64,000 nt of DNA. It comes from Arcobacter sp. F2176. Its GTDB lineage: Bacteria; Campylobacterota; Campylobacteria; Campylobacterales; Arcobacteraceae. Numbering within the stretch: the first letter of the stretch is position 1; every line of letters begins with the position of its first letter. The position numbers were made by a program, and so were the translations under genes. A model generated the notes under the pieces. It worked only from the letters and a program-made list of their open reading frames with translations. It was not told the origin of the DNA and searched no databases. Shown piece by piece: positions 1 through 64,000 of this stretch. Where the stretch lies: positions 1 through 64,000 of the forward strand of contig NZ_PDJV01000013.1 in NCBI RefSeq assembly GCF_004116465.1, in the 5' to 3' direction.

Positions 1-365
1 TTTATATACCCTACTCTAGCATCTACACTTACATCACTAATTTTCCAATTAGAATAATGAGGATATATTGAGTTTTTTATTAATGCTTCTTTCGTAAATA
101 AATAGTTTTCAAAAAAGATTTTTATATATTTGATATTTGTATTATTTAGTGTCATATCAAGTATGTTATTGATTACTTCTTCTTTGTTTATTAAAAGATT
201 CTTTTGTAAAGTACTTATTAAAAATTCTCTATTTTTTTGATTAGTTTTTTCAAAATTTGATTCAATCAGTGCTTTTTCAGAAGAGTACATTAATGATATT
301 ACAAATAAAGATATAGAAATAATTATAAAAGCTATAAATATAAAAATCTTATTTCGTATTGTCAT
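1..365 (-). CDS. Membrane sensor protein, N-terminal part (runs off the window)
   Basis: Read from an ATG at 365 to the window edge, about 121 codons remain open with no stop. The protein starts MTIRNKIFIFIAFIIISI, a short basic tip followed by one membrane segment (about residues 5-27). A charged, probably periplasmic helix with SSEKALIESNFEKTNQKN comes next. This is the usual start of a cache-type sensor kinase, chemoreceptor or GGDEF protein, but the output domain lies outside the window, so the class cannot be named. The ATG is only 3 bases past the stop of the TolC-like gene upstream on the same strand, so it is probably the last or a later gene of that operon. Confidence 0.7.
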   Translation of the reverse strand, partial: MTIRNKIFIFIAFIIISISLFVISLMYSSEKALIESNFEKTNQKNREFLISTLQKNLLINKEEVINNILDMTLNNTNIKYIKIFFENYLFTKEALIKNSIYPHYSNWKISDVSVDARVGYI

Positions 366-368
366 TTA

Positions 369-3119
369 TTACTCTTTTACTATTTTTGCACTAGATTGAA
401 TATATGGATGATATTTATTTAAAGCTTTTAAAGCATCTTCTTTACTATCAAAAGTGCCTAAATTTATCTCTACTTTTTCATCTCCCAAATCTTTTATATT
501 ATAATTTTTCAATTCATACCTATTTAAGAACCAATTTACTTTATCTTTTTTGATTTTTACAGCATTAATTGTATATTTTTCTGAAGATGGTTTTTCTTTA
601 TCTTTTATTTTTTCTATTTTCTCTATTTTCTCTTCATTTATTGAAGGTTTATCTTGAACTTTCTTTTGAATAATTTTTTTTGTTTTTGCATCTCTTAAAT
701 GGGTTTTTGTCTCTTCTGAAAGTTTGACAAACTCTCCTTTTTTAGTAGAAAAACTTGGAGTTCCTAATTTCAAATCAGAATATTTTTTATATAAATCTTG
801 TTTACTTTTAATGCTTTCAATAATAGGAAAATATTTATCTTTTACATCACTAGATAATGAATTTAAGGCAAGTTCTGCTTTTTCATAACTATCATATACC
901 CCATAAACAATTTTTATCCACTCTTTTTTTGGACCATATCTAAAAATAAATGAATTATCATAAAGATTCTCACGATTAACAAGTCTTACTACACTATCAA
1001 GATTTGATAAAGTAGCAAGATTAATTGTGTAATAATCTTCATTTGCTAATAAAAATTTATCTTTGAACTCTTTATTTGTGAAATATTCTGAAGGAGCTTT
1101 TGGCACCATTTTAATTGTTCTAGTCTCAACTAATTCTTTTGGTTTTAATTGATCATAACCATCTATATATTTTTTATATAAATCTTTTATTTTCCCAATT
1201 GATACAACTTTATACTCTTTGTTTTCAACTTTTTTCAATGAATCCACAGCAGTATTAGCATCTTTTTTTGTTTCAAAAATACCATATGCCAAGACATTTT
1301 TAAACTTATAGTTTTCTAGTTCATCCACCATGAAAGATTTTTTAGAGAACTTATTACTTTTTATATAATTAAAAGTATCATAAATAGATTTGAACTTACC
1401 AATATAAATTGTAAAATAATCATCATCAGTATCTAAAAATTTATCTTTAAATTTTAAAATATCTTCTAAGGTATCAACTTTTTGAACTGTCGTTTCTTTT
1501 TCTTTTTTTTCTTTTCTTTTTGCAAATTCCATTAAATTTACTTGTTCAGCACTTAGTGCTGAGTTTTTCTTTTTATAATTACTTTTTGTAAAATCAATAA
1601 AATTATCTTTTGTAGGGTCTAGTTGAAAATGTTCTACAAGAGCACCTGATTCAAATAATAGTTTATAATAATCATTTAACCTATTTTGATAAGATTCTAT
1701 CAAAGAGACTTGTGCCGTATTTAGTTGTCTTTGTGCAGTTAAAAGTGTTAGTAAATCTTGTTCTCCATTTTTAAAAGCTTCCCAATAAGACTCCACTGTA
1801 ACATTTGAAGAATCTACTTCATCAATTGTACTTTGAATAGAATCATCTTGTGAATGCAAAGATTGATGCAAGTTTGAAATTATCCATTTTAATTTTCTTT
1901 TTTCTTCTTCAATTTTATAATTAACCTCTCTAATCGTACTATATACTGATAAAACCTTGTTATAGTCTTTATCACCATTATATAAATTATACTTAACTTT
2001 AATCATTGCAGAAGTTCTATTTTGGATATAAAGATCTTCAGGTAAAGCATCTTTGCTAAATATTCTTGTACTCGATAATTCAAGATCAACTTTAGGTTTA
2101 AATGAAGACTGTGCACTTTTTAATTTATTACGCTCAGATTCAATAGTCAATCGATAACTAACAATATTCAAATTATTTTCAAAGCTCTCCTCAATCAACT
2201 TATCTAATTCACCAACTTTTATTTTAAAGTTGTATTCATAGGGTAAAGTATCTTTGAATTTTTCTCCTGCAATATATTCATAATATCTCAAGGCCTCTAC
2301 AAACTTAGAGTTTGTTTTACTAAGTTTTGTTTCTGCGTTTGAAACACTAGCCTTAATAGAATTTAAATCTCCAATAGTAGCAGCACCCAATTTATATTTT
2401 GTTGTAACTATTTCCAGTATTCTTTTAAGTGATTTCATATTGGATTCTGTAACTAATAGTGATTGGTGAGAGAATACAACTCCCATATATGCTTTAATAG
2501 CATTTTGAATTTCTGTTGCTATTGAAAGCTCATATCGGTTTTTTGCAACTTCTAAACTCTTTTTTAAACCTTTGATTTTATATTCAGTAGCACCACCTGA
2601 ATATAAATTTTGTTTTAATTGAAGTTTTATTGTTTCATCATTGTATTTATTTGCGTCAGTATTACGACCATCATCGCTTGGATCTAGTTTAGTACGAGCA
2701 TTACTATATTCTAAATCAATAGTTGGCTTATATCCTGAATATGCAGTATCCAAATCAATTTGGGCTTGTCTTACTTTTTCTCTAGCAACTTTTACTTTAT
2801 AGTTATTTGAAATAGTCTCCAATACTACATCTATCAATGTTACCTTTTCGTATTTTTTTGCATCAGATGTACTTTCTTCGCCAAAAATTTTTTTCAAACT
2901 TTTTTCAATAGGTTTAGAAAAAATTGCAGTCTTTCCCGTATCTTTTCCTGAAATTCTCTCCATTCCTTTAGTCTTTTCAAGAAGTTTTTTTGGAGTTACT
3001 TCTATTTTAACAGACTCCTCCGAAGGAAGACTTTTTTCTTTATTATCTGGACTATTGGCAAATAATAAATTAAACGAAATAAATATAAATAAAATAGATA
3101 ATTTAATTATTTTCAACAC
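369..3119 (-). CDS. TolC-family outer membrane protein with C-terminal SPOR-like repeats (type I secretion)
   Basis: This is predicted to be the outer membrane channel of a type I secretion system. Residues 1-21 are a signal peptide ending LLFA. Residues of about 90-510 form two TolC-type helical repeats, with VTLIDVVLETISNN at the start, LKQNLYSGG as the first strand motif, KVKYNLYNGD in the second repeat and LLTLLTAQRQLN near the end. At 916 aa it is about twice a normal TolC protein. The extra C-terminal part holds three SPOR-like units (about 568-650, 685-770 and 850-916) with lines such as YFTIYIGKFKS, YYTINLATLSN and VEINLGTFDSKEDA. SPOR domains bind denuded peptidoglycan, so the extension may anchor the channel to the cell wall (inference). 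Its start overlaps the stop of the OmpA-like gene by one base. The divergent ABC exporter and HlyD genes complete the system. Confidence 0.85.
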   Translation of the reverse strand: MLKIIKLSILFIFISFNLLFANSPDNKEKSLPSEESVKIEVTPKKLLEKTKGMERISGKDTGKTAIFSKPIEKSLKKIFGEESTSDAKKYEKVTLIDVVLETISNNYKVKVAREKVRQAQIDLDTAYSGYKPTIDLEYSNARTKLDPSDDGRNTDANKYNDETIKLQLKQNLYSGGATEYKIKGLKKSLEVAKNRYELSIATEIQNAIKAYMGVVFSHQSLLVTESNMKSLKRILEIVTTKYKLGAATIGDLNSIKASVSNAETKLSKTNSKFVEALRYYEYIAGEKFKDTLPYEYNFKIKVGELDKLIEESFENNLNIVSYRLTIESERNKLKSAQSSFKPKVDLELSSTRIFSKDALPEDLYIQNRTSAMIKVKYNLYNGDKDYNKVLSVYSTIREVNYKIEEEKRKLKWIISNLHQSLHSQDDSIQSTIDEVDSSNVTVESYWEAFKNGEQDLLTLLTAQRQLNTAQVSLIESYQNRLNDYYKLLFESGALVEHFQLDPTKDNFIDFTKSNYKKKNSALSAEQVNLMEFAKRKEKKEKETTVQKVDTLEDILKFKDKFLDTDDDYFTIYIGKFKSIYDTFNYIKSNKFSKKSFMVDELENYKFKNVLAYGIFETKKDANTAVDSLKKVENKEYKVVSIGKIKDLYKKYIDGYDQLKPKELVETRTIKMVPKAPSEYFTNKEFKDKFLLANEDYYTINLATLSNLDSVVRLVNRENLYDNSFIFRYGPKKEWIKIVYGVYDSYEKAELALNSLSSDVKDKYFPIIESIKSKQDLYKKYSDLKLGTPSFSTKKGEFVKLSEETKTHLRDAKTKKIIQKKVQDKPSINEEKIEKIEKIKDKEKPSSEKYTINAVKIKKDKVNWFLNRYELKNYNIKDLGDEKVEINLGTFDSKEDALKALNKYHPYIQSSAKIVKE

Positions 3120-3784
3120 TACTTCTTCTCTACTTTAAGAATAAGATAACCAAATTCATTCTTATTATTAATATTTAAACTCTTTGGATTTAGTAAATCA
3201 ACTTGAACATCTTTTCTTTTATAATTAAGCTTTCTAACAAGATTCCTTGCATTTAAAGTACGAGCTAATGATATTTGTTTCATCACCGTAGCACTAATTT
3301 GATTTGTAGGATCAACAGCACTTACTTGAACAATATGATTAGGATATTTCTTTTTTACTTTTGCAATAAAATCTTTAATTTGGACAATAATTGGATCATC
3401 TAGTTTTATAGTATTGCTTCCAAAATTAATCACAAGATAATCATCAGATGATATTATTTTTTGTTTTGTATTATCATCTTCATAAATTCTACTTAAATCT
3501 TTACCAGCACTTTGTATATCACCAATATCTTCTGTTTTTTCTATAGGATCATCTATCTTTACATCAATTTTTTCTTTTTTAGAAACTTGAGAGGTACTAT
3601 TTTGAAGAATTAATTCATTTGTAGCAATTGTTCCAGTATAAGAAACTTTGAATTTAAACTGTGCATAATAAGCGATATTAACAATAGTAATTAATAAAAA
3701 AAGTAGCAAAACCAATATTACAGAAGAAAAAATATCAACAAATGGTGGCCAAGGATTAAATTCTTCAACGCGTTTTTTACCCAT
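3119..3784 (-). CDS. OmpA/MotB-like membrane-anchored protein
   Basis: A 221-aa protein with a short cytoplasmic tip containing NPWPPFVD, a single membrane helix at about residues 17-42, a linker and a C-terminal OmpA-like region (about 120-221). That region has IKDFIAKVKKKYPNH and LARTLNARNLVRKL, resembling the peptidoglycan-binding fold of MotB and OmpA. The topology is that of MotB/ExbD/TolR partners of a MotA/TolQ protein, and a MotA/TolQ-like gene lies directly upstream (11-bp gap). I infer that the two form an ion-driven or stator-like complex serving the secretion locus. It is not the flagellar MotB, since no flagellar genes are nearby. Confidence 0.75.
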   Translation of the reverse strand: MGKKRVEEFNPWPPFVDIFSSVILVLLLFLLITIVNIAYYAQFKFKVSYTGTIATNELILQNSTSQVSKKEKIDVKIDDPIEKTEDIGDIQSAGKDLSRIYEDDNTKQKIISSDDYLVINFGSNTIKLDDPIIVQIKDFIAKVKKKYPNHIVQVSAVDPTNQISATVMKQISLARTLNARNLVRKLNYKRKDVQVDLLNPKSLNINNKNEFGYLILKVEKK

Positions 3785-3795
3785 TATTTATCCAA

Positions 3796-4962
3796 TTACT
3801 TGTTTTCAATTTTAGATAGTCTTGCATCAAATTTATTCATAAAATCCATCATCATTTCATTGTTCTGATTTTGCACTTCCAATAATTGTCTTATATTTTT
3901 ATTTTGACTTGTTGCAATATTTGCTAAGCTTTGTATCGATTCATCTAAAGTATTAGAGTTACTATATTGATTTATATTTAATTCTTTGATTGAATTATTA
4001 ATGCCTTCCAATAAAGTAAGTTGATTTCCAGTTATTTTTGAACTTGATTCCAAGTTATCAGATAAAATTTTAAATAAAACTTCATTTGCTTCACTACTTT
4101 TTTTAAGATCATCTTTTAATTCACTCATGGACTCAGAGAAGATATCTAAAAACTTACGAATAACAAGTTCCCCAGAAATACCACTATTTTGATTAGAAGA
4201 ACTTACAGCATTAGTAACAGTTGTACGAATTCCTGAGGCCTCATTGAACTGTTGAATTACTTCATCAGATTGGGTATCAATGATTTTACCCTTCATCCAA
4301 TCTTCTATACCCTCTATAAAGGTTTCTTGATTTCTACTTAGGATATATGTCTTTAAACTTAAAATAATAGCAGTAGCAACACCAAATAATGATGAACCAA
4401 ATCCAATTGCCATACCACTTAAAGGTCCTGAAAAGCTACCAATAACTTCAGTTAAATTAATATCTCCACCTAGAGATAATACAATAGCACCCATTTCATC
4501 AATTGATTTTAAAAGTCCTGTAAATGTTCCAAAAAGACCTATCATTAAGGCAGTTGCTGTAAAGAAGTTTATATATATCTTTTGATTTTCAAACTTCTCT
4601 TCCAACCAAGTTGTAACATCTTTTGCTTCGCTTTGAGTAAAATATAAAGTACCAGATTTTGCTCTTTTATAAAACATATGAGCAATATTTGCTGGCATAA
4701 TTTTATCAATACCATTTAGATAATAAATTAATTCATCGCCCTTTTTATATGCCAATATCCCAAATGTACCAGCAAGCATTGTTAATCTAAATGCCGCATG
4801 ATAAACAATAACCATACCAATTCCCAAAATTGTAAGTACAGCAATATTAAAAGTAAGAGTGGCCATAAAAAAGTTTATGAAACTATCAAAGTTTGAAAAA
4901 ACTAAGAAAAATATAAAAAGCCAAAATATAAAATATATTTTTAATATTTTAAGTCTTCTCAT
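3796..4962 (-). CDS. MotA/TolQ/ExbB proton-channel family protein
   Basis: A 388-aa inner membrane protein. Two N-terminal membrane helices lie at about residues 8-60. A cytoplasmic stretch is followed by two further helices at about 130-155 and 180-205, carrying the family signatures MIGLFGTFTGLLKSI and MAIGFGSSLFGVATAI. The C-terminal third (about 270-388) is soluble and coiled-coil-like, with LDESIQSLANIATSQNKN and NMMMDF-type heptads. MotA/TolQ/ExbB proteins pair with a MotB/TolR/ExbD partner to convert ion flow into mechanical work, and the neighbouring 221-aa protein is the obvious partner. The role in type I secretion or adhesin display is inferred from context only. Confidence 0.8.
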   Translation of the reverse strand: MRRLKILKIYFIFWLFIFFLVFSNFDSFINFFMATLTFNIAVLTILGIGMVIVYHAAFRLTMLAGTFGILAYKKGDELIYYLNGIDKIMPANIAHMFYKRAKSGTLYFTQSEAKDVTTWLEEKFENQKIYINFFTATALMIGLFGTFTGLLKSIDEMGAIVLSLGGDINLTEVIGSFSGPLSGMAIGFGSSLFGVATAIILSLKTYILSRNQETFIEGIEDWMKGKIIDTQSDEVIQQFNEASGIRTTVTNAVSSSNQNSGISGELVIRKFLDIFSESMSELKDDLKKSSEANEVLFKILSDNLESSSKITGNQLTLLEGINNSIKELNINQYSNSNTLDESIQSLANIATSQNKNIRQLLEVQNQNNEMMMDFMNKFDARLSKIENK

Positions 4963-4970
4963 TACTTACC

Positions 4971-5924
4971 TTAAAATAAAAATAAAATGATAGATATTAT
5001 AAGCCCTAAAGCAACTGTAGTTACAGTATTTGTCATATTTTCAGCAATATGAACAAATCCACCACTACTTTCTGTAGTTTCTCCTACTATCATATAACCA
5101 ATTTCTGCACCATTTATATCTGTAATTTTCTTTATTGATCTAAAATAACCATCATCAACAATATATTTTGACTGTAAAAATTTATGAAATTTTTCTTCTT
5201 CAATATTTTTAATTGTTGTTGAAAAAAGAGTATCATATCTTGCTTTTTCAAAAATAAATTGTTCATTTATCTCTTCATATCTATTATTTTTGTATTCTAA
5301 AGAGATAAAAGGCAACATCTTTTTGTCTAAAATAAAAACATAGTCACTACCTTGTCTTAAAAAATCACTTTGAAAAGAGTGTATTGAATCTCTAAATTCA
5401 ACAACACCAAAAACTTCTCCATCTCTTATCAATGGAGAAAGATATGAATAAAATACACCTTCGGGTAGAACTTCTGACCCAAAAAGAGGTTTTCTTGTGT
5501 TTATTACAGTATTGATTGTATTTCTTAATACTTTATCTTTATTTTCAACATTATAAATTTTTATTTTTAAATCTGGATACCCCATTTTTAAAAATTCTTC
5601 ATTTAAATAATTTGAAATAGCTTCAAACATTATTTTATTATTGTTCTCAATTCCACCTAATAGAGTTCCATTTTGTTCTATAGAAACAAATAATTTTTCA
5701 AACTCTTTCTTTTTATTTTCTATTCTTATTTTTAGAATGTTTTCATAATTTTTAGTCATACTTGCATATACTTCTTTTGAAACTCTGTCTGTCATTGTAG
5801 TTATAACATACATACAAAAAAAGATTCCCATAACAGATAACACAGTTAAGGTAGTAAACCACATACCTTTATTCTTTTTAAGCTTTGCAATTAATTCTTG
5901 AAGTCGCTTGATAAATGTAAACAT
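4971..5924 (-). CDS. Cache-type periplasmic sensor protein without an output domain
   Basis: A 317-aa protein with a membrane helix at about residues 20-42, a periplasmic region of about 250 residues and a final membrane helix (about 298-317) that runs to the C-terminus. The periplasmic part looks like a double-cache sensor. It has the long entry helix NYENILKIRIENKKKEFE and conserved-looking lines such as SYLSPLIRDGEVFGVVEFRDS and IGYMIVGET. No kinase, GGDEF, EAL, HAMP or methyl-accepting domain follows, so on its own it cannot signal enzymatically. It is the first gene of the minus-strand operon, 8 bp before the MotA-like gene, which suggests that it signals through that membrane complex (inference). 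Confidence 0.75.
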   Translation of the reverse strand: MFTFIKRLQELIAKLKKNKGMWFTTLTVLSVMGIFFCMYVITTMTDRVSKEVYASMTKNYENILKIRIENKKKEFEKLFVSIEQNGTLLGGIENNNKIMFEAISNYLNEEFLKMGYPDLKIKIYNVENKDKVLRNTINTVINTRKPLFGSEVLPEGVFYSYLSPLIRDGEVFGVVEFRDSIHSFQSDFLRQGSDYVFILDKKMLPFISLEYKNNRYEEINEQFIFEKARYDTLFSTTIKNIEEEKFHKFLQSKYIVDDGYFRSIKKITDINGAEIGYMIVGETTESSGGFVHIAENMTNTVTTVALGLIISIILFLF

Positions 5925-6055
5925 TCTTAATTATTCCTAAATTTTAATAAGTGGCAATGATACATTATAGAAACATAAGTATAACTTAAATTATTACTTT
6001 TCTATAAGGATATTTTAGTTAAAATCTTCCCCATTTTACAATACTAAGGTTTATT

Positions 6056-8143
6056 TTGAATGCTATAAAAAATCTTCTACCTACTTTTAAATATATGCTA
6101 GATTTTTACTATGGTGAAGTTAGTGTAAATACCATATTAAGTTTAGATGCCATAAAAGATGATGATTTTGATATTGACTCAATTTTTACAGTTTGTGAAC
6201 AAATTGGATTAATATGTATCAAAAAAGATTTAAATGCACAAGATATTCCCTCACATTTCCTACCATGCATAATAATAGATGAAAATAACAACTCTGTAAT
6301 TTATAGAAAAAACATAGCAAATAAAAAAATAGAAATTTATGATTCTTTGAGAGAACAAGTAACTGAAATCAGCTATAAAGAGTTAAAAAAATATAATACA
6401 GCAATTTTAATTTTTAGGGAAGATACAAAAAAAGAGTTATTAGATAAAACCATCGATAATAATTGGTTTTGGAACCCCATTAAATCTTTTTGGAAGTCTT
6501 ATGTTGAAGTTGGTATTTTAACTTTTTTTATTAATATCTTTGCTTTATTTACACCATTATTTACAATGATTGTATATGATAGAGTTGTTCCAAATGCTGC
6601 TTATGATACACTTTTTGTATTAAGTCTTGGTCTAATAATTGTATTGATTTTTGACCTTGTATTTAAAAGTGCAAGAAGTCATATTGTTGATAAAACTGGT
6701 AAAAAACTCTCTATTTATTTTGAAGAAGCACTTATGAAAAGAGTTTTAGCTTTGCAAGCACAATATGATGTGATGATGACAGGAGCTAAAGTTAATTTGT
6801 TTAAAGAACTTTCAACTGTTCGAGATTTTTTTGCAACTAGAACGATTATGCAATTGATTGATTTCCCATTTTTCTTTTTTGCTTTGATTACTATATTCTT
6901 GATTTCATCAACTGTTGCTATGGTTCCACTTTTTATTTCAATAACTATAATAGTTATAAATTTATCTTTACAAATACCTATTTCTAATTTGAGCAAAAAA
7001 CATCTGGATAATGTGCAATCTAAACATAACTTTTTAATTGAATCTATTCAAGCAACTGATACGGTTAAACTATCAAATGCACTATCATCTAAAATTTTCA
7101 AATGGAGAAGTATCATCTCACATACGGAAGATGTTCAAGTGAAAATACAAAAAGTAAATACTTTTGCTATTAATATTTCACAATCACTTATTCAACTAAC
7201 AACAATTCTTGTAATAGCTGTAGGAGTATTTGAAATATCAAACAAAAATTTAAGTGTGGGTGGATTAATTGCTGTAACAATATTGGCAAGTAGAGCAATG
7301 GTACCAGTTATAAATATCTCATCTATGGTCATAAAGTTTAAAGAGATAAAAGACTCACTTACAAATCTTAGAGATTTTTGGAGTTTGCCATTAGAAAATG
7401 AAAAGAATATTGAGATAGGACTTGGGAAACTACATGGAGATATCGAACTAAAAAATGTCTCTTTTTACTTTAAAAATGCAAAGTATCCATCATTGGATAA
7501 TATTAATATAAAAATTAATAGAGGTGAAAAAATAGGTATTATTGGGCAAACAGGTGCTGGCAAATCTACTTTATTAAAATTACTTACAGGTTTACTTCAT
7601 CCAACACAAGGTAGTATTTTTATAGATAATCATAATATTTCAACAATACATCCTGTTGAAATAAGGGATAATATAGGGGTAATGGCACAAGAACCATTTT
7701 TATTCAATGGAACTCTAAAAGAAAATATTGAGCTATCAAAACCTATCAGTAAAGAAAAGATGATGGAATTAATTAAATTGACAGGATTAGAAGATTTAGT
7801 TAAAAAAAGTGGTCAAGGTGATGGTATACCTGTAGGTGAAAGAGGTTCTAATTTAAGTACAGGACAAAGACATTTAGTAGGTCTTGCAAGGGCAATAGCA
7901 AATGACCCATCAATTTTGATTTTGGATGAACCAACAACAGGATTAGATGTTGGATTAGAAAAAAAATTAATGCTTAATTTGAAGAATATTGTAGAAGAAA
8001 AAACTTTGATTCTGATTACACATAGATTTGCAGCTTTAGAATTAGTTGATAGACTTATCGTTATCAATGAGGGTAAAATTGTAGCTAATGGACCAAGAGA
8101 TGCTGTTCTACAAGCCCTAAGAAATCCAGAGGTAAAAAGATGA
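6056..8143 (+). CDS. Type I secretion ABC transporter, LapB-type
   Basis: Inner membrane exporter that couples ATP hydrolysis to export of a large protein through HlyD and TolC. Residues 1-125 form a C39-like domain with no cysteine at the position expected for the peptidase, so it is probably a substrate-docking domain and not a protease. Membrane segments occupy about 155-430. The ATPase domain has Walker A GQTGAGKST (G497-T505), signature LSTGQ (about 600), Walker B ILILDEPTTGLD (about 618-629) and the H-loop ITHR (about 654). The start is TTG at 6056, preceded by AAGG at 6046-6049; the nearby ATG at 6060 is out of frame. The gene is divergent from the TolC-side operon and overlaps the next gene by 4 bases. 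Confidence 0.9.
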   Translation: MNAIKNLLPTFKYMLDFYYGEVSVNTILSLDAIKDDDFDIDSIFTVCEQIGLICIKKDLNAQDIPSHFLPCIIIDENNNSVIYRKNIANKKIEIYDSLREQVTEISYKELKKYNTAILIFREDTKKELLDKTIDNNWFWNPIKSFWKSYVEVGILTFFINIFALFTPLFTMIVYDRVVPNAAYDTLFVLSLGLIIVLIFDLVFKSARSHIVDKTGKKLSIYFEEALMKRVLALQAQYDVMMTGAKVNLFKELSTVRDFFATRTIMQLIDFPFFFFALITIFLISSTVAMVPLFISITIIVINLSLQIPISNLSKKHLDNVQSKHNFLIESIQATDTVKLSNALSSKIFKWRSIISHTEDVQVKIQKVNTFAINISQSLIQLTTILVIAVGVFEISNKNLSVGGLIAVTILASRAMVPVINISSMVIKFKEIKDSLTNLRDFWSLPLENEKNIEIGLGKLHGDIELKNVSFYFKNAKYPSLDNINIKINRGEKIGIIGQTGAGKSTLLKLLTGLLHPTQGSIFIDNHNISTIHPVEIRDNIGVMAQEPFLFNGTLKENIELSKPISKEKMMELIKLTGLEDLVKKSGQGDGIPVGERGSNLSTGQRHLVGLARAIANDPSILILDEPTTGLDVGLEKKLMLNLKNIVEEKTLILITHRFAALELVDRLIVINEGKIVANGPRDAVLQALRNPEVKR

Positions 8144-9408
8144 AGCTATATTACCAAGATGAAGATTGGAACTACCAAATAGTTGTTTATCCTATGATTT
8201 TATTTGTAGTGATTTTTTTTATTTGGGCTACATTTACAGATATTGATGAAGTAGTAAAAGGAGAAGGGAAAGTAATCCCATCAGGGCAAACAAAAATACT
8301 ACAACACTTTGAAGGTGGTATCATATCAAAAATTTTGGTTCAAGAGGGAGATAGAGTAAAAAAAGGTGATATCTTATATAGAATCAAAAATAAATATTTT
8401 ATGGCAGATAAAAAATCACAAAATTTAGAAATTATGGCACTTAAAATAAAAGCTAAAAGACTAGAATCACTAATTGAAGATAAAGAGTTATCTTTTCCTT
8501 CTGAATTAACTTTTGATATGGATAACATAATAAAAAATGAAGTTGATATTTATAATGAAGAGATGGCAAATAAAAAAAGATTAATTGGCATTGCCCAAAA
8601 TCAATTAAAACAAAAGAAATTAAAACTAGAAGAATTAAAAACCAAATTTTTTAATATTCAAGTTGAATTAGAACTTGCAAAAGAAAATATGGAGATTCAA
8701 GATGCTTTACTTAAAAAAAATATTATTTCAAGAAAGAATTATTTAGTAGAATTAGCTAAAAAACAAACGCTTGTAACAGAAATACAAGAATTAAAAAGTA
8801 AAATTCCAATTGCCCAAGAAGAGATAAATGAATCTGAAAAAAAATATAAAAATGTAAATTCTGAAATATTATCAAAAAACTTAAAACAATTGTCAGAAGT
8901 AAATCTTCAGATCAAACAAATAGAAGAAAAATACAAAGCAAGTGAAGATAGAGAATTAAGAAAATTTGTTATAAGCCCAGTAAATGGAATAGTTAATAAA
9001 CTTTATTTTAATACAGTAGGTGGAATAATTAAACCAGGAGACAATATAGCAGAAATAACACCTATAGAAGACTCTTTGATTATTGAAGCAAAAATAAGAG
9101 CATCAGATAGAGCACAAATATGGCCTAATCAAAAAGTTTCTATAGAAATAACTGCTTATGATTTTTCAAGATATGGTTTATTAGAAGGTAAAATTATATC
9201 TATATCTCCGGATAGCACAGAAGATAAACTTGGTAATCTGAACTACTTTATAAAAGTAAAAGCAAATAAACTTGGATTTGACAATAAAACACCAATTCTA
9301 CCTGGTATGGCTGCTAATATTAATATTTTAACAGGTAAAAAAAGTATTTTAAGATACTTAATAAAACCATTAAAAGATATAGCTAAAAACTCTTTAACAG
9401 AACATTGA
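8140..9408 (+). CDS. HlyD-family membrane fusion protein (type I secretion adaptor)
   Basis: A 422-aa periplasmic adaptor linking the ABC exporter to TolC. It has one N-terminal membrane helix (about 17-35), the biotinyl-lipoyl-like half-motif GGIISKILVQEGDRVKKGD (about 54-72), a long coiled coil (about 90-275) rich in K/E/L, and the second lipoyl half with VISPVNGIVNKL (about 279-290). A beta-barrel follows, with WPNQKVSIEITAYDFS and LPGMAANINI. These features match HlyD/LapC closely. Its ATG overlaps the TGA of the exporter gene (ATGA, 8140-8143), which implies translational coupling. Confidence 0.92.
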   Translation: MKLYYQDEDWNYQIVVYPMILFVVIFFIWATFTDIDEVVKGEGKVIPSGQTKILQHFEGGIISKILVQEGDRVKKGDILYRIKNKYFMADKKSQNLEIMALKIKAKRLESLIEDKELSFPSELTFDMDNIIKNEVDIYNEEMANKKRLIGIAQNQLKQKKLKLEELKTKFFNIQVELELAKENMEIQDALLKKNIISRKNYLVELAKKQTLVTEIQELKSKIPIAQEEINESEKKYKNVNSEILSKNLKQLSEVNLQIKQIEEKYKASEDRELRKFVISPVNGIVNKLYFNTVGGIIKPGDNIAEITPIEDSLIIEAKIRASDRAQIWPNQKVSIEITAYDFSRYGLLEGKIISISPDSTEDKLGNLNYFIKVKANKLGFDNKTPILPGMAANINILTGKKSILRYLIKPLKDIAKNSLTEH

Positions 9409-9436
9409 TAAATAACTATTATATTTAAGGATTTAT

Positions 9437-10264
9437 ATGACATACATTGAACTTCTAAAAAAGATTGATACCTTGGCTCCTTTACCTAAAACTTTACTTG
9501 ATATTGAAGATTTTAAAAGTACTAGTAATTATGATATTGAAGCACTAAGTAAAATTATAGAACAAGATCCTCTTATGGTTTCAAGTATATTAAAAACAGC
9601 AAATTCTGCAATGTTTGGATTTGTGAGCAAAGTTGATACTTTAAATAGAGCAGTTAATTTATTGGGTGTTAATTTTACAATTTCTATTGCTTTAGGAAGT
9701 GGTATAAAAAGAGCTTTAGATAGTGATTTAAATGCATACAATGCTTCAAGTGATGATTTCTTGAGAATAGCAAATATGCAATCAAATCTTGTGAACCTTT
9801 GGATTGGAAAACTTGATAATGAACTAAGAAATGAATTACTTTTGTCTGCTTTTTTACAAGAAAGTGGAAAATTTATTATAAATAATGCCATTGTAGAAGA
9901 AAATAAAACCCAAGAGTTCTCACAAAAGATTTTAAGTAATTTTGACAAATTAGAAATCATTGAAAAAGAATATGTTGGTATGACAACAGCAGAAGTTACT
10001 TCTGCTATATTTAAACACTGGAATTTGACTAAAAATATCATAAATTATATAAAATTCAGTGACAACCCAGAAAAAGCTTTACCAGAGCATAAAAAGCATG
10101 CTCAAATTTTACATGTTGTAAAAAAACTATGTAATATAGTAAAACCGTTTGATTCTAAAATTATTGAAGAAGCAGTTGCAAAAGCAGAAGAATTTGGTTT
10201 TGATAGTAAAATACTAAGATCTGCTATTTCAAAGATGGAAGATAGAATTTTAGATGAAAATTAA
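9437..10264 (+). CDS. HDOD domain protein
   Basis: A 275-aa protein made almost wholly of an HDOD domain (about 10-205), a catalytically inactive relative of HD phosphohydrolases. It starts with LLKKIDTLAPLPKTLLDIE and continues with the typical IEQDPLMVSSILKTANSAMFG and LNRAVNLLGVN. HDOD proteins act in signalling, often in cyclic-di-GMP and surface-attachment control. It follows the HlyD gene by 28 bp with a good ribosome binding site (AAGGA), so it is probably the third gene of the exporter operon and may regulate it (inference). It converges on the next gene with one base between the stops. Confidence 0.85.
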   Translation: MTYIELLKKIDTLAPLPKTLLDIEDFKSTSNYDIEALSKIIEQDPLMVSSILKTANSAMFGFVSKVDTLNRAVNLLGVNFTISIALGSGIKRALDSDLNAYNASSDDFLRIANMQSNLVNLWIGKLDNELRNELLLSAFLQESGKFIINNAIVEENKTQEFSQKILSNFDKLEIIEKEYVGMTTAEVTSAIFKHWNLTKNIINYIKFSDNPEKALPEHKKHAQILHVVKKLCNIVKPFDSKIIEEAVAKAEEFGFDSKILRSAISKMEDRILDEN

Positions 10265-10265
10265 A

Positions 10266-11744
10266 TTAGACTTGCTTTCTTAATCTTGCCAACACCTTCA
10301 CCATAGCCAAAGTGTCAAGTTTACAGTACTCTAGAAGTGCACTTCTAAGTTTCAACTTCTGCTGTTCTTCTAGCTTGCTCATATTTGCAAAGGCATTCAT
10401 GGCTTGGCTTCCATTTTGAACTCCATCTAACTCTTTGTAAGCTTTTTCAAACTCAGGTACAAGCGCTGGTAAGACATACTTTATAGAGTAGCTTCCATTC
10501 ATACTAGCAGTTACATACCACTTCTTTTTAAAAGGTGTCATTAAGTCTTGTATGTTTTCATTTATAGCCAATAAGTGCTGTTCAAGGTCTGTAAATGTGT
10601 TTGCTAGTCTTTTTATCACACCTTTTTCAAAACTCATGTTATAAGCTAATACTGTTACATTATTTGGTATATCATCACATAACTTTTGGGCTAGTTCGAA
10701 TCTACTATCAACACTATCTTGTGCCAAATACTCTTTATGTTCTAATTTTCCATCTTCATATTCAATATGAAGTGAATATTGAAAAGGGATTTGTTCAAAG
10801 GGTTTTAGTCCTTTATACTCTGGTATGGCTTGTTGATAGGTTTCAAAGTCTAAGTGATAGATTGGGTAGGTTAGGTTTTCTAAAAAGGCTTTGATATTTT
10901 CTTTGTCTATGTAGCTTGCTTTTGATTTATAGTTTTCTATTGCTTGTTTTTGAATAGTAGTCATATCAAAATCTTCTGGGATATCTGCAATATCTATGAT
11001 ACCATTATTGTATAGTTCAACTTGCTTTTTACTTCCAAGATTGAAGATATTAAATATAGAATAATCAGGTATATCCCTTTGCACTTTCCAACAATAATTT
11101 TTTGCATCACATTCATAGGGTTTGTTACAATGTTTTCCTATATCAATATTTGGCTCATTTTCTTTATCATTCAAATATATTTCAAACTCTTTTAATATGC
11201 TTGGGATATTTGTCTGTAAGTTTTGCACCGCACTTGTAACATCAACTATCTTAAAAAGCTTATTTAACTCTAAAGACTCACCTCTTACATACTCACTATT
11301 TATATGTACTACACTTGCACTTTTTATACTAAAGCCTAAGTTTTGTAAAACATAATACTGAATAGATACATCATGAAGATATATATCTTTTACCTCTGTA
11401 GAGCTTTTAACTTCATAAATAGATACTTCACCATTAGAAATAGTCAAAATATCCACCATGACTAAAATACCCTCGTAGTTAAAAGTAGCTTCATAAATAC
11501 TAGGCACACCTCCATCAAGCCACTTTTTAGTTGTAGCTATCATCTCATCATATTCCCTTGTAAAAGGTACTTCTTTACCCTCAGAGAAAAGTTGACAAGC
11601 AAAGTTCCCAACTATATTTCCTGTTTCAAATATAGCCTGTGCTTGCTCATCTGGTGGTGTTAGGACACTTGGTTTATATTTTTTAAGCCAAAGGGCTTTG
11701 GGGCATTGAATACCTTTTGTGTAGAGGGATTTAGAGAGATTCAT
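10266..11744 (-). CDS. DUF2779 protein: Cas4-like PD-(D/E)XK domain fused to a DEDD exonuclease-like domain
   Basis: A 492-aa protein with two nuclease-like parts. The N-terminal part has a Cas4/RecB-type site, D98, E111-V-K113 and a following Q129 (QYYVL), plus four cysteines, C14 (GIQCPKALW) and C206, C212, C218 (CNKPYECDAKNYC), arranged like the Fe-S ligands of Cas4/AddB nucleases. The C-terminal part has YHLDFET (D299, E301), AYNMSFEKGVIKRL and LLEYCKLDTLAMV, the three motifs of a DEDD 3'-5' exonuclease. Family members are widespread but not well characterised; a DNA repair or defence role is inferred. No CRISPR array is present. The 5' end of this gene is partly duplicated at 16444-16478 and 18611-18737. 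Confidence 0.85.
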   Translation of the reverse strand: MNLSKSLYTKGIQCPKALWLKKYKPSVLTPPDEQAQAIFETGNIVGNFACQLFSEGKEVPFTREYDEMIATTKKWLDGGVPSIYEATFNYEGILVMVDILTISNGEVSIYEVKSSTEVKDIYLHDVSIQYYVLQNLGFSIKSASVVHINSEYVRGESLELNKLFKIVDVTSAVQNLQTNIPSILKEFEIYLNDKENEPNIDIGKHCNKPYECDAKNYCWKVQRDIPDYSIFNIFNLGSKKQVELYNNGIIDIADIPEDFDMTTIQKQAIENYKSKASYIDKENIKAFLENLTYPIYHLDFETYQQAIPEYKGLKPFEQIPFQYSLHIEYEDGKLEHKEYLAQDSVDSRFELAQKLCDDIPNNVTVLAYNMSFEKGVIKRLANTFTDLEQHLLAINENIQDLMTPFKKKWYVTASMNGSYSIKYVLPALVPEFEKAYKELDGVQNGSQAMNAFANMSKLEEQQKLKLRSALLEYCKLDTLAMVKVLARLRKQV

Positions 11745-11910
11745 TTACTTACTTTCATCATTCAAATTTAAAGTTTTATTTTTTTATATGATAACATTAA
11801 TAAATATATTTTAAATATATACTTGACAAGATTTTAGGATAATTTTACTCATTACATAAAAATCTCATTTACATTTCACTATAATTACAAAAATTAAAAA
11901 AAAGGTTTGT

Positions 11911-13248
11911 ATGGTTAATAAATTCTCACGAATCGGATTTATTTTAGCAGCAGCTGGTTCTGCTGTTGGACTTGGTAATATTTGGAAGTTTCCTTATATT
12001 ACAGGAGAATATGGTGGAGGTGCTTTTGTACTAATTTACCTTGTTGCTATTTTGTTTATTGGACTTACTGTATTTCTTGCAGAAGCTGTAATTGGTCAAA
12101 ATGGTCAAGCAAATGTATCAACTTCATTTGTAATTATGTCAAAATCTAAAAATCCAAATTGGAAACTAGCTGGTTTTATGGTTGCAACAGGCTTAATTGT
12201 TCTATCTTTTTATTCTGTTGTTTTAGGTTGGATTTTAAATTATGTTGTAAGTTCATTTGATACCTTACCTACAAAAACAGAAATTGCTGGTGCAAAATTT
12301 GAAAACTTAATTTCAAATGATATTGGCTCTCTTCTTATTTATCATACTTTAATTGCGGGGTCTGTTGTTTTTATTGTATTAAAAGGGATTAAGGAAGGAA
12401 TTGAAAAAATCAATTTGATATTGATGCCCTTACTAGGATTAATATTAATAGGTCTTTTAATTTATGCCTTTACACTTGATTCTTTTTCTCAAGCAGTATC
12501 TTTTATGTTTATTCCTGATTTTAGTAAAATTGATGGAAATGCTTTATTAGCTGCATTAGGACAAGCTTTTTTTACATTGTCTCTTGGAGTGGGTACTATT
12601 TTAACATATTCTGCATCATTATCTAAAAAGACTAATTTTGTTAAATCATCTTTTTATGTAGCAGCAGTTGATACTACAATTGCAATTGTAGCAGGATTGA
12701 TTATCTTTTCTTTTCTTTTTGAAGCAGGAGCACCAAGTGCTGCTGGACCTGGACTAGTGTTTATTTCTCTTCCAGTTATTTTTTCAGGATGGGGATTATT
12801 AGGTCATATAATTGCTGTGTCGTTTTTTGTTGCTTTAGTTTTTGCAGGAATTACATCAGCTGTTTCAATGATCGAACCAGCACTTAGGTTTTTTATTGAA
12901 AGATTTAAAATCACAAGGGCAAAAGCTACAATTATATGTGGTTCAACTTTTTATATTTTAGGTATAGTTGCCCTACTTTCTATGTCAAAAACCTATGCAG
13001 ATGAGTTAACTTTTTTTGGGAAAAACGCCTTTGATATTATGGATTTTATGACTTCATCAGTTATGATGCCCCTTGCAGCAATTTTAACTTGCGTATTTTT
13101 AGGGTATTTTGTTGATAAAAAACTTTTAGAAGAAAAATTCTTAGCACACTGTTCATCAAGTGTTTTTAATACTTGGTATTTCTTAATTAGATTTGTTGTT
13201 CCTATTGCTATTGTAATTTTATTATTAAATAAATTAGGAGCTATATAG
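11911..13248 (+). CDS. Sodium-dependent transporter, NSS/SNF family (copy 1)
   Basis: A 445-aa membrane protein of the neurotransmitter:sodium symporter family, which takes up amino acids or related solutes with Na+. The first helix carries the family signature AAAGSAVGLGNIWKFPY, followed by GGGAFVLIYL. About 11-12 membrane segments are visible, including ALGQAFFTLSLGVGTILTY, the segment equivalent to the bacterial TM6 region. The substrate cannot be read from the sequence. The start is ATG at 11911 after AAAGG. It is followed with zero spacing by a close paralog of identical length, so the pair is a tandem duplication in one operon. Confidence 0.92.
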   Translation: MVNKFSRIGFILAAAGSAVGLGNIWKFPYITGEYGGGAFVLIYLVAILFIGLTVFLAEAVIGQNGQANVSTSFVIMSKSKNPNWKLAGFMVATGLIVLSFYSVVLGWILNYVVSSFDTLPTKTEIAGAKFENLISNDIGSLLIYHTLIAGSVVFIVLKGIKEGIEKINLILMPLLGLILIGLLIYAFTLDSFSQAVSFMFIPDFSKIDGNALLAALGQAFFTLSLGVGTILTYSASLSKKTNFVKSSFYVAAVDTTIAIVAGLIIFSFLFEAGAPSAAGPGLVFISLPVIFSGWGLLGHIIAVSFFVALVFAGITSAVSMIEPALRFFIERFKITRAKATIICGSTFYILGIVALLSMSKTYADELTFFGKNAFDIMDFMTSSVMMPLAAILTCVFLGYFVDKKLLEEKFLAHCSSSVFNTWYFLIRFVVPIAIVILLLNKLGAI

Positions 13249-14586
13249 ATGAAAACAGGATTTTCAAGAGTTGGATTTATTTTAGCAGCAGCAGGATCTG
13301 CTGTTGGTCTTGGTAATATTTGGAAATTTCCCTATGTAACAGGTGAAAATGGAGGAGGAGCTTTTGTACTTATTTATTTGTTAGCTATTGCTTTTATTGG
13401 TCTAACAATTTTTATTGCAGAATCGTATATAGGTAGAGAATCAAGAGCAAATGCAGCTGCTGCATATCAGATTGTTTCAAAATCAAAAAACAAAAACTGG
13501 AGATGGGCAGGATTTCAAATATTTTCTGGAATTGTAATTTTATCTTTTTATGCTTTTATTATTGGTTGGATTTTAAATTATATCATTATATCTTTTACAG
13601 GACTTCCAACTACTTTAGAAGAATCCAAAACAGTATTTACAACCTTAATTACTGAAAAAATAGGATTACAAATCTTATTTCATACTATTGTTACGTCAAC
13701 AGTAATTTATATTATTTTAAAGGGTGTAAAAAATGGTATTGAAAAGTTAAACCTAATCTTAATGCCTCTACTTGCAATTATTCTTTTGGGTCTATTAGCA
13801 TACTCTTTTACCCTTGATTCTTTTTCAAAAGCTTTAGAGTTTATGTTTATGCCTGACTGGTCAAAAATAGACGAAAACGCGATTTTAGCAGCTGTAGGAC
13901 AAGCATTTTTCACATTGTCTCTTGGTATGGCTATTATTATTACTTACTCTGCTTCTATGCCAAAAGATGGAAACTTTATAAAGTCTTCTATAATGGTTGC
14001 AATGGTTGATACAGCTGTTGCATTAATTGCAGGAGTTATCATCTTTTCTTTCCTTTTTGCAGCAGGTGCAAAAAGTACAGCTGGTCCTGGTCTTGTATTT
14101 ATATCATTGCCACTAATATTTGGAGGATGGGGAATATTTGGACAAATAATTGCTTTAGCTTTTTTTGTAGCCTTATTATTTGCAGGTATTACATCAGCAG
14201 TTTCACTACTAGAGCCACCATTAATGTATTTAATGGAAACATATAAAATAACAAGAAAAAAAGCAACGGTAATTGCTGGTTCATTTTTTTATATTTTAGG
14301 TATTTTTGCTTTATTATCTATGAGTAAAGATTATGGTTCTTTATTAACATTCTTTAATAAAAATTTATTTGATTGGTTGGATTATTTGACATCTTCTATA
14401 GCTATGCCAATATCAGGATTTGTAACTTGTATCTTCTTAGGTTTCTTTACAGATACAAACAAATTGAAACAAATCTTTACTAAATATGTTCCTCAAACAG
14501 TATTTAAAATCTGGTTGGTTTTAGTAAGATTTATTGTACCTATTGCAATTGTTTTATTGTTTTTAAATAAACTTGGAGTGATTTAA
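13249..14586 (+). CDS. Sodium-dependent transporter, NSS/SNF family (copy 2)
   Basis: A 445-aa paralog of the preceding gene, beginning immediately after its TAG. It has the same TM1 signature (AAAGSAVGLGNIWKFPY), the same GQAFFTLSLGM helix and the same C-terminal FLNKLGVI versus LLNKLGAI. The copies differ most in the loops and in the region 105-140, which could mean different substrates, or the two could work as one heteromeric transporter (both are inference; NSS pairs are known in bacteria). A hairpin lies just downstream. Confidence 0.92.
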   Translation: MKTGFSRVGFILAAAGSAVGLGNIWKFPYVTGENGGGAFVLIYLLAIAFIGLTIFIAESYIGRESRANAAAAYQIVSKSKNKNWRWAGFQIFSGIVILSFYAFIIGWILNYIIISFTGLPTTLEESKTVFTTLITEKIGLQILFHTIVTSTVIYIILKGVKNGIEKLNLILMPLLAIILLGLLAYSFTLDSFSKALEFMFMPDWSKIDENAILAAVGQAFFTLSLGMAIIITYSASMPKDGNFIKSSIMVAMVDTAVALIAGVIIFSFLFAAGAKSTAGPGLVFISLPLIFGGWGIFGQIIALAFFVALLFAGITSAVSLLEPPLMYLMETYKITRKKATVIAGSFFYILGIFALLSMSKDYGSLLTFFNKNLFDWLDYLTSSIAMPISGFVTCIFLGFFTDTNKLKQIFTKYVPQTVFKIWLVLVRFIVPIAIVLLFLNKLGVI

Positions 14587-14591
14587 AAAGT

Positions 14592-14615
14592 AAGTTAGGC
14601 TATTTAGCCTAGCTT
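14592..14615 (+). terminator. Hairpin after the symporter pair
   Basis: An 11-bp stem (14592-14602 with 14605-14615, including one G-T pair) around AGGCTA-TT-TAGCCT. It starts 5 bases after the stop of the second symporter gene. There is no clean T-tract after it, so termination is plausible but not certain. Confidence 0.5.
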
Positions 14616-14792
14616 CTTCTAAAGCTATTCTTAATATCTCCTATGATGTTTAAACTCAAGAGTATAATTTTTATAATTTTTTTCCAAAAAAACCTTTTTC
14701 TTGTTTCTTTAGTAATTCACAAATCAACTTTTGCTTTAAATATATCCCCAACTAGAAAATAGTATCATAAAATAAACTAAGGAATCAGATAA

Positions 14793-15119
14793 ATGTCAGA
14801 CACAATTGATTTTGGTATATATAACGGTTTAGAGTGGAATAAACTATCAACTGAATATCTAAATGGCCTTGCAGATATGGGAAATATACAAGCCAAAGAA
14901 CAATTAGAAGAAATATATAACTCCCCAATAGAAACCCAAAAAATAGGTTTTGGAAAATATTCTAATTATAAATGGGTTGATGTAAATAGTGATTATTTAC
15001 TTTGGATTATTGAAAATGTGGATGTAAATAATATAAAATGTACCCTTGCACTTAGAGCTTTAGAATATATTAAAAATAATACTCAAGAAGAAGATTTGGA
15101 TGTGATTTATTTAGATTAG
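14793..15119 (+). CDS. Small protein with two DUF3820-like repeats
   Basis: A 108-aa protein of unknown function made of two related halves. The first has FGIYNGLEWNKL followed by YLNGL; the second has FGKYSNYKWVDV followed by YLLWI. This pattern (F-G-x-Y then W, then Y-L-x-x-[LI]) resembles the DUF3820/quorum-sensing-regulated factor motif that is also found at the end of some exonucleases of the DnaQ type. The ATG follows a weak AAGGA-like sequence (14780-14785). It stands alone between the symporters and the HicAB pair. The function is unknown. Confidence 0.7.
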   Translation: MSDTIDFGIYNGLEWNKLSTEYLNGLADMGNIQAKEQLEEIYNSPIETQKIGFGKYSNYKWVDVNSDYLLWIIENVDVNNIKCTLALRALEYIKNNTQEEDLDVIYLD

Positions 15120-15159
15120 AAGTTGGAGTTTGCTATCCAGATTTTTGATTAAAGGCTAG

Positions 15160-15172
15160 ACTAAAATACCCT
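15160..15172 (+). repeat. 13-base repeat ACTAAAATACCCT
   Basis: The same 13 bases occur at 15160-15172, at 16387-16399 (14 shared bases, ending CCCTA) and inside the DUF2779 gene at 11461-11473. The first two are intergenic. The repeats may be traces of the same duplication that left DUF2779 5'-end fragments in this region, but 13 bases is too short to prove this. Confidence 0.4.
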
Positions 15173-15319
15173 ATTAATATATTTAAAGGTAGAGATTCAA
15201 TTTCTTACAAGGATTATTATCACCTAACTCATTTTTTACTTATATTTATTACATATTGTAATTTTTTTGATTATCTTTTCTAAAACTAGTTAATATTTCT
15301 AATATAAAAGGAGAGAATA

Positions 15320-15400
15320 ATGGTCTTAATTAAAAATTCTTATTATATCAAAATATTATTTGCATTTGTAACTAAAATATGGTACTATAATTATGAGTAA
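15320..15400 (+). CDS. Possible 26-residue leader peptide overlapping hicA
   Basis: ATG at 15320 follows a near-perfect ribosome binding site (AAAAGGAGAG, 15307-15316) and opens a 26-codon frame, MVLIKNSYYIKILFAFVTKI and six further residues. The stop TAA (15398-15400) lies inside hicA, 8 bases overlapping the hicA start at 15393. hicA itself has no evident ribosome binding site. The arrangement suggests that the toxin is translated by coupling to this short frame. Conservation is unknown, so this remains a candidate. Confidence 0.45.
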   Translation: MVLIKNSYYIKILFAFVTKIWYYNYE

Positions 15401-15641
15401 AAAAGATAAACTTTTATTAAAATTTCTGGAGATTCCTCCAAGAAAAGATTTAACATTTAAAGAATTAAATTCATTACTTAATTCTTTAGGTTTTGAAAAG
15501 ATTGAAGGTGCTGGTTCTGCAATAAAATTTTACAGTAAAGAAAAAGATTTACTTTTAAATCTTCATAAACCACATCCAAGTGATATTTTAAAAGTTTATA
15601 TTATAAAACAAATACAGAATAAATTAAAGGAGATTATCTAA
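15393..15641 (+). CDS. hicA: HicA-family mRNA interferase toxin
   Basis: An 82-aa protein of the HicA toxin family, which folds like a double-stranded RNA binding domain and cleaves mRNA. The central part has the family pattern GAGSAIKFYSKEK followed by LNLHKPHPSDILKVYIIKQI. The conserved histidine sits in LHKPHP, as in the subfamily where the earlier GSH motif is replaced; here that site reads GSA. The start has no clear ribosome binding site and is overlapped by a short upstream frame. One strand and zero spacing link it to the antitoxin gene. Confidence 0.85.
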   Translation: MSKKDKLLLKFLEIPPRKDLTFKELNSLLNSLGFEKIEGAGSAIKFYSKEKDLLLNLHKPHPSDILKVYIIKQIQNKLKEII

Positions 15642-15986
15642 ATGTCTAATACTATTGAATACAACGGATATATTGGCACTATTGAATACTCTCAAGAAGA
15701 CAAATGCTTCTTTGGTAAGTTAGATATGATAAATGATTTAGTAACTTTTGAAGCCAATAATGCGAATGATTTAGAAAAAAACTTTAAAAATGCAGTTGAT
15801 GAGTATATAGAAACTTGCAAACAACTAGGGCGTGAACCTCAAAAAGCTTTTAAGGGTGTTTTCAACGTACGAACAGGAAGTGAGTTACATATGGCTGCTG
15901 TTAGAAATGCTTTAAAAATGGGCATTTCTTTAAACTCTTATATTAAAAGTCTAATAGAAAAAGATGTGAAAATATTTTTGCATTAA
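15642..15986 (+). CDS. hicB: HicB-family antitoxin
   Basis: A 114-aa antitoxin that neutralises HicA and probably represses the pair. The N-terminal half is the partial RNase H-like fold (YNGYIGTIEYSQEDKCFFGK). The C-terminal part is a ribbon-helix-helix/HTH segment (FNVRTGSELHMAAVRNAL then GISLNSYIKSLI). It starts directly after the hicA TAA, with AAGGAG at 15627-15632 as ribosome binding site. That is stronger than the signal before hicA, as expected for excess antitoxin. Confidence 0.88.
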   Translation: MSNTIEYNGYIGTIEYSQEDKCFFGKLDMINDLVTFEANNANDLEKNFKNAVDEYIETCKQLGREPQKAFKGVFNVRTGSELHMAAVRNALKMGISLNSYIKSLIEKDVKIFLH

Positions 15987-16443
15987 TATAGTTTCCCTTC
16001 GAAATATTGTGGGTGATTTCTTTGTTACTTTCTTTTTGCCTGCAAGCAGGATTAACATCACAAAAGAAAGTCGAAATAAGTAAAGATGTACAGTAAAAAC
16101 TTATTTGAATAGTTCTAACTGTATGTAAACCTCTTGAAGAACATAGTTCTCCGCTTTCTCACTTTTTGTCCTTCGGAATTTAGTCGTTTCACTCCAGCAT
16201 AGTTGTAAAAAGTAAGACAAAAAGCAACCAGACGAGTTGTTGAAGCTAAAGTTCCCTCACACTTCACTTTTTAAAGCTAGCCTGCAAAACTCCTCGAAAA
16301 AGTGAGTTTATCACTTTTTTTTCGTCAAACAAGTTTCGGCTTTTTCCGCTTTAAAAGGTAAAGTGCTCGGCTTCAACAAAGTCTGGACTAAAATACCCTA
16401 GTCGCAAACTTTGTACTTAAAAGTAAAAGTAAAATTTAGGTAT
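15987..16443. other. Gene-free, hairpin-rich stretch
   Basis: About 460 bases without a supportable gene. A nested inverted repeat lies at 16027-16071: an outer stem ACTTTCTTTT/AAAAGAAAGT encloses CCTGC-AA-GCAGG. Further complementary tracts are CTTTTTGTC with GACAAAAAG (about 16163-16230) and CACTTTTT with AAAAAGTG (about 16260-16320). Base composition is more mixed than in the flanking genes. It looks like a decayed repetitive or mobile-element remnant, but I cannot name the family. Confidence 0.45.
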
Positions 16444-16478
16444 ATGCCTTTTGTGTAGAGGGATTTAGATAGGTTCAT
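16444..16478 (-). repeat. Copy of the first 12 codons of the DUF2779 gene
   Basis: Reading from 16478 on the minus strand, ATG and the next codons encode MNLSKSLYTKGI, identical in protein to the start of the DUF2779 gene at 11744, then diverge and stop (TAG) after about 14 more codons. Identity ends exactly at the start codon on the upstream side. A second, longer copy lies at 18611-18737. The two copies are direct repeats flanking the 694-aa nuclease gene. Confidence 0.8.
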
Positions 16479-16494
16479 TGTAGTTTACCTTTAT

Positions 16495-18579
16495 TTAATA
16501 TTCTCTTGGAATAATATAATTAATATTCTCCTCATTTACCAAAACATTTTCTATTTTAATTACTTCTTTCCAAAAAATATTTTCATTTATATTTTTAATA
16601 AACCTATCAACTCTAAAACCATCAGGATATAAAATTTCATCTTCTGCTATAAGTAAATTTATCATTTCAAACATAGAAACTTTTAAATAGCCATTAATAA
16701 TCTCATGGTCAAATTCAAAACTTGTATCAATAATCAAAGAAAATATTTGATTAGGTTTATTGAATGATTTTAAAAAAAGTTTATTCTCTTCTTCTATTAA
16801 TCTATTAATTAACTTTTCTCTTTTTCTTAATTGATTTGAAGCTTTTCTTAAAACTGAGGTTTTATAATTCCATATATTTTCAAATGATGTTCTAATATAT
16901 GTAGATTTTAATTCTAAAACAAACAAATAACCATCTTTTTCACATATTAAGTCTATATCTCCTACTTCATATTCTTCACTACATTGAATCATATAATTTG
17001 CTTTTACATTAAACCCTAATTTTTCAAATAATGTAGCTAGTTTTTTTTCACTATTTTGTACTTCATCTTTTCTAAATTTTGTTCTTTTATAATGAATATT
17101 CAATATATTGTTAATCACTGATGTATTTATATTTTGTAATCCTATTAAAAAAGGAAAAGTAAAAACCATGTTGTCTAATTTTAATAAAGGTTTTTCAAAT
17201 ATTGATGGAACTTTTAATTCCTTATTAGAAACAATGTTTTTTAAATCATAAGTATAAAAATCTTCAACATTATTTCTAACTGGCTCAGGAAAGGAAGGAT
17301 TACTATTATTACTATTATTACTATTATTTGAAAAATCATATTGATTTGCAATAATAATAGGAAGTCTTTGTTTACCTTGCATTAAACCTTCAAACAAGAA
17401 TTTTTCATATGCTTCTGTCCAACTATAACTTTCTAATTTTTTTAAATAATTATCAACGAAATAATACTTGTGAAATATATTTAATCTACTAAAACTATGT
17501 AAAGTATCAGATATAGGTATTGTTATATTATTTGAAATATACAAATCATCTTCGATTCCATAGATTTTTTTTAAAATTAAATCTAAGCCTCTTGCTTGAA
17601 TAAAAGCTTCTTTATTAATAATATCATTTTCTTTTGTACCAAAAGTTTCTTCTTTTAATAATGATTCAAATAAAGATATTGCATATTCTAAATAATATAG
17701 AAAAAAACTATCTATCTTATTGTTATCATTTAACCATTTATTATATTTTGAGATATCAATTACATTTAAGCTTAATGTTTTATCTTTCAATTCAAATGAA
17801 AAATTATTATCAAAGCAAAAAGTTGAAATTTCATTTTCGTTAAAAAGATAGTATTCTTTATAAACTTTTACTATATCTGCTAATCTATTTAAATCGTCGA
17901 AATTATTTTTAGGTGAAATTAAATCAATTACTTTTTTCGCACTTTTTTCATATTCATATTCACCTTTTTTCTTATCTTTTGTCTTTAATCTATCTTTTAA
18001 AATTTCACTTAAAATCTTACCGTTTAGTTCATAGTTTTGTAATATAGTATTATCTGAAACATGTTTCATAAGATATAGACCTATTGAACATAATAGATTT
18101 AAATATGCGTAACTATTTAATCGAACTCCTGCTTTTTCTTTTTTTTGTAGTAAATAATCATATTTGTTAGAGATAATATCGCAAGTTAAAAAAAACTCTT
18201 GTTCAATATTTTTTTCATTATAATAATTTTTTATATTGATAAAATTTGGGTCTGATTTCTTTAAAAATATTTTTGAATACTTAATTGCATCAAGAAAAAC
18301 TTTCTTCTCTAATTTGACTACATCCTTAATAAATTCATTTTTAAAGATATAATTTTCATTAAAAGCTTTTTTAATACACAATCTAAATTCTAATGAACTG
18401 AAATAGTTGTTAAGATTTAACCCCTCAATAAAAGACCAAAACAAATCTCTTCTTTTCATCTTTTTTAAACTTTTTGGTTTATCATCTAGATATACATTAA
18501 ATATTTCTTTTATTGATTCTTCTTCGTTAAACTCTTTTTTCAATAATGTTTCATATTTATTTTTATAATAATTATTCAT
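16495..18579 (-). CDS. Large protein with a C-terminal PD-(D/E)XK nuclease domain
   Basis: A 694-aa protein. Only the C-terminal part is recognisable. GDIDLICEKDGYLFVLELKS (about 539-558) is a textbook PD-(D/E)XK core (D, then E-x-K), preceded by LATLFEKLGFNVKANY and followed by a helix with ASNQLRKREKLINRL (about 580-594). The first 430 residues are helical, lysine-rich and unrecognised, with no helicase or ATPase motif. A low-complexity SNN repeat at about 425-437 is coded by a TTA/ATT microsatellite (17303-17332). The gene lies downstream of the Gabija-like genes on the same strand but is separated from them by a DUF2779 remnant. A defence-associated nuclease is plausible; this is inference. 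Confidence 0.7.
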   Translation of the reverse strand: MNNYYKNKYETLLKKEFNEEESIKEIFNVYLDDKPKSLKKMKRRDLFWSFIEGLNLNNYFSSLEFRLCIKKAFNENYIFKNEFIKDVVKLEKKVFLDAIKYSKIFLKKSDPNFINIKNYYNEKNIEQEFFLTCDIISNKYDYLLQKKEKAGVRLNSYAYLNLLCSIGLYLMKHVSDNTILQNYELNGKILSEILKDRLKTKDKKKGEYEYEKSAKKVIDLISPKNNFDDLNRLADIVKVYKEYYLFNENEISTFCFDNNFSFELKDKTLSLNVIDISKYNKWLNDNNKIDSFFLYYLEYAISLFESLLKEETFGTKENDIINKEAFIQARGLDLILKKIYGIEDDLYISNNITIPISDTLHSFSRLNIFHKYYFVDNYLKKLESYSWTEAYEKFLFEGLMQGKQRLPIIIANQYDFSNNSNNSNNSNPSFPEPVRNNVEDFYTYDLKNIVSNKELKVPSIFEKPLLKLDNMVFTFPFLIGLQNINTSVINNILNIHYKRTKFRKDEVQNSEKKLATLFEKLGFNVKANYMIQCSEEYEVGDIDLICEKDGYLFVLELKSTYIRTSFENIWNYKTSVLRKASNQLRKREKLINRLIEEENKLFLKSFNKPNQIFSLIIDTSFEFDHEIINGYLKVSMFEMINLLIAEDEILYPDGFRVDRFIKNINENIFWKEVIKIENVLVNEENINYIIPREY

Positions 18580-18610
18580 ATATACTCTTTTTTAATCAAT
18601 AATGTAGTCA

Positions 18611-18737
18611 AGTTTCCCGTTTCAAATATAGCCTGTGCTTCTTCATCTATTGGTGTTAAAACACTTGACTTATACTTTTAACAAAGTGCTTTGGAGCATT
18701 AGATACCTTTTGTGTAGAGGGATTTAGATAGGTTCAT
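18611..18737 (-). pseudogene. Remnant of a DUF2779 gene (5' end)
   Basis: From the ATG at 18737 about 43 codons align with residues 1-43 of the intact DUF2779 protein (start MNLSKSLYTKGI, later SVLTP, then EAQAIFETGN). Two in-frame stops replace residues 13 and 20, and one codon is lost. Downstream the similarity ends and the 694-aa gene begins. The first bases overlap the end of the 120-aa gene, whose last codons (NEP and the stop) are made from this remnant. It records a duplication or replacement of a second DUF2779 copy. Confidence 0.85.
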
Positions 18738-19086
18738 TAAGAAAATAATCTTGTTCAGTTATCTTAATAATGGGATAATCTTCATCTCCAAAACCAAGTT
18801 CATTAATAGCTTCAAATATTTTTTTTGCTATATTTGGAAAATAATATATTGCTGAAGAACCCCTTGTTCCACTTCCAGAAATATAATAGTATTGAAATTC
18901 ATTCATATCTCTAATTGCAAAAAAATGATTATTTTGTAAAGATATTTTATTTTCAGTATTCCATTTTTTTCCAGGCATAGTAGCAATTTTTAAAACATCA
19001 CTTTTAGTAAATGTAAAAGATTCTTCACCATGATAAGCTTTAAACATTAATACTATTTTAGGTTCTAATTCAATTATATCATACAT
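18724..19086 (-). CDS. Unrecognised 120-aa protein in the Gabija-like operon
   Basis: I do not recognise this protein. It is acidic to neutral, without signal peptide or membrane helix, and has aromatic-rich strands such as HFFAIRDMNEFQYYYISGSG and AIYYFPNIAKKIF. It follows the helicase gene by 15 bp with a strong ribosome binding site (GGAAGGAG), so it is expressed with the OLD-type and UvrD-like genes. Its final residues run into the DUF2779 remnant, so the native C-terminus may have been changed by the junction. Confidence 0.65.
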   Translation of the reverse strand: MYDIIELEPKIVLMFKAYHGEESFTFTKSDVLKIATMPGKKWNTENKISLQNNHFFAIRDMNEFQYYYISGSGTRGSSAIYYFPNIAKKIFEAINELGFGDEDYPIIKITEQDYFLNEPI

Positions 19087-19101
19087 AAGAAATACTCCTT
19101 C

Positions 19102-21084
19102 CTATAAATCTATTTTAATTGCATCTGAAAAAAATGTTAACAAATTACTTTCTTCCTCTTCTTTAATTAGTTTTACACAAGTTAAATTTGTTTTTGTTCT
19201 TGAGCATGCAACATAAAAAAGTTTTTGACTGTCAATTTTTTTAGCCTCATTATTACTAGAGTCAAATAGATTTGTAAAATCATATTCATTCCAAAAATAC
19301 TCATCTAATACTACTATAACATTATCTATTCCAGTACCTTTTGTTTTATGCATTGTAATATAATTCATTTTTTCATTTATATAATTGTAGTAGTTTGTAA
19401 TTTCTTGAAAAGTTACATCAGGAGAAAATAAACCTATAAAGAACTTCTCTTTTTTAACTTCTCTCTCTAAATCTTTAAATTGTTCTTCTTCAATCTCAAT
19501 ACCAGCTTTATTCATTTTTGTTAATGTATTCATATCATTGAAATAGTTTGTTTTAAAAGTTTGATATTCATCATTCGTTAAACCTGATAAAAAAGCATTT
19601 TTCCTTGCAATATATGATTCAAAAGACTCAGACTTTTTTAATAAATTATTTTCAAAAGCATAACTTATTGCTTCAATTGCACTTCCTTCGAACTCTAATA
19701 AATATTCAATACTATCTTTAAGTCTCTGCTTATCTTCTATAGTTTTCATTGGATAACCAACTTTTTTTAACTCACTTAAAATATAGTTATACTTACCATT
19801 TGCATAAGATTGACAAAGTTCAACTAAATCCATGAACTGCAGTTTTATTAGCACCACTTCAATATACTCTTTAGGTTCTTGATACCTTTGTGCAAAAGTA
19901 TTATAAAGATTTAAGAAATCTGCTTCTGTAGAAATGGATTTATTTGTTAACATTAATAATTTAGAATTTGGTTGATTAAAATTTGCTAAATCTATTAACT
20001 TATTTATTTTTTCTATATATTCATTCTTATCTTCTTGACTTGAAAATACATTTGGTTTACTTTCAACTATTGAATAATAAAAATTTGCAGTACCTTGCCT
20101 TTCATCTAAACTATTTTCACTATGTTTTAAGGCAACCTCTTGCCTTAAACCATCATTTCTAATTTTATTAATAAAATCTTTAACTTGAACAGAACATCTA
20201 TAATTGTCTTCTTTAGGTATCTCATTTAATAAACTATTTGAGATGTACTTTTGAACATCTCCTATCCCATCACTATAAATTGACTGCATTGAATCACCAA
20301 ATAAACCAATAAGAGTTCTTTCATTTTCAGGTAGACATTCTAAAAAGACTTTTATAATTTTTTCATTAGTATCTTGGTATTCATCTATAAAAATATAATC
20401 AAATCTATCTTGAAGAATTTTACCAATTTTAGGAAATGTACTAAACAGTTGATATGATATTTCTAATAATCCATCATGTCCAAAAGTTAAATCACTATAA
20501 CTATCAAAGCGTGTTTCATTATACTTAATTTTATTGTACTCTTTTTCTTCAATTTGACTTTTTATTATTTCATTTAAACTATCAATTAAGTTATTTAATT
20601 CTTCGTTATAAGTATTTGGACTTTTGTCATATTCTCTTTTTCCAATTGCTTTTCCTATACTTTCAGATTGAATAGTAAATAGTTTTTTTGCATATTTTTC
20701 ATATATTTTCTTATACTTTTCATGTTCTTTCTTTTTCTGTAATTTTTCATCACCATCATAAAACTCAATTTCTTTTCGTTCTATTTTTTCAACTTTAAAA
20801 AGTTCAAAAATACATTGAGATATATTCTTTTTATAATCTTTGATAATCGAATTTAAGAAAGAATGAATCGTACTGATTGTGTATTGTTCCCCAACTCTTG
20901 ATTTTATCTCATCAACTGCTAAGTTTGTATGTGTAATACAAGCAACTTTTTTATCTGGATAATTTTCAGTAATATATTCTAAAACCTCTTTCAATGTTTC
21001 AGTTTTACCACTACCTGCACCACCTTGAAGAACAAAAGATTTATTTTCTTCAATAGATTGCTTTATCTTATCAAGAGGCGTCAT
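19102..21084 (-). CDS. gajB: UvrD-like superfamily 1 helicase, GajB-like
   Basis: A 660-aa superfamily 1 helicase. Walker A is GGAGSGKT (G21-T28). The motif II region is DYIFIDEYQDT (about 228-238), motif III-like GLFGDSMQSIYSDG follows, and a C-terminal motif VI-like KLFYVACSRTKTNL comes near the end. The gene starts inside the last 14 bases of the OLD-type gene, so the two are translationally coupled. An OLD-family nuclease followed by a UvrD-like helicase is the definition of the Gabija anti-phage system, where GajB is thought to respond to DNA termini and work with the GajA nuclease. At 660 aa it is longer than the better-studied GajB (about 490 aa), so assignment to Gabija proper, and not a sister system, is likely but not certain. 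Confidence 0.75.
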   Translation of the reverse strand: MTPLDKIKQSIEENKSFVLQGGAGSGKTETLKEVLEYITENYPDKKVACITHTNLAVDEIKSRVGEQYTISTIHSFLNSIIKDYKKNISQCIFELFKVEKIERKEIEFYDGDEKLQKKKEHEKYKKIYEKYAKKLFTIQSESIGKAIGKREYDKSPNTYNEELNNLIDSLNEIIKSQIEEKEYNKIKYNETRFDSYSDLTFGHDGLLEISYQLFSTFPKIGKILQDRFDYIFIDEYQDTNEKIIKVFLECLPENERTLIGLFGDSMQSIYSDGIGDVQKYISNSLLNEIPKEDNYRCSVQVKDFINKIRNDGLRQEVALKHSENSLDERQGTANFYYSIVESKPNVFSSQEDKNEYIEKINKLIDLANFNQPNSKLLMLTNKSISTEADFLNLYNTFAQRYQEPKEYIEVVLIKLQFMDLVELCQSYANGKYNYILSELKKVGYPMKTIEDKQRLKDSIEYLLEFEGSAIEAISYAFENNLLKKSESFESYIARKNAFLSGLTNDEYQTFKTNYFNDMNTLTKMNKAGIEIEEEQFKDLEREVKKEKFFIGLFSPDVTFQEITNYYNYINEKMNYITMHKTKGTGIDNVIVVLDEYFWNEYDFTNLFDSSNNEAKKIDSQKLFYVACSRTKTNLTCVKLIKEEEESNLLTFFSDAIKIDL

Positions 21085-23029
21085 TTTGAATCCATTCTAA
21101 AGCATTTTTTATATATAAAGGCATTCCCCATTCTATATTTTTTGATAAAGCCAAATACAATAATGAAAATGCAAAATCTGATTTCTTCTTTAATATTCTC
21201 TCTGTTAAATCATATATTTCTGTAGTATCAACCAATTCAATTTTATTTTGTAAACCCCTTAAATTATCTTTTTGAGTAATTAACTCAGTCAAATTAACTT
21301 TTATAAAAGCATCTTCGAAACTTCTTGCATGATAACTATCTTCACTTATTTGATAAAAGACTTTTATTTTACTTGTATCAGTAATTGACAAAGTATTATT
21401 TTTTAAATCATTAAACCATTGTGGAAAATCAACAGAGTTTATATCTGGTGCGTTAAAATATTTTTTAATTGTTGCATTGCTAGTGTGAGTTGCTCCATCA
21501 ACTTTATGTGCTGGATAAGTAGTACCTGAAGGATTAGTTGTTTTTAACGTTGTATCTATATCTGTTATGATTAAAGTCTGAATATCAAAGAACCTTACTA
21601 GCTTATCAAAGGCTTCAGCATTAGCACCTACCTCTAAAATTGAAATATTTTGAGAAGAAATTGGTACGTAATTTGGGTCAATTATTTTCTCTTCGTCAAA
21701 TTTATTAATATAATAGGGAAGTAACATTTTTTCCGTTGTTCCCTCTATAAATATAATTTTATTTGCAAAAAACAATTCTGAAGCTTGTAAAGTTAAATAC
21801 TGTTCTATGAATTGAAATTCTTCCTCTTCTGTTGCATATAATTCTTTTAATTCAGCATGAAAATTTTTAATCTTAATATTTTGATTATCTTCATTTAATA
21901 AATATCTTATATCTTTAAAATCACACTTAGAAACTATTTGAGCTGAGTGTGTTGTTATTAGTGTTTGTAAATTATCGATTTCTTCAAAAACTTTTTTTAT
22001 TTTATCAATAAATTTATATTGCATTTGTGGGTGTGTATGTGCTTCTGGCTCTTCTATGAATAATAAATTTATATCTTTTTGTTCTTCTATAAAACTTTCT
22101 TTTTTCATTTCTATGTCTAAAAGGAGATATAATATGTTCATATAACCTAGACCATTTAAATGTTCTGGTAAATGATTTGAAGTATCACCATATACTACTT
22201 TTGATGAATTAGAAATAACTTCATTTGATTCTAAGTCTGATACGACTTTTAAAGTGTCTAAATTTAAGAAATCTTTCCCTGAGGTAAGAAAGTTTCTAAA
22301 TTCAGTGTTATATTCGTCATTTAACGTTTCATCCATTTCAATCATTTTTGTATTAATATCAGAAAAATTTGTATTACTAATACTTTTTTGATTAAAATAT
22401 TTTGTAGTCATAATTGATAATATTTTTTTACCTTTATTATCATCAGAACTTGAAACATTTCTTTTTGCATGTATAATCTGAAAATTAATTAATTTTCTAA
22501 TTTGACCTATATCTTTTTTAATTAATTTATATCTATTTTCTTCTAATAAATCCTCTTCATCTTCAAATGAATAAATAGAAGTTTTTAAATAGTTATGTAG
22601 ATTTTTCTTTAAATATCTAATCTTTTTATTAGATTCAGTAAGTAGTTCTAAAAGAGGGAGTAACTTGTCTTTTTTTATTGTAACTTCAAATAGTATTTTT
22701 ACGCTATTACTGTCTGGATCTAAATCTAAAATAAACTCTGATAAATGTTCTAAATTATCTATTTGATTATAGCTTACCTCTAAAATCATTTGTATAGTTA
22801 AATCTAAAATATTAGTATCTTCATTTATAGTATTAATTTGTTCTCTTAAACATAAACTAAAATCATCATATTGAAAGGAATCATTATTATAGAACTTTTC
22901 AAACAATACTAATAAAGATGTCTTACCACTATTATTTCTACCTATCAATAAGGATAATTCATCTTTCATTTCTAATACAGAATCTTTTAACAATCTAAAA
23001 TTTTTTATTTTAATTTTTTCTATTTTCAA
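21071..23029 (-). CDS. gajA: OLD-family ATPase with TOPRIM nuclease domain, GajA-like
   Basis: A 652-aa protein. The N-terminal ABC-type ATPase has Walker A GRNNSGKT (G30-T37) and Walker B NLLFIEEPEAHTHPQMQ (about 322-338). The C-terminal TOPRIM domain starts with IIFIEGTTEKMLL (about 423-435) and has TLIITDIDTT (about 485-494), then a late helix ARSFEDAFI. These are the metal-binding acidic residues of OLD nucleases. In Gabija, GajA is a DNA-nicking endonuclease held in check by nucleotides and released when they fall during phage infection (established for the Bacillus system). It is the first gene of the operon, with the helicase and the 120-aa gene behind it. Confidence 0.8.
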   Translation of the reverse strand: MKIEKIKIKNFRLLKDSVLEMKDELSLLIGRNNSGKTSLLVLFEKFYNNDSFQYDDFSLCLREQINTINEDTNILDLTIQMILEVSYNQIDNLEHLSEFILDLDPDSNSVKILFEVTIKKDKLLPLLELLTESNKKIRYLKKNLHNYLKTSIYSFEDEEDLLEENRYKLIKKDIGQIRKLINFQIIHAKRNVSSSDDNKGKKILSIMTTKYFNQKSISNTNFSDINTKMIEMDETLNDEYNTEFRNFLTSGKDFLNLDTLKVVSDLESNEVISNSSKVVYGDTSNHLPEHLNGLGYMNILYLLLDIEMKKESFIEEQKDINLLFIEEPEAHTHPQMQYKFIDKIKKVFEEIDNLQTLITTHSAQIVSKCDFKDIRYLLNEDNQNIKIKNFHAELKELYATEEEEFQFIEQYLTLQASELFFANKIIFIEGTTEKMLLPYYINKFDEEKIIDPNYVPISSQNISILEVGANAEAFDKLVRFFDIQTLIITDIDTTLKTTNPSGTTYPAHKVDGATHTSNATIKKYFNAPDINSVDFPQWFNDLKNNTLSITDTSKIKVFYQISEDSYHARSFEDAFIKVNLTELITQKDNLRGLQNKIELVDTTEIYDLTERILKKKSDFAFSLLYLALSKNIEWGMPLYIKNALEWIQNDAS

Positions 23030-23040
23030 ATTTATTCCTT

Positions 23041-23151
23041 CTAATTTAAATCCAAACCACTAGTCCCATCACCATTAGGCTCAACCTTTATCTGCAAGGG
23101 AATTCTCTCTTTCAATGCTTCCACATGGGAAATCACACCTACAACTCCACG
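23041..23151 (-). pseudogene. C-terminal remnant of a second SbcC gene
   Basis: Just past the stop of sbcC, in a shifted frame, the minus strand encodes GVVGVISHVEALKERIP followed by LQIKV and a stop (23041-23043). This is the typical end of E. coli-type SbcC proteins (GVISHVEAMKERIP and VQIKV). The intact SbcC here ends differently (LISHEMEIKEMFEKIVEL). The remnant therefore comes from another, more E. coli-like SbcC and not from the present one. It probably marks a gene-replacement junction. Confidence 0.75.
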
Positions 23152-25511
23152 ATTTTCTCAAACATCTCCTTTATCTCCATCTCATGAGAGATTAAAAATA
23201 TCTGCCTATACTGCTCTTTTATCATATGAAAGGCTTCTAGTATCTCCATTCTTCTTGCTTCATCTTGGCTTCCAAATACTTCGTCGAAGGCTAGGAAGCC
23301 TATTTGTGAGCTTCCGCTTAGTTCGCTTAGGGTTTTTGATATGGCGATTCGTAGGACTAGGTTTGCTAGGTCTATTTCACCACCTGAGAATCTCTCTATT
23401 GGGTATTTTTTTCCTTCATCGTAGATGTAGAAGTCGAAGTCGTTTGATACTTCTATGTGTTGGTATTTGCCTTTTGTGATTTGGGCGTACATGTTTGAGG
23501 CTATGTCTGATATTCTTGGAGCTACTTTTGAGTTTAGCTTTGTTTTAAATTCACTTAGGCTTAGCTTGATTTTGTCGTAGTCGATTAGGTCGTCTTTTTT
23601 TGTTTGTACTTTTTTTAGTTGGATTTCGTTGTTGTCTAGATTTGATTGGATGGTTTTTATCTCACCTTCACATTGGGCTATTTTGACTTTGATTTCATTT
23701 ACTTGGCTCACTTTTAACTCATAAGTTTGATGGTGTTCTTCGTACTCTTTTTGTTTGGCTGTGTGAGTTGTTTCATCGTAGGCTATTTGTTTGTAGTCTA
23801 GCTCTTTTGTATCGTAAGTGCTATTTTGCTCTGTGATTTTTTTGCTGATGGTTTCTAGGTCTTGTTTTACACTATCATATCTTTTTAGCATGGTTTCTAA
23901 TGATTTCATTTGTTCATATTTTGGTTGGATTTCATTAAAACTATTTTCTAGTGTTTTGTGTTTGTTTTCATCGTAAGTGTATTTATCTAATTTGCTTATT
24001 TCATCGTTGTTTTCTTTGCCTTTTTGTTCTACATTGTTTAAATGGATTGATAGGTTTTGTAAATCTTTTTGTTTACTGTTTATAAGGGCTAGTTGTGAGT
24101 TTAGTTCACTTAAATCTTTGTCTATTTGCTCTTTTTGAGTTTCGATTGTTTTTTTGTTTGTCTCTACTTCTTGTAGCTCTTTATTTAGTTTGGTGATTTT
24201 GTTTGTTTGTATCTCTTGTATAGTTGAGTTTAGAGTGTCTATTACATTGTCATACTCTTCTAAAAGTGGTCTTGTACAAGTTGGGCAGTTGGATTCTTTG
24301 CCTAGGGCTTGGATTTGTTGTATTTTGGCTGTGGTGTCATTTATCACTCTTTGTTCTGCGAAGATGTTTGAGTTTAGCTCTTTTTCTTTTGTTTGTATTT
24401 GTGTGAGGGCTTGTTTTATTTGCTCTTGTTGGGTTTTGCTTTCTTGCTCTTTTTGTCTTAGTGAGTCAAAACCTTCGCACTCTTTTTGTAAAAGGGCTAT
24501 GTCATTTTTGGCTTTTTTGTATTGCTCTCTTAATTGAACTTGCTCTTTTAATAAGCCCTCTTTTTTTAGGCTGTATTCTTTTAGTTGTATTTGCTCTTTT
24601 AGACTAGATTGAAGGGTTTCATACTCTTTTTTTATAGGCGCTAGAGCTTTGTATTGAAGTTGTTTTTCTTCTAGGTCTTTTAGTTCAGTTGAGAGTTTAT
24701 TTTGGTTTTCTATATTTGAGTTGATACTATTTTTTAGAAGATTTAGTTCACTTAGGGCTTTTTGTTTTGCCTCTTTTGTTTTAGCAAAAAGGTCAAGCTC
24801 TTTTTTTATATCTAGCTCTTTTAGTTTTAGGCTATCTATTTGTTTGCTTTGGGTTTGTAACTCTTCGTTTAGAGTTTTTTTGATGGCTTCATTTGCTTTT
24901 ATTTGCTCTTTTTTGGCTTGTATATCTTCTGCGCTTAAAAGCACTTCTACAAAGGCTGAAATCTCTCTTTTTAGTTCTCTACTTTTTTCTATGAGTTCTT
25001 TTTCTATGTAGTCGATTTTTTCTAAGCCTAAAAGCTTTCTTATCATTCTTTTTCTATCTTCTGGTTTGCTATTACTTAGACTTGTTAGCTCTTTTTGACT
25101 GGCAAAAAGAGTATGTAAAAAGGCTTCTTTACTCATCTTGGTTAGCTTCATGATACTTGTAGTTACTTCTTTGGCACCACTTGTTATTAGTTCAGTATTT
25201 TTATAAAGTTTGGCATTGGCACTGAGCGCCTTTCCTCTGAATTCTCGTACTACTTTATACTCAATTGAGTCAAATTCAAAGTTTAGTTCTACTACTACAG
25301 CATCTTTATCTGTGGCATTGGCATTTCTTACAATGTCTTTATAACCTCTATCTTTAAACTCCCCATAAAGTGCAAAAAGAATGGCTTCAAATATTGTGGA
25401 TTTACCACTTCCATTTTTACCTATGATTCCAACTAATCCCTCATCAAAATCTAGTTCGAAAGTTTTGTATCGTTTGAAGTTTTCAAGTTTTAGCTTACAA
25501 AGTATCATCAT
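23139..25511 (-). CDS. sbcC: SbcC/Rad50-type DNA repair ATPase
   Basis: A 790-aa SMC-like ATPase that with SbcD cuts hairpins and protein-blocked DNA ends. Walker A is GKNGSGKST (G31-T39). Two long coiled-coil arms (about 165-400 and 420-640) flank the zinc hook NCPTCTRPL (about 405). The C-terminal lobe has the signature FSGGEIDLANLVLRIA (about 690) and Walker B GFLAFDEVFGSQD (about 735). It is Rad50-sized, shorter than the 1048-aa E. coli SbcC. The start overlaps the end of sbcD by 17 bases. Its codon use in the coiled coil is more T- and G-rich on the plus strand than in neighbouring genes. Confidence 0.93.
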   Translation of the reverse strand: MMILCKLKLENFKRYKTFELDFDEGLVGIIGKNGSGKSTIFEAILFALYGEFKDRGYKDIVRNANATDKDAVVVELNFEFDSIEYKVVREFRGKALSANAKLYKNTELITSGAKEVTTSIMKLTKMSKEAFLHTLFASQKELTSLSNSKPEDRKRMIRKLLGLEKIDYIEKELIEKSRELKREISAFVEVLLSAEDIQAKKEQIKANEAIKKTLNEELQTQSKQIDSLKLKELDIKKELDLFAKTKEAKQKALSELNLLKNSINSNIENQNKLSTELKDLEEKQLQYKALAPIKKEYETLQSSLKEQIQLKEYSLKKEGLLKEQVQLREQYKKAKNDIALLQKECEGFDSLRQKEQESKTQQEQIKQALTQIQTKEKELNSNIFAEQRVINDTTAKIQQIQALGKESNCPTCTRPLLEEYDNVIDTLNSTIQEIQTNKITKLNKELQEVETNKKTIETQKEQIDKDLSELNSQLALINSKQKDLQNLSIHLNNVEQKGKENNDEISKLDKYTYDENKHKTLENSFNEIQPKYEQMKSLETMLKRYDSVKQDLETISKKITEQNSTYDTKELDYKQIAYDETTHTAKQKEYEEHHQTYELKVSQVNEIKVKIAQCEGEIKTIQSNLDNNEIQLKKVQTKKDDLIDYDKIKLSLSEFKTKLNSKVAPRISDIASNMYAQITKGKYQHIEVSNDFDFYIYDEGKKYPIERFSGGEIDLANLVLRIAISKTLSELSGSSQIGFLAFDEVFGSQDEARRMEILEAFHMIKEQYRQIFLISHEMEIKEMFEKIVEL

Positions 25512-26616
25512 AAGCCTCCTCGTACTTGCTAAATAGTTCTTGGATTTTTGGTTTTAGTCTATCAAACTCTTTGCTTTCGCTTTGTTCTTTAATATGGTCT
25601 AAGAAGTACTCTTCCAAAGATAAAGCTTGAATATCATCTAAAGTCGCGCCCTCGTTTGCATCTTTTTTGAACTCTCTTTTTACACTCACACTCATAGCAA
25701 ATGGAAAAAGTAATTTTATCTCTTGGTTTTGTATATCTATTGATTGCATGGTTGTTAGGTTTTGAAGTTTTACTTCTACAATGGCATCTTTTGTATCGCT
25801 TTTATCTAAATCATCAAGTGCATTTTGGTAGTTTTCACAATCTATTGTTTTAGATATGATTGGTCTTATTTTTATCTCTTTGTATTCTACGCTTAGTTTA
25901 TCACTTAAGTTTACGAGGGCATATCCTTTTGAGTTTCGTTTGTCATTTAAACTTGTGCGCTCACTACTTCCACTATAGTATACATTTTCATGTTTGCCAA
26001 CAGAGCCAAAACCATGCCAATGCCCAAGTGCCACATAATCCATCTTAGAAAAGATATACTCTTTGTCTGTGGGATAAACCCATTCTCCAAACTCTTGCAT
26101 CAAATACCAAGCCCCAACAGAACAGTGCATCATCATGATATTTCTTTTATCAGGATTGATGTTTTTTTCACATAAGTTTATTTCATCTTCTGCTTTTGTT
26201 TCATCATTCATATGTGGTAAAGTATGGAAAACTATATCATCAAACTCTATTTTTTTGTAGTTTTGTTCATATGATACATGTACATTTTCAAACTCTTCAA
26301 ATATCTTTAAAATAGGACTGCTAAGGTTTGTCCTAGGTGTAGAATGGTTTCCAGCTATCATGATGATAGGGATATTTAGTTTATCAAGTCTTTTAAACTC
26401 TTTAAGTCCAAAGGTTATAGCTCGATTGCTTGGGCTACTTCTATGAAAAAGGTCACCTGTGTGTATTATAAAATCTGGTTTGATTTTTTCTATGTCATCA
26501 ACTATTTGAGAAAAAGCATTATAAAAGTCCGCTTCCCTTTGATTGATATTTTCTTCATTTAAAATCTCTAAGTCGTTGTATCCTAAGTGCGTATCACTAA
26601 AATGTATTATTTTCAA
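25495..26616 (-). CDS. sbcD: SbcD/Mre11-type exonuclease subunit
   Basis: A 373-aa metallophosphoesterase nuclease, partner of SbcC. It shows the metal-binding motifs in order: FSDTHLG (D8, H10), HTGDLFHRSSPSNR, IAGNHSTPR, MMMHCSVGAW and ALGHWHGFGSV. These are the phosphoesterase motifs I-V of Mre11. The C-terminal third is the capping and SbcC-binding part. The start is TTG at 26616 (TTG-AAA-ATA-ATA), with AGG eight bases upstream; no ATG lies nearby in frame. It is the first gene of the sbcDC operon. Confidence 0.92.
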   Translation of the reverse strand: MKIIHFSDTHLGYNDLEILNEENINQREADFYNAFSQIVDDIEKIKPDFIIHTGDLFHRSSPSNRAITFGLKEFKRLDKLNIPIIMIAGNHSTPRTNLSSPILKIFEEFENVHVSYEQNYKKIEFDDIVFHTLPHMNDETKAEDEINLCEKNINPDKRNIMMMHCSVGAWYLMQEFGEWVYPTDKEYIFSKMDYVALGHWHGFGSVGKHENVYYSGSSERTSLNDKRNSKGYALVNLSDKLSVEYKEIKIRPIISKTIDCENYQNALDDLDKSDTKDAIVEVKLQNLTTMQSIDIQNQEIKLLFPFAMSVSVKREFKKDANEGATLDDIQALSLEEYFLDHIKEQSESKEFDRLKPKIQELFSKYEEAYDDTL

Positions 26617-26809
26617 ATAAAACCTACTAATAAAATATTTTTATATAAAACTTTTTTATGATTAATAATAGCTTTATTTATCAAATATTATTATTAAAAG
26701 CTGTGTCTAAAAGAAAAGATTATAAACTCCCTTCAAAGTTTTTATACCACTTAATTGACACCCAAATATTATAAAATCTAAGTACCTATTAATATATAAA
26801 GGAAAAATT

Positions 26810-28384
26810 TTGACAAAAAAAGAGTTATCACCATTAGAAAAATTAAAAGCATCTAGAAACCCTTTAAGAGTTATAGACGATATATATAAAGAAGCACAAG
26901 AAGGCATTCCTTTAAGTGATGATTATATTGGACTATTAAAATGGTATGGAATGTATCCTCATATAAATTCACAGAATTTAGAAGATAAAAAATACTTTAT
27001 GAAAAGAATCAAAATAGTTGATGCAAAAATAAATTTAGAACAACTAGAAGTATTAGCAAAAATCGGACAAAAATATGCAAAAGGATTGGTAGATTTTACC
27101 ACTAGACAAAATGTTCAATTTCATTATATTGAGATAAAAGATTTACCTGAGATATTCAAATTACTAGATTCAGTTGGTCTTACTTCTCGAATGGCATCAG
27201 GTGATGGACCAAGACCAATTATGACTTCACCAATAGCAGGAATAGATCCAGAAGAGATTTATGATGTATCACACTTAGTAAAAGAAGTTGACTCATACTT
27301 TGATAAAAATGATGATAGATTTTCTAACTTTGGTAGAAAATATAAATTAGGAATCTCAGGGTGTGGAAGACATACTGCAAATCATGAAGTTCAAGATGTA
27401 GCATTTACAGCATTTAAAACAGAAGATGGCGATATATTATTTGATTTTACGATTGCAGGTGGATTATCAAAATCTAAGCAAATAGCATATAGAACAAACA
27501 AATATGTAAAAGAAGAACAAGTAAAAGATGTAGCAGCAGTATGTGCTGAGATTTTCAGAGACCATGGAAATAGAGAAAACAGAAACAAAGCAAGAGTGAG
27601 ACACTTAGTCAATGACTGGGGATTAGAAAAGTTTGTAGAAGAGATAGAGACTAGACTTGGATATAAACTACAAGATGGTTTTGAAGAACCACAAATCACA
27701 CCCCATGAAAATAGAAACCATTTTGGTATTTATAAAGCAAAACAAGAAGGTGAATCATTTATAGGATTTGCAACAAACTCAGGAAGAATAGCAGGAGAGG
27801 ATTTCCAAAGTATAAGTAATATATGTAAAAAATATGGTGTAAAAGGTATAGCACTTACTCCAACACAAAACTTTATCTTATATGGAATAAAAACACAAGA
27901 TGCCCAAACAGTTGCAGATGAAATAGATGCACTAGGTTATCCTTATGCTCCAACGCCATTTAGAGCGAGACTTCAATCATGCACAGGTAATGAGTTTTGT
28001 AAATTTGGTATTACAGAAACAAAAGAATTCTCAAAAGTTGTGGTAAAACAATTGGAAGAAAATCATCCTGATTTTAAAGAAAATGTGACTATTGCAATAT
28101 CTGGATGTGGAAATTCATGTTCTCACCCTCAAATCTCTGATATAGGTTTTGTAGGAACAAAAGTAAGAGATGAAAATAACAATAGAGTTGAAGGTTATGA
28201 TGTAATTCTTGGTGGACAAGTATGTGGAGTAGAAGGAAGTAGATTTGCACATAAAACTGGTGTAAAAGTTACAGCTGATAATTTAGTAGGTTTTATTGGT
28301 GATTTAATTACTTCATATAAAACTGATAATTTAAATACATCTTCATTTAAAGAGTATCTAAATGAAGTGGAACTTAATAAATAA
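26810..28384 (+). CDS. Sirohaem-dependent nitrite/sulfite reductase
   Basis: A 524-aa cytoplasmic enzyme with two ferredoxin-like halves, using sirohaem and one [4Fe-4S] cluster to reduce nitrite to ammonia or sulfite to sulfide with six electrons. The N-terminal half has FTTRQNVQFHYI and ISGCGRHTANHEVQD. The cluster cysteines are in SCTGNEFC (about 390-396) and SGCGNSCSHPQ (about 433-438), the standard CX5C and CX3C pair. Sulfite reduction for cysteine synthesis is my first choice, because no assimilatory nitrate genes adjoin it; the sequence alone does not settle the substrate. The start is TTG at 26810 after AAAGGA. Confidence 0.85.
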   Translation: MTKKELSPLEKLKASRNPLRVIDDIYKEAQEGIPLSDDYIGLLKWYGMYPHINSQNLEDKKYFMKRIKIVDAKINLEQLEVLAKIGQKYAKGLVDFTTRQNVQFHYIEIKDLPEIFKLLDSVGLTSRMASGDGPRPIMTSPIAGIDPEEIYDVSHLVKEVDSYFDKNDDRFSNFGRKYKLGISGCGRHTANHEVQDVAFTAFKTEDGDILFDFTIAGGLSKSKQIAYRTNKYVKEEQVKDVAAVCAEIFRDHGNRENRNKARVRHLVNDWGLEKFVEEIETRLGYKLQDGFEEPQITPHENRNHFGIYKAKQEGESFIGFATNSGRIAGEDFQSISNICKKYGVKGIALTPTQNFILYGIKTQDAQTVADEIDALGYPYAPTPFRARLQSCTGNEFCKFGITETKEFSKVVVKQLEENHPDFKENVTIAISGCGNSCSHPQISDIGFVGTKVRDENNNRVEGYDVILGGQVCGVEGSRFAHKTGVKVTADNLVGFIGDLITSYKTDNLNTSSFKEYLNEVELNK

Positions 28385-28407
28385 GAAGAGATATTCTCTC
28401 TTCTTAT
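28381..28407. terminator. Bidirectional terminator between the reductase and lrgB
   Basis: An 11-bp perfect stem (ATAAGAAGAGA at 28381-28391 with its complement at 28397-28407) and a 5-base loop. It overlaps the stop codons of both converging genes. Short A- and T-rich tails flank it on both sides. Confidence 0.7.
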
Positions 28408-29117
28408 TTGAAAAAACTCAAAATAATCGGTAAAAAAATAGCAGTAAATATTCCATTTAATCCCATAGCAAGTGCAGAAAAGGCAGCTGCTTTTTCTGAT
28501 ATCTCAATAGCTTTAGCTGTACCTATTCCATGGGAAATCAATCCAAGTGCAAAGCCTTGAGAAGTATCATTTTTGACTTTAATGATTTTGAAAATAGTTG
28601 TACCAAATACTGCTCCAATAATACCCGTAATAATCACAAAACCTATTGCCAAAGATGGTATTGCTCCAATCTCTTTTGATGTGATAATAGCAATTGGTGC
28701 TGTTATAGATTTGGTAGTCATCGATAAGATTGTAAGTATATTTGCATCAAAAAGCCACAATATTGTTATCGTAATAAATACAGTAGAAAAACTTCCAATA
28801 AATAAAGTTATAAATATAGGAAAAAATAAAGACTTGATGTAGATTAAATTTTTATACAAAGGCAGTGCCAAAGCTACAGTTGCTGCACCTAAAAAGAAGT
28901 GAATGATTTCTACGCCTTTGAAGTACTCTTCATAAGAAGTATTTGTAATATATACAAGAGAGAGAATGATAATATAAGCTACAATGATAGGTTGAAAAAG
29001 TGTATTTTTATTGGACTTATTATAAATAATAATTCCAAGTTTAAAAGAACTAAGAGTAACTATCAACCAAGTCAAGGGTGTAGTATGTATATATTGTATT
29101 AGTGATTCAAAATTCAT
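28404..29117 (-). CDS. lrgB: LrgB-family membrane protein
   Basis: A 237-aa protein with about six or seven membrane helices. It carries the family patterns FFLGAATVALALPLYKN, LSMTTKSITAPIA and GLISHGIGTAKAIEISEK. In Gram-positives LrgAB modulates murein hydrolase activity, and plant and bacterial relatives export glycolate/glycerate or transport pyruvate. Which applies here is unknown. Its start overlaps the lrgA end by 11 bases. Confidence 0.88.
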   Translation of the reverse strand: MNFESLIQYIHTTPLTWLIVTLSSFKLGIIIYNKSNKNTLFQPIIVAYIIILSLVYITNTSYEEYFKGVEIIHFFLGAATVALALPLYKNLIYIKSLFFPIFITLFIGSFSTVFITITILWLFDANILTILSMTTKSITAPIAIITSKEIGAIPSLAIGFVIITGIIGAVFGTTIFKIIKVKNDTSQGFALGLISHGIGTAKAIEISEKAAAFSALAMGLNGIFTAIFLPIILSFFK

Positions 29118-29463
29118 TTTTTACACTTTCTTTATTTGCAAAATAATCTAAAATTTTCGCACTAAGAGCCAAAGACAAAACGGTTCCAATAAATAAAGAG
29201 ATACTAATAGCAAGAAACTCTTTTGATATAGTGTCAACTTGAGTAATAATCCCCATCGCAGCAGGAATAAAAAGAAGTGGTAAGTATTTAAGAAAAAATG
29301 ATACAGTTGTATCCAAGCTATGAAAACTTTTCTTCCTAATAATTAAAAATACCAACAACAAAATCATTCCTATCACAGCTCCCGGAACAAGCAGTGAAAA
29401 TAGTCTACTTATACACTCACCTATAAATTGAAATATCAATAAGGTGATAATTCCTTTTAACAT
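29107..29463 (-). CDS. lrgA: LrgA/CidA-family holin-like membrane protein
   Basis: A 118-aa protein with four membrane helices and the LrgA/CidA core (GECISRLFSLLVPGAVIGMILLLVFL shortened: GECISRLF and PGAVIGMILL), then FLKYLPLLFIPAAMGII. It forms a pair with LrgB. The ribosome binding site AAGGG precedes the ATG. It is divergent from the DUF3365 gene across a 408-base region. Confidence 0.88.
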   Translation of the reverse strand: MLKGIITLLIFQFIGECISRLFSLLVPGAVIGMILLLVFLIIRKKSFHSLDTTVSFFLKYLPLLFIPAAMGIITQVDTISKEFLAISISLFIGTVLSLALSAKILDYFANKESVKNEF

Positions 29464-29871
29464 ATTTTTAACCCTTTGTATTTTAATAATGCAACTAATT
29501 TACCGATTTTTTGTGGCAAAGTAGTGGCAAAGATAGATTTTATAGTAATTAAAATTATCAGTCAAATAAAAAGTACGAAAACATATTCTTATTTTTTAAT
29601 TTAAAAATAGATTTTATTATCAAAAAATTAGTATAAGAATTTTTTGATAACCATAAGAAACATCAATCTCAAAAGTATAGTTAAAAAAAAATATTTGAAA
29701 TAATATTTTTTAGTATTCTTCAATATTAAGAGATTATAAATTATTTTTTTAAAAATACATTTATATTCCAAAAGTACTATTATATAGATTATATTTCAAA
29801 TAGTACTTTATGAAATTTTTATATTTATTACATTATACTTATAAGAATTTATTATAATAATAGGAGAAAAA
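29464..29871. promoter_or_regulatory. Divergent regulatory region with two perfect inverted repeats
   Basis: Between lrgA (minus) and the DUF3365 gene (plus). No gene is seen. A 13-bp perfect inverted repeat, TTATCAAAAAATT at 29617-29629 with its complement at 29638-29650, and an 11-bp perfect inverted repeat, AAAGTACTATT at 29771-29781 with its complement at 29799-29809, could be operators or small-RNA hairpins. The sequence is over 80% AT by eye, so promoters cannot be placed firmly. Confidence 0.45.
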
Positions 29872-30450
29872 ATGCTAGTAAAAAATATAAAAAATGCAGT
29901 ACTTATTTGTTCAATATTAGTAACAAGTTATACATTTGCAAACAATACATTAAGTGAACAGGAAGCTAAAAAAGAGGCAATAAATGCAATAAAACAAGTG
30001 GGTGGTACATTAAAAAAGCACTTAGGTAGTAAAATGAAAAGTGGAGGAGTTGTTCAAGCTGCAACTTTCTGTTCAGAAGAGGCAACGAACCTTATGAAAA
30101 ATAGTGCGGCAAATCTTCCTCAAGGTATTTCTATAAAAAGAGTAACTGATAAACCAAGAAATCCAAATAACCAAGCAACAGAAGCTCAAATAAAAGTATT
30201 AAATGAGATTAGAGATGACATAAAAAAAGGTATTAAGCCTAAAATGGTAGTTAAAAAAATAGAAGAAAACCATTATCAAGTTTATAAACCACTTTATATA
30301 GAAAATAAATGTTTAGCCTGTCATGGAACTATCGAAAATAGAAATAAAAAAGCTTATTCAATAATAAAAGCTAAATATCCAAAGGATAAAGCAATTGATT
30401 ATAAATTAGATGATTTAAGAGGTGCTTTTTTTGTAGATATAAAAAGATAA
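29872..30450 (+). CDS. Secreted haem-binding protein, DUF3365 (Tll0287-like)
   Basis: A 192-aa periplasmic protein with a signal peptide ending about residue 24 (SYTFANN). It contains a single c-type haem site KCLACH (C146-H150) followed by GTIENR. The DUF3365/Tll0287 family folds like a PAS/cache sensor with covalent haem and is found alone or as the sensor part of kinases. Here it is alone, so a redox or gas-binding role is inferred. A good ribosome binding site (AGGAG) precedes the ATG. A strong terminator follows, so it is monocistronic. Confidence 0.85.
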   Translation: MLVKNIKNAVLICSILVTSYTFANNTLSEQEAKKEAINAIKQVGGTLKKHLGSKMKSGGVVQAATFCSEEATNLMKNSAANLPQGISIKRVTDKPRNPNNQATEAQIKVLNEIRDDIKKGIKPKMVVKKIEENHYQVYKPLYIENKCLACHGTIENRNKKAYSIIKAKYPKDKAIDYKLDDLRGAFFVDIKR

Positions 30451-30482
30451 TCGTAATATTAGATTTATTTCTTGATTATTTG

Positions 30483-30512
30483 ACAAGCTCGTGAAAATAC
30501 GAGCTTGTTTTA
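30483..30512 (+). terminator. Rho-independent terminator after the DUF3365 gene
   Basis: Perfect 10-bp stem ACAAGCTCGT (30483-30492) with its complement (30499-30508), a 6-base loop and a short T-run. It also lies downstream of the converging monooxygenase gene. Confidence 0.85.
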
Positions 30513-30525
30513 TAGGAAAAGGTTT

Positions 30526-31515
30526 TTATAACCAAACTTTTGAAATGAGTTCATAAGATTTTATTCTTTTATCTGGATCATGTATCATTGAGTTTATCAT
30601 GATTTCATTTGCACTTGTTCTTTGAATCAGTCGTTCAAGTCTTTCTTTTACAACTTCTGGTGTCCCCCAGATAGATTCTCTTGTTTTATGTCTTATACCT
30701 CTTTCTTCCCATTCTTCCCATAAACTACTCATATCTTCTGTTGGTTTTGGTAATAAACTTTGTTCACCCCTTTGAAGGTAAAGAAACTTTTGCAGTTCTG
30801 TTGTAGCTAAATATTGTGCTTCTTCATTTGTATTGGCACAAACTATATTGATACATACTATTACATATGGCTCTTCTAATTGTGAAGATGGTCTAAAGTT
30901 CTCATGATATATTCGTATAGCCTCGTCCATCAAATCAGGTGCAAAGTGTGAAGCAAAAACAAAAGGCAAACCTTTTTGAGCAGCTAATTGTGCACTAAAG
31001 GTGCTAGAACCAAGTAACCAAATAGGAATATCCAATCCAAATCCGGGTATTGCTTTTATTCCTTTTTTACCTGCTTCATTTGATAAATAGTATTGTAAAT
31101 ATTTAAGCATCATAGGGAAGTCGTCATCATTGATATCTCGTCTTAGTGCCATCATTGTCTGTCTATCAGTACCAGGAGCTCTTCCTAATCCCAAATCTAT
31201 TCTATTTGGATATAAAGATTCCAAAGTAGCAAATTGCTCTGCGATGACCAAAGGTGCGTGATTTGGAAGCATGATTCCACCAGAACCTATTCTTATCTTT
31301 TGAGTTTTTGAACCAATATAACTTAGTATTACAGAAGTAGCAGCACTAGCGATTCCAGGGAAATTGTGATGTTCAGCCACCCAATAACGAGTAAATCCAA
31401 AATCCTCAACACTTTGAGCTAGTTTTGTACTATTTTCAATAGCTTGTGATATAGTAAAGCCCTCCCCTATTGGTATCAAATCTAATACAGATAAGGGTGT
31501 TATTTTATTATTCAT
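30526..31515 (-). CDS. Luciferase-like flavin-dependent monooxygenase (LLM class)
   Basis: A TIM-barrel FMN-dependent oxidoreductase of the bacterial luciferase superfamily, MsnO8-like subgroup. Visible family lines are LAQSVEDFGFTRYWVAEHHNFP, IRIGSGGIMLPNHAPLVIAEQF, RIDLGLGRAPGTD and IWLLGSSTFSAQLAA. I chose the ATG at 31515 (MNNKITPLSVLDLIP) over the ATG at 31527, because the bases between them contain the ribosome binding site GGAG at the correct distance from 31515. The protein is then 329 aa. The substrate is unknown. Confidence 0.88.
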   Translation of the reverse strand: MNNKITPLSVLDLIPIGEGFTISQAIENSTKLAQSVEDFGFTRYWVAEHHNFPGIASAATSVILSYIGSKTQKIRIGSGGIMLPNHAPLVIAEQFATLESLYPNRIDLGLGRAPGTDRQTMMALRRDINDDDFPMMLKYLQYYLSNEAGKKGIKAIPGFGLDIPIWLLGSSTFSAQLAAQKGLPFVFASHFAPDLMDEAIRIYHENFRPSSQLEEPYVIVCINIVCANTNEEAQYLATTELQKFLYLQRGEQSLLPKPTEDMSSLWEEWEERGIRHKTRESIWGTPEVVKERLERLIQRTSANEIMINSMIHDPDKRIKSYELISKVWL

Positions 31516-31641
31516 ATTTTTCTCCATATAAAATTATAATTTATAATATTTTTCCACTATAATAAAATAAGATTATAATTATATAACCTAAAAATACAAA
31601 TTTAAAAATTTCAGTTATGTTAAATTTAGTATAGAACTAAA

Positions 31642-31812
31642 TTAAGGAGTTTTACCTTTCAATGCATTTACAACTGCTGAGACAACAAGCAGTATTAAAA
31701 ATATGTAAAATATTGTTTGAGCAATACTTGCAGCTGCACCTGCTATACCTGTAAATCCTAAAACTCCTGCAATTATTGCAACAACTAAAAAAGTTAATGA
31801 CCACGATAACAT
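31642..31812 (-). CDS. Small DUF1328-family membrane protein (YtjA-like)
   Basis: A 56-aa protein, [20 protein letters not shown] at the start and NALKGKTP at the end, with two membrane helices. The pattern [18 protein letters not shown] is the DUF1328/YtjA core. These proteins are stress-induced in many proteobacteria; their function is unknown. It is downstream of the YqjK/YqjE/YqjD-like genes on the same strand and may belong to the same stress operon. Confidence 0.85.
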
Positions 31813-31844
31813 TGTTTTTTCCTTTTATTTATTTTATAATTATT

Positions 31845-32099
31845 TTAAAATCTAGCTAATAGTTTTACCAAAAAAGGTTTTACATAATTTTGACTTATAA
31901 AAGAAGCAATTAACTCTTCTTTTGTCCCTGAATTAAAACTTTTTAAGGTATCGCTTATATCATATCCAGGATCAATTGCTCTTAGTTTTAACTTAGCGAT
32001 TTTAACAGAAGTAACTTTTCTAGTAAATATAGAGTCATTCCCCTCTAACTGAGATACTAAATTATTAAGTTTTTCTATCTTCTTTGTTCTATTTTCCAT
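31845..32099 (-). CDS. Small cationic protein, YqjK-like by position
   Basis: An 84-aa protein rich in lysine and with no membrane helix: KIEKLNNLVSQLEGNDSIFT near the start and FISQNYVKPFLVKLLARF at the end. I do not recognise a domain. Its start lies inside the end of the holin-like gene (25-base overlap), so the two are coupled. Position after YqjD-like and YqjE-like genes matches E. coli yqjDEK. Confidence 0.65.
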   Translation of the reverse strand: MENRTKKIEKLNNLVSQLEGNDSIFTRKVTSVKIAKLKLRAIDPGYDISDTLKSFNSGTKEELIASFISQNYVKPFLVKLLARF

Positions 32100-32365
32100 G
32101 AGGCGACCTTAGAAACTATTAATGCTAATACCAAAATAATAAATGATGTTATAAGATAGGCAAAGATTTCACCTAAATAACTTTCAATCCAAACTTTAAT
32201 CCCTAAAAAGAAAAAAACAGATGCTAAAACAAGTAAAGAAAGTGAAAAAAGTTTTATTATCAAACCCTTTGCACTACTTACAAAAGAAGATTCAATTTCT
32301 CTTACTTGAGCTTCTATTAATTCTATTACAGAAATAATAAATTCTGAAATTGTGACTTTTGACAT
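32075..32365 (-). CDS. Holin-superfamily membrane protein, YqjE-like
   Basis: A 96-aa protein with an N-terminal amphipathic helix and two membrane helices, LSLLVLASVFFFLGIKVWI and FAYLITSFIILVLALIVSK. This matches the Phage_holin_3_6/YqjE family. It begins one base after the YqjD-like gene ends. In E. coli the neighbours associate with ribosomes and the membrane in stationary phase. Confidence 0.75.
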   Translation of the reverse strand: MSKVTISEFIISVIELIEAQVREIESSFVSSAKGLIIKLFSLSLLVLASVFFFLGIKVWIESYLGEIFAYLITSFIILVLALIVSKVASWKIEQRR

Positions 32366-32366
32366 A

Positions 32367-32666
32367 CTATTTTTTAACTAACCAAGCGGCTAAAAAACCT
32401 AACCCAAATGTAATTGCAACACTTTTAAAAGGATCATTTTTGATTTTAGTTTCAACTTCACCAACTTCATCTAAACCTTTGTTCTTTAGTTCATATAGTT
32501 TTGTTTTTAATTCATCCATTGATAAGCCATCAAAAATATCTAGTTTGCTTGCAGTACGATCAACTTTAGTTGCAGCAGCTTCTTTTAAACTAGCAGATAA
32601 CTCTTTTATATCAGCTTTTAAAACTTCAATTTCTTCTTTTAATTTTGTAATTTCTTGAGTTGCCAT
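32367..32666 (-). CDS. YqjD/ElaB-like tail-anchored protein (DUF883-like)
   Basis: A 99-aa protein with an N-terminal coiled coil (ITKLKEEIEVLKADIKELSA), a middle segment with LYELKNKGLDEVGEVETKI and a C-terminal membrane anchor VAITFGLGFLAAWLVKK. This is the layout of YqjD/ElaB proteins, which bind ribosomes at the inner membrane in stationary phase. It heads the four-gene minus-strand group running to 31642, with AAGGAT as ribosome binding site. Confidence 0.8.
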   Translation of the reverse strand: MATQEITKLKEEIEVLKADIKELSASLKEAAATKVDRTASKLDIFDGLSMDELKTKLYELKNKGLDEVGEVETKIKNDPFKSVAITFGLGFLAAWLVKK

Positions 32667-32899
32667 TTTTTATCCTTTTATTTTACAAATGTAACTTTTA
32701 AACTATCATAATGAATATTAATCATAAATAAAACTTAATATTTAATAATAGTATATAAAAAATAATATATTTATTTCAAAAAAGTATTTATAAATGACTA
32801 TATTCATTGTTTTTCTATCTTTAATGCAACTTTACCCATAATGTTTAAGGAATATTTAATTGGCTTTTGTTATAGTTTATGCAAACAAGGAGGATTATT

Positions 32900-32986
32900 A
32901 TGAAATACAAATCAATAAAACTACCTTTTAATTGTGATACATTAGGACCTATAGTATCTACAAATATATTTTATTATAGGGAATAA
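32900..32986 (+). CDS. Possible 28-residue peptide
   Basis: ATG at 32900 is preceded by a near-perfect ribosome binding site (AAGGAGG at 32887-32893, 6-base spacing) and opens 28 codons (start MKYKSIKLPFNCDTLGPIVS). There is no signal or known motif. It could be a true small protein, a leader for the next gene (60 bases away), or the start of a decayed gene. Confidence 0.4.
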   Translation: MKYKSIKLPFNCDTLGPIVSTNIFYYRE

Positions 32987-33046
32987 ATAATATTATTAAT
33001 AATTTATATAAGAAAATAAAAGCAAATAATATTAAAGGAGAATATC

Positions 33047-33333
33047 ATGAGTATGAAAAAAGAATATGAAAAAAAACTACAGGCACAACTAGATGAATGG
33101 AGTGCACAAATAGATAAACTTAAAGCAAAAGCTGAAGGTGCACAAGCAAACAAAAAAATTGAATACTATGAAGAAATAGATAAATTAAAATCTATGAAAG
33201 AAAATACTAATAAGAAATTCATTGAGATCAAAATGCAAGTGATGATGCATGGGAAGACCTAAAAATAGGCATGGATAGTGCATGGAATTCGCTAAGTGAT
33301 GCCTTTGATTCAGCTAGTTCAAGATTTAAATAA
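33047..33333 (+). pseudogene. Coiled-coil stress protein (sll1863-like), frameshifted
   Basis: The first frame gives 71 aa, coiled-coil, ending KKFIEIKMQVMMHGKT. From about 33234 the -1 frame continues ASDDAWEDLKIGMDSAWNSL and further to a stop at 33331-33333. That tail is typical of the sll1863 stress family and pairs naturally with the upstream part if one extra A stood in the A-run at 33230-33233. So one base has been lost (or missed in sequencing), or the ribosome shifts. The restored protein would be about 95 aa. A paralog follows at 33372. Confidence 0.8.
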
Positions 33334-33371
33334 TTATTATAGTTAGCATAACATAATTAAGGAGATTACAA

Positions 33372-33827
33372 ATGAAAATACATATACAAATATTAATGCT
33401 AATCGGCTTACTTGGTATTACAACTTTATCATATGCTCAAACAGAAAATATAAATACCTCAATTAAAGAAGTAAAAAAAGATACTCAAGAGTTATTTAAA
33501 ACTATTGGAAGTTATACTGTTGATAAAAAAGATGAGACGCTTAAAAAAGTAAAAATAAGTTTAAATAAGCTAGATAATCAAATCGATATTTTAGAATCAA
33601 AAGTTGATAATAAATGGGATAAAATGAGCAAAGATGTTCGTATAAAAACTCGTGAGAATTTGAAAAATCTTCGTGATCAGCGTAATCAAGTTGCTCAATG
33701 GTATGGAAGTATGAAAAGTAGTACATCTAATGCATGGGAATATACAAAAGAAGGCTTCATAAATGCATATAAAAAGTTAGAAGATACTTGGGAAAAATAT
33801 GAAGAAGAGTTTACTTCTTCAAAATAA
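33372..33827 (+). CDS. Periplasmic coiled-coil protein (sll1863-like)
   Basis: A 151-aa protein with a signal peptide (cleavage after about residue 22, LSYAQ) and a long helical body, VDNKWDKMSKDVRIKTRENL and later SNAWEYTKEGFINAYKKL. The repeat spacing of W and the charged heptads match the sll1863-type stress proteins, as in the frameshifted gene just before it. The function is unknown; envelope stress is suggested by the neighbours. Confidence 0.7.
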   Translation: MKIHIQILMLIGLLGITTLSYAQTENINTSIKEVKKDTQELFKTIGSYTVDKKDETLKKVKISLNKLDNQIDILESKVDNKWDKMSKDVRIKTRENLKNLRDQRNQVAQWYGSMKSSTSNAWEYTKEGFINAYKKLEDTWEKYEEEFTSSK

Positions 33828-33842
33828 ATTACTCTATAAACA

Positions 33843-33874
33843 GTCTGATACTTATATTATAAAAAGTGTCAGAC
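33843..33874 (+). terminator. Hairpin after the coiled-coil gene
   Basis: A 10-bp stem with one G-T pair: GTCTGATACT at 33843-33852 and AGTGTCAGAC at 33865-33874. It is 16 bases past the stop and followed by an A/T-rich tail. Confidence 0.55.
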
Positions 33875-33923
33875 AAGTTTATATTTTATGATAATAACAA
33901 ACTAATTTAAATTTGGAGTGAAA

Positions 33924-34151
33924 ATGCCTTACAAAAGTATTAATCAATTACCAAAACAAGTAAAAGACAATCTACCAAAGCATGCACAAGAAATATATAA
34001 AGAAGCATATAATAGTGCTTGGGAAGAATACAAAAACCCAAAAGATAGAAAAGATGATAGTTCAAGAGAAGAAGTTTCTCATAAAGTTGCTTGGGCAGCA
34101 GTGAAAACTACATATGAAAAAAATGATGAAGATAACTGGATTAAAAAATAA
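33924..34151 (+). CDS. chaB: ChaB-family protein
   Basis: A 75-aa protein, MPYKSINQLPKQVKDNLP then HAQEIYKEAYNSAWEEYKNP, the ChaB signature. It was first named as a cation-transport regulator in E. coli, but its true role is unclear. I set the start at ATG 33924, where GGAG at 33915-33918 is well placed, not at the GTG at 33918, which overlaps that binding site. It sits with other small stress-type genes. Confidence 0.85.
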   Translation: MPYKSINQLPKQVKDNLPKHAQEIYKEAYNSAWEEYKNPKDRKDDSSREEVSHKVAWAAVKTTYEKNDEDNWIKK

Positions 34152-34161
34152 AAAAGTAAAG

Positions 34162-34196
34162 AATTGATATAGTTTACTTTCTATATCAATTTTTTA
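34162..34196 (+). terminator. Rho-independent terminator after chaB
   Basis: Perfect 11-bp stem (AATTGATATAG at 34162-34172, complement at 34181-34191), 8-base loop and a T-run. Confidence 0.85.
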
Positions 34197-34215
34197 ATAT
34201 CCAAGGAACTTAATA

Positions 34216-35265
34216 ATGAATGACAAACACCCAAATAAACTCCAACAAGCTTTTATACTACTTTTACTATTTATAGTTTTAATGGGTTTTATTGGAATGA
34301 TTAAAGAGTTTCTAATAGCTCTTGTTCTTGCTGCAATTTTTTCAGGCTTACTTTATCCTCTTTATCAAAAAGTTCTTTTTTATTTCAAAAATAAATCTAT
34401 TTTGGCTGCATCTACTGTACTAATCATATCTATTCTAGCCGTAGGTTTTCCCTTGGCAGTTCTTACAGGTATGGTCACAAATGAAGCAATACAATTTAGT
34501 GAAAAGACAAGTCCCTTAGTAAAAGAATTATTAAAAGAAGATTTTTCACTAAGTCAACAACTTCCTACTTGGTTACCATTACAAGACAAATTTGATTCTT
34601 TAAATGAGACTCTTCTCAAAAAAGCCTCTGAAGCAACTAATGCAATAGGAAGTTGGTTGGTTTCAAGTTTATCTAGTGCAACTAAAGGAACTCTTGGGTT
34701 TTTTATGAGTTTATTTATTATGTTTTATGCTATGTTTTACTTTTTGATAAATGGAGAAAAATTATTAAATTCTCTATCTTCTTTACTTCCTCTTTCAAAA
34801 AAAGATTATGATGAACTTATATATCGTGGGTTAACAGTAACTAAAGCATCCCTTAAAGGTATAGTTATAATTGGACTTATTCAAGGCCTATTGGTAGGAG
34901 TTGCATTTTGGGTTATAGGACTTAATGGACCAGTATTTTGGGGAAGTGTAGTTTTTCTTCTTTCTGCTGTTCCTGGATTAGGGGCACCTGTAGTGTGGTT
35001 GCCAGCAGTAGTATATCTTATGTTTACAGGTAGTATTGGATGGGGAATTGCTCTTATTATATGGGGAATAGTATTCGTAGGATTAGTGGATAATCTTCTT
35101 CGACCATGGATTGTTGGAAATGATGCAAAATTGCCCGATCTTGTTATCCTCGTATCAATTCTTGGAGGAATAATATCTTTTGGACCTATAGGTATTATAA
35201 TAGGGCCAGTAATAGCAGCTCTTTTAGATACAGTATTAAATATTTATAAAAAGAGTTTTAAATAA
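34216..35265 (+). CDS. AI-2E (PerM/YdiK) family transporter
   Basis: A 349-aa inner membrane protein with about eight helices. It has the family lines LVLAAIFSGLLYPLYQKV, GLIQGLLVGVAFWVIGLN and VVFLLSAVPGLGAPVVWLP and the C-terminal LVILVSILGGIISFGPIGII. Members include the AI-2 exporter TqsA and Na+/H+ antiporters, so the substrate cannot be named. Its terminator overlaps the stop codon. Confidence 0.9.
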   Translation: MNDKHPNKLQQAFILLLLFIVLMGFIGMIKEFLIALVLAAIFSGLLYPLYQKVLFYFKNKSILAASTVLIISILAVGFPLAVLTGMVTNEAIQFSEKTSPLVKELLKEDFSLSQQLPTWLPLQDKFDSLNETLLKKASEATNAIGSWLVSSLSSATKGTLGFFMSLFIMFYAMFYFLINGEKLLNSLSSLLPLSKKDYDELIYRGLTVTKASLKGIVIIGLIQGLLVGVAFWVIGLNGPVFWGSVVFLLSAVPGLGAPVVWLPAVVYLMFTGSIGWGIALIIWGIVFVGLVDNLLRPWIVGNDAKLPDLVILVSILGGIISFGPIGIIIGPVIAALLDTVLNIYKKSFK

Positions 35266-35284
35266 ATATTTAAAACTCTTTTTA
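35251..35284. terminator. Bidirectional terminator
   Basis: A 13-bp perfect stem (AAGAGTTTTAAAT at 35251-35263, complement at 35268-35280) with a 4-base loop and T-run. It overlaps the end of the AI-2E gene and serves the converging dehydrogenase gene too. Confidence 0.85.
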
Positions 35285-35289
35285 TGAAG

Positions 35290-36174
35290 TTATCTTTTTA
35301 CTTCAACTTTTGACAATCTTTCATAATATCTAATTAATCCACCATGATCTAAATGATCTTCACCTTGAGCTTTCATAGCTTGCATGATTTCCATAACGGC
35401 CGCTGTTAAATGAATAGGAGCTCCTATCTCATGTGCTGTATCAAGTGCATTTTGTAAGTCCTTTATGTGTAAGTTGATTTTAAATCCTGGCTCAAATTTT
35501 CTATCCATAATTAAAGGAGCTTTTGCATCTAAAACAGTACTTCCAGCTAGCCCTCCCCTAATAGCTTCATAAACTAATTCAGGCTCAACACCTGCTTTTG
35601 TAGCTAATACTAAAGCCTCACACATACCAGCAATATTAAGAGCAACAATAATTTGATTTGCTAGTTTTGTCGTATTTCCAGCTCCTACTTTTCCAGTATA
35701 AACAACGGAACTTGCCATTGACATCATTAGTTCATAAAACTTATCAAATACCTCTTTTTTCCCACCAACCATAACAGATAGTGTTCCCTCTATTGCTTTT
35801 GGTTCTCCACCACTTACAGGTGCATCAAGTAGTTCAACACCTTTTTTTGAAAGTTGGGCTGAAATCTCTTGTGAAGCTAAAGGTGCAATTGAACTCATAT
35901 CAATAACAACAGTCCCTTCTTTTATACCATCAATAACTCCATTTTTTCCAAGAACAACTTCTTTTACTTGTGGAGAATTTGGTAACATTGTGATAAGAAC
36001 ATCAACTTGCTGTGCTACTTCTTTAGCACTTTGAGCACTTGAAGCGCCAAGAGCAACTAGTTCTTTAACAGATGCCTTACTTCTGTTTGTAACAACTAAA
36101 TCAAATCCTGCTTTTAATATATTTTTCGCCATAGGTTTTCCCATGATTCCAAGTCCTATAAATCCAACTTTCAT
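35290..36174 (-). CDS. Beta-hydroxyacid dehydrogenase (GarR/GlxR type)
   Basis: A 294-aa NAD(P)-dependent oxidoreductase of the 3-hydroxyisobutyrate/tartronate semialdehyde reductase family. The N-terminal Rossmann motif is GFIGLGIMGKPMAKN (4-18). The substrate motif is LLDAPVSGGEPKAIEGTLS and the catalytic lysine is in GAGNTTKLANQ. Tartronate semialdehyde (2-hydroxy-3-oxopropanoate) reductase is the closest match by eye, but related substrates are possible. It is transcribed alone. Confidence 0.85.
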   Translation of the reverse strand: MKVGFIGLGIMGKPMAKNILKAGFDLVVTNRSKASVKELVALGASSAQSAKEVAQQVDVLITMLPNSPQVKEVVLGKNGVIDGIKEGTVVIDMSSIAPLASQEISAQLSKKGVELLDAPVSGGEPKAIEGTLSVMVGGKKEVFDKFYELMMSMASSVVYTGKVGAGNTTKLANQIIVALNIAGMCEALVLATKAGVEPELVYEAIRGGLAGSTVLDAKAPLIMDRKFEPGFKINLHIKDLQNALDTAHEIGAPIHLTAAVMEIMQAMKAQGEDHLDHGGLIRYYERLSKVEVKR

Positions 36175-36324
36175 TTTAGCTCCTTTGCTTTATTAGGTAA
36201 TATTTCTGTCATTGTTTAAAAATGCTTTTAGTATTTCATTAGAATATTATAATATATTGATTTTTCTAATTATTAACTTAAGTATATTTCCCAATTGAGT
36301 AGGAGAAGACAAAAGAATAAAATT

Positions 36325-36744
36325 TTATACATACCACATTATTTGAGATAATAAAACTATAGTTATTACCAAAACAAAGGGTAAAGTATGACCTTTGAAA
36401 ACAAAAGGTTGAATACCAAAAAAAACTTGAAGAATGCCTCTTAAACCAAGCCAAAGACCCAAAATAGACTTTATTAAAAGTAGAATTTGAAAGTTAGAAA
36501 GTCCAGAATCTTCTATTACTCCAAAATTTATATATAATAAATATATCCCACTAATAACTGCAAAAACAAGTGCTTTAGGAACAAGAACTTTTGTAAAAGC
36601 TTTAAAATAGCCTCTAACTTCATCATATTTATCTTTTGACAAGACTTTTTGCATTCTCATTAGAATCAAATTATCAGTAAATAAAAAACCTGCGTATATA
36701 AGTACAGAAAAGATGTGAATTAGTTTAAAAATTAAATAAATCAT
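36325..36744 (-). CDS. Four-helix membrane protein, CopD/DUF2269-like
   Basis: A 139-aa integral membrane protein with four helices. It begins MIYLIFKLIHIFSVLIYAGF with a helix-borne histidine (H10), as in CopD/DUF2269-type proteins that may bind haem or copper. A second histidine (GHTLPF) lies before the last helix. The role is unknown. Confidence 0.65.
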   Translation of the reverse strand: MIYLIFKLIHIFSVLIYAGFLFTDNLILMRMQKVLSKDKYDEVRGYFKAFTKVLVPKALVFAVISGIYLLYINFGVIEDSGLSNFQILLLIKSILGLWLGLRGILQVFFGIQPFVFKGHTLPFVLVITIVLLSQIMWYV

Positions 36745-36852
36745 TTAATAATTCTATCTTCTTTTTTTATTTTTATTGTTGATTACGATCAAGTTAATTT
36801 AATTATTTTTGTTAGGAGAAGGAATAAAAGATACAAATTTATTTAAGGGAGT

Positions 36853-36884
36853 AAGCTACATAGTTTTAAGTTACTTTGTAGCTT
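36853..36884. terminator. Hairpin downstream of the nos cluster
   Basis: Stem AAGCTACA (36853-36860) with TGTAGCTT (36877-36884) and a 16-base loop, 13 bases past the last nos gene. A T-rich tail is present only on the plus strand, so it may act as an mRNA-end stabiliser for the nos transcript. Confidence 0.5.
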
Positions 36885-36896
36885 TTATTTATGAAT

Positions 36897-37388
36897 TTAT
36901 ATATCACCATTAAGCAATTCAATTAATCCTTTTGTTATTTCATTAAATTTTAAAATTCTTTTCCCATTATTTTCTTTTGCAAATTTTTGGGCTTGGGAAT
37001 AAAGTTCAAAAGCAGGTAAATCATCTCCCGCAGAAGATATTTTATTAGCACCATAAACATAATATGCTTTTTTTGCATCTATAGGTCTAAGATTAGCATA
37101 ATTTGTAACAACAAGCTCTTTTATTTGATTTTTATCTTTTATATTAGCAGCTGACCATTTTTCAGAGTCAAAATAAAAGTCAAACATTGACTTTGGACTT
37201 ACAAAATAAAATTCTTTCGACTCATTTGTTATAATTTTACTAACCCAACTTGGATTTTTGTAAACCAACATTTTTCTTACTAATCCTTTTGTCTCTTTAT
37301 TAAAATTCATAGCATTTTCACTTGCATTAAGTGTATATGTCATAATCATACAATTAAACAAACAAACAAATAACAATTTACTAAACAT
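36897..37388 (-). CDS. Second NosL-like periplasmic protein
   Basis: A 163-aa exported protein (signal peptide about 1-22, ending TLNAS). Its core, KEFYFVSPKSMFDFYFDSEK followed by DAKKAYYVYGANKISSAGDD and FAKENNGKRILKFNEITKGL, has the layout of NosL. The copper-binding CxxCxM motif of true NosL is missing and no lipobox cysteine is visible. It is the last gene of the nos cluster, 10 bp after nosY. A copper-handling or NosZ-maturation role is inferred from family and context. Confidence 0.7.
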   Translation of the reverse strand: MFSKLLFVCLFNCMIMTYTLNASENAMNFNKETKGLVRKMLVYKNPSWVSKIITNESKEFYFVSPKSMFDFYFDSEKWSAANIKDKNQIKELVVTNYANLRPIDAKKAYYVYGANKISSAGDDLPAFELYSQAQKFAKENNGKRILKFNEITKGLIELLNGDI

Positions 37389-37398
37389 AGAAATTCCT

Positions 37399-38226
37399 TT
37401 AAACTAAATCTTTTTTTGTAAAAATTACAAAACCTAAAAAAGCAAATACTAAACCCAAAAATAAAGGGTATAATATAGAAAATAAAACAAATATTTTTTG
37501 TGCAAATGTATCCAAAATATAATATGCGACAGGACCCATGACTGTAAGTTCTGGATCAAATAAAGAGATAGCAGCCACTCTAAAGATTTCCATAGGATTT
37601 AAAAGCGCAATTGCAATTATAAACCCCTCTTCAAACCTATTTTGCATCATCAATGATATAAGTGCTATATCAATAAAAGCTAATAAGAATATCCAAACAA
37701 AAAATGAAATTCCTAATGCAACTTCACTTGTTTTAACAAAAGAAGAGATAAAAAAAGCAATTCCAAGAAATGCTGAAGAAAGAGAGAAAAGTAATCCTGT
37801 GTATAAGAAAAAAATATCCCAAGGAATAGAAGCTCCAATACTCATCCCATAAACAATTGCAATTATCATAGCAAAAAATACAGGCAAGAATACAGTTACA
37901 AATCTTCCAATAATTTTCCCCCAATAATACTGTTTTAAAGAGATAGGGAAAGAAAGCATATATTCCAAAATATGAGTATCTCTATCTCCTGAAATTGAGC
38001 GAACAGTAGTAATAAGAATAAAAATAGGCAATATTACAATTGTTATTTGTATGTACATAAGAAGAAGTCTACTTAAGCCACTGAACCCCATAACTTGTGA
38101 TTGAGTTACTCCTGCAATAAAAAATAATGCTATCATTCCCCCAAAAACCAAAGTATAAACAATAAACCACTTTGCTCTAAGAGATTCTTTTAAATCAAGA
38201 TAAGCTATTAAAGCTAAATTTTTCAT
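37399..38226 (-). CDS. nosY: NosY, ABC-2 type permease
   Basis: A 275-aa membrane protein with six helices, starting MKNLALIAYLDLKESLRAKW, with LEYMLSFPISLKQYYWGKIIGRF in the cytoplasmic loop. It is the permease of the NosDFY complex that matures the copper sites of nitrous oxide reductase. Its first base overlaps the last base of nosL. Confidence 0.88.
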   Translation of the reverse strand: MKNLALIAYLDLKESLRAKWFIVYTLVFGGMIALFFIAGVTQSQVMGFSGLSRLLLMYIQITIVILPIFILITTVRSISGDRDTHILEYMLSFPISLKQYYWGKIIGRFVTVFLPVFFAMIIAIVYGMSIGASIPWDIFFLYTGLLFSLSSAFLGIAFFISSFVKTSEVALGISFFVWIFLLAFIDIALISLMMQNRFEEGFIIAIALLNPMEIFRVAAISLFDPELTVMGPVAYYILDTFAQKIFVLFSILYPLFLGLVFAFLGFVIFTKKDLV

Positions 38227-38678
38227 TATCTACCTCTTTCTATAACTCTTTTAGACATTTCAGCAAAATCAATTTTTTCTGAAGTTTCATCAGTAATTGA
38301 TTCTTTTTTATCATTAGCAGAAAAACCATACCCCATTGGTGTTTTATGAACAGTATCATAATATGATTTTTTTGCATTTATCCATTTACCAGTATTAACA
38401 TCAATTGTCCAAATTTTTGCACTATCTTTCCATGTAATATTATTTTCTTTGAACCATAAAATAGCACAACCTATATCATCAAATTTATACATATCCCCAT
38501 TTTCAGGATTTATAACTTGCACCGCATGTTTTCTTCCACTTATTACCATCTTACATCTATCACATACATCCCTATCCCAATGAATATCATGTGCTTCTTC
38601 AGAAACTCTTTTTTCACAAGCAGTAAATACCATCACTAAAGTAATCAATGCAATAAAATTAAAAATACTTTTTTTCAT
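38226..38678 (-). CDS. nosL: NosL, copper-binding lipoprotein
   Basis: A 150-aa lipoprotein with a lipobox VFTAC (C20) and the Cu(I)-binding motif CDRCKM (about 39-44). FDDIGCAILWFKEN and KKSYYDTVHKTPMGYGFSA complete the NosL pattern. It delivers copper for NosZ assembly. It overlaps nosF by 4 bases. In the Wolinella-type cluster nosL follows nosY; here it lies between nosF and nosY. Confidence 0.9.
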   Translation of the reverse strand: MKKSIFNFIALITLVMVFTACEKRVSEEAHDIHWDRDVCDRCKMVISGRKHAVQVINPENGDMYKFDDIGCAILWFKENNITWKDSAKIWTIDVNTGKWINAKKSYYDTVHKTPMGYGFSANDKKESITDETSEKIDFAEMSKRVIERGR

Positions 38679-39325
38679 AACAATTCCTTTATCTTATCAT
38701 CGGAAGTAATTCTCCCTAAATCCATATAAATTTGCCTATTTACAATCTCTTTTACCTCTTCTAACCTATGGGTTACAAAAAGAGAAATCTTATCTTTTTC
38801 ATTATCTTTTAACAATCTGTAAAAATCATCTCTTGCCTTTGGATCAAGGTTAGCCGTTGGTTCATCATAAATTATGATATCACTTTCTCTTGCTAAACTA
38901 ATTGCTATTAGCATTTTTTGTTTCATTCCGCCACTTAACTTAAAAAATGATTTATTTAAATTGCTTTTTATATCTAGTTTCATCTCATTTGCATAATACA
39001 AAATCAACTCTTTATCTACATTAGAACTAATTTGTATATATTTAATTAGTTCATCAAGATTTAATTTAATTGGAGGTGGCAATTGAGGAACAAAAGAAAT
39101 TACATCTAAAATTTCTGTTCTATTTTTAACTGGATTTTTTTCATTAATTAATACCTCTCCTGAACTTGGATGATAATATCCCATAATAGAACGTATAAGA
39201 GTTGTTTTTCCTGCTCCATTTGGTCCCATTAGTGCAATATGATCTTTTTTATTGAACTCTATATTCACATTATCTAAGGATAATTGTGAACCAAATTTTT
39301 TAGTTAAATTTGTTATTTTAATCAT
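38675..39325 (-). CDS. nosF: NosF, ABC transporter ATPase
   Basis: A 216-aa ATPase with Walker A GPNGAGKTTL (about 35-44), signature KLSGGMKQKM and Walker B IIIYDEPTANLD. It powers the NosDFY maturation complex. It is shorter than many NosF proteins (about 300 aa), as in other epsilonproteobacteria. Confidence 0.92.
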   Translation of the reverse strand: MIKITNLTKKFGSQLSLDNVNIEFNKKDHIALMGPNGAGKTTLIRSIMGYYHPSSGEVLINEKNPVKNRTEILDVISFVPQLPPPIKLNLDELIKYIQISSNVDKELILYYANEMKLDIKSNLNKSFFKLSGGMKQKMLIAISLARESDIIIYDEPTANLDPKARDDFYRLLKDNEKDKISLFVTHRLEEVKEIVNRQIYMDLGRITSDDKIKELL

Positions 39326-39326
39326 T

Positions 39327-40232
39327 TTATATTAAACCTTTCAATCTAAAATCAAATTTTAATGCATCAGAGTGACAGACATCAATACAACGTCCACAAA
39401 GAGTACAGTCAGCTCCTGCCACATATTGAGTTTTTATGCCTTTTTCTTTTCTTTCTTTGTCATATTTGGCTTTTGTTAAATCTAAAACTTGATTTTCAAA
39501 ACAAACATCATGACAGACCATACAATGGTCACAATTATCATTCCATTGAATTCTAAGAGTACTTACTTTTCCAATATACCCATATGTTGTTCCTATGGGA
39601 CAAATATAAGTACACCAAGCACGCCGAGAATAAAAAACTTCAATCAAAAACACTACAAAAACCCACGAGATTGCTAAGCTCCATCCATAAGTAATAAACC
39701 TACTTAATATTCCCACTACATTAAAAGTTTCAAAAACTAAATATCCACTTGAAAAAGCCATAACCATAAACATAATCCAAAATACATGTCTTATTTTATG
39801 ATTAAAACTTCTTCTTTTTATTAACTTCTTATTTACTAAATAATTATGTAGTTTTTCACTTATCTCGCTTAAAAGTCCATATGGGCATACCCAAGAACAA
39901 TATGTTCGTCCTCCAATAAATATATAAAATACTAATATTGTTGTAGTTCCAATAATTATATTTATTGGTAAATGATAAGTTGCTAGATACATTTGAATTG
40001 TAGTAAAAGGATCTATTAAATGAAATCCTAAAAACCTTGAACCATTTAATGTTCCTTCTAATGTTTGTATATCAATTGCAAATGATAAGAAAAAAAGTAG
40101 GTGTATAGCAATTACTACTATCCATCTTTTCATTCTATAAGAAAAATATCTTTCCCCCTCTTTTGTCTTATCAAAAAAAGTTGAAAAAAAAGTTGAATTA
40201 TTTATTGTCTCTTTATTATTCCATTTATCCAT
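39327..40232 (-). CDS. nosH: NosH, NapH-like membrane ferredoxin
   Basis: A 301-aa membrane protein with four helices, the NapH/NosR motifs YCSWVCPYGLLSE and WCTYICPIGTTYG, and two C-terminal [4Fe-4S] sites, CDHCMVCHDVC and CTLCGRCIDVCHSDAL. It is thought to pass electrons from menaquinol towards NosG and the cytochromes in epsilonproteobacterial N2O respiration. Confidence 0.9.
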   Translation of the reverse strand: MDKWNNKETINNSTFFSTFFDKTKEGERYFSYRMKRWIVVIAIHLLFFLSFAIDIQTLEGTLNGSRFLGFHLIDPFTTIQMYLATYHLPINIIIGTTTILVFYIFIGGRTYCSWVCPYGLLSEISEKLHNYLVNKKLIKRRSFNHKIRHVFWIMFMVMAFSSGYLVFETFNVVGILSRFITYGWSLAISWVFVVFLIEVFYSRRAWCTYICPIGTTYGYIGKVSTLRIQWNDNCDHCMVCHDVCFENQVLDLTKAKYDKERKEKGIKTQYVAGADCTLCGRCIDVCHSDALKFDFRLKGLI

Positions 40233-40253
40233 TTTTTTTCCTATAAGAATATA

Positions 40254-40742
40254 TTATTTACTTAAAGCTTCTTCTTTTGCTTTAAACTGCGAAATTTCTT
40301 TTGCGAAAGTTTTTAAATTCTCTTTAGAAAGATTTATTAATAAACCTTTCATCACAAGGTTATCTTTTCTTCCCGTTTTAAAATCAATTAATTTTTGAAA
40401 TAGCTCTTCTTCTGTTTGTCCAATTAAATTAGCTCCCATGAGTTTTTTGCCATTTTGCATTCCTGAGCCATCAATTCCATGGCAAGAAGAACATTTACTT
40501 TTATAATCATTACTAACTTCAAACTTAAGACTGTTTCCAGCTTTTTCTTTTAAAGCTTTTAATTTTTCTTGTTCAATATCTTTTTCTTTTTCTGGAGTAA
40601 TTTTTATCTTTTCTTGAAAGGTTTGTATATCTTCAATAATATGTCCTGCTTCTCCACCTTGAAATGCTGTTCCATTTTTATATGAAAATATCATCAAACC
40701 AATAATTATAAGCGTTGAAATTATTGCAATTATATTTTTCAT
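40254..40742 (-). CDS. nosC2: NosC2, membrane-anchored monohaem cytochrome c
   Basis: A 162-aa protein with an N-terminal anchor (IIAIISTLIIIGLMIFSY) and one haem site KCSSCHGIDGSG (about 82-93), with axial methionine candidates in KKLMGANL. It is probably an electron carrier to NosZ. It overlaps nosC1 by 4 bases. Confidence 0.88.
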   Translation of the reverse strand: MKNIIAIISTLIIIGLMIFSYKNGTAFQGGEAGHIIEDIQTFQEKIKITPEKEKDIEQEKLKALKEKAGNSLKFEVSNDYKSKCSSCHGIDGSGMQNGKKLMGANLIGQTEEELFQKLIDFKTGRKDNLVMKGLLINLSKENLKTFAKEISQFKAKEEALSK

Positions 40743-41341
40743 TTTAATTCCTTAACTTCTTTATTAAATCTATAAATTTCTTTTGAGATTTTTTTTATCT
40801 CATCTTCATCCATTTGGCTTACAAGTTCTGCCATAAGAACATTTGCATTTTTATTCTTTTTGAACTTCATAATACTATTAAAAATAGAATCATAATCTTT
40901 ATTTAATAATGATGGTCCAATTATTCCATTAGCATAATCATTATGACAAGAGGAACACTTAACAATAAAATCTTTACTAAGCTTTTTTACAAGCATTGAT
41001 ATTCTAACTTCATCATATGGAGTTTTTACATGCATATTTGCATCAACAATACTTCTAGGTTTTACTCTAATAGAAGCATCTTTATTCGCAGGTTGTGAGT
41101 TTTGTTCATATTCACTTTTTACATCATAATCCATATAATATGATTTATCTTCCATTCCTGTTTTTTCTTTTTGTGCAACTTTTATTTCTTTTATATTTTT
41201 ATTTTCTTCTATTTCTATTTTTAAAGGAGCTTGTGCCTTTACATTTTCATTTTCATTTTTAGTAACTTTTTCTTCTTCTTTATCAAAACAACCTAAAAAC
41301 AGAAAAGAAAGAGCTGTAAGCAACAATATTTTTTTTATCAT
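40739..41341 (-). CDS. nosC1: NosC1, lipoprotein monohaem cytochrome c
   Basis: A 200-aa lipoprotein (lipobox FLGC, C18) with a long charged linker and one haem site KCSSCHNDYANG (about 135-146). A role in electron transfer to NosZ is assigned by family and cluster position. It overlaps nosG and nosC2 by 4 bases each. Confidence 0.88.
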   Translation of the reverse strand: MIKKILLLTALSFLFLGCFDKEEEKVTKNENENVKAQAPLKIEIEENKNIKEIKVAQKEKTGMEDKSYYMDYDVKSEYEQNSQPANKDASIRVKPRSIVDANMHVKTPYDEVRISMLVKKLSKDFIVKCSSCHNDYANGIIGPSLLNKDYDSIFNSIMKFKKNKNANVLMAELVSQMDEDEIKKISKEIYRFNKEVKELK

Positions 41342-42081
41342 GATTTAATTCCTTTAATATAATAATCTTCATAAGACAATCTTGGTTTTACTACAATTGC
41401 AGGTTCATTTGCAGGGCATAATTCTTCACATACTCCACACCCAATACAGCCTTCATAAACTTCAGGTTTTTTTCCATTATCACTATTTATCATTGAAATT
41501 GCACCCAATGGATTAGAAATAGGACACATATCAGCACATATTGTGCACTGTTTACCTTCGAACTTATCTAATTTTATTAACATATCTTTTTCAAGTTTAG
41601 TTATATTATTTTGATTATTAGTAAAATCATGGATTCTCTTACTAAATCCACTTGGTACAGGAGTATTACTCAATGCTAAGCATTTATTAGGAAACTCTAA
41701 AACAGCTATTCCCATTTGCGCATCTTCTGCTTTTTCAACCTTATGATCTAATGCTCCACTGGGACAGGCAAGGACACAGGGAACAGCGCTACATGCATAA
41801 CAACCTCTTTCTCTTGGATCAATATAGGGAGTTCCAATTCCATGTCCTTTTATTAAATCAGAAAGTTTAATAGAGTGATATGGACAAACTTGCAAACATT
41901 GACCACATTTAATACATAAAGCCAAAAACTCTTTTTCTGTAACTGCACCAGGAGGTCTTAATCTCATCTCAGCTTGCAATAAATGTGGACTAATCACTAC
42001 TCCAGCACCAAAAGTTAAACCCAGTATTCCAAGTGTTGAAAACTTAATAAAATTTCTTCTATCTTTTTCTATATTTTTCAT
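41338..42081 (-). CDS. nosG: NosG, NapG-like periplasmic ferredoxin
   Basis: A 247-aa iron-sulfur protein with a Tat-type leader (DRRNFIKFSTLGILGL) and four [4Fe-4S] sites: CIKCGQCLQVCP, CYACSAVPCVLACP, CTICADMCP and CIGCGVCEELCP. It forms a quinol dehydrogenase with NosH. Confidence 0.9.
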   Translation of the reverse strand: MKNIEKDRRNFIKFSTLGILGLTFGAGVVISPHLLQAEMRLRPPGAVTEKEFLALCIKCGQCLQVCPYHSIKLSDLIKGHGIGTPYIDPRERGCYACSAVPCVLACPSGALDHKVEKAEDAQMGIAVLEFPNKCLALSNTPVPSGFSKRIHDFTNNQNNITKLEKDMLIKLDKFEGKQCTICADMCPISNPLGAISMINSDNGKKPEVYEGCIGCGVCEELCPANEPAIVVKPRLSYEDYYIKGIKS

Positions 42082-42091
42082 TATTGAATCC

Positions 42092-43303
42092 TCAAAATTT
42101 CAACTTAGGTTCTTTATCTTGCAATAAGAATATGGGTTCACTAAAAGGAGCTAACTTTGCTAGAAAGTTCAATAAAGAAATTACAGGAGAACCATAAAAG
42201 AACTTAACATCTGGATTATAAGACCAAAGTTGATCTGCATATTGAAAAACTTTATGGGGAGAATCTCCTATATTATCTTTATTTATATCAAAGCCTTCAT
42301 AGTTATCCCAATAATTCCCTACAATCACATTTTTATCCGTTTTTGAACCTCTACTATCATTTATTATATCCTCGATATTTCCTTGGATTGCATTCCCTTT
42401 TATGATATTATTTTCACTAATTGAATGAAAATGAATAGCTTCTGAATTGTATAAAATTTTATTATTTTCAATCCAGTTATTTGTATCTGGTTCAAAAGGC
42501 GATCTATCTATATATATACCTTGAGCACAATATAAAATAGTATTGTTTTTTATTATAAAATTTGAAACATCTTTAAGCCCAATACCCATACCTGTACTAC
42601 CTAATGAACTTTTTATAATATTGCCTGTTGCTATAGTATCTTGGCTATACATAAAAAATATACCTACAGAATTAAACTGATAAATATTATCTTTTACAAA
42701 GTTTTTCCCAGCATACATAAAATGTAAAGAGTATCTATTATACTCTCCAAAATTATTTGATATTTCATTCCCATGTGAATACCAAACGACCACATCTCTT
42801 GATTTAACAATTTTATTTTTTGTGATGATATTATCATTGGAATACCAAAGTCTAAGACCATCTCCTCTTAAACCTAAATCTAAATCTTTTGATGTAATAT
42901 AGTTATTTGATATTATTGAATTATTTGTCATTGAAACATCAATACCAAATAAAGAATCTCTTATAATGCAATTTGATATTTCAGACTGTCTTGAATTTGA
43001 TATTTTTATTCCTGCATCAAGACCTTCATGTCTATCTCCACTTCCTTGAATAGTAAGATTTTTCAAAGTTACAAAAGGACTTTTAATTTGAATAACAGTG
43101 CCTTTTCCAGCTCCATCGATAATTACATCATCTTCTTTTCCTATAATAGTTAAAGGTTTATTTATTATAATAGAACCTTTATATATACCTTTTGGTAATT
43201 TTAAGATAGAACCTACAGGTGCATTATCAATAGTCTCTTGTAATAAATTTGCTAACAAAAAATTAAAAAATATAAAACATAATACAAATATAATTCGTAA
43301 CAT
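42092..43303 (-). CDS. nosD: NosD, periplasmic copper-site maturation protein
   Basis: A 403-aa exported protein (signal peptide about 1-18) made of right-handed beta-helix (CASH/PbH1) repeats, e.g. VTLKNLTIQGSG, NSIISNNYIT, NIITKNKIV and NIIKGNAIQGN. NosD loads sulfide and copper in the NosDFY pathway. The late NVIVGNYWDNYEGFDINKD line is typical of the family. Confidence 0.92.
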   Translation of the reverse strand: MLRIIFVLCFIFFNFLLANLLQETIDNAPVGSILKLPKGIYKGSIIINKPLTIIGKEDDVIIDGAGKGTVIQIKSPFVTLKNLTIQGSGDRHEGLDAGIKISNSRQSEISNCIIRDSLFGIDVSMTNNSIISNNYITSKDLDLGLRGDGLRLWYSNDNIITKNKIVKSRDVVVWYSHGNEISNNFGEYNRYSLHFMYAGKNFVKDNIYQFNSVGIFFMYSQDTIATGNIIKSSLGSTGMGIGLKDVSNFIIKNNTILYCAQGIYIDRSPFEPDTNNWIENNKILYNSEAIHFHSISENNIIKGNAIQGNIEDIINDSRGSKTDKNVIVGNYWDNYEGFDINKDNIGDSPHKVFQYADQLWSYNPDVKFFYGSPVISLLNFLAKLAPFSEPIFLLQDKEPKLKF

Positions 43304-43305
43304 TT

Positions 43306-44100
43306 TTAAACCTTATCTTCCATTTCTTTTATAGCTCTATTTCTAGAAAGTACAGCTAATAAACTAAATAAACCTATTAGCAACAAAGCATAAAATCCAA
43401 TCGTTGGATAAGAATGTGTTGTAAATTGGGCAATTTTCCCATCACCAAATACGGTTGGCATAAAAGGCTTAATTTTAAAAGCTCCCCAATCATGTAAATT
43501 ATGTCCAAACCAATATAACCAATATGAATATTCTGCAACAAAGATTAAAGGTAAGGCAGTTGATATATACATTATGTATGTTAATACTTTTTTATTATAT
43601 AAAATAAAATATATCATAAATAAAGAAAGCCCTAAAAGAGCATATAGTCCAATTTCTCTTTCAATTCTTCCACCTCTCCACATAGGATCCATACCTACAT
43701 AATGGTTTATTGTATTCATTTCATGCACTTCTCCAGAAAATCCATCAAAATGAAAATAAACGGGAATACCCTCTGGAAAAGCTTTTTTTGGGTAATTAGG
43801 TGCTTCAAGAGAACAAGACCAAATAGGCAAAGAGGCAACTCCTATTTCTGATGAAGTTTTAATCATCATCTTTAAATCATTGTGAGCTTCTTCAGGAGTT
43901 GTTGTACTTTTATATCTTCCTTTATTATAAAAATTCCAAACATTTATTGCAAGGGGAGAAATTTCCCCAACTTTGTTATTATAGATTTTATTTAATGTCC
44001 CATGAAAAGTAATCATTGGAAAGGTAAAGGCTAATGTCATAATAACTAATGCTATACTTGCATAAATTTTTGATTTAAAAAAACTTGAATACATTTTCAT
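43306..44100 (-). CDS. nosB: NosB, membrane protein of the epsilonproteobacterial nos cluster
   Basis: A 264-aa protein with four membrane helices and a large periplasmic loop between the first two (about 40-145) containing HFDGFSGEVHEMNTINHYVG. A gene of this type lies directly after nosZ in Wolinella-like clusters and is called nosB; its function is not established. It is separated from nosZ by two hairpins. Confidence 0.8.
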   Translation of the reverse strand: MKMYSSFFKSKIYASIALVIMTLAFTFPMITFHGTLNKIYNNKVGEISPLAINVWNFYNKGRYKSTTTPEEAHNDLKMMIKTSSEIGVASLPIWSCSLEAPNYPKKAFPEGIPVYFHFDGFSGEVHEMNTINHYVGMDPMWRGGRIEREIGLYALLGLSLFMIYFILYNKKVLTYIMYISTALPLIFVAEYSYWLYWFGHNLHDWGAFKIKPFMPTVFGDGKIAQFTTHSYPTIGFYALLLIGLFSLLAVLSRNRAIKEMEDKV

Positions 44101-44112
44101 CCTTAAATTTAA

Positions 44113-44150
44113 TTTTTACAGTACAAAAGAAACAATTTATACTGTAAAAA
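44113..44150. terminator. Long inverted repeat between nosZ and nosB
   Basis: A perfect 11-bp repeat TTTTTACAGTA (44113-44123) with its complement at 44140-44150, loop 16 bases. Read on the minus strand it ends in a T-run, like a terminator. It lies in tandem with the stronger hairpin at 44161. Confidence 0.6.
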
Positions 44151-44160
44151 CTATAGTAAT

Positions 44161-44186
44161 AAAGAGGAAGATTAAACTTCCTCTTT
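44161..44186 (-). terminator. Terminator or attenuator just after nosZ
   Basis: Perfect 10-bp stem AAAGAGGAAG (44161-44170) with its complement at 44177-44186 and a 6-base loop, 13 bases past the nosZ stop. It probably lets nosZ mRNA accumulate above the rest of the cluster. Confidence 0.75.
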
Positions 44187-44198
44187 TATATTTAGATT

Positions 44199-46796
44199 TT
44201 AGAAAAGATTTGCATTTTCATCAACCCATTTAAGATATTCAATAATATCTTTTACTTCTTCTTTACTCATATGTTGATTAGGCATTTTTAAATTAAAATA
44301 ATCAATCATTGCTTTTACATATGGTTCTTTATATTTTGATTCGGGTGATAAAATAAATTTACTAACCCAATCCACACCATTTTCATGTCTTGTTAAAACA
44401 CCAGTTAAATCAGGACCTGATGAAACTTTTCCTATTACATGACACCCATTACATCCACCTTCTGCAAAAGTATTCTCTCCTCTTATAGCAGCAGAGCTTT
44501 GTTTTGTTGCAATCTTTCTAACTAATGCATCTTTTGCCCTTATTCCTACATCTGCTGTTTTAACCATTAATTGCCAAATCATATTTTCATATAAAATAGC
44601 TTTTTCTATATCGCCTTTTTTAAGAGCTTCATTTGCTTTTTTCTTTTGTTCTGGAATTTGATTATATTGATCAAAGGCATCTGTTACTAAATCAGCGACA
44701 ACTTTGTGTTCTTGAAATTTATTGTCTTTTAAAAATTTAACTACTGATTGAATAACTGTATCAGTAGCATTATTAACTGCTACAGTTTTGTCATATTCAG
44801 CTTTTAATTCTTCAGAACTCATAGATTTCATTTTGAGCTTTTGTGCACTTTCATATTTTTTATTAGGATCTTTAACTAATAAATAACCCATCATTTCTAA
44901 ATGTAAAGCAGAACAAAACTCTGTACAATAGTATGGGAATACACCTTCTTTATCTGCTACAAATTCTAACTCACTAGTTTCACCTGGCTCTAATGAACCA
45001 TGAATATTGTAATTATCAACTGTGAATCCATGAGTTTCATCTTGCGCTCTTTCAAGATTTGTCATGTAAATTGTGACTTTATCACCTTTATTAACAGTAA
45101 TTCTCTCTGGATTAATATGAGATCTAACCAATGTCGCATAAACTTTTACATGATTTCCATTTCGCTCAATTCTTTCTTCACCTGCTAAAGTTTTTCCAAT
45201 ATGTTGTTTTCCTGTTTTTGTATTTGTTCCCATCTCATATCGCACATGAGGATGAAGTTTACTTGCCCTAATTGCAACTGCTTGGTGAGGTTCACCTAAA
45301 GGAAGAGGCATATCTACTAATAAATCCATCTTTTTACCACTGATATCAATTAATTGATGATTTTGTGGATGAAGAGGACCAACATTTTGAAATCTGTCAA
45401 TTGAAAGTTTATTTAATGCAATAATATAATCACCTTGAGGATCAGCAGTTTTGCCTTCCATTCCAGCTAAGTGACCAATATTGTAATGTACATTTACTTT
45501 GTCAATAACTTTTAAATCTTTGAAATTCCATTTAACTACTTGAGAATCAACATATAGTGAAGTATAAATTTCTCCATCTTTAGGTGAATATTGATTATGT
45601 AATGGCCCAAGTCCTAATTCTACTTGACCATGCAGTGATTTTTTCATATCTAAAATTGGAATACCATAAGGATCTTTACCTACGAACTCTTTTTTATCAA
45701 TTAACTTTTTTATTTTTTTGAAGTCATAAACAGATGCATGAGTATCTAATTTACCACAAACAACTAAGTATTGTCCTGTAGGATCAACATCAACACCATG
45801 GGGAGACTTAGGTTCAGGAATTAAAAATAAAGCATCATTTTTAACAGCAATATCCATAGGAATTACTTTATGATCATTTATAATTTTTACATTTTTGGGA
45901 TTTTTTGATAATTCATAAAGTTTTCTCCAATTATATACATGTAAAAAGTCAGTATCATTTCTTGACATACCAGCTTCATTTGGTGGCATTCCTACTTCAA
46001 TTCCCCCTGTATACATTTCAGTATTAAATGAATTAGTAAATCCCCATCCATCACTTATCCCTTTTCCAGAATCAGATAAATCTTGCATATAAGGAGGCAT
46101 TTCTATTGTAAATGAATCTTTTGGTTGAATTCTTCCAATTTTTGGATTAAATTTCCAAACAGTTACTCCTCCTCTATAAGTTTCTTTATAATCTTCAATA
46201 GGATGATATTCATTATCGAAAGGAGCTGCATATTGTGCTGCTTCTAAAATATGTTCTGAATTTGGAGTAAAAAATGATCCACCATGTTCTGATTTAAATA
46301 CTGGATTTACAACAATTTGTTTAGTTTCAAAATCTTCTAAATCAATTACAGCGATTCTTGGATTTGCCTTATCATTAATAACTAACCATCGTCCATCATA
46401 CTTTCCGTCTTTTTCTGATAAAGCTGGGTGATGAGTGTCACCCCAATTAATTTCTTTACCTCTTATATTTCCTTGTCTTAAGACTTTTAGAGAATCTTTA
46501 TCAAAACCATACCCTTGCCATGGTTCAGGCGTAAATACAGCAATATATTTAAGTATTCTCATCGAAGGTACACCATAAACAATCATTTGTCCTGATTGCC
46601 CACCTGATGAAAACACAACATATTTATCTTTTACTCCAGTAGGATTGTAAGTCTTTGCAGCTCTAACTACATCAATTTCTGAGAGACCTCTTTCTTTCAT
46701 AACCTTAGATAATTCACCAGTATCTCCTGATGCAACAGAAGTGACAAGTGCAGTACCTAATACTAATGAAAAAAGTTTATTACACGACTTCCTCAT
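44199..46796 (-). CDS. nosZ: Nitrous oxide reductase with fused cytochrome c domain (clade II)
   Basis: An 865-aa periplasmic copper enzyme reducing N2O to N2. Residues 1-24 are a Sec-type signal (no twin-arginine). The seven-bladed propeller carries the CuZ histidines, e.g. GDTHHPALS, SPHGVDVDP and GLGPLHNQYS. The CuA domain has YYCTEFCSALHLEMMGYL (about 620-637). The C-terminal cytochrome c has GGCNGCHVIG (about 778-787), as in Wolinella cNosZ. The ribosome binding site AGGAG precedes the ATG. An FNR-type box lies upstream at the right distance for anaerobic activation. Confidence 0.97.
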   Translation of the reverse strand: MRKSCNKLFSLVLGTALVTSVASGDTGELSKVMKERGLSEIDVVRAAKTYNPTGVKDKYVVFSSGGQSGQMIVYGVPSMRILKYIAVFTPEPWQGYGFDKDSLKVLRQGNIRGKEINWGDTHHPALSEKDGKYDGRWLVINDKANPRIAVIDLEDFETKQIVVNPVFKSEHGGSFFTPNSEHILEAAQYAAPFDNEYHPIEDYKETYRGGVTVWKFNPKIGRIQPKDSFTIEMPPYMQDLSDSGKGISDGWGFTNSFNTEMYTGGIEVGMPPNEAGMSRNDTDFLHVYNWRKLYELSKNPKNVKIINDHKVIPMDIAVKNDALFLIPEPKSPHGVDVDPTGQYLVVCGKLDTHASVYDFKKIKKLIDKKEFVGKDPYGIPILDMKKSLHGQVELGLGPLHNQYSPKDGEIYTSLYVDSQVVKWNFKDLKVIDKVNVHYNIGHLAGMEGKTADPQGDYIIALNKLSIDRFQNVGPLHPQNHQLIDISGKKMDLLVDMPLPLGEPHQAVAIRASKLHPHVRYEMGTNTKTGKQHIGKTLAGEERIERNGNHVKVYATLVRSHINPERITVNKGDKVTIYMTNLERAQDETHGFTVDNYNIHGSLEPGETSELEFVADKEGVFPYYCTEFCSALHLEMMGYLLVKDPNKKYESAQKLKMKSMSSEELKAEYDKTVAVNNATDTVIQSVVKFLKDNKFQEHKVVADLVTDAFDQYNQIPEQKKKANEALKKGDIEKAILYENMIWQLMVKTADVGIRAKDALVRKIATKQSSAAIRGENTFAEGGCNGCHVIGKVSSGPDLTGVLTRHENGVDWVSKFILSPESKYKEPYVKAMIDYFNLKMPNQHMSKEEVKDIIEYLKWVDENANLF

Positions 46797-46828
46797 ATTA
46801 ATATTCTCCTTTTTTCTTGTATAACATA

Positions 46829-46834
46829 AGTATA
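46829..46834 (-). promoter_or_regulatory. Predicted -10 element of nosZ
   Basis: TATACT on the minus strand. It implies a transcript start near 46822, 26 bases before the nosZ ATG. With this start the FNR-type box is centred at -41.5, the class II activator position. Confidence 0.55.
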
Positions 46835-46856
46835 CTCATACAAGAAACATTTAATA

Positions 46857-46870
46857 TTGACAAATATCAA
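46857..46870 (-). promoter_or_regulatory. FNR/CRP-family operator upstream of nosZ
   Basis: TTGACAAATATCAA: two half-sites, TTGAC and ATCAA, four bases apart, one mismatch from the FNR consensus TTGAT-N4-ATCAA. The position relative to the predicted -10 element supports activation by an FNR/CRP-family protein in low oxygen or under nitrogen oxides. The regulator is not in the window. Confidence 0.6.
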
Positions 46871-46997
46871 TGAAAGATCATATTAAAAAAAACTTGACCT
46901 TTAAAATTAATATTTAATCTTAAAGAAAGTTTACAACAAGTTGAGTTTCTTTTAAGTCGCTGTAATTAAAAATTATAAAAAAAACATAAGTTTAATT

Positions 46998-47684
46998 TTA
47001 TTCTATTATATAACCTAATTTTGAAACACTTTTAATAACATCTACTTTTAGTTTTTTTCTTAGTTTAAAAACAAGGTTTTTCAAGGCACTTGGGGGAGCT
47101 TCTTCATAAATATATAGTTTATCTTCAATATCAGATTTAGTAACTAATGTACCTTTATGTGCTAAAAGTATTTCAAAGAAAGAGATTTCTTTATTTGTAA
47201 GAAGAATATTATTTCCTTTAGAAATAAAATTTTTATTATCATAATCATAAAAATTCTGATTTCCAAGATTTATAATAGTCTTTGAATTTTTTAATAAAAT
47301 ATTTGCACATGATTCAAGTAATTGGGATAAGTTAATTTCTCGAATAGGTTTTATTGCATATTCTACTAAAGACAATTTAATAGATTCTAATAAAAAACTT
47401 TGATCAGTATATGCACTTGTAACGATTATAGGGATATTTTCATTTTCTTTCCTAATAATTTTTATTAAGTCTAACCCATTTAATTTTGGCATTTTAAGAT
47501 CTGTTATAAGAATATCTGGTTTACATCTATTATAAATTTCAAAAGCCTCTTCTCCATCTGAAGCAGTATAAACTTCATTAACATAAAGTAATAAAATTTT
47601 TTTAAAACTATTTCTTAAATTTTCTTCATCCTCTGCTAAAAGAATAGTAGATTTTTTTAGTTTAATTTCACATCTTTCTTTCAT
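46998..47684 (-). CDS. OmpR-type response regulator
   Basis: A 228-aa protein with a receiver domain (LLAEDEENLRNSF acidic pair, phosphoacceptor in ILITDLKMPKLNG, conserved T/S and K in IIVTSAY and YAIKPI) and a C-terminal winged-helix DNA-binding domain (FEILLAHKGTLVTKSDIEDK). It is divergent from a sensor kinase gene (68-base gap), which is the likely partner. Position next to nosZ suggests, but does not prove, control of N2O respiration. Confidence 0.88.
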   Translation of the reverse strand: MKERCEIKLKKSTILLAEDEENLRNSFKKILLLYVNEVYTASDGEEAFEIYNRCKPDILITDLKMPKLNGLDLIKIIRKENENIPIIVTSAYTDQSFLLESIKLSLVEYAIKPIREINLSQLLESCANILLKNSKTIINLGNQNFYDYDNKNFISKGNNILLTNKEISFFEILLAHKGTLVTKSDIEDKLYIYEEAPPSALKNLVFKLRKKLKVDVIKSVSKLGYIIE

Positions 47685-47752
47685 TTTTAATCCATAAATT
47701 AATTTTTAGCAAATTATGATACCATTATATTTTTAAAATATTTAGGATATTT

Positions 47753-49351
47753 ATGTTTGAAAGTCTAAGTTTCACAAAAAAATATATTTTAGCTTTAACT
47801 ATAATTGCATTTTTATCCTTATTAGCATTTTTTAATTTAAGTAAACTTTTAGCTATTCAATCTAATGATGCAAAACTTGTAAATATGAGTGGTAATCAAA
47901 AAATTTTTACAAGAGAAATTGCTTTTTTTGCAATTTATTATAAAATTGACAAATTAAAACTTATAATAAAAGAGATGGAGAAGGCACATAAAAAACTTAC
48001 ATCTTTAAAAATGTCAAAACAAGTACATTCTATATATTATGGAAAAAAAACAAATCTAGATGAAAAGGTTAAAAGATATCTTTTTCATGCAAAAAGATTT
48101 TATACTAATAGAAATGGACTAAGTCAAAATTATGTTTTAAAGAATTCAGAAAAACTATTAATAGATTTAGAAAAAGCTGTAATTATTTATTTAAAAGAAG
48201 CACAAGAAAATACAAAAAAAATACAACAAATCGAAACATATATTTTAATTCTTACTTTGATTACACTACTTTGTGAAGCACTATTTATTTTTATGCCAGC
48301 TAACAAAAAAATTAATAAACGTACAAATGAATTAATAAGAGAAAAAGAATTTTCTAATGCAGTTATTGAATCAAGTACAAATGCAATTATTACATTAGAT
48401 AGTGAATTAAAAATTAAAACATTTAACAAAGAAGCAGAAAATATATTTAAATACACAAAAAACGAAATGCTAAATAATGCAAAATTCACAGAAATAGTTC
48501 CAGAAAAATATGATATTTTAAATTTAAAAAATTTAAAAAAAACTCAAGAAGTAGAAGCAATAAATAAAAAAGGAGAAAGTTTTCCTATAAGAATTTCTTT
48601 TGATACATGTGGAGAAAATGAAGAAATTGCAATTGTTGTCAATATTCAAGATATCTCAAAAGAAAAATTAAATGATAAAATTCTTGAACAACAATCGAAA
48701 TTTGCTGCTTTAGGTGAAATGATTGCAATTATTGCTCACCAATGGAGACAACCACTATCACAATTAAGTTTTAATTGCATGTATATCAGAAAAAAGACAA
48801 ATGATAAAGAAATTATGCGTGAAGCAATTGATAATGAAGAGATTATTCAATTTATGTCAAAAACAATTACAAACTTTCAAGATTTTTATAAAAAAACTGA
48901 TAATACAATTTTTAATCCTATTATATCTATCGAACAAGCTTTGAAGATTGTAGATTCTATATTAAAATTAAATCAAGTAGAACTAAAAAAAGAGATTGAT
49001 TCAAAAATAAAAATCTTTGGTAATTCAAATAGTTTAGCACATATTGTTTTGTCAATTATCCAAAATAGTATTGATATCGTAAAATTAAATAAAATAAAAG
49101 GTCCCTCAATTACAATCAGTTTAAAAGACACAAAACAACATATTATCTTATGTATTAGTGATAATGCAGGTGGAATAAAAATAGATCCAATTGAAGATAT
49201 ATTTAAACCCTTTAATACAAAAAAAGAAAAAGCATCTACAGGAATTGGACTTTATATGTCAAAGATAATTATAAAAAATCAATTTAATGGAACAATTGAG
49301 GCAAAAAATATTCATAATGGAGCAGAGTTTATCATCCTTTTACCTCATTAA
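47753..49351 (+). CDS. Sensor histidine kinase with PilJ/NarX-like sensor and PAS domain
   Basis: A 532-aa kinase. An N-terminal helix (about 12-30), a periplasmic four-helix sensor with DAKLVNMSGNQKIFTREIA (like the P-box region of PilJ/NarX-type sensors), and a second helix at about 165-182. A PAS domain (about 200-300, AVIESSTNAIITLDSELKIK) is followed by the kinase core: H-box IIAHQWRQPLSQL, N-box IVLSIIQNSIDIV, G1 ISDNAGGI and G2 STGIGLYMSKII. The signal may be a nitrogen oxide by analogy with NarX; this is inference. It pairs with the divergent response regulator. Confidence 0.88.
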   Translation: MFESLSFTKKYILALTIIAFLSLLAFFNLSKLLAIQSNDAKLVNMSGNQKIFTREIAFFAIYYKIDKLKLIIKEMEKAHKKLTSLKMSKQVHSIYYGKKTNLDEKVKRYLFHAKRFYTNRNGLSQNYVLKNSEKLLIDLEKAVIIYLKEAQENTKKIQQIETYILILTLITLLCEALFIFMPANKKINKRTNELIREKEFSNAVIESSTNAIITLDSELKIKTFNKEAENIFKYTKNEMLNNAKFTEIVPEKYDILNLKNLKKTQEVEAINKKGESFPIRISFDTCGENEEIAIVVNIQDISKEKLNDKILEQQSKFAALGEMIAIIAHQWRQPLSQLSFNCMYIRKKTNDKEIMREAIDNEEIIQFMSKTITNFQDFYKKTDNTIFNPIISIEQALKIVDSILKLNQVELKKEIDSKIKIFGNSNSLAHIVLSIIQNSIDIVKLNKIKGPSITISLKDTKQHIILCISDNAGGIKIDPIEDIFKPFNTKKEKASTGIGLYMSKIIIKNQFNGTIEAKNIHNGAEFIILLPH

Positions 49352-49438
49352 TTTTGAATAATATTTTAAAATTCCACAATAATTTTTATTTATTGGTAAA
49401 TAATAAGATATAACAATTAATAATAAAATTACACTAAG

Positions 49439-49666
49439 CTAAAGTGTAGGTATAATACGAAACTTCAATCGAATATATTTTAAACCTATAAAATAGTTTA
49501 TTATTAATTGCCCTTTAATAAAAGTAATTAAAACTAAAATAACAACAATTGTGCTATTTATAAGTTCAATATATCTTAATAAAAAAGTTGAAAATAAAAG
49601 TAGTATTAAAACAACCAAAATAAATAATAATCCAACTAGAAAAATCTTCTGGAGGATATTGTTTTT
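49439..49666 (-). CDS. Possible small membrane subunit, COX4/NorF-like, after norQ
   Basis: The frame continues open for 75 codons after the norQ stop (same frame), encoding two membrane helices with IVVILVLITFIKGQLIINYF and then GLKYIRLKFRIIP. This is like the end of COX4-type/NorF proteins (helix, then F-x-K-x-x-L-x-x-x-x-F, then a basic tip). There is no ATG; the first usable start is TTG at 49618 (59 aa), or a rare ATT. It is a plausible small partner of the NO reductase, a gene with an unusual start, or a decayed gene. The rest of 49352-49438 holds nothing recognisable. Confidence 0.45.
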   Translation of the reverse strand, partial: KNNILQKIFLVGLLFILVVLILLLFSTFLLRYIELINSTIVVILVLITFIKGQLIINYFIGLKYIRLKFRIIPTL

Positions 49667-50473
49667 TTAACTACACAATTTTGAAACATCACAACTCTTT
49701 TTAAAATGTAAAGATATCAGTTTTTCAAGTACTTCTAAAACATCATCTTCATCACTAAGAGATTCAACAATCGAATGCATACAAGCTTCATAAGGATTAA
49801 ATCCTTTTGTTATAAGTTTTGCTGCATATATAAGTAATCTTGTAGACACAGATTCTTGGATATCGCTATCACTTAATTGACGAATTTCTCCTGCGATATT
49901 TACAAGTTTTTCTGCTGTTTTTTCATCAACATTACTTTCTTTTATTATAATTTCTTTTTCCAAAGTAGCTTTTGGATAATCAAAACTAAGTGAGATAAAA
50001 CGCTGTTTAGTACTAGGTTTCATTCCTTTTAATATATTTTGATAACCAGGATTATAAGAGACAACTAACATAAAGTTTGGGTGAGCTTCTATAACTTCTC
50101 CCGTTCTATCTATAGGTAGAGTGCGTCTGTAATCAGCTAATGAATGCAAAACTACTGTTGTGTCTTTTCTAGCTTCAATAATCTCATCTAGATAACAAAT
50201 ACCACCATTTCTTACAGCTTTTGTAAGTGGTCCATCTTGCCAAAAAGTACCTTTTTCATCTATAAGATGACGCCCAACCAAATCAGCTGCACTCAAGTCA
50301 TCGTGGCAGACAACAGTGTAAACATCTAGCCCTAACTCTTCTCCCATAGTCTCAATAAAACGCGTTTTACCACATCCCGTCGGTCCTTTTATTAAAATTG
50401 GTAAATTCATTGAAGAAGCAGTTTTAAATAGTTCTACTTCATTTGATTGTTGTAAATAATAATTTTTAGACAT
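49667..50473 (-). CDS. norQ: NorQ, MoxR-type AAA ATPase
   Basis: A 268-aa AAA+ protein with Walker A GPTGCGKT (about 30-37), Walker B ICYLDEIIEARKD and sensor-type LVVSYNPGYQN. With NorD it inserts the non-haem iron into NO reductase. One base separates it from norD. Confidence 0.92.
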   Translation of the reverse strand: MSKNYYLQQSNEVELFKTASSMNLPILIKGPTGCGKTRFIETMGEELGLDVYTVVCHDDLSAADLVGRHLIDEKGTFWQDGPLTKAVRNGGICYLDEIIEARKDTTVVLHSLADYRRTLPIDRTGEVIEAHPNFMLVVSYNPGYQNILKGMKPSTKQRFISLSFDYPKATLEKEIIIKESNVDEKTAEKLVNIAGEIRQLSDSDIQESVSTRLLIYAAKLITKGFNPYEACMHSIVESLSDEDDVLEVLEKLISLHFKKSCDVSKLCS

Positions 50474-50474
50474 T

Positions 50475-52217
50475 TTAATTTCCTTTTGTTAAATTCATAT
50501 ATATTTCTGGTAGTACCTTGGGGAGTTTTTTAGGATCACGAATAACAGCATATGCATTTTGACCAAAAAGATAAGGCAAATACTCTTTTGCATCCATATC
50601 TATAGTAATACAAAAAGGAATAATTCCTTTTTTCTTTACCTCTTCTATAGCTTTTTTTGTATCTTCTATTCCATAACGGCCATCATATTTGTCCACATCA
50701 TTTGGCTTTCCGTCGCTAAGTATGAGCAATAGTTTATTTTTAGATTGTTGTTTATCCAAAATCTTAGCACTTTCTCTTATTCCAGCTCCCATACGAGTAT
50801 AATAACCCGGTTTTATTGTATTTATGCGACCGCGTGCTAAATCAGTGTATTTTTCTTTAAAATTTTTAATAATATGAAAATTGACTTTTGTATTTTTAAT
50901 AGATGAAAAAGTATAAATAGCAAAGCAATCTTGAAGTCTGTAAAGTGATTCTGAGAATACCATCAAAGCATCTTTAATCATATCTATGACACGGATTTCT
51001 TGTGTTATTCCAGCTTCTGTTGAAAGGGATACATCCGCTAAAATCAATGTTGAAATATCTCTTGTTTTTCTTTCATAAGTCTCAAAGAATCTTTGAGAAT
51101 GATTTGAACAATTTTTATGACTTTTATAATCAATCCATGAATCAATATTAATCTCATCACCATAAGGAAGATTATCTCTTTTGATTCGGTCAAGTTCCAT
51201 CAAATCCAATTCATGTTGAATTTTTTTCATCATTTTTACATGTCGTTGTGGTAATTTTATGGGTTCTACATTTATCCAAATAAATGGTTTTATACAGACA
51301 TAATTTTTCAAATAACACTCTTTTTTATAATCCCATTCATCGATAAAATGCCCTTTTCCAAGAGGATATTCTTCAAGAGTTTCTGCTGATATATCTAAAT
51401 CCATTTTAAGTCTTGAAGAAAGATTTGCATCTTTTTGTCCTAATGTTATTTCATCTAATATTTCTGCATTATAAAGAGCATCTTCATCAAAAGTATCATT
51501 TTCTTGTCTATCAACATTAACCTGTTCCAAAAGACTCATAAGTGATTCAGGCAAAAATAATAAAAGACCATCTGTTTCTTTTTTATCATTAATTTGCTCA
51601 GCTTTTTTTTTCATCTTTAATGTTTCAGTCTCATCTTGCTTTTCTTTTTCTCTTAATGGTTCATCTTCATCATCAAAATCAAGTAACTTATTGCTATTTG
51701 ATAAGGCAGGATAAATCCATAAGGGGCTTAAATATTGATGGTTTAAAAATTCCAAAGAATTTTTAATCATAAACTCTTGTGCATAATCATAAAATTCTCT
51801 AAATCCAGAATATTTTTCTACAAGAAAACTAATCGTTTTCATATTTTCTTCTATTATATTATTACTGTTTATATTGATTTTACTTAACATTGCAATAAGC
51901 CAGTAATAATGCATCTCATTATATTTTTTAGAAGGAAAGTAAGCTAATGAAGCAGGCAAATAAATCCCTTTTTCATCCTGCCAAGAAAGAAAAAAAGTTT
52001 TGCCTGTTCCTGAAATCTTTTCAAAAAAAGTTCGTGAAGTTTTTATAAATCTTTTGTCAGTAATATTTATACTTTTAGCTTTATCACCTCCTAAGAGGTG
52101 ATAAAATATTTTTAAAGCTCTACTTCTTTCAGAAAAGAACACCTGTTCTTCTTCATAAATACTAGATGTTTTTTTTGTTAAATATTTAGCCCATAACTTT
52201 CCAACTTTTTCATCCAT
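50475..52217 (-). CDS. norD: NorD, von Willebrand A domain protein
   Basis: A 580-aa protein with a C-terminal VWA domain (about 385-575). The metal-ion site DxSxS is in LILADVSLSTEAG, and LLLILSDGKPNDVDKYDG is the second metal loop. The N-terminal region is helical and acidic in the middle. It works with NorQ in NO reductase activation. It lies 2 bases after norB. Confidence 0.9.
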   Translation of the reverse strand: MDEKVGKLWAKYLTKKTSSIYEEEQVFFSERSRALKIFYHLLGGDKAKSINITDKRFIKTSRTFFEKISGTGKTFFLSWQDEKGIYLPASLAYFPSKKYNEMHYYWLIAMLSKININSNNIIEENMKTISFLVEKYSGFREFYDYAQEFMIKNSLEFLNHQYLSPLWIYPALSNSNKLLDFDDEDEPLREKEKQDETETLKMKKKAEQINDKKETDGLLLFLPESLMSLLEQVNVDRQENDTFDEDALYNAEILDEITLGQKDANLSSRLKMDLDISAETLEEYPLGKGHFIDEWDYKKECYLKNYVCIKPFIWINVEPIKLPQRHVKMMKKIQHELDLMELDRIKRDNLPYGDEINIDSWIDYKSHKNCSNHSQRFFETYERKTRDISTLILADVSLSTEAGITQEIRVIDMIKDALMVFSESLYRLQDCFAIYTFSSIKNTKVNFHIIKNFKEKYTDLARGRINTIKPGYYTRMGAGIRESAKILDKQQSKNKLLLILSDGKPNDVDKYDGRYGIEDTKKAIEEVKKKGIIPFCITIDMDAKEYLPYLFGQNAYAVIRDPKKLPKVLPEIYMNLTKGN

Positions 52218-52219
52218 CT

Positions 52220-53611
<1,392 letters not shown>

Positions 53612-54058
53612 TTATCCTTGAATATTTGGTGGCCACTCTTGTGTATTAACCTTTGATGTCCAAATTAAAAAATCTGCAAGACTATTTATTTGTTCTGGTG
53701 TTAAATTAAACTGTGGCATTTTTCTTCTATTAGGAATATCTAATGGTTGAGCAGCCATCCATCCTGATAAATATGCTTTAAATGCTTTTTCATTACTTTC
53801 ACCCAATCGTTTAAATGCATTACCTAGCTCAGGAGCATAATAAGCACCCTCACCTAATATAGTATGGCATCCTACACAATTGTTATTTTCCCATACTTTT
53901 TTTCCAAGAGCAACTGACTTGGTAACTTTTTCTTCGTGACTTAGTTCTGGAATTTTATTAACAGTATCAAAAGTAAGTCCTGCAAATACCAAAATCGCAA
54001 AAAGACCTCCACCGAAGTAGATATTTTTGGCCGTATTTTTAGTAATACGCTCACCCAT
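53612..54058 (-). CDS. norC: NorC, cytochrome c subunit of nitric oxide reductase
   Basis: A 148-aa protein with an N-terminal membrane anchor (NIYFGGGLFAILVFAGLTF) and haem site NNCVGCHTILGEGAYYAPEL (about 58-77), with the axial methionine in RKMPQFNLTPEQ. It is the first gene of norCBDQ, with ribosome binding site AAGGAG. Two copies of an operator-like repeat lie upstream. Confidence 0.94.
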   Translation of the reverse strand: MGERITKNTAKNIYFGGGLFAILVFAGLTFDTVNKIPELSHEEKVTKSVALGKKVWENNNCVGCHTILGEGAYYAPELGNAFKRLGESNEKAFKAYLSGWMAAQPLDIPNRRKMPQFNLTPEQINSLADFLIWTSKVNTQEWPPNIQG

Positions 54059-54075
54059 TTTAACTCCTTATTTAT

Positions 54076-54142
54076 ATTCTACCTTTAAGTAGTAATTGAA
54101 ATAGTATCAAATTTTCTTTAATTCTACCTTTAAGTAGTAATT
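54076..54142. promoter_or_regulatory. Duplicated operator-like repeat between norC and the Rrf2 regulator
   Basis: A 22-base sequence (ATTCTACCTTTAAGTAGTAA plus TT) occurs exactly twice, at 54076-54097 and 54121-54142, 45 bases apart. Each copy contains a CTAC-N6-GTAG inverted repeat. Placement between norC and the divergent NsrR-like gene suggests that it is the binding site through which the regulator controls both. Confidence 0.65.
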
Positions 54143-54187
54143 AAATATACCTTCTATATAATAAAGTAAATAGATGAAAGGATTTGC

Positions 54188-54601
54188 ATGCAATTACACA
54201 ATACTTCACAATATGCAATTAGGATTTTAAGTTATATTACAAATCAAAAGAAAGAATCTCTTCTTAATGCAAAAGAACTTTCAGAAAATTTATCAATTCC
54301 GTATAAATTTTTAACAAAAATCATGGGAGAGCTTGTAAGAACCGGCTTAATTAAATCAATTAGAGGAAGAGAAGGTGGATACGAACTAAATAAAGCAGCA
54401 TCAGATATAAAAATATCAGATATATTAGATATATTTAATGATTCACTTCAAGAAGAGAGATGTATTTTAGGCATAGGTCATTGTGATTGCTTGAATAAAT
54501 GTGCTTTACATGATCAATGGATTCAACCAAAAAGTTTAATAGAAGAGATGTTTAAAGAAACGACTTTAGACAAACTTGCAAATAATGAAGGAAAAATATA
54601 A
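54188..54601 (+). CDS. Rrf2-family iron-sulfur regulator, NsrR-like
   Basis: A 137-aa regulator. The winged helix is at 1-65 (QYAIRILSYI, LSIPYKFLTKIMGELVRTGL, GREGGYELNK). Cluster cysteines C92, C99, C101 and C105 lie in a loop (RCILGIGHCDCLNKCALHDQW). Rrf2 proteins of the NsrR branch sense NO through a [4Fe-4S] or [2Fe-2S] cluster and repress NO-detoxifying genes. The neighbouring norCBDQ operon fits that role; the name NsrR is probable, not certain. Confidence 0.85.
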   Translation: MQLHNTSQYAIRILSYITNQKKESLLNAKELSENLSIPYKFLTKIMGELVRTGLIKSIRGREGGYELNKAASDIKISDILDIFNDSLQEERCILGIGHCDCLNKCALHDQWIQPKSLIEEMFKETTLDKLANNEGKI

Positions 54602-54618
54602 AAAGTTACTTATCCTGC

Positions 54619-54641
54619 TAAACTGCTAAAATAGCAGTTTA
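54619..54641. terminator. Hairpin between the Rrf2 gene and the sulfatase-family gene
   Basis: Perfect 10-bp stem TAAACTGCTA (54619-54628) and complement at 54632-54641 with a 3-base loop. It lies between converging genes. No strong T-run. Confidence 0.6.
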
Positions 54642-54723
54642 AAATATAAGTTAAGTTTTACGGAAATAGGCACAATTAAAAGATACTTTTGTTTTGAACT
54701 AATTATTCTATATTTTATAGTTA

Positions 54724-56646
54724 TTATCTGAAAAGACGATTTTCATAAACATGATTTAATACAAGAATAAAAGCTAATAAATCTTTTTGAAGTTGGATAT
54801 CATCTTCTGTTTTTTGAAGGCGTTTATTTATATATTCAAAGGTTAAAGGCTTTGTATTAGGTCTTATTATGGCAACTTTATTTCCATGCCTTAAAGCATA
54901 TCTATCATTGAATTGCATTAACGACAAATCAACTTTTTTATCGCTAAAAATAGAATGTCCCATAATCGGATATATACTCTTTATTCCGGCTAAATCAAGA
55001 GTTGTTGCCAATAAATCAGGTTGTGTTGTTAATTTGTCATAAACAGAAGGTTTCAAATCTTTTCCTAATATAAGTCCTGGGATATGAAACATATCCACAG
55101 GAACAATATCATCTCCATAAACTCTTACATTATGATCCGCAGCTATTAAGAAAATCGTATCTTTGTAATATTTTTCATTTTTTGCAGTATTTATAAATTT
55201 ACCAATAGCATAATCTGCATACTTGATAGCATTTTTAACACTCTTTTTTGCTTCACCTTTTATTAACTCTATTTTTCCATCGGGAAAATCAAAAGGTGTG
55301 TGATTTGATGTGGAAAAAATAACTGAAACAAATTTTTGTTTTTTTGCATATAATTTTTTATACTCTTCATTAGCTCTTTTAACAACATCACCGTCACTAA
55401 CACCCCAAGTTCCTATAAACTCTGGACTTATAAACTTTTCTTCGTCAATCACTTCATCAAAACTATTACCTAAATACCAAGATTTCATATTGTCAAATCT
55501 ACTTTCTCCTCCATATATAAAAGAAGAATGATAACCTAAAGGTTTAAGTAGTGATGCAATTGTAAAAAAATCCCTTTGAGATTTATTTCTTTTTACAACT
55601 CCTTTTCCAGGAATGGAAAAAATTCCAGATGTAAGCCCTGCCAAGCCTCTCACACTTCTTGTACCATTAGAATATAATTCTTTAAAAAGAATTCCTTCTT
55701 TTGAAAGGTTATTAAAATTTGGAGTAATACCTTTTTCTCCACCTACAGAGCTAACAAACTGATATCCCAAACTTTCTTGAACAAAAATTACTATATTTTT
55801 TGTATTTTGTGTTTTAAAATGAGTCTCTTCTTCTCTTGAAAGAATGTATTTAGAGTCTGTATTTTCAATATTTAATCTTTTTTTTACTCGACTAATTGCT
55901 TCACTGATATTCATTTTCCCATATCTTTTTTGAATATCTTTGCTACTATTTTTACTCATTGAATATACAGCATAACCGATGCTATACATAGAATTTTTTG
56001 TAACTTCATTCAATATTCTATTTGAAGAATACATTGCATCTGAATTATTTGCAGGTCTATGTCCAAAAGATGATCGAATACCCATAAATAAAATTACGGC
56101 TAAAGGAAGAAAAAACAAAGCTCTTTTAAAAAAATTAATATCAAAGATTTCTATAAAGCTATCTTTGCATTTTTTCAAATAGACATAAGAAAAAAGAAAA
56201 ATTACAGCAAATGCAAATAATAATGGTAACTTATAATCTGCAATAAGCATAGAGAATACTTCTTTGGGATATTCTAAATACTCAATAAAAAGATAGTTTG
56301 GTCTAGAATCATATTGAGCCATAAAAGGAAATGTTGCAATCTCTATAAAAATAGTTACTGAAATCATTATTAGAAAATAAATCTTTAATAAGTAATCTAT
56401 AAAATTACTAAAAATTTTAGGAAAAAGAGTTAAAAGAATAAGAGGTATAACCAATACAATAGAAGTGGTCATTATATCCATTTTAATACCATATAAAAAA
56501 GTAAGCCATATATTCACATTTTCATTTTTAAAATGATTAAAATATAATAGAAAAAGAGTAAATCTTCCAATAAAAAATATCGATATAAAAAATAAATAAT
56601 ATTTTAAAAGTTTTTTAATTATTTGCAAATTTTTAATCCTAATCAT
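54724..56646 (-). CDS. LtaS/MdoB-like membrane sulfatase-family enzyme
   Basis: A 640-aa membrane enzyme with about five N-terminal helices (to about residue 200) and a periplasmic sulfatase/phosphatase-fold domain (about 275-590). Active-site features are VQESLGYQFV, the nucleophile region YSNGTRSVRGLAGLTSG (Thr about 325) and LIAADHNVRVYGDD. Relatives transfer phosphoglycerol or phosphoethanolamine to lipid-linked glycans. The acceptor here is unknown. It is transcribed alone. Confidence 0.88.
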   Translation of the reverse strand: MIRIKNLQIIKKLLKYYLFFISIFFIGRFTLFLLYFNHFKNENVNIWLTFLYGIKMDIMTTSIVLVIPLILLTLFPKIFSNFIDYLLKIYFLIMISVTIFIEIATFPFMAQYDSRPNYLFIEYLEYPKEVFSMLIADYKLPLLFAFAVIFLFSYVYLKKCKDSFIEIFDINFFKRALFFLPLAVILFMGIRSSFGHRPANNSDAMYSSNRILNEVTKNSMYSIGYAVYSMSKNSSKDIQKRYGKMNISEAISRVKKRLNIENTDSKYILSREEETHFKTQNTKNIVIFVQESLGYQFVSSVGGEKGITPNFNNLSKEGILFKELYSNGTRSVRGLAGLTSGIFSIPGKGVVKRNKSQRDFFTIASLLKPLGYHSSFIYGGESRFDNMKSWYLGNSFDEVIDEEKFISPEFIGTWGVSDGDVVKRANEEYKKLYAKKQKFVSVIFSTSNHTPFDFPDGKIELIKGEAKKSVKNAIKYADYAIGKFINTAKNEKYYKDTIFLIAADHNVRVYGDDIVPVDMFHIPGLILGKDLKPSVYDKLTTQPDLLATTLDLAGIKSIYPIMGHSIFSDKKVDLSLMQFNDRYALRHGNKVAIIRPNTKPLTFEYINKRLQKTEDDIQLQKDLLAFILVLNHVYENRLFR

Positions 56647-56815
56647 AAATTTATTTGATTTTATTTATTTCTTATGAATAGCATATGAATAATTTATGAA
56701 GTTTTTGTCATATTAATTAAATCTTTGATAAAAGAAGAAGATTAAGAAGAAGAGAGTGTTTAAGTGATAACGATAACCTTATATATCACTTCTTTTTATG
56801 ATTTATATTTAAAGT

Positions 56816-56864
56816 TGGCGACCCCATCAAGATTCGAACTTGAGTTTACAGGAGGAAATCCTAT
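56816..56864 (-). repeat. tRNA 3'-end fragment, probable integrase attachment site
   Basis: On the minus strand this reads as the 3' half of a tRNA. A T-arm (TCAAG-TTCGAAT-CTTGA, 56827-56843) is followed by TGGGGTC, G and CCA (56816-56826). A degenerate anticodon-like stem (CCTAT/ACAGG pairing, 56848-56864) lies before it. There is no 5' half or D-arm. The acceptor tail fits a tRNA starting GGCCCCA or GACCCCA, possibly tRNA-Glu. With the integrase 136 bases away it is best read as an att site. Confidence 0.7.
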
Positions 56865-56966
56865 AAACATATCATTTATTAAAATTTATTTAATTATATA
56901 TCATCCTTTTTATGGGATTATTAAATTCTTATTAATTTATTTCATACTATAATAATACATAAAAAG

Positions 56967-56990
56967 GTATGTCCCAAAAGTATGTCCCAA
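56967..56990. promoter_or_regulatory. Direct repeats at the integrase promoter
   Basis: GTATGTCCCAA occurs at 56967-56977 and again at 56980-56990, 10 bases before the integrase ATG; the second copy runs into the AAGG ribosome binding site. Such repeats could be arm-type integrase sites or an operator. Confidence 0.5.
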
Positions 56991-56999
56991 GGATTTTAG

Positions 57000-58106
57000 A
57001 TGGCAGTTAATAGAAAAGAGTTTATAAATAAGATAGATACAGGATTATATGCAAATGCGAAATATGATAAGTTTTATTTAAATTGTAAGGTTAACTACAA
57101 GGTTAAACAAAAAGTTTTTACATATACAAATCAGGTATGGGACAAAAAAACAAGAATCAAAAAAGCAAAGATTGATACACTTGAATACATTGATAAAATC
57201 AAAAATGATTCTCAAGAAACTAATTTTAATGAAAATATCAAACTAGATACTTTTATAAAACAATATTTTAACACTATGGAAGAGAGTAGCTCTTATAGTG
57301 GAAATAGATGGAAAATCTCTATTGTAAACTATTATAACAAACATATCAAAGATATAATCGGTAATAAAAAAATTAAGGACATAAGGCAAATACATATTAA
57401 GTCTATTATTAACAATGTTAAATCACTTGGACTAAGTGCTAGAAGTCAGAAAACTGCATTAGAGATATTAAATCCAGTATTTAAAAGTGCTATAGTTAAT
57501 AGAATTATATCATTTAATCCATGTGATGGTATTACAGTAAAAAGACCAAATACAAAAAAGAAAGTTCAAAATGCATCTGTATTATTAAAAGAGATATACA
57601 ATGCCATAATGACTATATTTAAAGATGACATATATTTTCAAGCTCTGTTTTTATTTGCATTACAAGGAAGACGAAGATCAGAAATATTGACACTTAGATG
57701 GGAATACATTGATTTTGATAACATGTCATATACTTTACCAAATACTAAAAATGGTGAAGAACAAACTTTTATTCTACCAGAATCGATCGCCCTACTCCTC
57801 TTAGCGATGGAAACAAATAAAAAACATTATGTTTTTGAATCTCCAACAGATTCAACATCTTATATTCAAAATATTCAAACTCAAACAAGAAAATTAAAAA
57901 AGGCATTAAATAATCCAAACTTTGGAATTCACTATTTGAGAAATGTAGTTGTATCAGCTATGGCAGAACAAGGAGTTAATGCAACTTATTTATCAGGAGC
58001 ATTAGGGCATTCTGATTTAAATACTATTAAAAAGTATTTATCAATACCTTATAAAAAAGGTTCTGAAGTTGCTAATGCAACTATTCAGCTTTTAACGGAA
58101 TCATAA
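57000..58106 (+). CDS. Phage-type tyrosine recombinase (integrase)
   Basis: A 368-aa tyrosine recombinase. The N-terminal arm-binding part (1-65) is followed by a SAM-like core-binding domain (about 80-170) and the catalytic domain (about 180-365). Catalytic residues are R in GRRRSEILTLRW (about 223), H-x-x-R in HYLRNVVVSAMA (about 310-313), H in LGHSDLNTIKKY (about 337) and the nucleophile Y (about 346). An adjacent tRNA fragment and AT-rich accessory genes to the right suggest that it belongs to a genomic island. Confidence 0.93.
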   Translation: MAVNRKEFINKIDTGLYANAKYDKFYLNCKVNYKVKQKVFTYTNQVWDKKTRIKKAKIDTLEYIDKIKNDSQETNFNENIKLDTFIKQYFNTMEESSSYSGNRWKISIVNYYNKHIKDIIGNKKIKDIRQIHIKSIINNVKSLGLSARSQKTALEILNPVFKSAIVNRIISFNPCDGITVKRPNTKKKVQNASVLLKEIYNAIMTIFKDDIYFQALFLFALQGRRRSEILTLRWEYIDFDNMSYTLPNTKNGEEQTFILPESIALLLLAMETNKKHYVFESPTDSTSYIQNIQTQTRKLKKALNNPNFGIHYLRNVVVSAMAEQGVNATYLSGALGHSDLNTIKKYLSIPYKKGSEVANATIQLLTES

Positions 58107-58151
58107 AACTTAAATGCTGATAATTTAAAGTAGATTTAGGCATAACGGATT

Positions 58152-58190
58152 AGGGTACTAGCAATCTTCTAAGATGCTAATATCCCTTTT
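58152..58190 (+). terminator. Imperfect terminator after the integrase
   Basis: AGGG-N3-TAGCA (58152-58163) pairs with TGCTA-N-ATATCCCT (58175-58187), followed by a short T-run. Confidence 0.55.
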
Positions 58191-58204
58191 AATAAGATTC
58201 TTTT

Positions 58205-58945
58205 TTAGTTTTTTGTACAACTATTTGTAGAAGAGTCATAAAAATAACCCTCTTTAAATCTAACACCAATATCTTTCAAATTTAGAGTTATCACTTCATC
58301 TTCATTATTTGAACTTAAAACATAGTGAAAATATGATTTAAATTTGTTTTGTGAAGTACTAACACTATCTGTTGTTTTTGTGTATTCAACTGTTAAACGT
58401 GAATCTGTAATATTCCATGCACTCGTATTTGGCATTTGATTTCTAAGAAAAATATATGCTTTTTTTGATGATTTTGAAAATCCTGCCCACGTGGCTGTTG
58501 TTACACTATTGCCATAAATTGCATACCTAGAATTAACTTCAGAAGATAAAGCATCATCTACATAAACTTTATAATCTAAATGAACTATTCTATCAATATT
58601 TTCAGAAATAACATCTGTATATTTAGTAACTCCTACTGAATCTTGAGGTACAGTATAGTCACCAAAAGTATAAACCTTTCTATAAACTGGTTTCCCTAAA
58701 TAAACCTTATTAGTCAAAGTCTCTTCTTTAGAATAAATATCTTGCCCTACTCCATTTTGCTTTGCAATACTTTCTAAATTATTAGAAAAACTATAACTTT
58801 TAATACATTCTTTTGTCTCTGTTCCATCATTATTTGTAATTGTTAGTTCATAATCAGCACTTAAAGATAGTGAACATAATAAGCCTATAATTATTGTTAA
58901 TAAAATTCTTTTACCTGCTAGCAGGATTCCATTTCTTTCCATCAT
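58205..58945 (-). CDS. Secreted paralog 1 with phage tail-fibre-like core
   Basis: A 246-aa exported protein (signal about 8-32, start MMERNGILLAGKRILL) and third in a tandem family of three. The N-terminal conserved part has CIKSYSFSNNLES and LTNKVYLGKPVYRKV. The core (about 90-185) contains NIDRIVHLDYKVYV and SRYAIYGNSV and ends VEYTKTTD. The C-terminus ends YDSSTNSCTKN. GKPVYRK followed by a variable beta region and YTKTTD is a pattern I know from phage tail-fibre/receptor-binding proteins. The family function is unknown. Cysteines near both ends could form a disulfide. Confidence 0.7.
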   Translation of the reverse strand: MMERNGILLAGKRILLTIIIGLLCSLSLSADYELTITNNDGTETKECIKSYSFSNNLESIAKQNGVGQDIYSKEETLTNKVYLGKPVYRKVYTFGDYTVPQDSVGVTKYTDVISENIDRIVHLDYKVYVDDALSSEVNSRYAIYGNSVTTATWAGFSKSSKKAYIFLRNQMPNTSAWNITDSRLTVEYTKTTDSVSTSQNKFKSYFHYVLSSNNEDEVITLNLKDIGVRFKEGYFYDSSTNSCTKN

Positions 58946-58972
58946 TTCTTATCCTTTTTTTAATTTATATAT

Positions 58973-59665
58973 TTAATTTTTTGTACAACTGTTAGTTGAA
59001 GCATCGTATGTATAGTTTTTTTGAAGTCTAATACCAGCATCATCCATTGATTTAGTGATATACTCATTAGTTGTAGAATCACTTGGTAAGTAGTGAACTA
59101 AAGTTGTTAATTCATTTGGATTAGTTTGTGCTGTGTCTGTTGTTTTTGTGTATTCTACTATAAAATTTACATCTGATAATTTATTTTTATAATTAATAGA
59201 ACTGACAAATCTATAATAATTTTTATATATTAAATCTCGAAATTGATTTTCAGATGTATGGATAAATCCATAAGTTTTATTAACACTACCAAAATGTATC
59301 GCAGAAATTTGAGTCTCCATATTGTTAATATTAAAATTTACATTTTTCCAAACATTATTATTATTTGCAAAAGAACTTAAATCACCAAGTTTAACTATCT
59401 TCCTAAAAACTGGTTTACCCATAAAAACTTTATTCGTCAAAGTTTCTTCTTCTGAATAAATATCTTTTTGATTTACTTTTTTTTGTAAGCTCTCCAAGTT
59501 ATTAGAAAAGCTATAACTTTTCACACAAAGACTCTCTTCTGTTCCATTTTTATCTGTAAGTGTCATCAAAAAATCAGCTTGGGCTGAGACTAATAATGCA
59601 GAACTTAGCATTAGGGATTTAATTATCTTTTTACCTATAAATAGGATTCCACTTTGTTTCATCAT
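58973..59665 (-). CDS. Secreted paralog 2 with variable core
   Basis: A 230-aa exported protein, start MMKQSGILFIGKKI. It shares CVKSYSFSNNLESL, FMGKPVFRKIV, VEYTKTTDTAQTN and YDASTNSCTKN with its neighbours. The region about 95-165 differs strongly from the other two copies (NNVWKNVNFNINNMETQ, SAIHFGSVNKTYGFIHTS). It lies 13 bases after paralog 3 and 27 before paralog 1, in one operon. Confidence 0.7.
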   Translation of the reverse strand: MMKQSGILFIGKKIIKSLMLSSALLVSAQADFLMTLTDKNGTEESLCVKSYSFSNNLESLQKKVNQKDIYSEEETLTNKVFMGKPVFRKIVKLGDLSSFANNNNVWKNVNFNINNMETQISAIHFGSVNKTYGFIHTSENQFRDLIYKNYYRFVSSINYKNKLSDVNFIVEYTKTTDTAQTNPNELTTLVHYLPSDSTTNEYITKSMDDAGIRLQKNYTYDASTNSCTKN

Positions 59666-59677
59666 TTTATTTCCTTA

Positions 59678-60364
59678 TTAATTTGCTGGTGCTATACAAG
59701 AATTTGTTGAAGCATCGTATGTGTAGTTATTTAGAAATCTAATACCAGTTTCGTTTAATGATTTAGTTACGTATTCTCCATTTGAAGAGTCACTTGGTAA
59801 GTAGTGGACTAAAGTTGTTAGTTCATTTGTATTAGTTTGAGCTGTGTCTGTTGTTTTTATATACTCCAGAATAATAGAAAGATTATTTAGATTTACCAAC
59901 TTTCCAAGCCTATAACTAATTTTATCTCCGTCTATCCTATATACAAAAGAATTCTCTGATGTGCCCCATCTACTCATAGCTGAAAAATTTGTACCTATGA
60001 TACGAGCATCAAAAAGTTTATCCATATTTTTAGGTGGATTTTCATAAGGAGTATACCTCCAGTTTCTATCACTAATTAAATTAGGCATTTTAACAATTTT
60101 TCTATACACAGGCTTTCCAAGATATATCTTATTCGTCAAAGTTTCTTCAGTAGAATAAATGTCCTTTTGTTTTACTTCTTTATGTAAACTCTCCAAGTTA
60201 TTTGAAAAGCTATAGCTTTTTACACAAAGGTTTTCTTCAACTCCTGCTTTATCTGTAAGTGTCATCAAAAAATCAGCTTGAGCTGATGCCAATACAATAC
60301 TTCCTACTAATAATCCTTTGATTATTTTTTTACCCGCTAGCAGGATTCCATCTTTTTCCATCAT
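59678..60364 (-). CDS. Secreted paralog 3 with variable core
   Basis: A 228-aa exported protein, start MMEKDGILLAGKKIIKGL, the first gene of the three. The ends match paralog 2 closely (LTTLVHYLPSDS, YTYDASTNSC) and the core differs (NWRYTPYENPPKNMDKLFDA, MSRWGTSENSF). The DNA of the flanking parts is also alike between copies 2 and 3, which implies recent duplication followed by core divergence or exchange. A good ribosome binding site (AAGGAG) precedes the ATG. Confidence 0.7.
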   Translation of the reverse strand: MMEKDGILLAGKKIIKGLLVGSIVLASAQADFLMTLTDKAGVEENLCVKSYSFSNNLESLHKEVKQKDIYSTEETLTNKIYLGKPVYRKIVKMPNLISDRNWRYTPYENPPKNMDKLFDARIIGTNFSAMSRWGTSENSFVYRIDGDKISYRLGKLVNLNNLSIILEYIKTTDTAQTNTNELTTLVHYLPSDSSNGEYVTKSLNETGIRFLNNYTYDASTNSCIAPAN

Positions 60365-60580
60365 TGTTTCTCCTTTTATTTAAAAACAATTAAATATTAA
60401 CCAATTATTAATAAAATAAAGTAAAAAAGTTATATTTTTTTAAATTATATTATATAGTATAATTTAAATATAATTAATTAGAATATATAAAATAATATTA
60501 TAGACATATTATTATAATTTTTAATAATTAATTAATAATTTTAATAATATACTTATATATCTTATTAAAAGGAAATTCTT
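60365..60580. promoter_or_regulatory. Very AT-rich divergent promoter region
   Basis: About 216 bases between two divergent secreted-protein genes, made mostly of runs such as AATTATTAATAAAAT. No gene or defined site is seen. It probably holds both promoters and may bind nucleoid proteins. Confidence 0.5.
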
Positions 60581-61462
60581 ATGTTAAAAAATAGTTCTAA
60601 ACAGTTACTAAAATTTATTTTAGTTATGTTTTTCAGTTTTTCATTTAGTATCTCTGCCTTTGCAGAAACAGAAAATGGAGCAATTGTAGGAAATAATAGT
60701 TATGCAACCGCTTATTCAATGGGATATTGGAAATATGCTTCTTCAACAATTTGTAACTTAAAGGCAGGACAAGATGAAGCTTATTTTAAGTTTACTGCAT
60801 ATAAAGGAGATAGATTATATGTCAGAACTTCTTATGATAGTGATTATCAAGGTATGTTTCTAGAAGTATTAAATAATAATTATACTACTGTTGATAGTAG
60901 TGGAAATGTAGTTGATCCAGGTGCAATACTTTCTTTTATATATGTATCAAAAATAAATGCTACTTCAAACTCACAAAATTTTTATATTAGAATTAAAAGA
61001 GGTAATTATACAGGTGATATGATTTTTTCAATCAATGTTGAGGATAGAATAAAGTCAAGTAGTGGTAAATTTAACTTTAATGGTACAGCTTCAAATTCAG
61101 GAAACCCAGATATATTGACCAATCCTAATGGTGTTGATTCTTCTATCATATCGATGGATCTTACTAATAATTCAACTATCCCAAATGGTGCAGTTGTTAA
61201 ATCTATTACAACTTCAGGTAATCTATCACGAAATTTGGGAGGAATTACACATGAAATCTTACCTTCTCAAACAAATGATTGGTACTTATCTACTGTAGCT
61301 AGTGCAAGAACTGGATATTATAATATAGATTTATCAAATGAATTAAATGTTGCCCAAAAATGGGATTTTAGATATAATGCTTTAGCAAGAAGTTCATCTA
61401 CAATGAGTGATGTTAAAGCAACTATTAATTATGAATACGATTTAACTAAGGCCTTTGAATAG
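60581..61462 (+). CDS. Secreted protein with a pre-peptidase-like N-terminal domain
   Basis: A 293-aa exported protein (signal about 1-29, ending ISAFAET). Residues of about 35-155 look like a beta-sandwich (IVGNNSYATAYSMGYWKYAS, EAYFKFTAYKGDRLYVRTSY), similar to bacterial pre-peptidase C-terminal domains. Residues of about 160-293 are a second beta-rich domain with GNLSRNLGGITHEI and ATINYEYDL. There are no protease motifs. It is divergent from the three secreted paralogs. The function is unknown. Confidence 0.65.
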   Translation: MLKNSSKQLLKFILVMFFSFSFSISAFAETENGAIVGNNSYATAYSMGYWKYASSTICNLKAGQDEAYFKFTAYKGDRLYVRTSYDSDYQGMFLEVLNNNYTTVDSSGNVVDPGAILSFIYVSKINATSNSQNFYIRIKRGNYTGDMIFSINVEDRIKSSSGKFNFNGTASNSGNPDILTNPNGVDSSIISMDLTNNSTIPNGAVVKSITTSGNLSRNLGGITHEILPSQTNDWYLSTVASARTGYYNIDLSNELNVAQKWDFRYNALARSSSTMSDVKATINYEYDLTKAFE

Positions 61463-61473
61463 TTAGTCTGAAG

Positions 61474-61507
61474 AAAAAGAGATAGATAAAGTCTATCCTC
61501 TTTTTTT
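61474..61507 (+). terminator. Rho-independent terminator after the secreted protein gene
   Basis: Stem AAAGAGATAGA with TCTATCCTCTTT (one bulged base), loop about 5 bases, followed by seven T (61501-61507). Confidence 0.8.
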
Positions 61508-61563
61508 ATATCAATATTTATCACTTTTGAAGAACTCTATATAAAATTCAAAGATATAGACAT

Positions 61564-62676
61564 TTATTCTTTCGAAGCTTCTAATTTATCAATCCAATCT
61601 GTTTTTCCTCTTCCATAATTCTTACTTTGCCCTACATCATAAAAAGAACCATTTTCATAATCTATTGACAAAAATAAATCAGGAATAGAATCAATCCCAA
61701 CTTTTGCTAGATTTTTCAACTCTTCACCATAAGTATAAATTATTGTATCTTTAAATTGTTCTGGAACACTTGTACCAGTTCTAATACTCTCTTTATAAAT
61801 ATCAAAAATATCTGTTCCATCTTCTGTTACAAACTTCCCATTTTCAACACTTAAGTCATTTAAGTCATATCCTGTCTTATCTTTCATTTCAGTAATCAAA
61901 TAATATTTACCTTGCTTTTCTTTTGTAAATTGTGTTGAATCATCTGAAGAACTTAAACTAATATGATAAAACAATTGTTTTGAGTTTTTTTCATCTAACA
62001 TCTTTTCTAATAAACTAGTAAGATTTTTATCATCTGTTCCAGTAACAGTTACTTTATAATTATTTGGGTCAATTGTAAATCTTAGTTTTGTATTTTGTGG
62101 TATTGTTATATTATTAGCATCTAGTAATTGTTGAACTTGTTTATTTACTTCTTCTCTATTAAATGCTTTTTCTTTTGCACTTTCTACATCAGCATACAAA
62201 GGTCCCCTATCTCGAAAAATAGCATCTCCAGATGTTAAACTTTTATCATCTTTTCCCCATTTCAAGTAATTGAATTCATTGCTTTCACCAGCATCTCTTT
62301 CTTCATCTGTCAAGCCTTCTATATAATAAGGAGAATATTCATTATGATATTTATCCCAAATATGTCCATAAGGGTTATCAAATTTTTTATCTTCTTCAAC
62401 TACTTTTGCATAATAATCATTTTTTATTTTTATTCTTATTTCGAGTTCACCTTCATATTTATTTCTTGATTGGATAACTGGTTCTTCTTGTGCTTGTGTT
62501 TGATTTATCTTATTTAAGTTATCTTTTGCACTTGAACTTAGGCTAAGACGAATTGGATCATTTTTGTTAGTATTCTCGCCCTCAGTCGATGAACTATTTT
62601 CTACATTAGCATTATTTTGAAATATTTTAATGCCATTACTTACAGAAGCAAATGAATTATTTGAGTTTATTGTCAT
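61564..62676 (-). CDS. DUF4885-like protein
   Basis: A 370-aa soluble protein without a signal peptide. It has a serine/asparagine-rich N-terminal 75 residues, then FDNPYGHIWDKYHNEYSPYY and GLTDEERDAG, and a C-terminal part with YTYGEELKNLAK and SIDYENGSFYDVG. These lines resemble DUF4885, a family of unknown function found in Campylobacterota and Firmicutes. The low-complexity N-terminus recalls flagellar or phage-type secreted proteins, but this is only an impression. It has its own promoter region. Confidence 0.55.
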   Translation of the reverse strand: MTINSNNSFASVSNGIKIFQNNANVENSSSTEGENTNKNDPIRLSLSSSAKDNLNKINQTQAQEEPVIQSRNKYEGELEIRIKIKNDYYAKVVEEDKKFDNPYGHIWDKYHNEYSPYYIEGLTDEERDAGESNEFNYLKWGKDDKSLTSGDAIFRDRGPLYADVESAKEKAFNREEVNKQVQQLLDANNITIPQNTKLRFTIDPNNYKVTVTGTDDKNLTSLLEKMLDEKNSKQLFYHISLSSSDDSTQFTKEKQGKYYLITEMKDKTGYDLNDLSVENGKFVTEDGTDIFDIYKESIRTGTSVPEQFKDTIIYTYGEELKNLAKVGIDSIPDLFLSIDYENGSFYDVGQSKNYGRGKTDWIDKLEASKE

Positions 62677-62856
62677 AGGAACTCCTTTTATCTTTACTTA
62701 ATATTACAAATTAGTAATTTATAAGTAAAAATTTAATTATATAATAACATAGTTTTATGATTAAATATATAAATATAAGTAACTAATTTAAAATTTATGA
62801 TTATCTTTATTTTTAACTTACATATATAAATAAAATAAACCTTATATTTCACATTA

Positions 62857-63366
62857 TTAGTTTATTGTTAAAGTATTAAAAAAAACTATTGGCTTATCTT
62901 TTTTTTGAAGGAGGATAGCATATATTTTTTTATTGACTTTTGATTGAGAAACTTTAAACTTAAAAATATCACTATCAAGCTTATCTACAAAAGCATCATT
63001 AAAAAAAGAGTCTAATACTTCTCTTTCATTGAACTTATATAGACTCTCTATTCGAAGTAGATTTTTATCTTGTGAGATTATATATGTAACATATCTATAA
63101 AAAGGATTATGATACATATCATTTGTCTGTATTTTTAAAATGCTATTTGAAGACCTATCAAAAGTTATTTCGATACTTTTTGCTTTTGCTATATCTTCAT
63201 AGTATAAGGCTTTTAGTTTATTACTTGATTCTAGTGTATCGAGTTTTTTTTCATAGAAGAAGTTACTTTGCTTGGTAAGGTCCAAAGCTTTATATAAAAA
63301 GACGAGAATAAGAGAAAAAAGTGTGATACTAATAAGTATCTCTATTAGAGTAAAACCTTTTTTCAT
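62857..63366 (-). CDS. Type II secretion/type IV pilus pseudopilin (GspJ/PilW-like)
   Basis: A 169-aa prepilin-like protein with a short leader cut by prepilin peptidase, KKG|FTLIEILISITLF, and the conserved E5. The hydrophobic helix is about residues 5-25. The rest is a small alpha/beta domain (LLRIESLYKFNEREVLDSFF). It overlaps the upstream pseudopilin gene by 4 bases. Confidence 0.85.
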   Translation of the reverse strand: MKKGFTLIEILISITLFSLILVFLYKALDLTKQSNFFYEKKLDTLESSNKLKALYYEDIAKAKSIEITFDRSSNSILKIQTNDMYHNPFYRYVTYIISQDKNLLRIESLYKFNEREVLDSFFNDAFVDKLDSDIFKFKVSQSKVNKKIYAILLQKKDKPIVFFNTLTIN

Positions 63367-63755
63367 TTGTCTATCTTTATAGTATAAAACTTCTTTTTTA
63401 TACTGTTCTTTATGGAATATGAATTCTCTATTTGCTTAAAAGAAAAGGGTGTGTTTTCTAACTCTTTTGTTTCCAAAGTTTTATCTTTTATATTTATATT
63501 TGTAGCTTTTGTTTGTTTTTTTAGCTCTTCATCATTTAATGTTAGATTTTCATCTATAGCAAGATTTTTGTTTCTATTATTACTTGCTTGATAATTTAGA
63601 GCATAAAGACTTATGTAAGCTTGATTTAGTTTGCTTACATCACTTTTTTCTATAATAAATAAGTTATTTTGTTTGATTTTAATGAGTGAGCCAATAACTA
63701 CTGTTATAATAATGATAGATATAAGAACTTCTATAAGAGAAAGAGCTTTTTTCAT
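63363..63755 (-). CDS. Type II secretion/type IV pilus pseudopilin (GspI/PilV-like)
   Basis: A 130-aa prepilin-like protein, KKALSLIEVLISIIIITVV, with the conserved E5 after the probable cleavage site (A|L in place of G|F). It begins 2 bases after the stop of the ATPase gene upstream. Confidence 0.82.
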   Translation of the reverse strand: MKKALSLIEVLISIIIITVVIGSLIKIKQNNLFIIEKSDVSKLNQAYISLYALNYQASNNRNKNLAIDENLTLNDEELKKQTKATNINIKDKTLETKELENTPFSFKQIENSYSIKNSIKKKFYTIKIDK

Positions 63756-63757
63756 CT

Positions 63758-64000
63758 TTACTTTATACCAATTCTTATAGCTTCTTCAAAGGATGTAGTT
63801 CCTTCTATTAGCATAGATTTTAATTGCTCACCAAGAGGTTGCATACCACCTTCTATGGCTAAGTTCATCAAGTCATTATCATCAAGATTATTGTGTAGGT
63901 GCTTTTTAATTTTTTCATCGACTAAAAAGAGTTCTCCAATGGCAACACGACCACTATATCCTGTGAAATTACAAAATTTACATCCGACTGATTTATATAT
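63758..64000 (-). CDS. GspE/PilB-type ATPase, C-terminal end (runs off the window)
   Basis: Eighty codons and a stop are visible. They contain VGCKFCNFTGYSGRVAIGEL, the end of the zinc region (CxxC) and the typical GYSGR motif of GspE/PilB secretion ATPases, then LAIEGGMQPLGEQLKSMLIE and GTTSFEEAIRIG. The protein powers pseudopilus or pilus assembly. The N-terminus and Walker motifs are outside the window. Confidence 0.9.
   Translation of the reverse strand: MYKSVGCKFCNFTGYSGRVAIGELFLVDEKIKKHLHNNLDDNDLMNLAIEGGMQPLGEQLKSMLIEGTTSFEEAIRIGIK

Follow-up and report, generated by a model that had tools for sequence, protein, structure and literature searches.

Four open reading frames lie closely spaced on the minus strand of the 64,000-nucleotide stretch of Arcobacter sp. 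F2176 DNA analysed here (the window), encoding an OLD-type ATPase-TOPRIM nuclease, a UvrD-like helicase, a 120-aa protein and a 694-aa nuclease (Table 1). Our ORF calls agree with an earlier sequence-only reading, which had placed all four there. Two features were absent from that reading: the run of genes extends upstream of the ATPase-nuclease on the same strand into SbcC and then SbcD, and the 144 bp that precede the 694-aa gene contain the decayed 5' part of a DUF2779 gene, a full copy of which lies further along in the window.

Table 1. Genes and gene relics of the locus, with window positions and the evidence for each.
Feature	Position	Strand	Evidence
DUF2779 protein (PD-(D/E)XK-like + RNase H-fold exonuclease), right constant end	10266..11744	-	PF11074 2e-46
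Two tandem sodium-dependent (SNF) transporters, inside the slot	11911..14586	+	profile matches
HicA/HicB-like toxin-antitoxin pair, inside the slot	15393..15986	+	PHROGs toxin 1e-24, HicB-like antitoxin 1e-39
694-aa nuclease, NERD/PD-(D/E)XK, putative separate cargo unit	16495..18579	-	alignment, NERD profile, relatives after DUF2779
DUF2779 5' relic, first 45 codons, with stops and indels	18606..18737	-	tblastn E 5e-13
120-aa protein, GajB-linked, no known family	18724..19086	-	relatives in Malaciobacter halophilus and in one congener
GajB, UvrD-like helicase	19102..21084	-	660 aa; Pfam, PADLOC
GajA, OLD-type ATPase-TOPRIM nuclease	21071..23029	-	652 aa, TTG start; Pfam, PADLOC
34-codon 3' relic of an SbcC of the larger type	23044..23145	-	E 3e-16, 94% identity with the C-terminus of SbcC from M. 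halophilus
SbcC/Rad50-like ATPase, smaller type (790 aa), left constant end	23139..25511	-	AAA_23, SMC_N
SbcD/Mre11-like nuclease, left constant end	25495..26616	-	Metallophos 8e-18; SbcD/Mre11 profiles

The first two genes of the group have the arrangement of Gabija, as the sequence-only reading had recognized: GajB lies directly behind GajA, and the two genes share 14 bases (21071-21084). Pfam finds AAA_15 (4e-52) and an OLD-like TOPRIM domain (7e-14) in GajA and UvrD-helicase (4e-28) in GajB, and the PADLOC profiles for GajA (626 bits, residues 1-650) and GajB (916 bits, residues 1-658) match end to end. Judged by these matches, the window pair is Gabija, an already known type of defence, which removes the ground for calling it an undescribed or sister system. 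Both proteins had also been described as longer than the studied Gabija proteins. This is correct with respect to the structurally studied GajB of Bacillus cereus, which is described to residue 494 (PMC10681800), but the length is normal for their own subgroup, since the matching PADLOC profiles have 670 (GajA) and 669 (GajB) positions. The TTG start of GajA is supported by M. halophilus, where the same TTG is used, and by an Aliarcobacter butzleri plasmid that has ATG at that position.

Gabija has been described as a nucleotide-controlled nicking endonuclease with a helicase-like partner (PMC10681800). By homology to the B. cereus system, GajA would cut phage DNA once activated by GajB, which would itself be activated by DNA ends, such that the window GajAB should provide phage defence as in Gabija. 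The window GajA is 97% identical to that of M. halophilus. At the DNA level, the comparison of window positions 19102-23029 with M. halophilus (locus L067) is a mosaic, in which GajA and the beginning of GajB are about 97-100% identical and the remainder of GajB about 80%. Close Gabija relatives are also found outside the slot described below (L022, L101), and a distant Gabija-like pair (30% identity) occupies the same slot in another locus (L096:6870-12066), where the third gene differs and encodes a 358-aa protein with a weak TumE-toxin match.

The 120-aa gene starts about 15 bp past GajB, with AGGAAGGAG preceding its start, and its product has no family match in Pfam, PADLOC or NCBIfam; a structure model (pLDDT 59) was too poor for a fold search. 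The gene is present in three genomes of the Arcobacteraceae family searched. In M. halophilus it lies directly behind GajB, as in the window, and in a congener (L014) it comes after a Lamassu operon (LmuA, LmuB). In the latter, the roughly 80 bp before the gene resemble the GajB 3' end (alignment score 95; highest score among shuffles 39), and it follows that this copy once stood behind GajB as well. Thus, when recurrence beside Gabija was checked, as the sequence-only reading had proposed, each of the three loci had the gene behind GajB or behind a relic of the GajB 3' end. The suggestion that this Gabija carries accessory proteins finds support for the 120-aa gene, but not for the 694-aa gene, the close relatives of which follow DUF2779. 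We would guess that the 120-aa protein most likely serves GajAB as a small partner or as its regulator. The Lamassu operon in L014 (10570-14264) has apparently replaced a Gabija pair; what remains at the site is the GajB 3' end, together with the 120-aa gene and a short relic of the DUF2779 5' end.

The PD-(D/E)XK core attributed to the 694-aa protein is borne out by alignment, in which D543, E556 and K558 (D-ExK) are invariant across six sequences of this type. Five of the six reach the NERD profile (best 3e-5), while the match of the window protein itself is below the cut-off (E 0.0077). The window protein reaches no PADLOC profile, scans of genome contigs and viruses found no relative of it, and a model of the nuclease domain (pLDDT 39) was too poor for a fold search. 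Four close copies were found: on two Arcobacteraceae plasmids, in one congener and in this window. Two of the four are damaged, by an in-frame stop in the congener and by truncation on the A. cryaerophilus plasmid. In the plasmids and the congener a full DUF2779 gene stands directly before the nuclease gene, and in the window its place is taken by the DUF2779 relic; only in the window does this type adjoin Gabija. The same recurrence check thus gave no support to the nuclease as an accessory of Gabija: in its close relatives the gene comes after DUF2779, within PDC-S06 operons, and the relic lies between it and Gabija here, which argues that it is a unit separate from Gabija. In M. halophilus, a different gene follows the same DUF2779 relic. 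We also considered whether a remnant of the DUF2779 3' end immediately precedes the NERD gene and rejected this; alignments with three donors were unconvincing, their scores being reached by 31, 596 and 118 of 1000 shuffles.

DUF2779 proteins have been predicted to join a 3'-5' exonuclease to a PD-(D/E)XK-like domain (PMC3985635), and the motifs EVK, LDFET and C-terminal YCxLD are invariant in eight sequences, leaving the catalytic motifs intact. We searched for DUF2779 in 104 Arcobacteraceae genomes, fetched the loci and mapped their genes, taking as testable those with at least 9 kb of sequence upstream of DUF2779. SbcC lies upstream, on the same strand as DUF2779, in 28 of 38 testable family loci, which are related rather than independent. 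Several of the other ten hold an SbcC relic. A broader scan, in which mostly other Campylobacterota came up (e.g. Sulfurospirillum, Sulfurovum), found SbcC upstream of DUF2779 in 11 of 21 further loci; downstream of DUF2779 or on the opposite strand it was seen in none of the 38 family and 21 other loci. Two SbcCD types fill the same position, with SbcC proteins of 1050-1200 aa and about 790 aa, respectively. The larger type occurs in 27 of the 104 genomes, 23 of which have it close to DUF2779 or a DUF2779 relic; the smaller type is found elsewhere in genomes too.

Between these borders, the 30 mapped loci hold 109 cargo genes of at least 90 aa, of which 104 are co-directional, and this cargo falls into 80 families and 28 arrangements. 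The slot therefore has what defines a defence hotspot, constant borders around variable defence genes. Its outer flanks are mostly unshared between the 30 loci and the arrangement is found on plasmids as well, which speaks against a fixed chromosomal address. Cargo naming was sampled rather than exhaustive and covers only part of the cargo genes; within that sample PADLOC named PDC-S06, Mokosh, Lamassu, Hachiman, Ppl, OLD, a GajA of another subgroup, dGTPase, PDC-S53 and PDC-M49A/M62A, names that are annotations and that rest, for some of the ATPases, on partial matches. A recurring run of genes with dGTPase last, directly before DUF2779, is seen with or without SbcCD (L071, L073, L083, L088), its other genes having no PADLOC name where tested. 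A PDC-S53 candidate (PADLOC, about 900 aa) is common to two slots that differ in SbcC type (L087, L076). The window slot also holds the HicA/HicB-like pair, relatives of which lie behind DUF2779 in L089, and the two tandem SNF transporters, which are found in none of the slots of mapped relatives.

The gene order recurs with many unrelated defence systems, and SbcC 3' relics and DUF2779 5' relics lie at the edges of cargo. In the window, the relic of the larger SbcC type sits between the smaller SbcC and GajA, and the same junction is present in L072 and L104; further SbcC relics are found in loci without an SbcC gene. Shorter DUF2779 fragments in loci with a full DUF2779 are 5' ends in 10 of 10 cases, leaving out four loci picked for their 5' relics, and genome-wide, outside fragmented assemblies, about eleven 5' fragments compare with three 3' fragments. 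The relics span about 23 to 133 codons. The same relic-cargo junction can follow different upstream genes, as seen for Mokosh (L062, L063, L084) and for an 896-aa helicase (L067, L069, L102). In a comparison of L062 with L063, which carry different SbcC types, a 4.7-kb cargo is 98-100% identical in most bins, the DUF2779 relic is 88% and DUF2779 about 92% identical, and the sequences before the relic and after DUF2779 are unrelated. Identity drops within each of the two DUF2779 5' segments, as crossovers in these segments would predict; this breakpoint argument draws on two locus pairs. We rejected the idea that the DUF2779 5' end contains a site-specific attachment site, since 43 DUF2779 genes showed no excess of synonymous-codon conservation there and relic lengths vary.

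These observations suggest that the window operon is a stack of cargo in an exchangeable defence slot, with SbcD-SbcC as its left border and DUF2779 as its right border, a reading to which we give a probability of about 0.7 on sequence comparisons. It is weakened by the ten family loci with no SbcC upstream, by the close Gabija relatives outside the slot, and by the lack of any synonymous-site signal that would single out the DUF2779 5' end as a DNA site. One cargo unit would be Gabija (GajA-GajB) with the linked 120-aa gene, and the other the NERD/PD-(D/E)XK nuclease that normally stands behind DUF2779. The identity profiles suggest that cargo enters or is exchanged through homologous recombination in the SbcC 3' end and the DUF2779 5' end, and that it may in this way be swapped between genomes and plasmids by a slot with no integrase of its own. 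Imperfect events would leave relics and stack cargo units. The presence of two unlike SbcCD types in the same position fits a functional need for SbcCD there. It is possible, though we hold it with considerable doubt, that SbcCD and DUF2779 form a common DNA-end-processing platform for exchangeable defence modules, with the relics of their own genes serving as portable homology arms.

Other explanations account for part of this evidence. A four-gene Gabija variant, in which GajA and GajB work jointly with the 120-aa protein and the 694-aa nuclease, would agree with the single strand and tight spacing of the four genes and with the recurrence of the 120-aa gene behind GajB. Yet the 694-aa type adjoins Gabija only here and otherwise follows DUF2779, a DUF2779 relic splits it from the Gabija unit, and M. 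halophilus has another gene after the same relic; we discarded the four-gene system on the placement of the nuclease's relatives and regard it as highly improbable. A three-gene Gabija beside an unrelated neighbour has more in its favour, given the link of the 120-aa gene to GajB in all three loci found. In this explanation the slot would be irrelevant and the locus an ordinary defence island in one fixed chromosomal hotspot, and defence hotspots with conserved border genes are indeed well known (PMC10250203, PMC10121019). Outer flanks that mostly differ between loci, copies on plasmids, two unlike SbcC types in the same position and an orientation that is always the same make this unlikely.

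Insertion of an integrase-driven genomic island at the DUF2779 5' end, with partial repeats left behind, could explain why many genomes have short fragments of the DUF2779 5' end ahead of intact copies. However, no integrase was recognized among the proteins looked up, a set outside which most small cargo ORFs fall, the relics are of varied length, and the 5' end of DUF2779 is not unusually conserved at synonymous positions. We consider this island marginally less probable even than the four-gene variant, and favour the exchangeable slot with its stacked cargo.

If the exchangeable slot is right, Campylobacterota carry a recognizable address for defence genes, and genes found between SbcC and DUF2779 are likely to serve defence. 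Many cargo genes have no family name, and the slot would therefore offer a simple route to new systems. It would also make the swapping of defence systems traceable to recombination in short border segments rather than to an integrase. Neighbours in the slot are risky to call one system, since relics show that adjacent genes arrived separately.

With regard to known systems, the window pair shares with Gabija the OLD-type ATPase-TOPRIM nuclease, the UvrD-like helicase, overlapping genes and full-length PADLOC matches, and differs, together with some relatives, by the linked 120-aa gene. It appears distant in sequence from the solved Bacillus proteins as far as a PDB profile search shows, which at E up to 5 gave no match named Gabija for GajA or GajB and had no positive control (two control proteins tried gave none, the first being a different helicase). 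The PDC-S06 operons of Arcobacteraceae plasmids CP134847 and CP099557 have the same SbcC and DUF2779 borders, with a relative of the 694-aa protein (44-48%) next in line, but their cargo is the PDC-S06 ATPase whereas that of the window is Gabija. Among viperin-associated NERD and other NERD nucleases, a 23% relative beside BREX (L021) matches the PADLOC NERD profile, unlike the window protein. In one plasmid table (PMC6690266), SbcD, SbcC, DUF2779 and dGTPase are entered in that order with no remark; we found no description of the slot between SbcCD and DUF2779 in the open-access literature, and it is apparently undescribed. Its closest counterparts are the core defence hotspots of Pseudomonas aeruginosa and the defence islands of E. 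coli, where conserved border genes likewise surround variable defence cargo (PMC10250203, PMC10121019). In contrast to these, the borders of the Arcobacteraceae slot are nuclease genes co-oriented with the cargo, its outer flanks differ, copies exist on plasmids, and it contains relics of its own border genes.

Follow-up and report, generated by a model that had tools for sequence, protein, structure and literature searches.

What are the products of three adjacent genes that share both of their ends, differ widely in their middles and lie beside an integrase, and how has this difference arisen? The question is raised by a locus of Arcobacter sp. F2176 within bases 1-64000 (the window) of a 72.7-kb contig belonging to a 3.27-Mb genome. 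An initial annotation of this DNA had regarded the genes as tandem secreted paralogs with tail-fibre-like cores, possibly exported binding modules that had diversified in place.

The gene array and its surroundings

The array is encoded on the minus strand. Gene 1 (58205-58945) specifies a secreted protein of 246 amino acids in which a tail-fibre-like module stands within a conserved N- and C-terminal frame, and it is followed by two paralogs, gene 2 (58973-59665; 230 amino acids) and gene 3 (59678-60364; 228 amino acids), the latter bearing a core akin to that of a protein from Arcobacter SZUA-449. Only 27 bases separate genes 1 and 2, and 12 bases genes 2 and 3; a search of the genome returned no copy beyond these three. 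Alignment of the proteins recovered all of the motifs listed initially, namely a common N-terminal region, C[IV]KSYSFSNNLES, GKPV[YF]RK, EY[TI]KTTD and NSC, with the amendments that gene 3 reads EYIKTTD instead of YTKTTD and that NSC is near the C-terminus rather than exactly terminal, 3-5 residues following it. The shared signal-peptide region is likewise present as a common N-terminal region, but it hides a separate 36-bp leader element that is found on many unrelated genes. Read by eye, the N-termini are Sec-like signals that end in A-D[YF] and lack a lipobox. The conserved N-terminal piece carries one cysteine and the conserved C-terminal piece a second.

The middles do differ as widely as had been claimed. 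GKPVYRK and EYTKTTD are 96, 81 and 77 residues apart in genes 1, 2 and 3, respectively, and the intervening sequences are mostly unalignable; compared with shuffled sequences, the cores of genes 1 and 2 score z=1.5, those of genes 1 and 3 z=-0.3, and those of genes 2 and 3, at 33% identity, z=5.0. Flank identity among the three is 68-82% on the N side and 43-75% on the C side. On these figures, the pattern of conserved ends around a variable core is far beyond chance. The flanks of the paralogs show purifying dN/dS ratios. Neither the proteins nor the module matched a Pfam, PHROG or NCBIfam family or a PDB sequence.

The neighbours of the array are not those of a phage structural operon, but comprise the integrase, a divergent secreted-looking gene, a DUF4885 gene and a secretion cluster. 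The tyrosine-type integrase is indeed present (57000-58106, plus strand; Phage_integrase, E=1.3e-17), ending 99 bases from gene 1, and is adjoined by a remnant resembling the 3' end of a tRNA (56815-56870, minus strand; read by eye). This remnant is likely an old integration scar, although ARAGORN called no tRNA there and a search of the contig found no second copy that would constitute an att repeat. On the other side of the array, a divergent gene (60581-61462) encodes a secreted-looking protein of 293 amino acids with no Pfam, PHROG or NCBIfam match at E<=1. Two pseudopilin-like genes (62857-63755, minus strand) stand at the margin of a type II secretion cluster, which extends out of the window and takes in locus L230; in this cluster, GspD and GspG score above the NCBIfam cut-offs and a GspF-like protein below its own.

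Relatives of the array are few. A search of 60 relatives matched gene 2 to a pair of genes in Arcobacter sp. EP1 (31-48% identity), a weak match in genome G001 (E=0.008) not being counted. An empty site for the array is unreadable in G001, where the DUF4885 ortholog has other surroundings. Of 397 genomes of the class, a six-sequence profile matched two, the present genome and EP1; SZUA-449 came to light in a genome scan, together with five loci that have the module alone and are of Bacillota, Treponema and Tenericutes type. Among the genomes scanned, relatives were thus confined to two other Arcobacter genomes, and annotated phages and plasmids yielded no relative of gene 2. The variation between genomes that had been anticipated is borne out, since copy number is three here, two in EP1 (in tandem) and one in SZUA-449, and the cores differ. 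The EP1 and SZUA-449 copies lie between a protease-like (sppA-like) and an acetate-kinase-like (ackA-like) gene, both named by eye and of housekeeping-like character, and the association with an integrase is therefore not a conserved one.

A module shared with phage tail fibres

The module extends from DIYS to KTTD and occupies about residues 69-193 of gene 1 (58367-58741), 68-177 of gene 2 (59135-59464) and 68-173 of gene 3 (59846-60163), all on the minus strand. Scans of viral contigs revealed relatives encoded at 28 and 29 loci (tblastn E<=1e-3, E values being relative to the candidate stretches only), which upholds the original association of GKPVYRK and YTKTTD with tail fibres. As judged from the reading frames, the common unit comprises about 100-118 residues, DIYSTEE..TNKVWIDGKPIYRK ... 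EYTKTTD, and is mostly terminal in phage proteins that also bear collagen-like or collar-like parts. These are the collar/collagen-repeat and short fibre genes of gut phages in IMG/VR (L012-L073), whose module, YS..E..GKP[IVL]YRK...EYTKTTD, is homologous to that of the array at both ends.

The gut phage modules resemble the array further in their variable cores and, in some loci (L046, L047, L049 and L064), in the presence of tandem paralogs. In L042, L046 and L049 the modules constitute one to three short tandem genes (three in L046, two in L049), in L064 they are borne by neighbouring proteins, and in L042 and L046 they directly precede genes that appear by eye to be holin-like and amidase-like. 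Given these layouts, constant ends, a variable core and tandem copies are also features of phages, although the 40 phage modules compared were picked by a pattern holding the conserved ends, such that the invariance of the ends is partly by construction. Unlike the array proteins, the phage proteins display no visible signal peptide and neither the KSYSFSNNLES nor the NSC part of the frame, and most of the 40 stop at or soon after KTTD. Judged by its sequence, the DIYS-to-KTTD stretch is homologous to gut-phage tail-fibre modules.

Predicted fold

An AlphaFold model of gene 1, built on an alignment of six bacterial proteins and the 40 phage modules, is all beta (mean pLDDT 81.4, pTM 0.57). The top-ranked of 1000 chains re-aligned by VIA was the R1 pyocin fibre foot (Z 6.4, rmsd 3.4, 96 aligned residues, model residues 68-189). 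A phage module modelled alone (pLDDT 89.2) gave as its two best rows pseudaminidase/neuraminidase entries of P. aeruginosa, which are not fibres (Z 7.7 and 7.3), followed by the R1/R2 pyocin feet (Z 6.5-6.2) and AP22 gp53 (Z 5.7). The two models are not independent of each other, as the phage modules entered both, and the search bears on the module, the conserved N- and C-terminal pieces being barely covered. Among viral structures in BFVD, three proteins matched at E<=0.001, each being either a phage protein or a viral protein without a name, and one of them a collagen-named siphovirus protein; a named tail fibre protein followed at 6.3e-3. The structural comparison suggested at the outset puts R-pyocin feet in or near first place for both models, but every VIA Z is below 8 and Foldseek found no PDB match at E<=0.001 for either model. 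For these reasons a fibre-tip jelly-roll fold is supported by the models, not proven.

The R-pyocin foot is, according to excerpts of PMC6363177, a discoidin-like lectin jelly roll, and its variable loops are not the same in all subtypes; on that description, it is a conserved scaffold with variable loops, a likeness to the array proteins. The R1/R2 pyocin feet (PDB 6cxb, 6cl5, 6cl6 and 6ct8) and AP22 gp53 (4mtm) also share with the predicted array module a similar beta-sandwich size and strand content, although at Z below 8 and with no detectable sequence family link. Their domain forms the tip of a tail-borne fibre, whereas that of the array is carried within a protein bearing a Sec-type signal.

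The models also lend something to another explanation, in which the array proteins are ordinary surface adhesins and their likeness to fibre tips reflects a common beta-sandwich arrangement with no phage ancestry. Collagen-binding and antigen I/II adhesin domains matched the gene 1 model nearly as well as did the fibre proteins (Z 5.0-5.4). The sequence-level phage matches at both ends of the module speak against this explanation, which we consider unlikely.

Exchange of the variable core

Genes 2 and 3 are 82% identical in the N-flank and 75% in the C-flank, but only 33% in the core. The core of gene 3 finds its best partner instead in SZUA-449, with which it shares 49% identity (z=18.1 relative to shuffles; no other core pair exceeds z=5.0), although the flanks of these two proteins are only 63% and 43% identical. 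In a four-taxon test, the N-flank, the C-flank and both joined each grouped genes 2 and 3 apart from gene 1 and SZUA-449 in 1000 of 1000 bootstraps, whereas the core grouped gene 3 with SZUA-449 apart from genes 1 and 2 in 949 of 1000; the poor alignment of the gene 1 core weakens this core tree, but not the match between gene 3 and SZUA-449. Since the two flanks agree with each other and conflict with the core, the core appears, from these alignments, to have been exchanged as a cassette between conserved flanks. Diversification in place is hence part of the story at most, the core of gene 3 matching the single gene of another species. As for the gene conversion that had been suspected, the flank dS of about 0.5-2.5 shows that any exchange by conversion would not be recent.

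Proposed function and alternatives

That these are secreted array proteins with a phage-fibre-type module and an exchanged core can be stated with confidence as a matter of anatomy. We are moderately confident, from the models, that they are lectin-like binders. The reading that we prefer, to which we assign a probability of roughly 0.6, is that the array encodes secreted, lectin-like binders derived from a phage receptor-binding domain that has been domesticated, with ligand and role surmised. In such a small array, each protein would be exported by its Sec-like signal, and its N- and C-terminal pieces would pack together, perhaps through a C47-C243 disulfide, and thereby display the module outside of the cell. 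The module, putatively a domesticated tail-fibre tip of the lectin-like jelly-roll type, would bind a surface glycan, and the swapping of its core could change binding specificity while the carrier remains constant. By its position, the neighbouring type II secretion cluster may move the folded proteins across the outer membrane, and genes 1-3 may be its substrates, although no secretion cluster adjoins the EP1 relatives in the stretch read.

Phage tails are known to be reused by bacteria as weapons. A defensive use of the fibre-tip domains, by which they bind the producer's own glycans and so block phages, with cores swapped to follow the phages, would accommodate the kinship of the module with phage fibres, the cassette exchange and the patchy distribution of relatives. 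Self-binding is purely hypothetical, however, and no phage of the host with the same module was found among annotated phages, leaving such receptor masking a long shot. Less probable still is a part in a toxin or kin-recognition system whose specificity parts vary; such a system too would show a variable core in a constant frame and a tandem array, but here it is an internal, fibre-tip-like stretch that varies, the proteins keep a conserved C-terminus and no immunity-like partner gene is evident beside any copy. That a prophage was lost here and left its tail-fibre genes to decay next to its integrase, as the adjoining integrase and tRNA-like remnant might suggest, is highly improbable and largely refuted by the intact frames of the genes, by signal peptides, by a cysteine frame kept in three genomes, by the other genomic location of the relatives and by purifying selection on the flanks.

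If the preferred reading of secreted, phage-derived binding proteins is true, a lone exported fibre-tip domain in a constant cysteine frame, with a core swapped as a cassette, would represent a compact and evolvable secreted binding scaffold. Each copy in this genome also carries the 36-bp start leader that the family has added to many genes.

A leader element at gene starts

The first 12 codons of genes 1-3 form this 36-bp leader, with the consensus MMKQSGIL[FL][TA]GK and a palindromic core: CCTGCTAGCAGG in gene 1 (58910-58945), CCTATTTATAGG in gene 2 (59630-59665) and CCTGCTAGCGGG in gene 3 (60329-60364), all on the minus strand. The three genes accordingly start with ten more codons than their EP1 and SZUA-449 relatives. 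Elsewhere in the genome, the leader DNA matches exactly at the starts of genes for a LivM-type permease and a DctP-type binding protein, and the leader loci assembled comprise the window copies, L077, L078 and about 40 loci of relatives. Between the leader of gene 1 and that of an OmpA gene in another species of the genus (G002), only 1 of 36 positions differs.

Several searches point to the same placement. With the core pattern lacking ATG and at most one mismatch, all five matches in the genome were at gene starts; with two mismatches, nine further matches were not gene starts, and controls gave 8 matches in all. With ATG included, the pattern was matched 62 times across 104 family genomes, in 33 of them, against 12 control matches. 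From these matches and those of the DNA search in the present genome, 37 leaders were aligned, the 25 of the 62 that were left out including both chance-like matches and real leaders with cores such as CCCATTTATGGG. A covariance model of the 37 copies listed 79 matches (E<=7.2e-4), 73 of which begin an open reading frame of at least 70 codons by an automatic rule; among the others listed, three resemble gene starts preceded by an in-frame start codon and three do not. As the model includes the start codons, its hits lean to gene starts, a bias from which the patterns lacking ATG are free. Of the 43 family genomes in the class sample, 12 have such a pattern, at 27 places, among them 22 at gene starts, three intergenic (all in G100) and one inside a gene; the 354 genomes of the class outside the family gave 7 matches, none of them at a gene start. 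Control matches numbered 3. Given these 22 gene starts versus none, the leader is confined to Arcobacteraceae as far as tested.

The genes concerned have little in common. Ten that were checked have ten different sets of Pfam families, and their products are both exported (ModA-type, TonB receptor, DctP, OmpA and YceI) and cytoplasmic (MnmA-type, formyl transferase, response regulator and NAD-binding dehydrogenase). Searches of plasmids and phages gave only short, chance-level matches to the leader (E of 2 or more), Rfam gave none for the leader or its intergenic relatives, and literature searches found no description of the start leader or of the protein motifs; excerpts of PMC6429828 report an analysis of intergenic regions in Arcobacter sp. 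L.

Nature of the leader

Orthologs of livM reveal both states of the site. Starts are filled in G000 and G100, and empty sites in G001, G014, G004 and G017 cleanly lack the 30 nt, with a few further bases differing at the ribosome-binding site and no clear duplication. The codons ATC and CTG are kept in the leader, even though CTG represents only 0.8% of leucine codons in the window, which points to copying or constraint at the level of DNA. The pairs of the 12-bp palindromic core co-vary: 93% of cells are paired and 15 cells have changed on both sides (related rows in this count not being independent), a degree of pairing reached in none of 500 shuffles and well above that of slid controls (20-42%). 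The variant CCCATTTATGGG and the shortened CCCTATGGG keep the palindrome. Hairpins of the transcript have 4 bp and, at -2.4 to -3.7 kcal/mol, are not more stable than those of shuffled sequences, and a stable RNA structure was set aside as the cause; a DNA palindrome is possible.

The core is also met between genes. Intergenic inverted repeats carry it (AATCCTGYTTGCAGGYAAAAA) between longer, differing arms, both in the window (16027-16071) and in L170, L186, L188, L195 and L197; L202 looks like an inverted repeat without the core. The intergenic core relatives of G100 are similarly embedded in longer inverted repeats. A second dispersed repeat, TTTTCTCAAAGAGAGTGCAAGCACAAG, of 25-33 nt and high identity, is present in or between genes of many family genomes (L198-L223).

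With many in-frame copies in unrelated genes and empty sites in orthologs, the leader behaves as do coding repeats of the RPE or MITE type. Judging from excerpts of PMC2229807 and PMC10969869, it shares with Rickettsia palindromic elements and other small coding repeats a dispersed, palindromic and in-frame occurrence in unrelated genes, as well as intergenic relatives of its core. According to the same excerpts, Rickettsia palindromic elements measure about 100-150 bp and lie inside the gene, whereas the leader measures 30-36 bp, lies at the start codon and supplies it. It is best read as a dispersed palindromic element retained at start codons, which may be mobile. The stronger proposition, for which we see even odds, is that Arcobacteraceae carry a mobile 'start-codon cassette', a palindromic element of 30-36 bp (ATGATGAAACAAAGTGGAATCCTGYTTRCAGGTAAA) that inserts exactly at gene starts, either behind the native ATG or in its place, lengthens the protein by ten residues and has reached dozens of unrelated genes, genes 1-3 among them.

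As what seems to be a start-codon element that is dispersed and undescribed, the leader is more novel than the secreted proteins on which it was found. If mobile, it would be a DNA element that repeatedly rewrites protein N-termini exactly at the start codon. It would then change both the annotation and the evolution of gene starts and signal peptides in Arcobacteraceae, and would matter more widely than the array itself.
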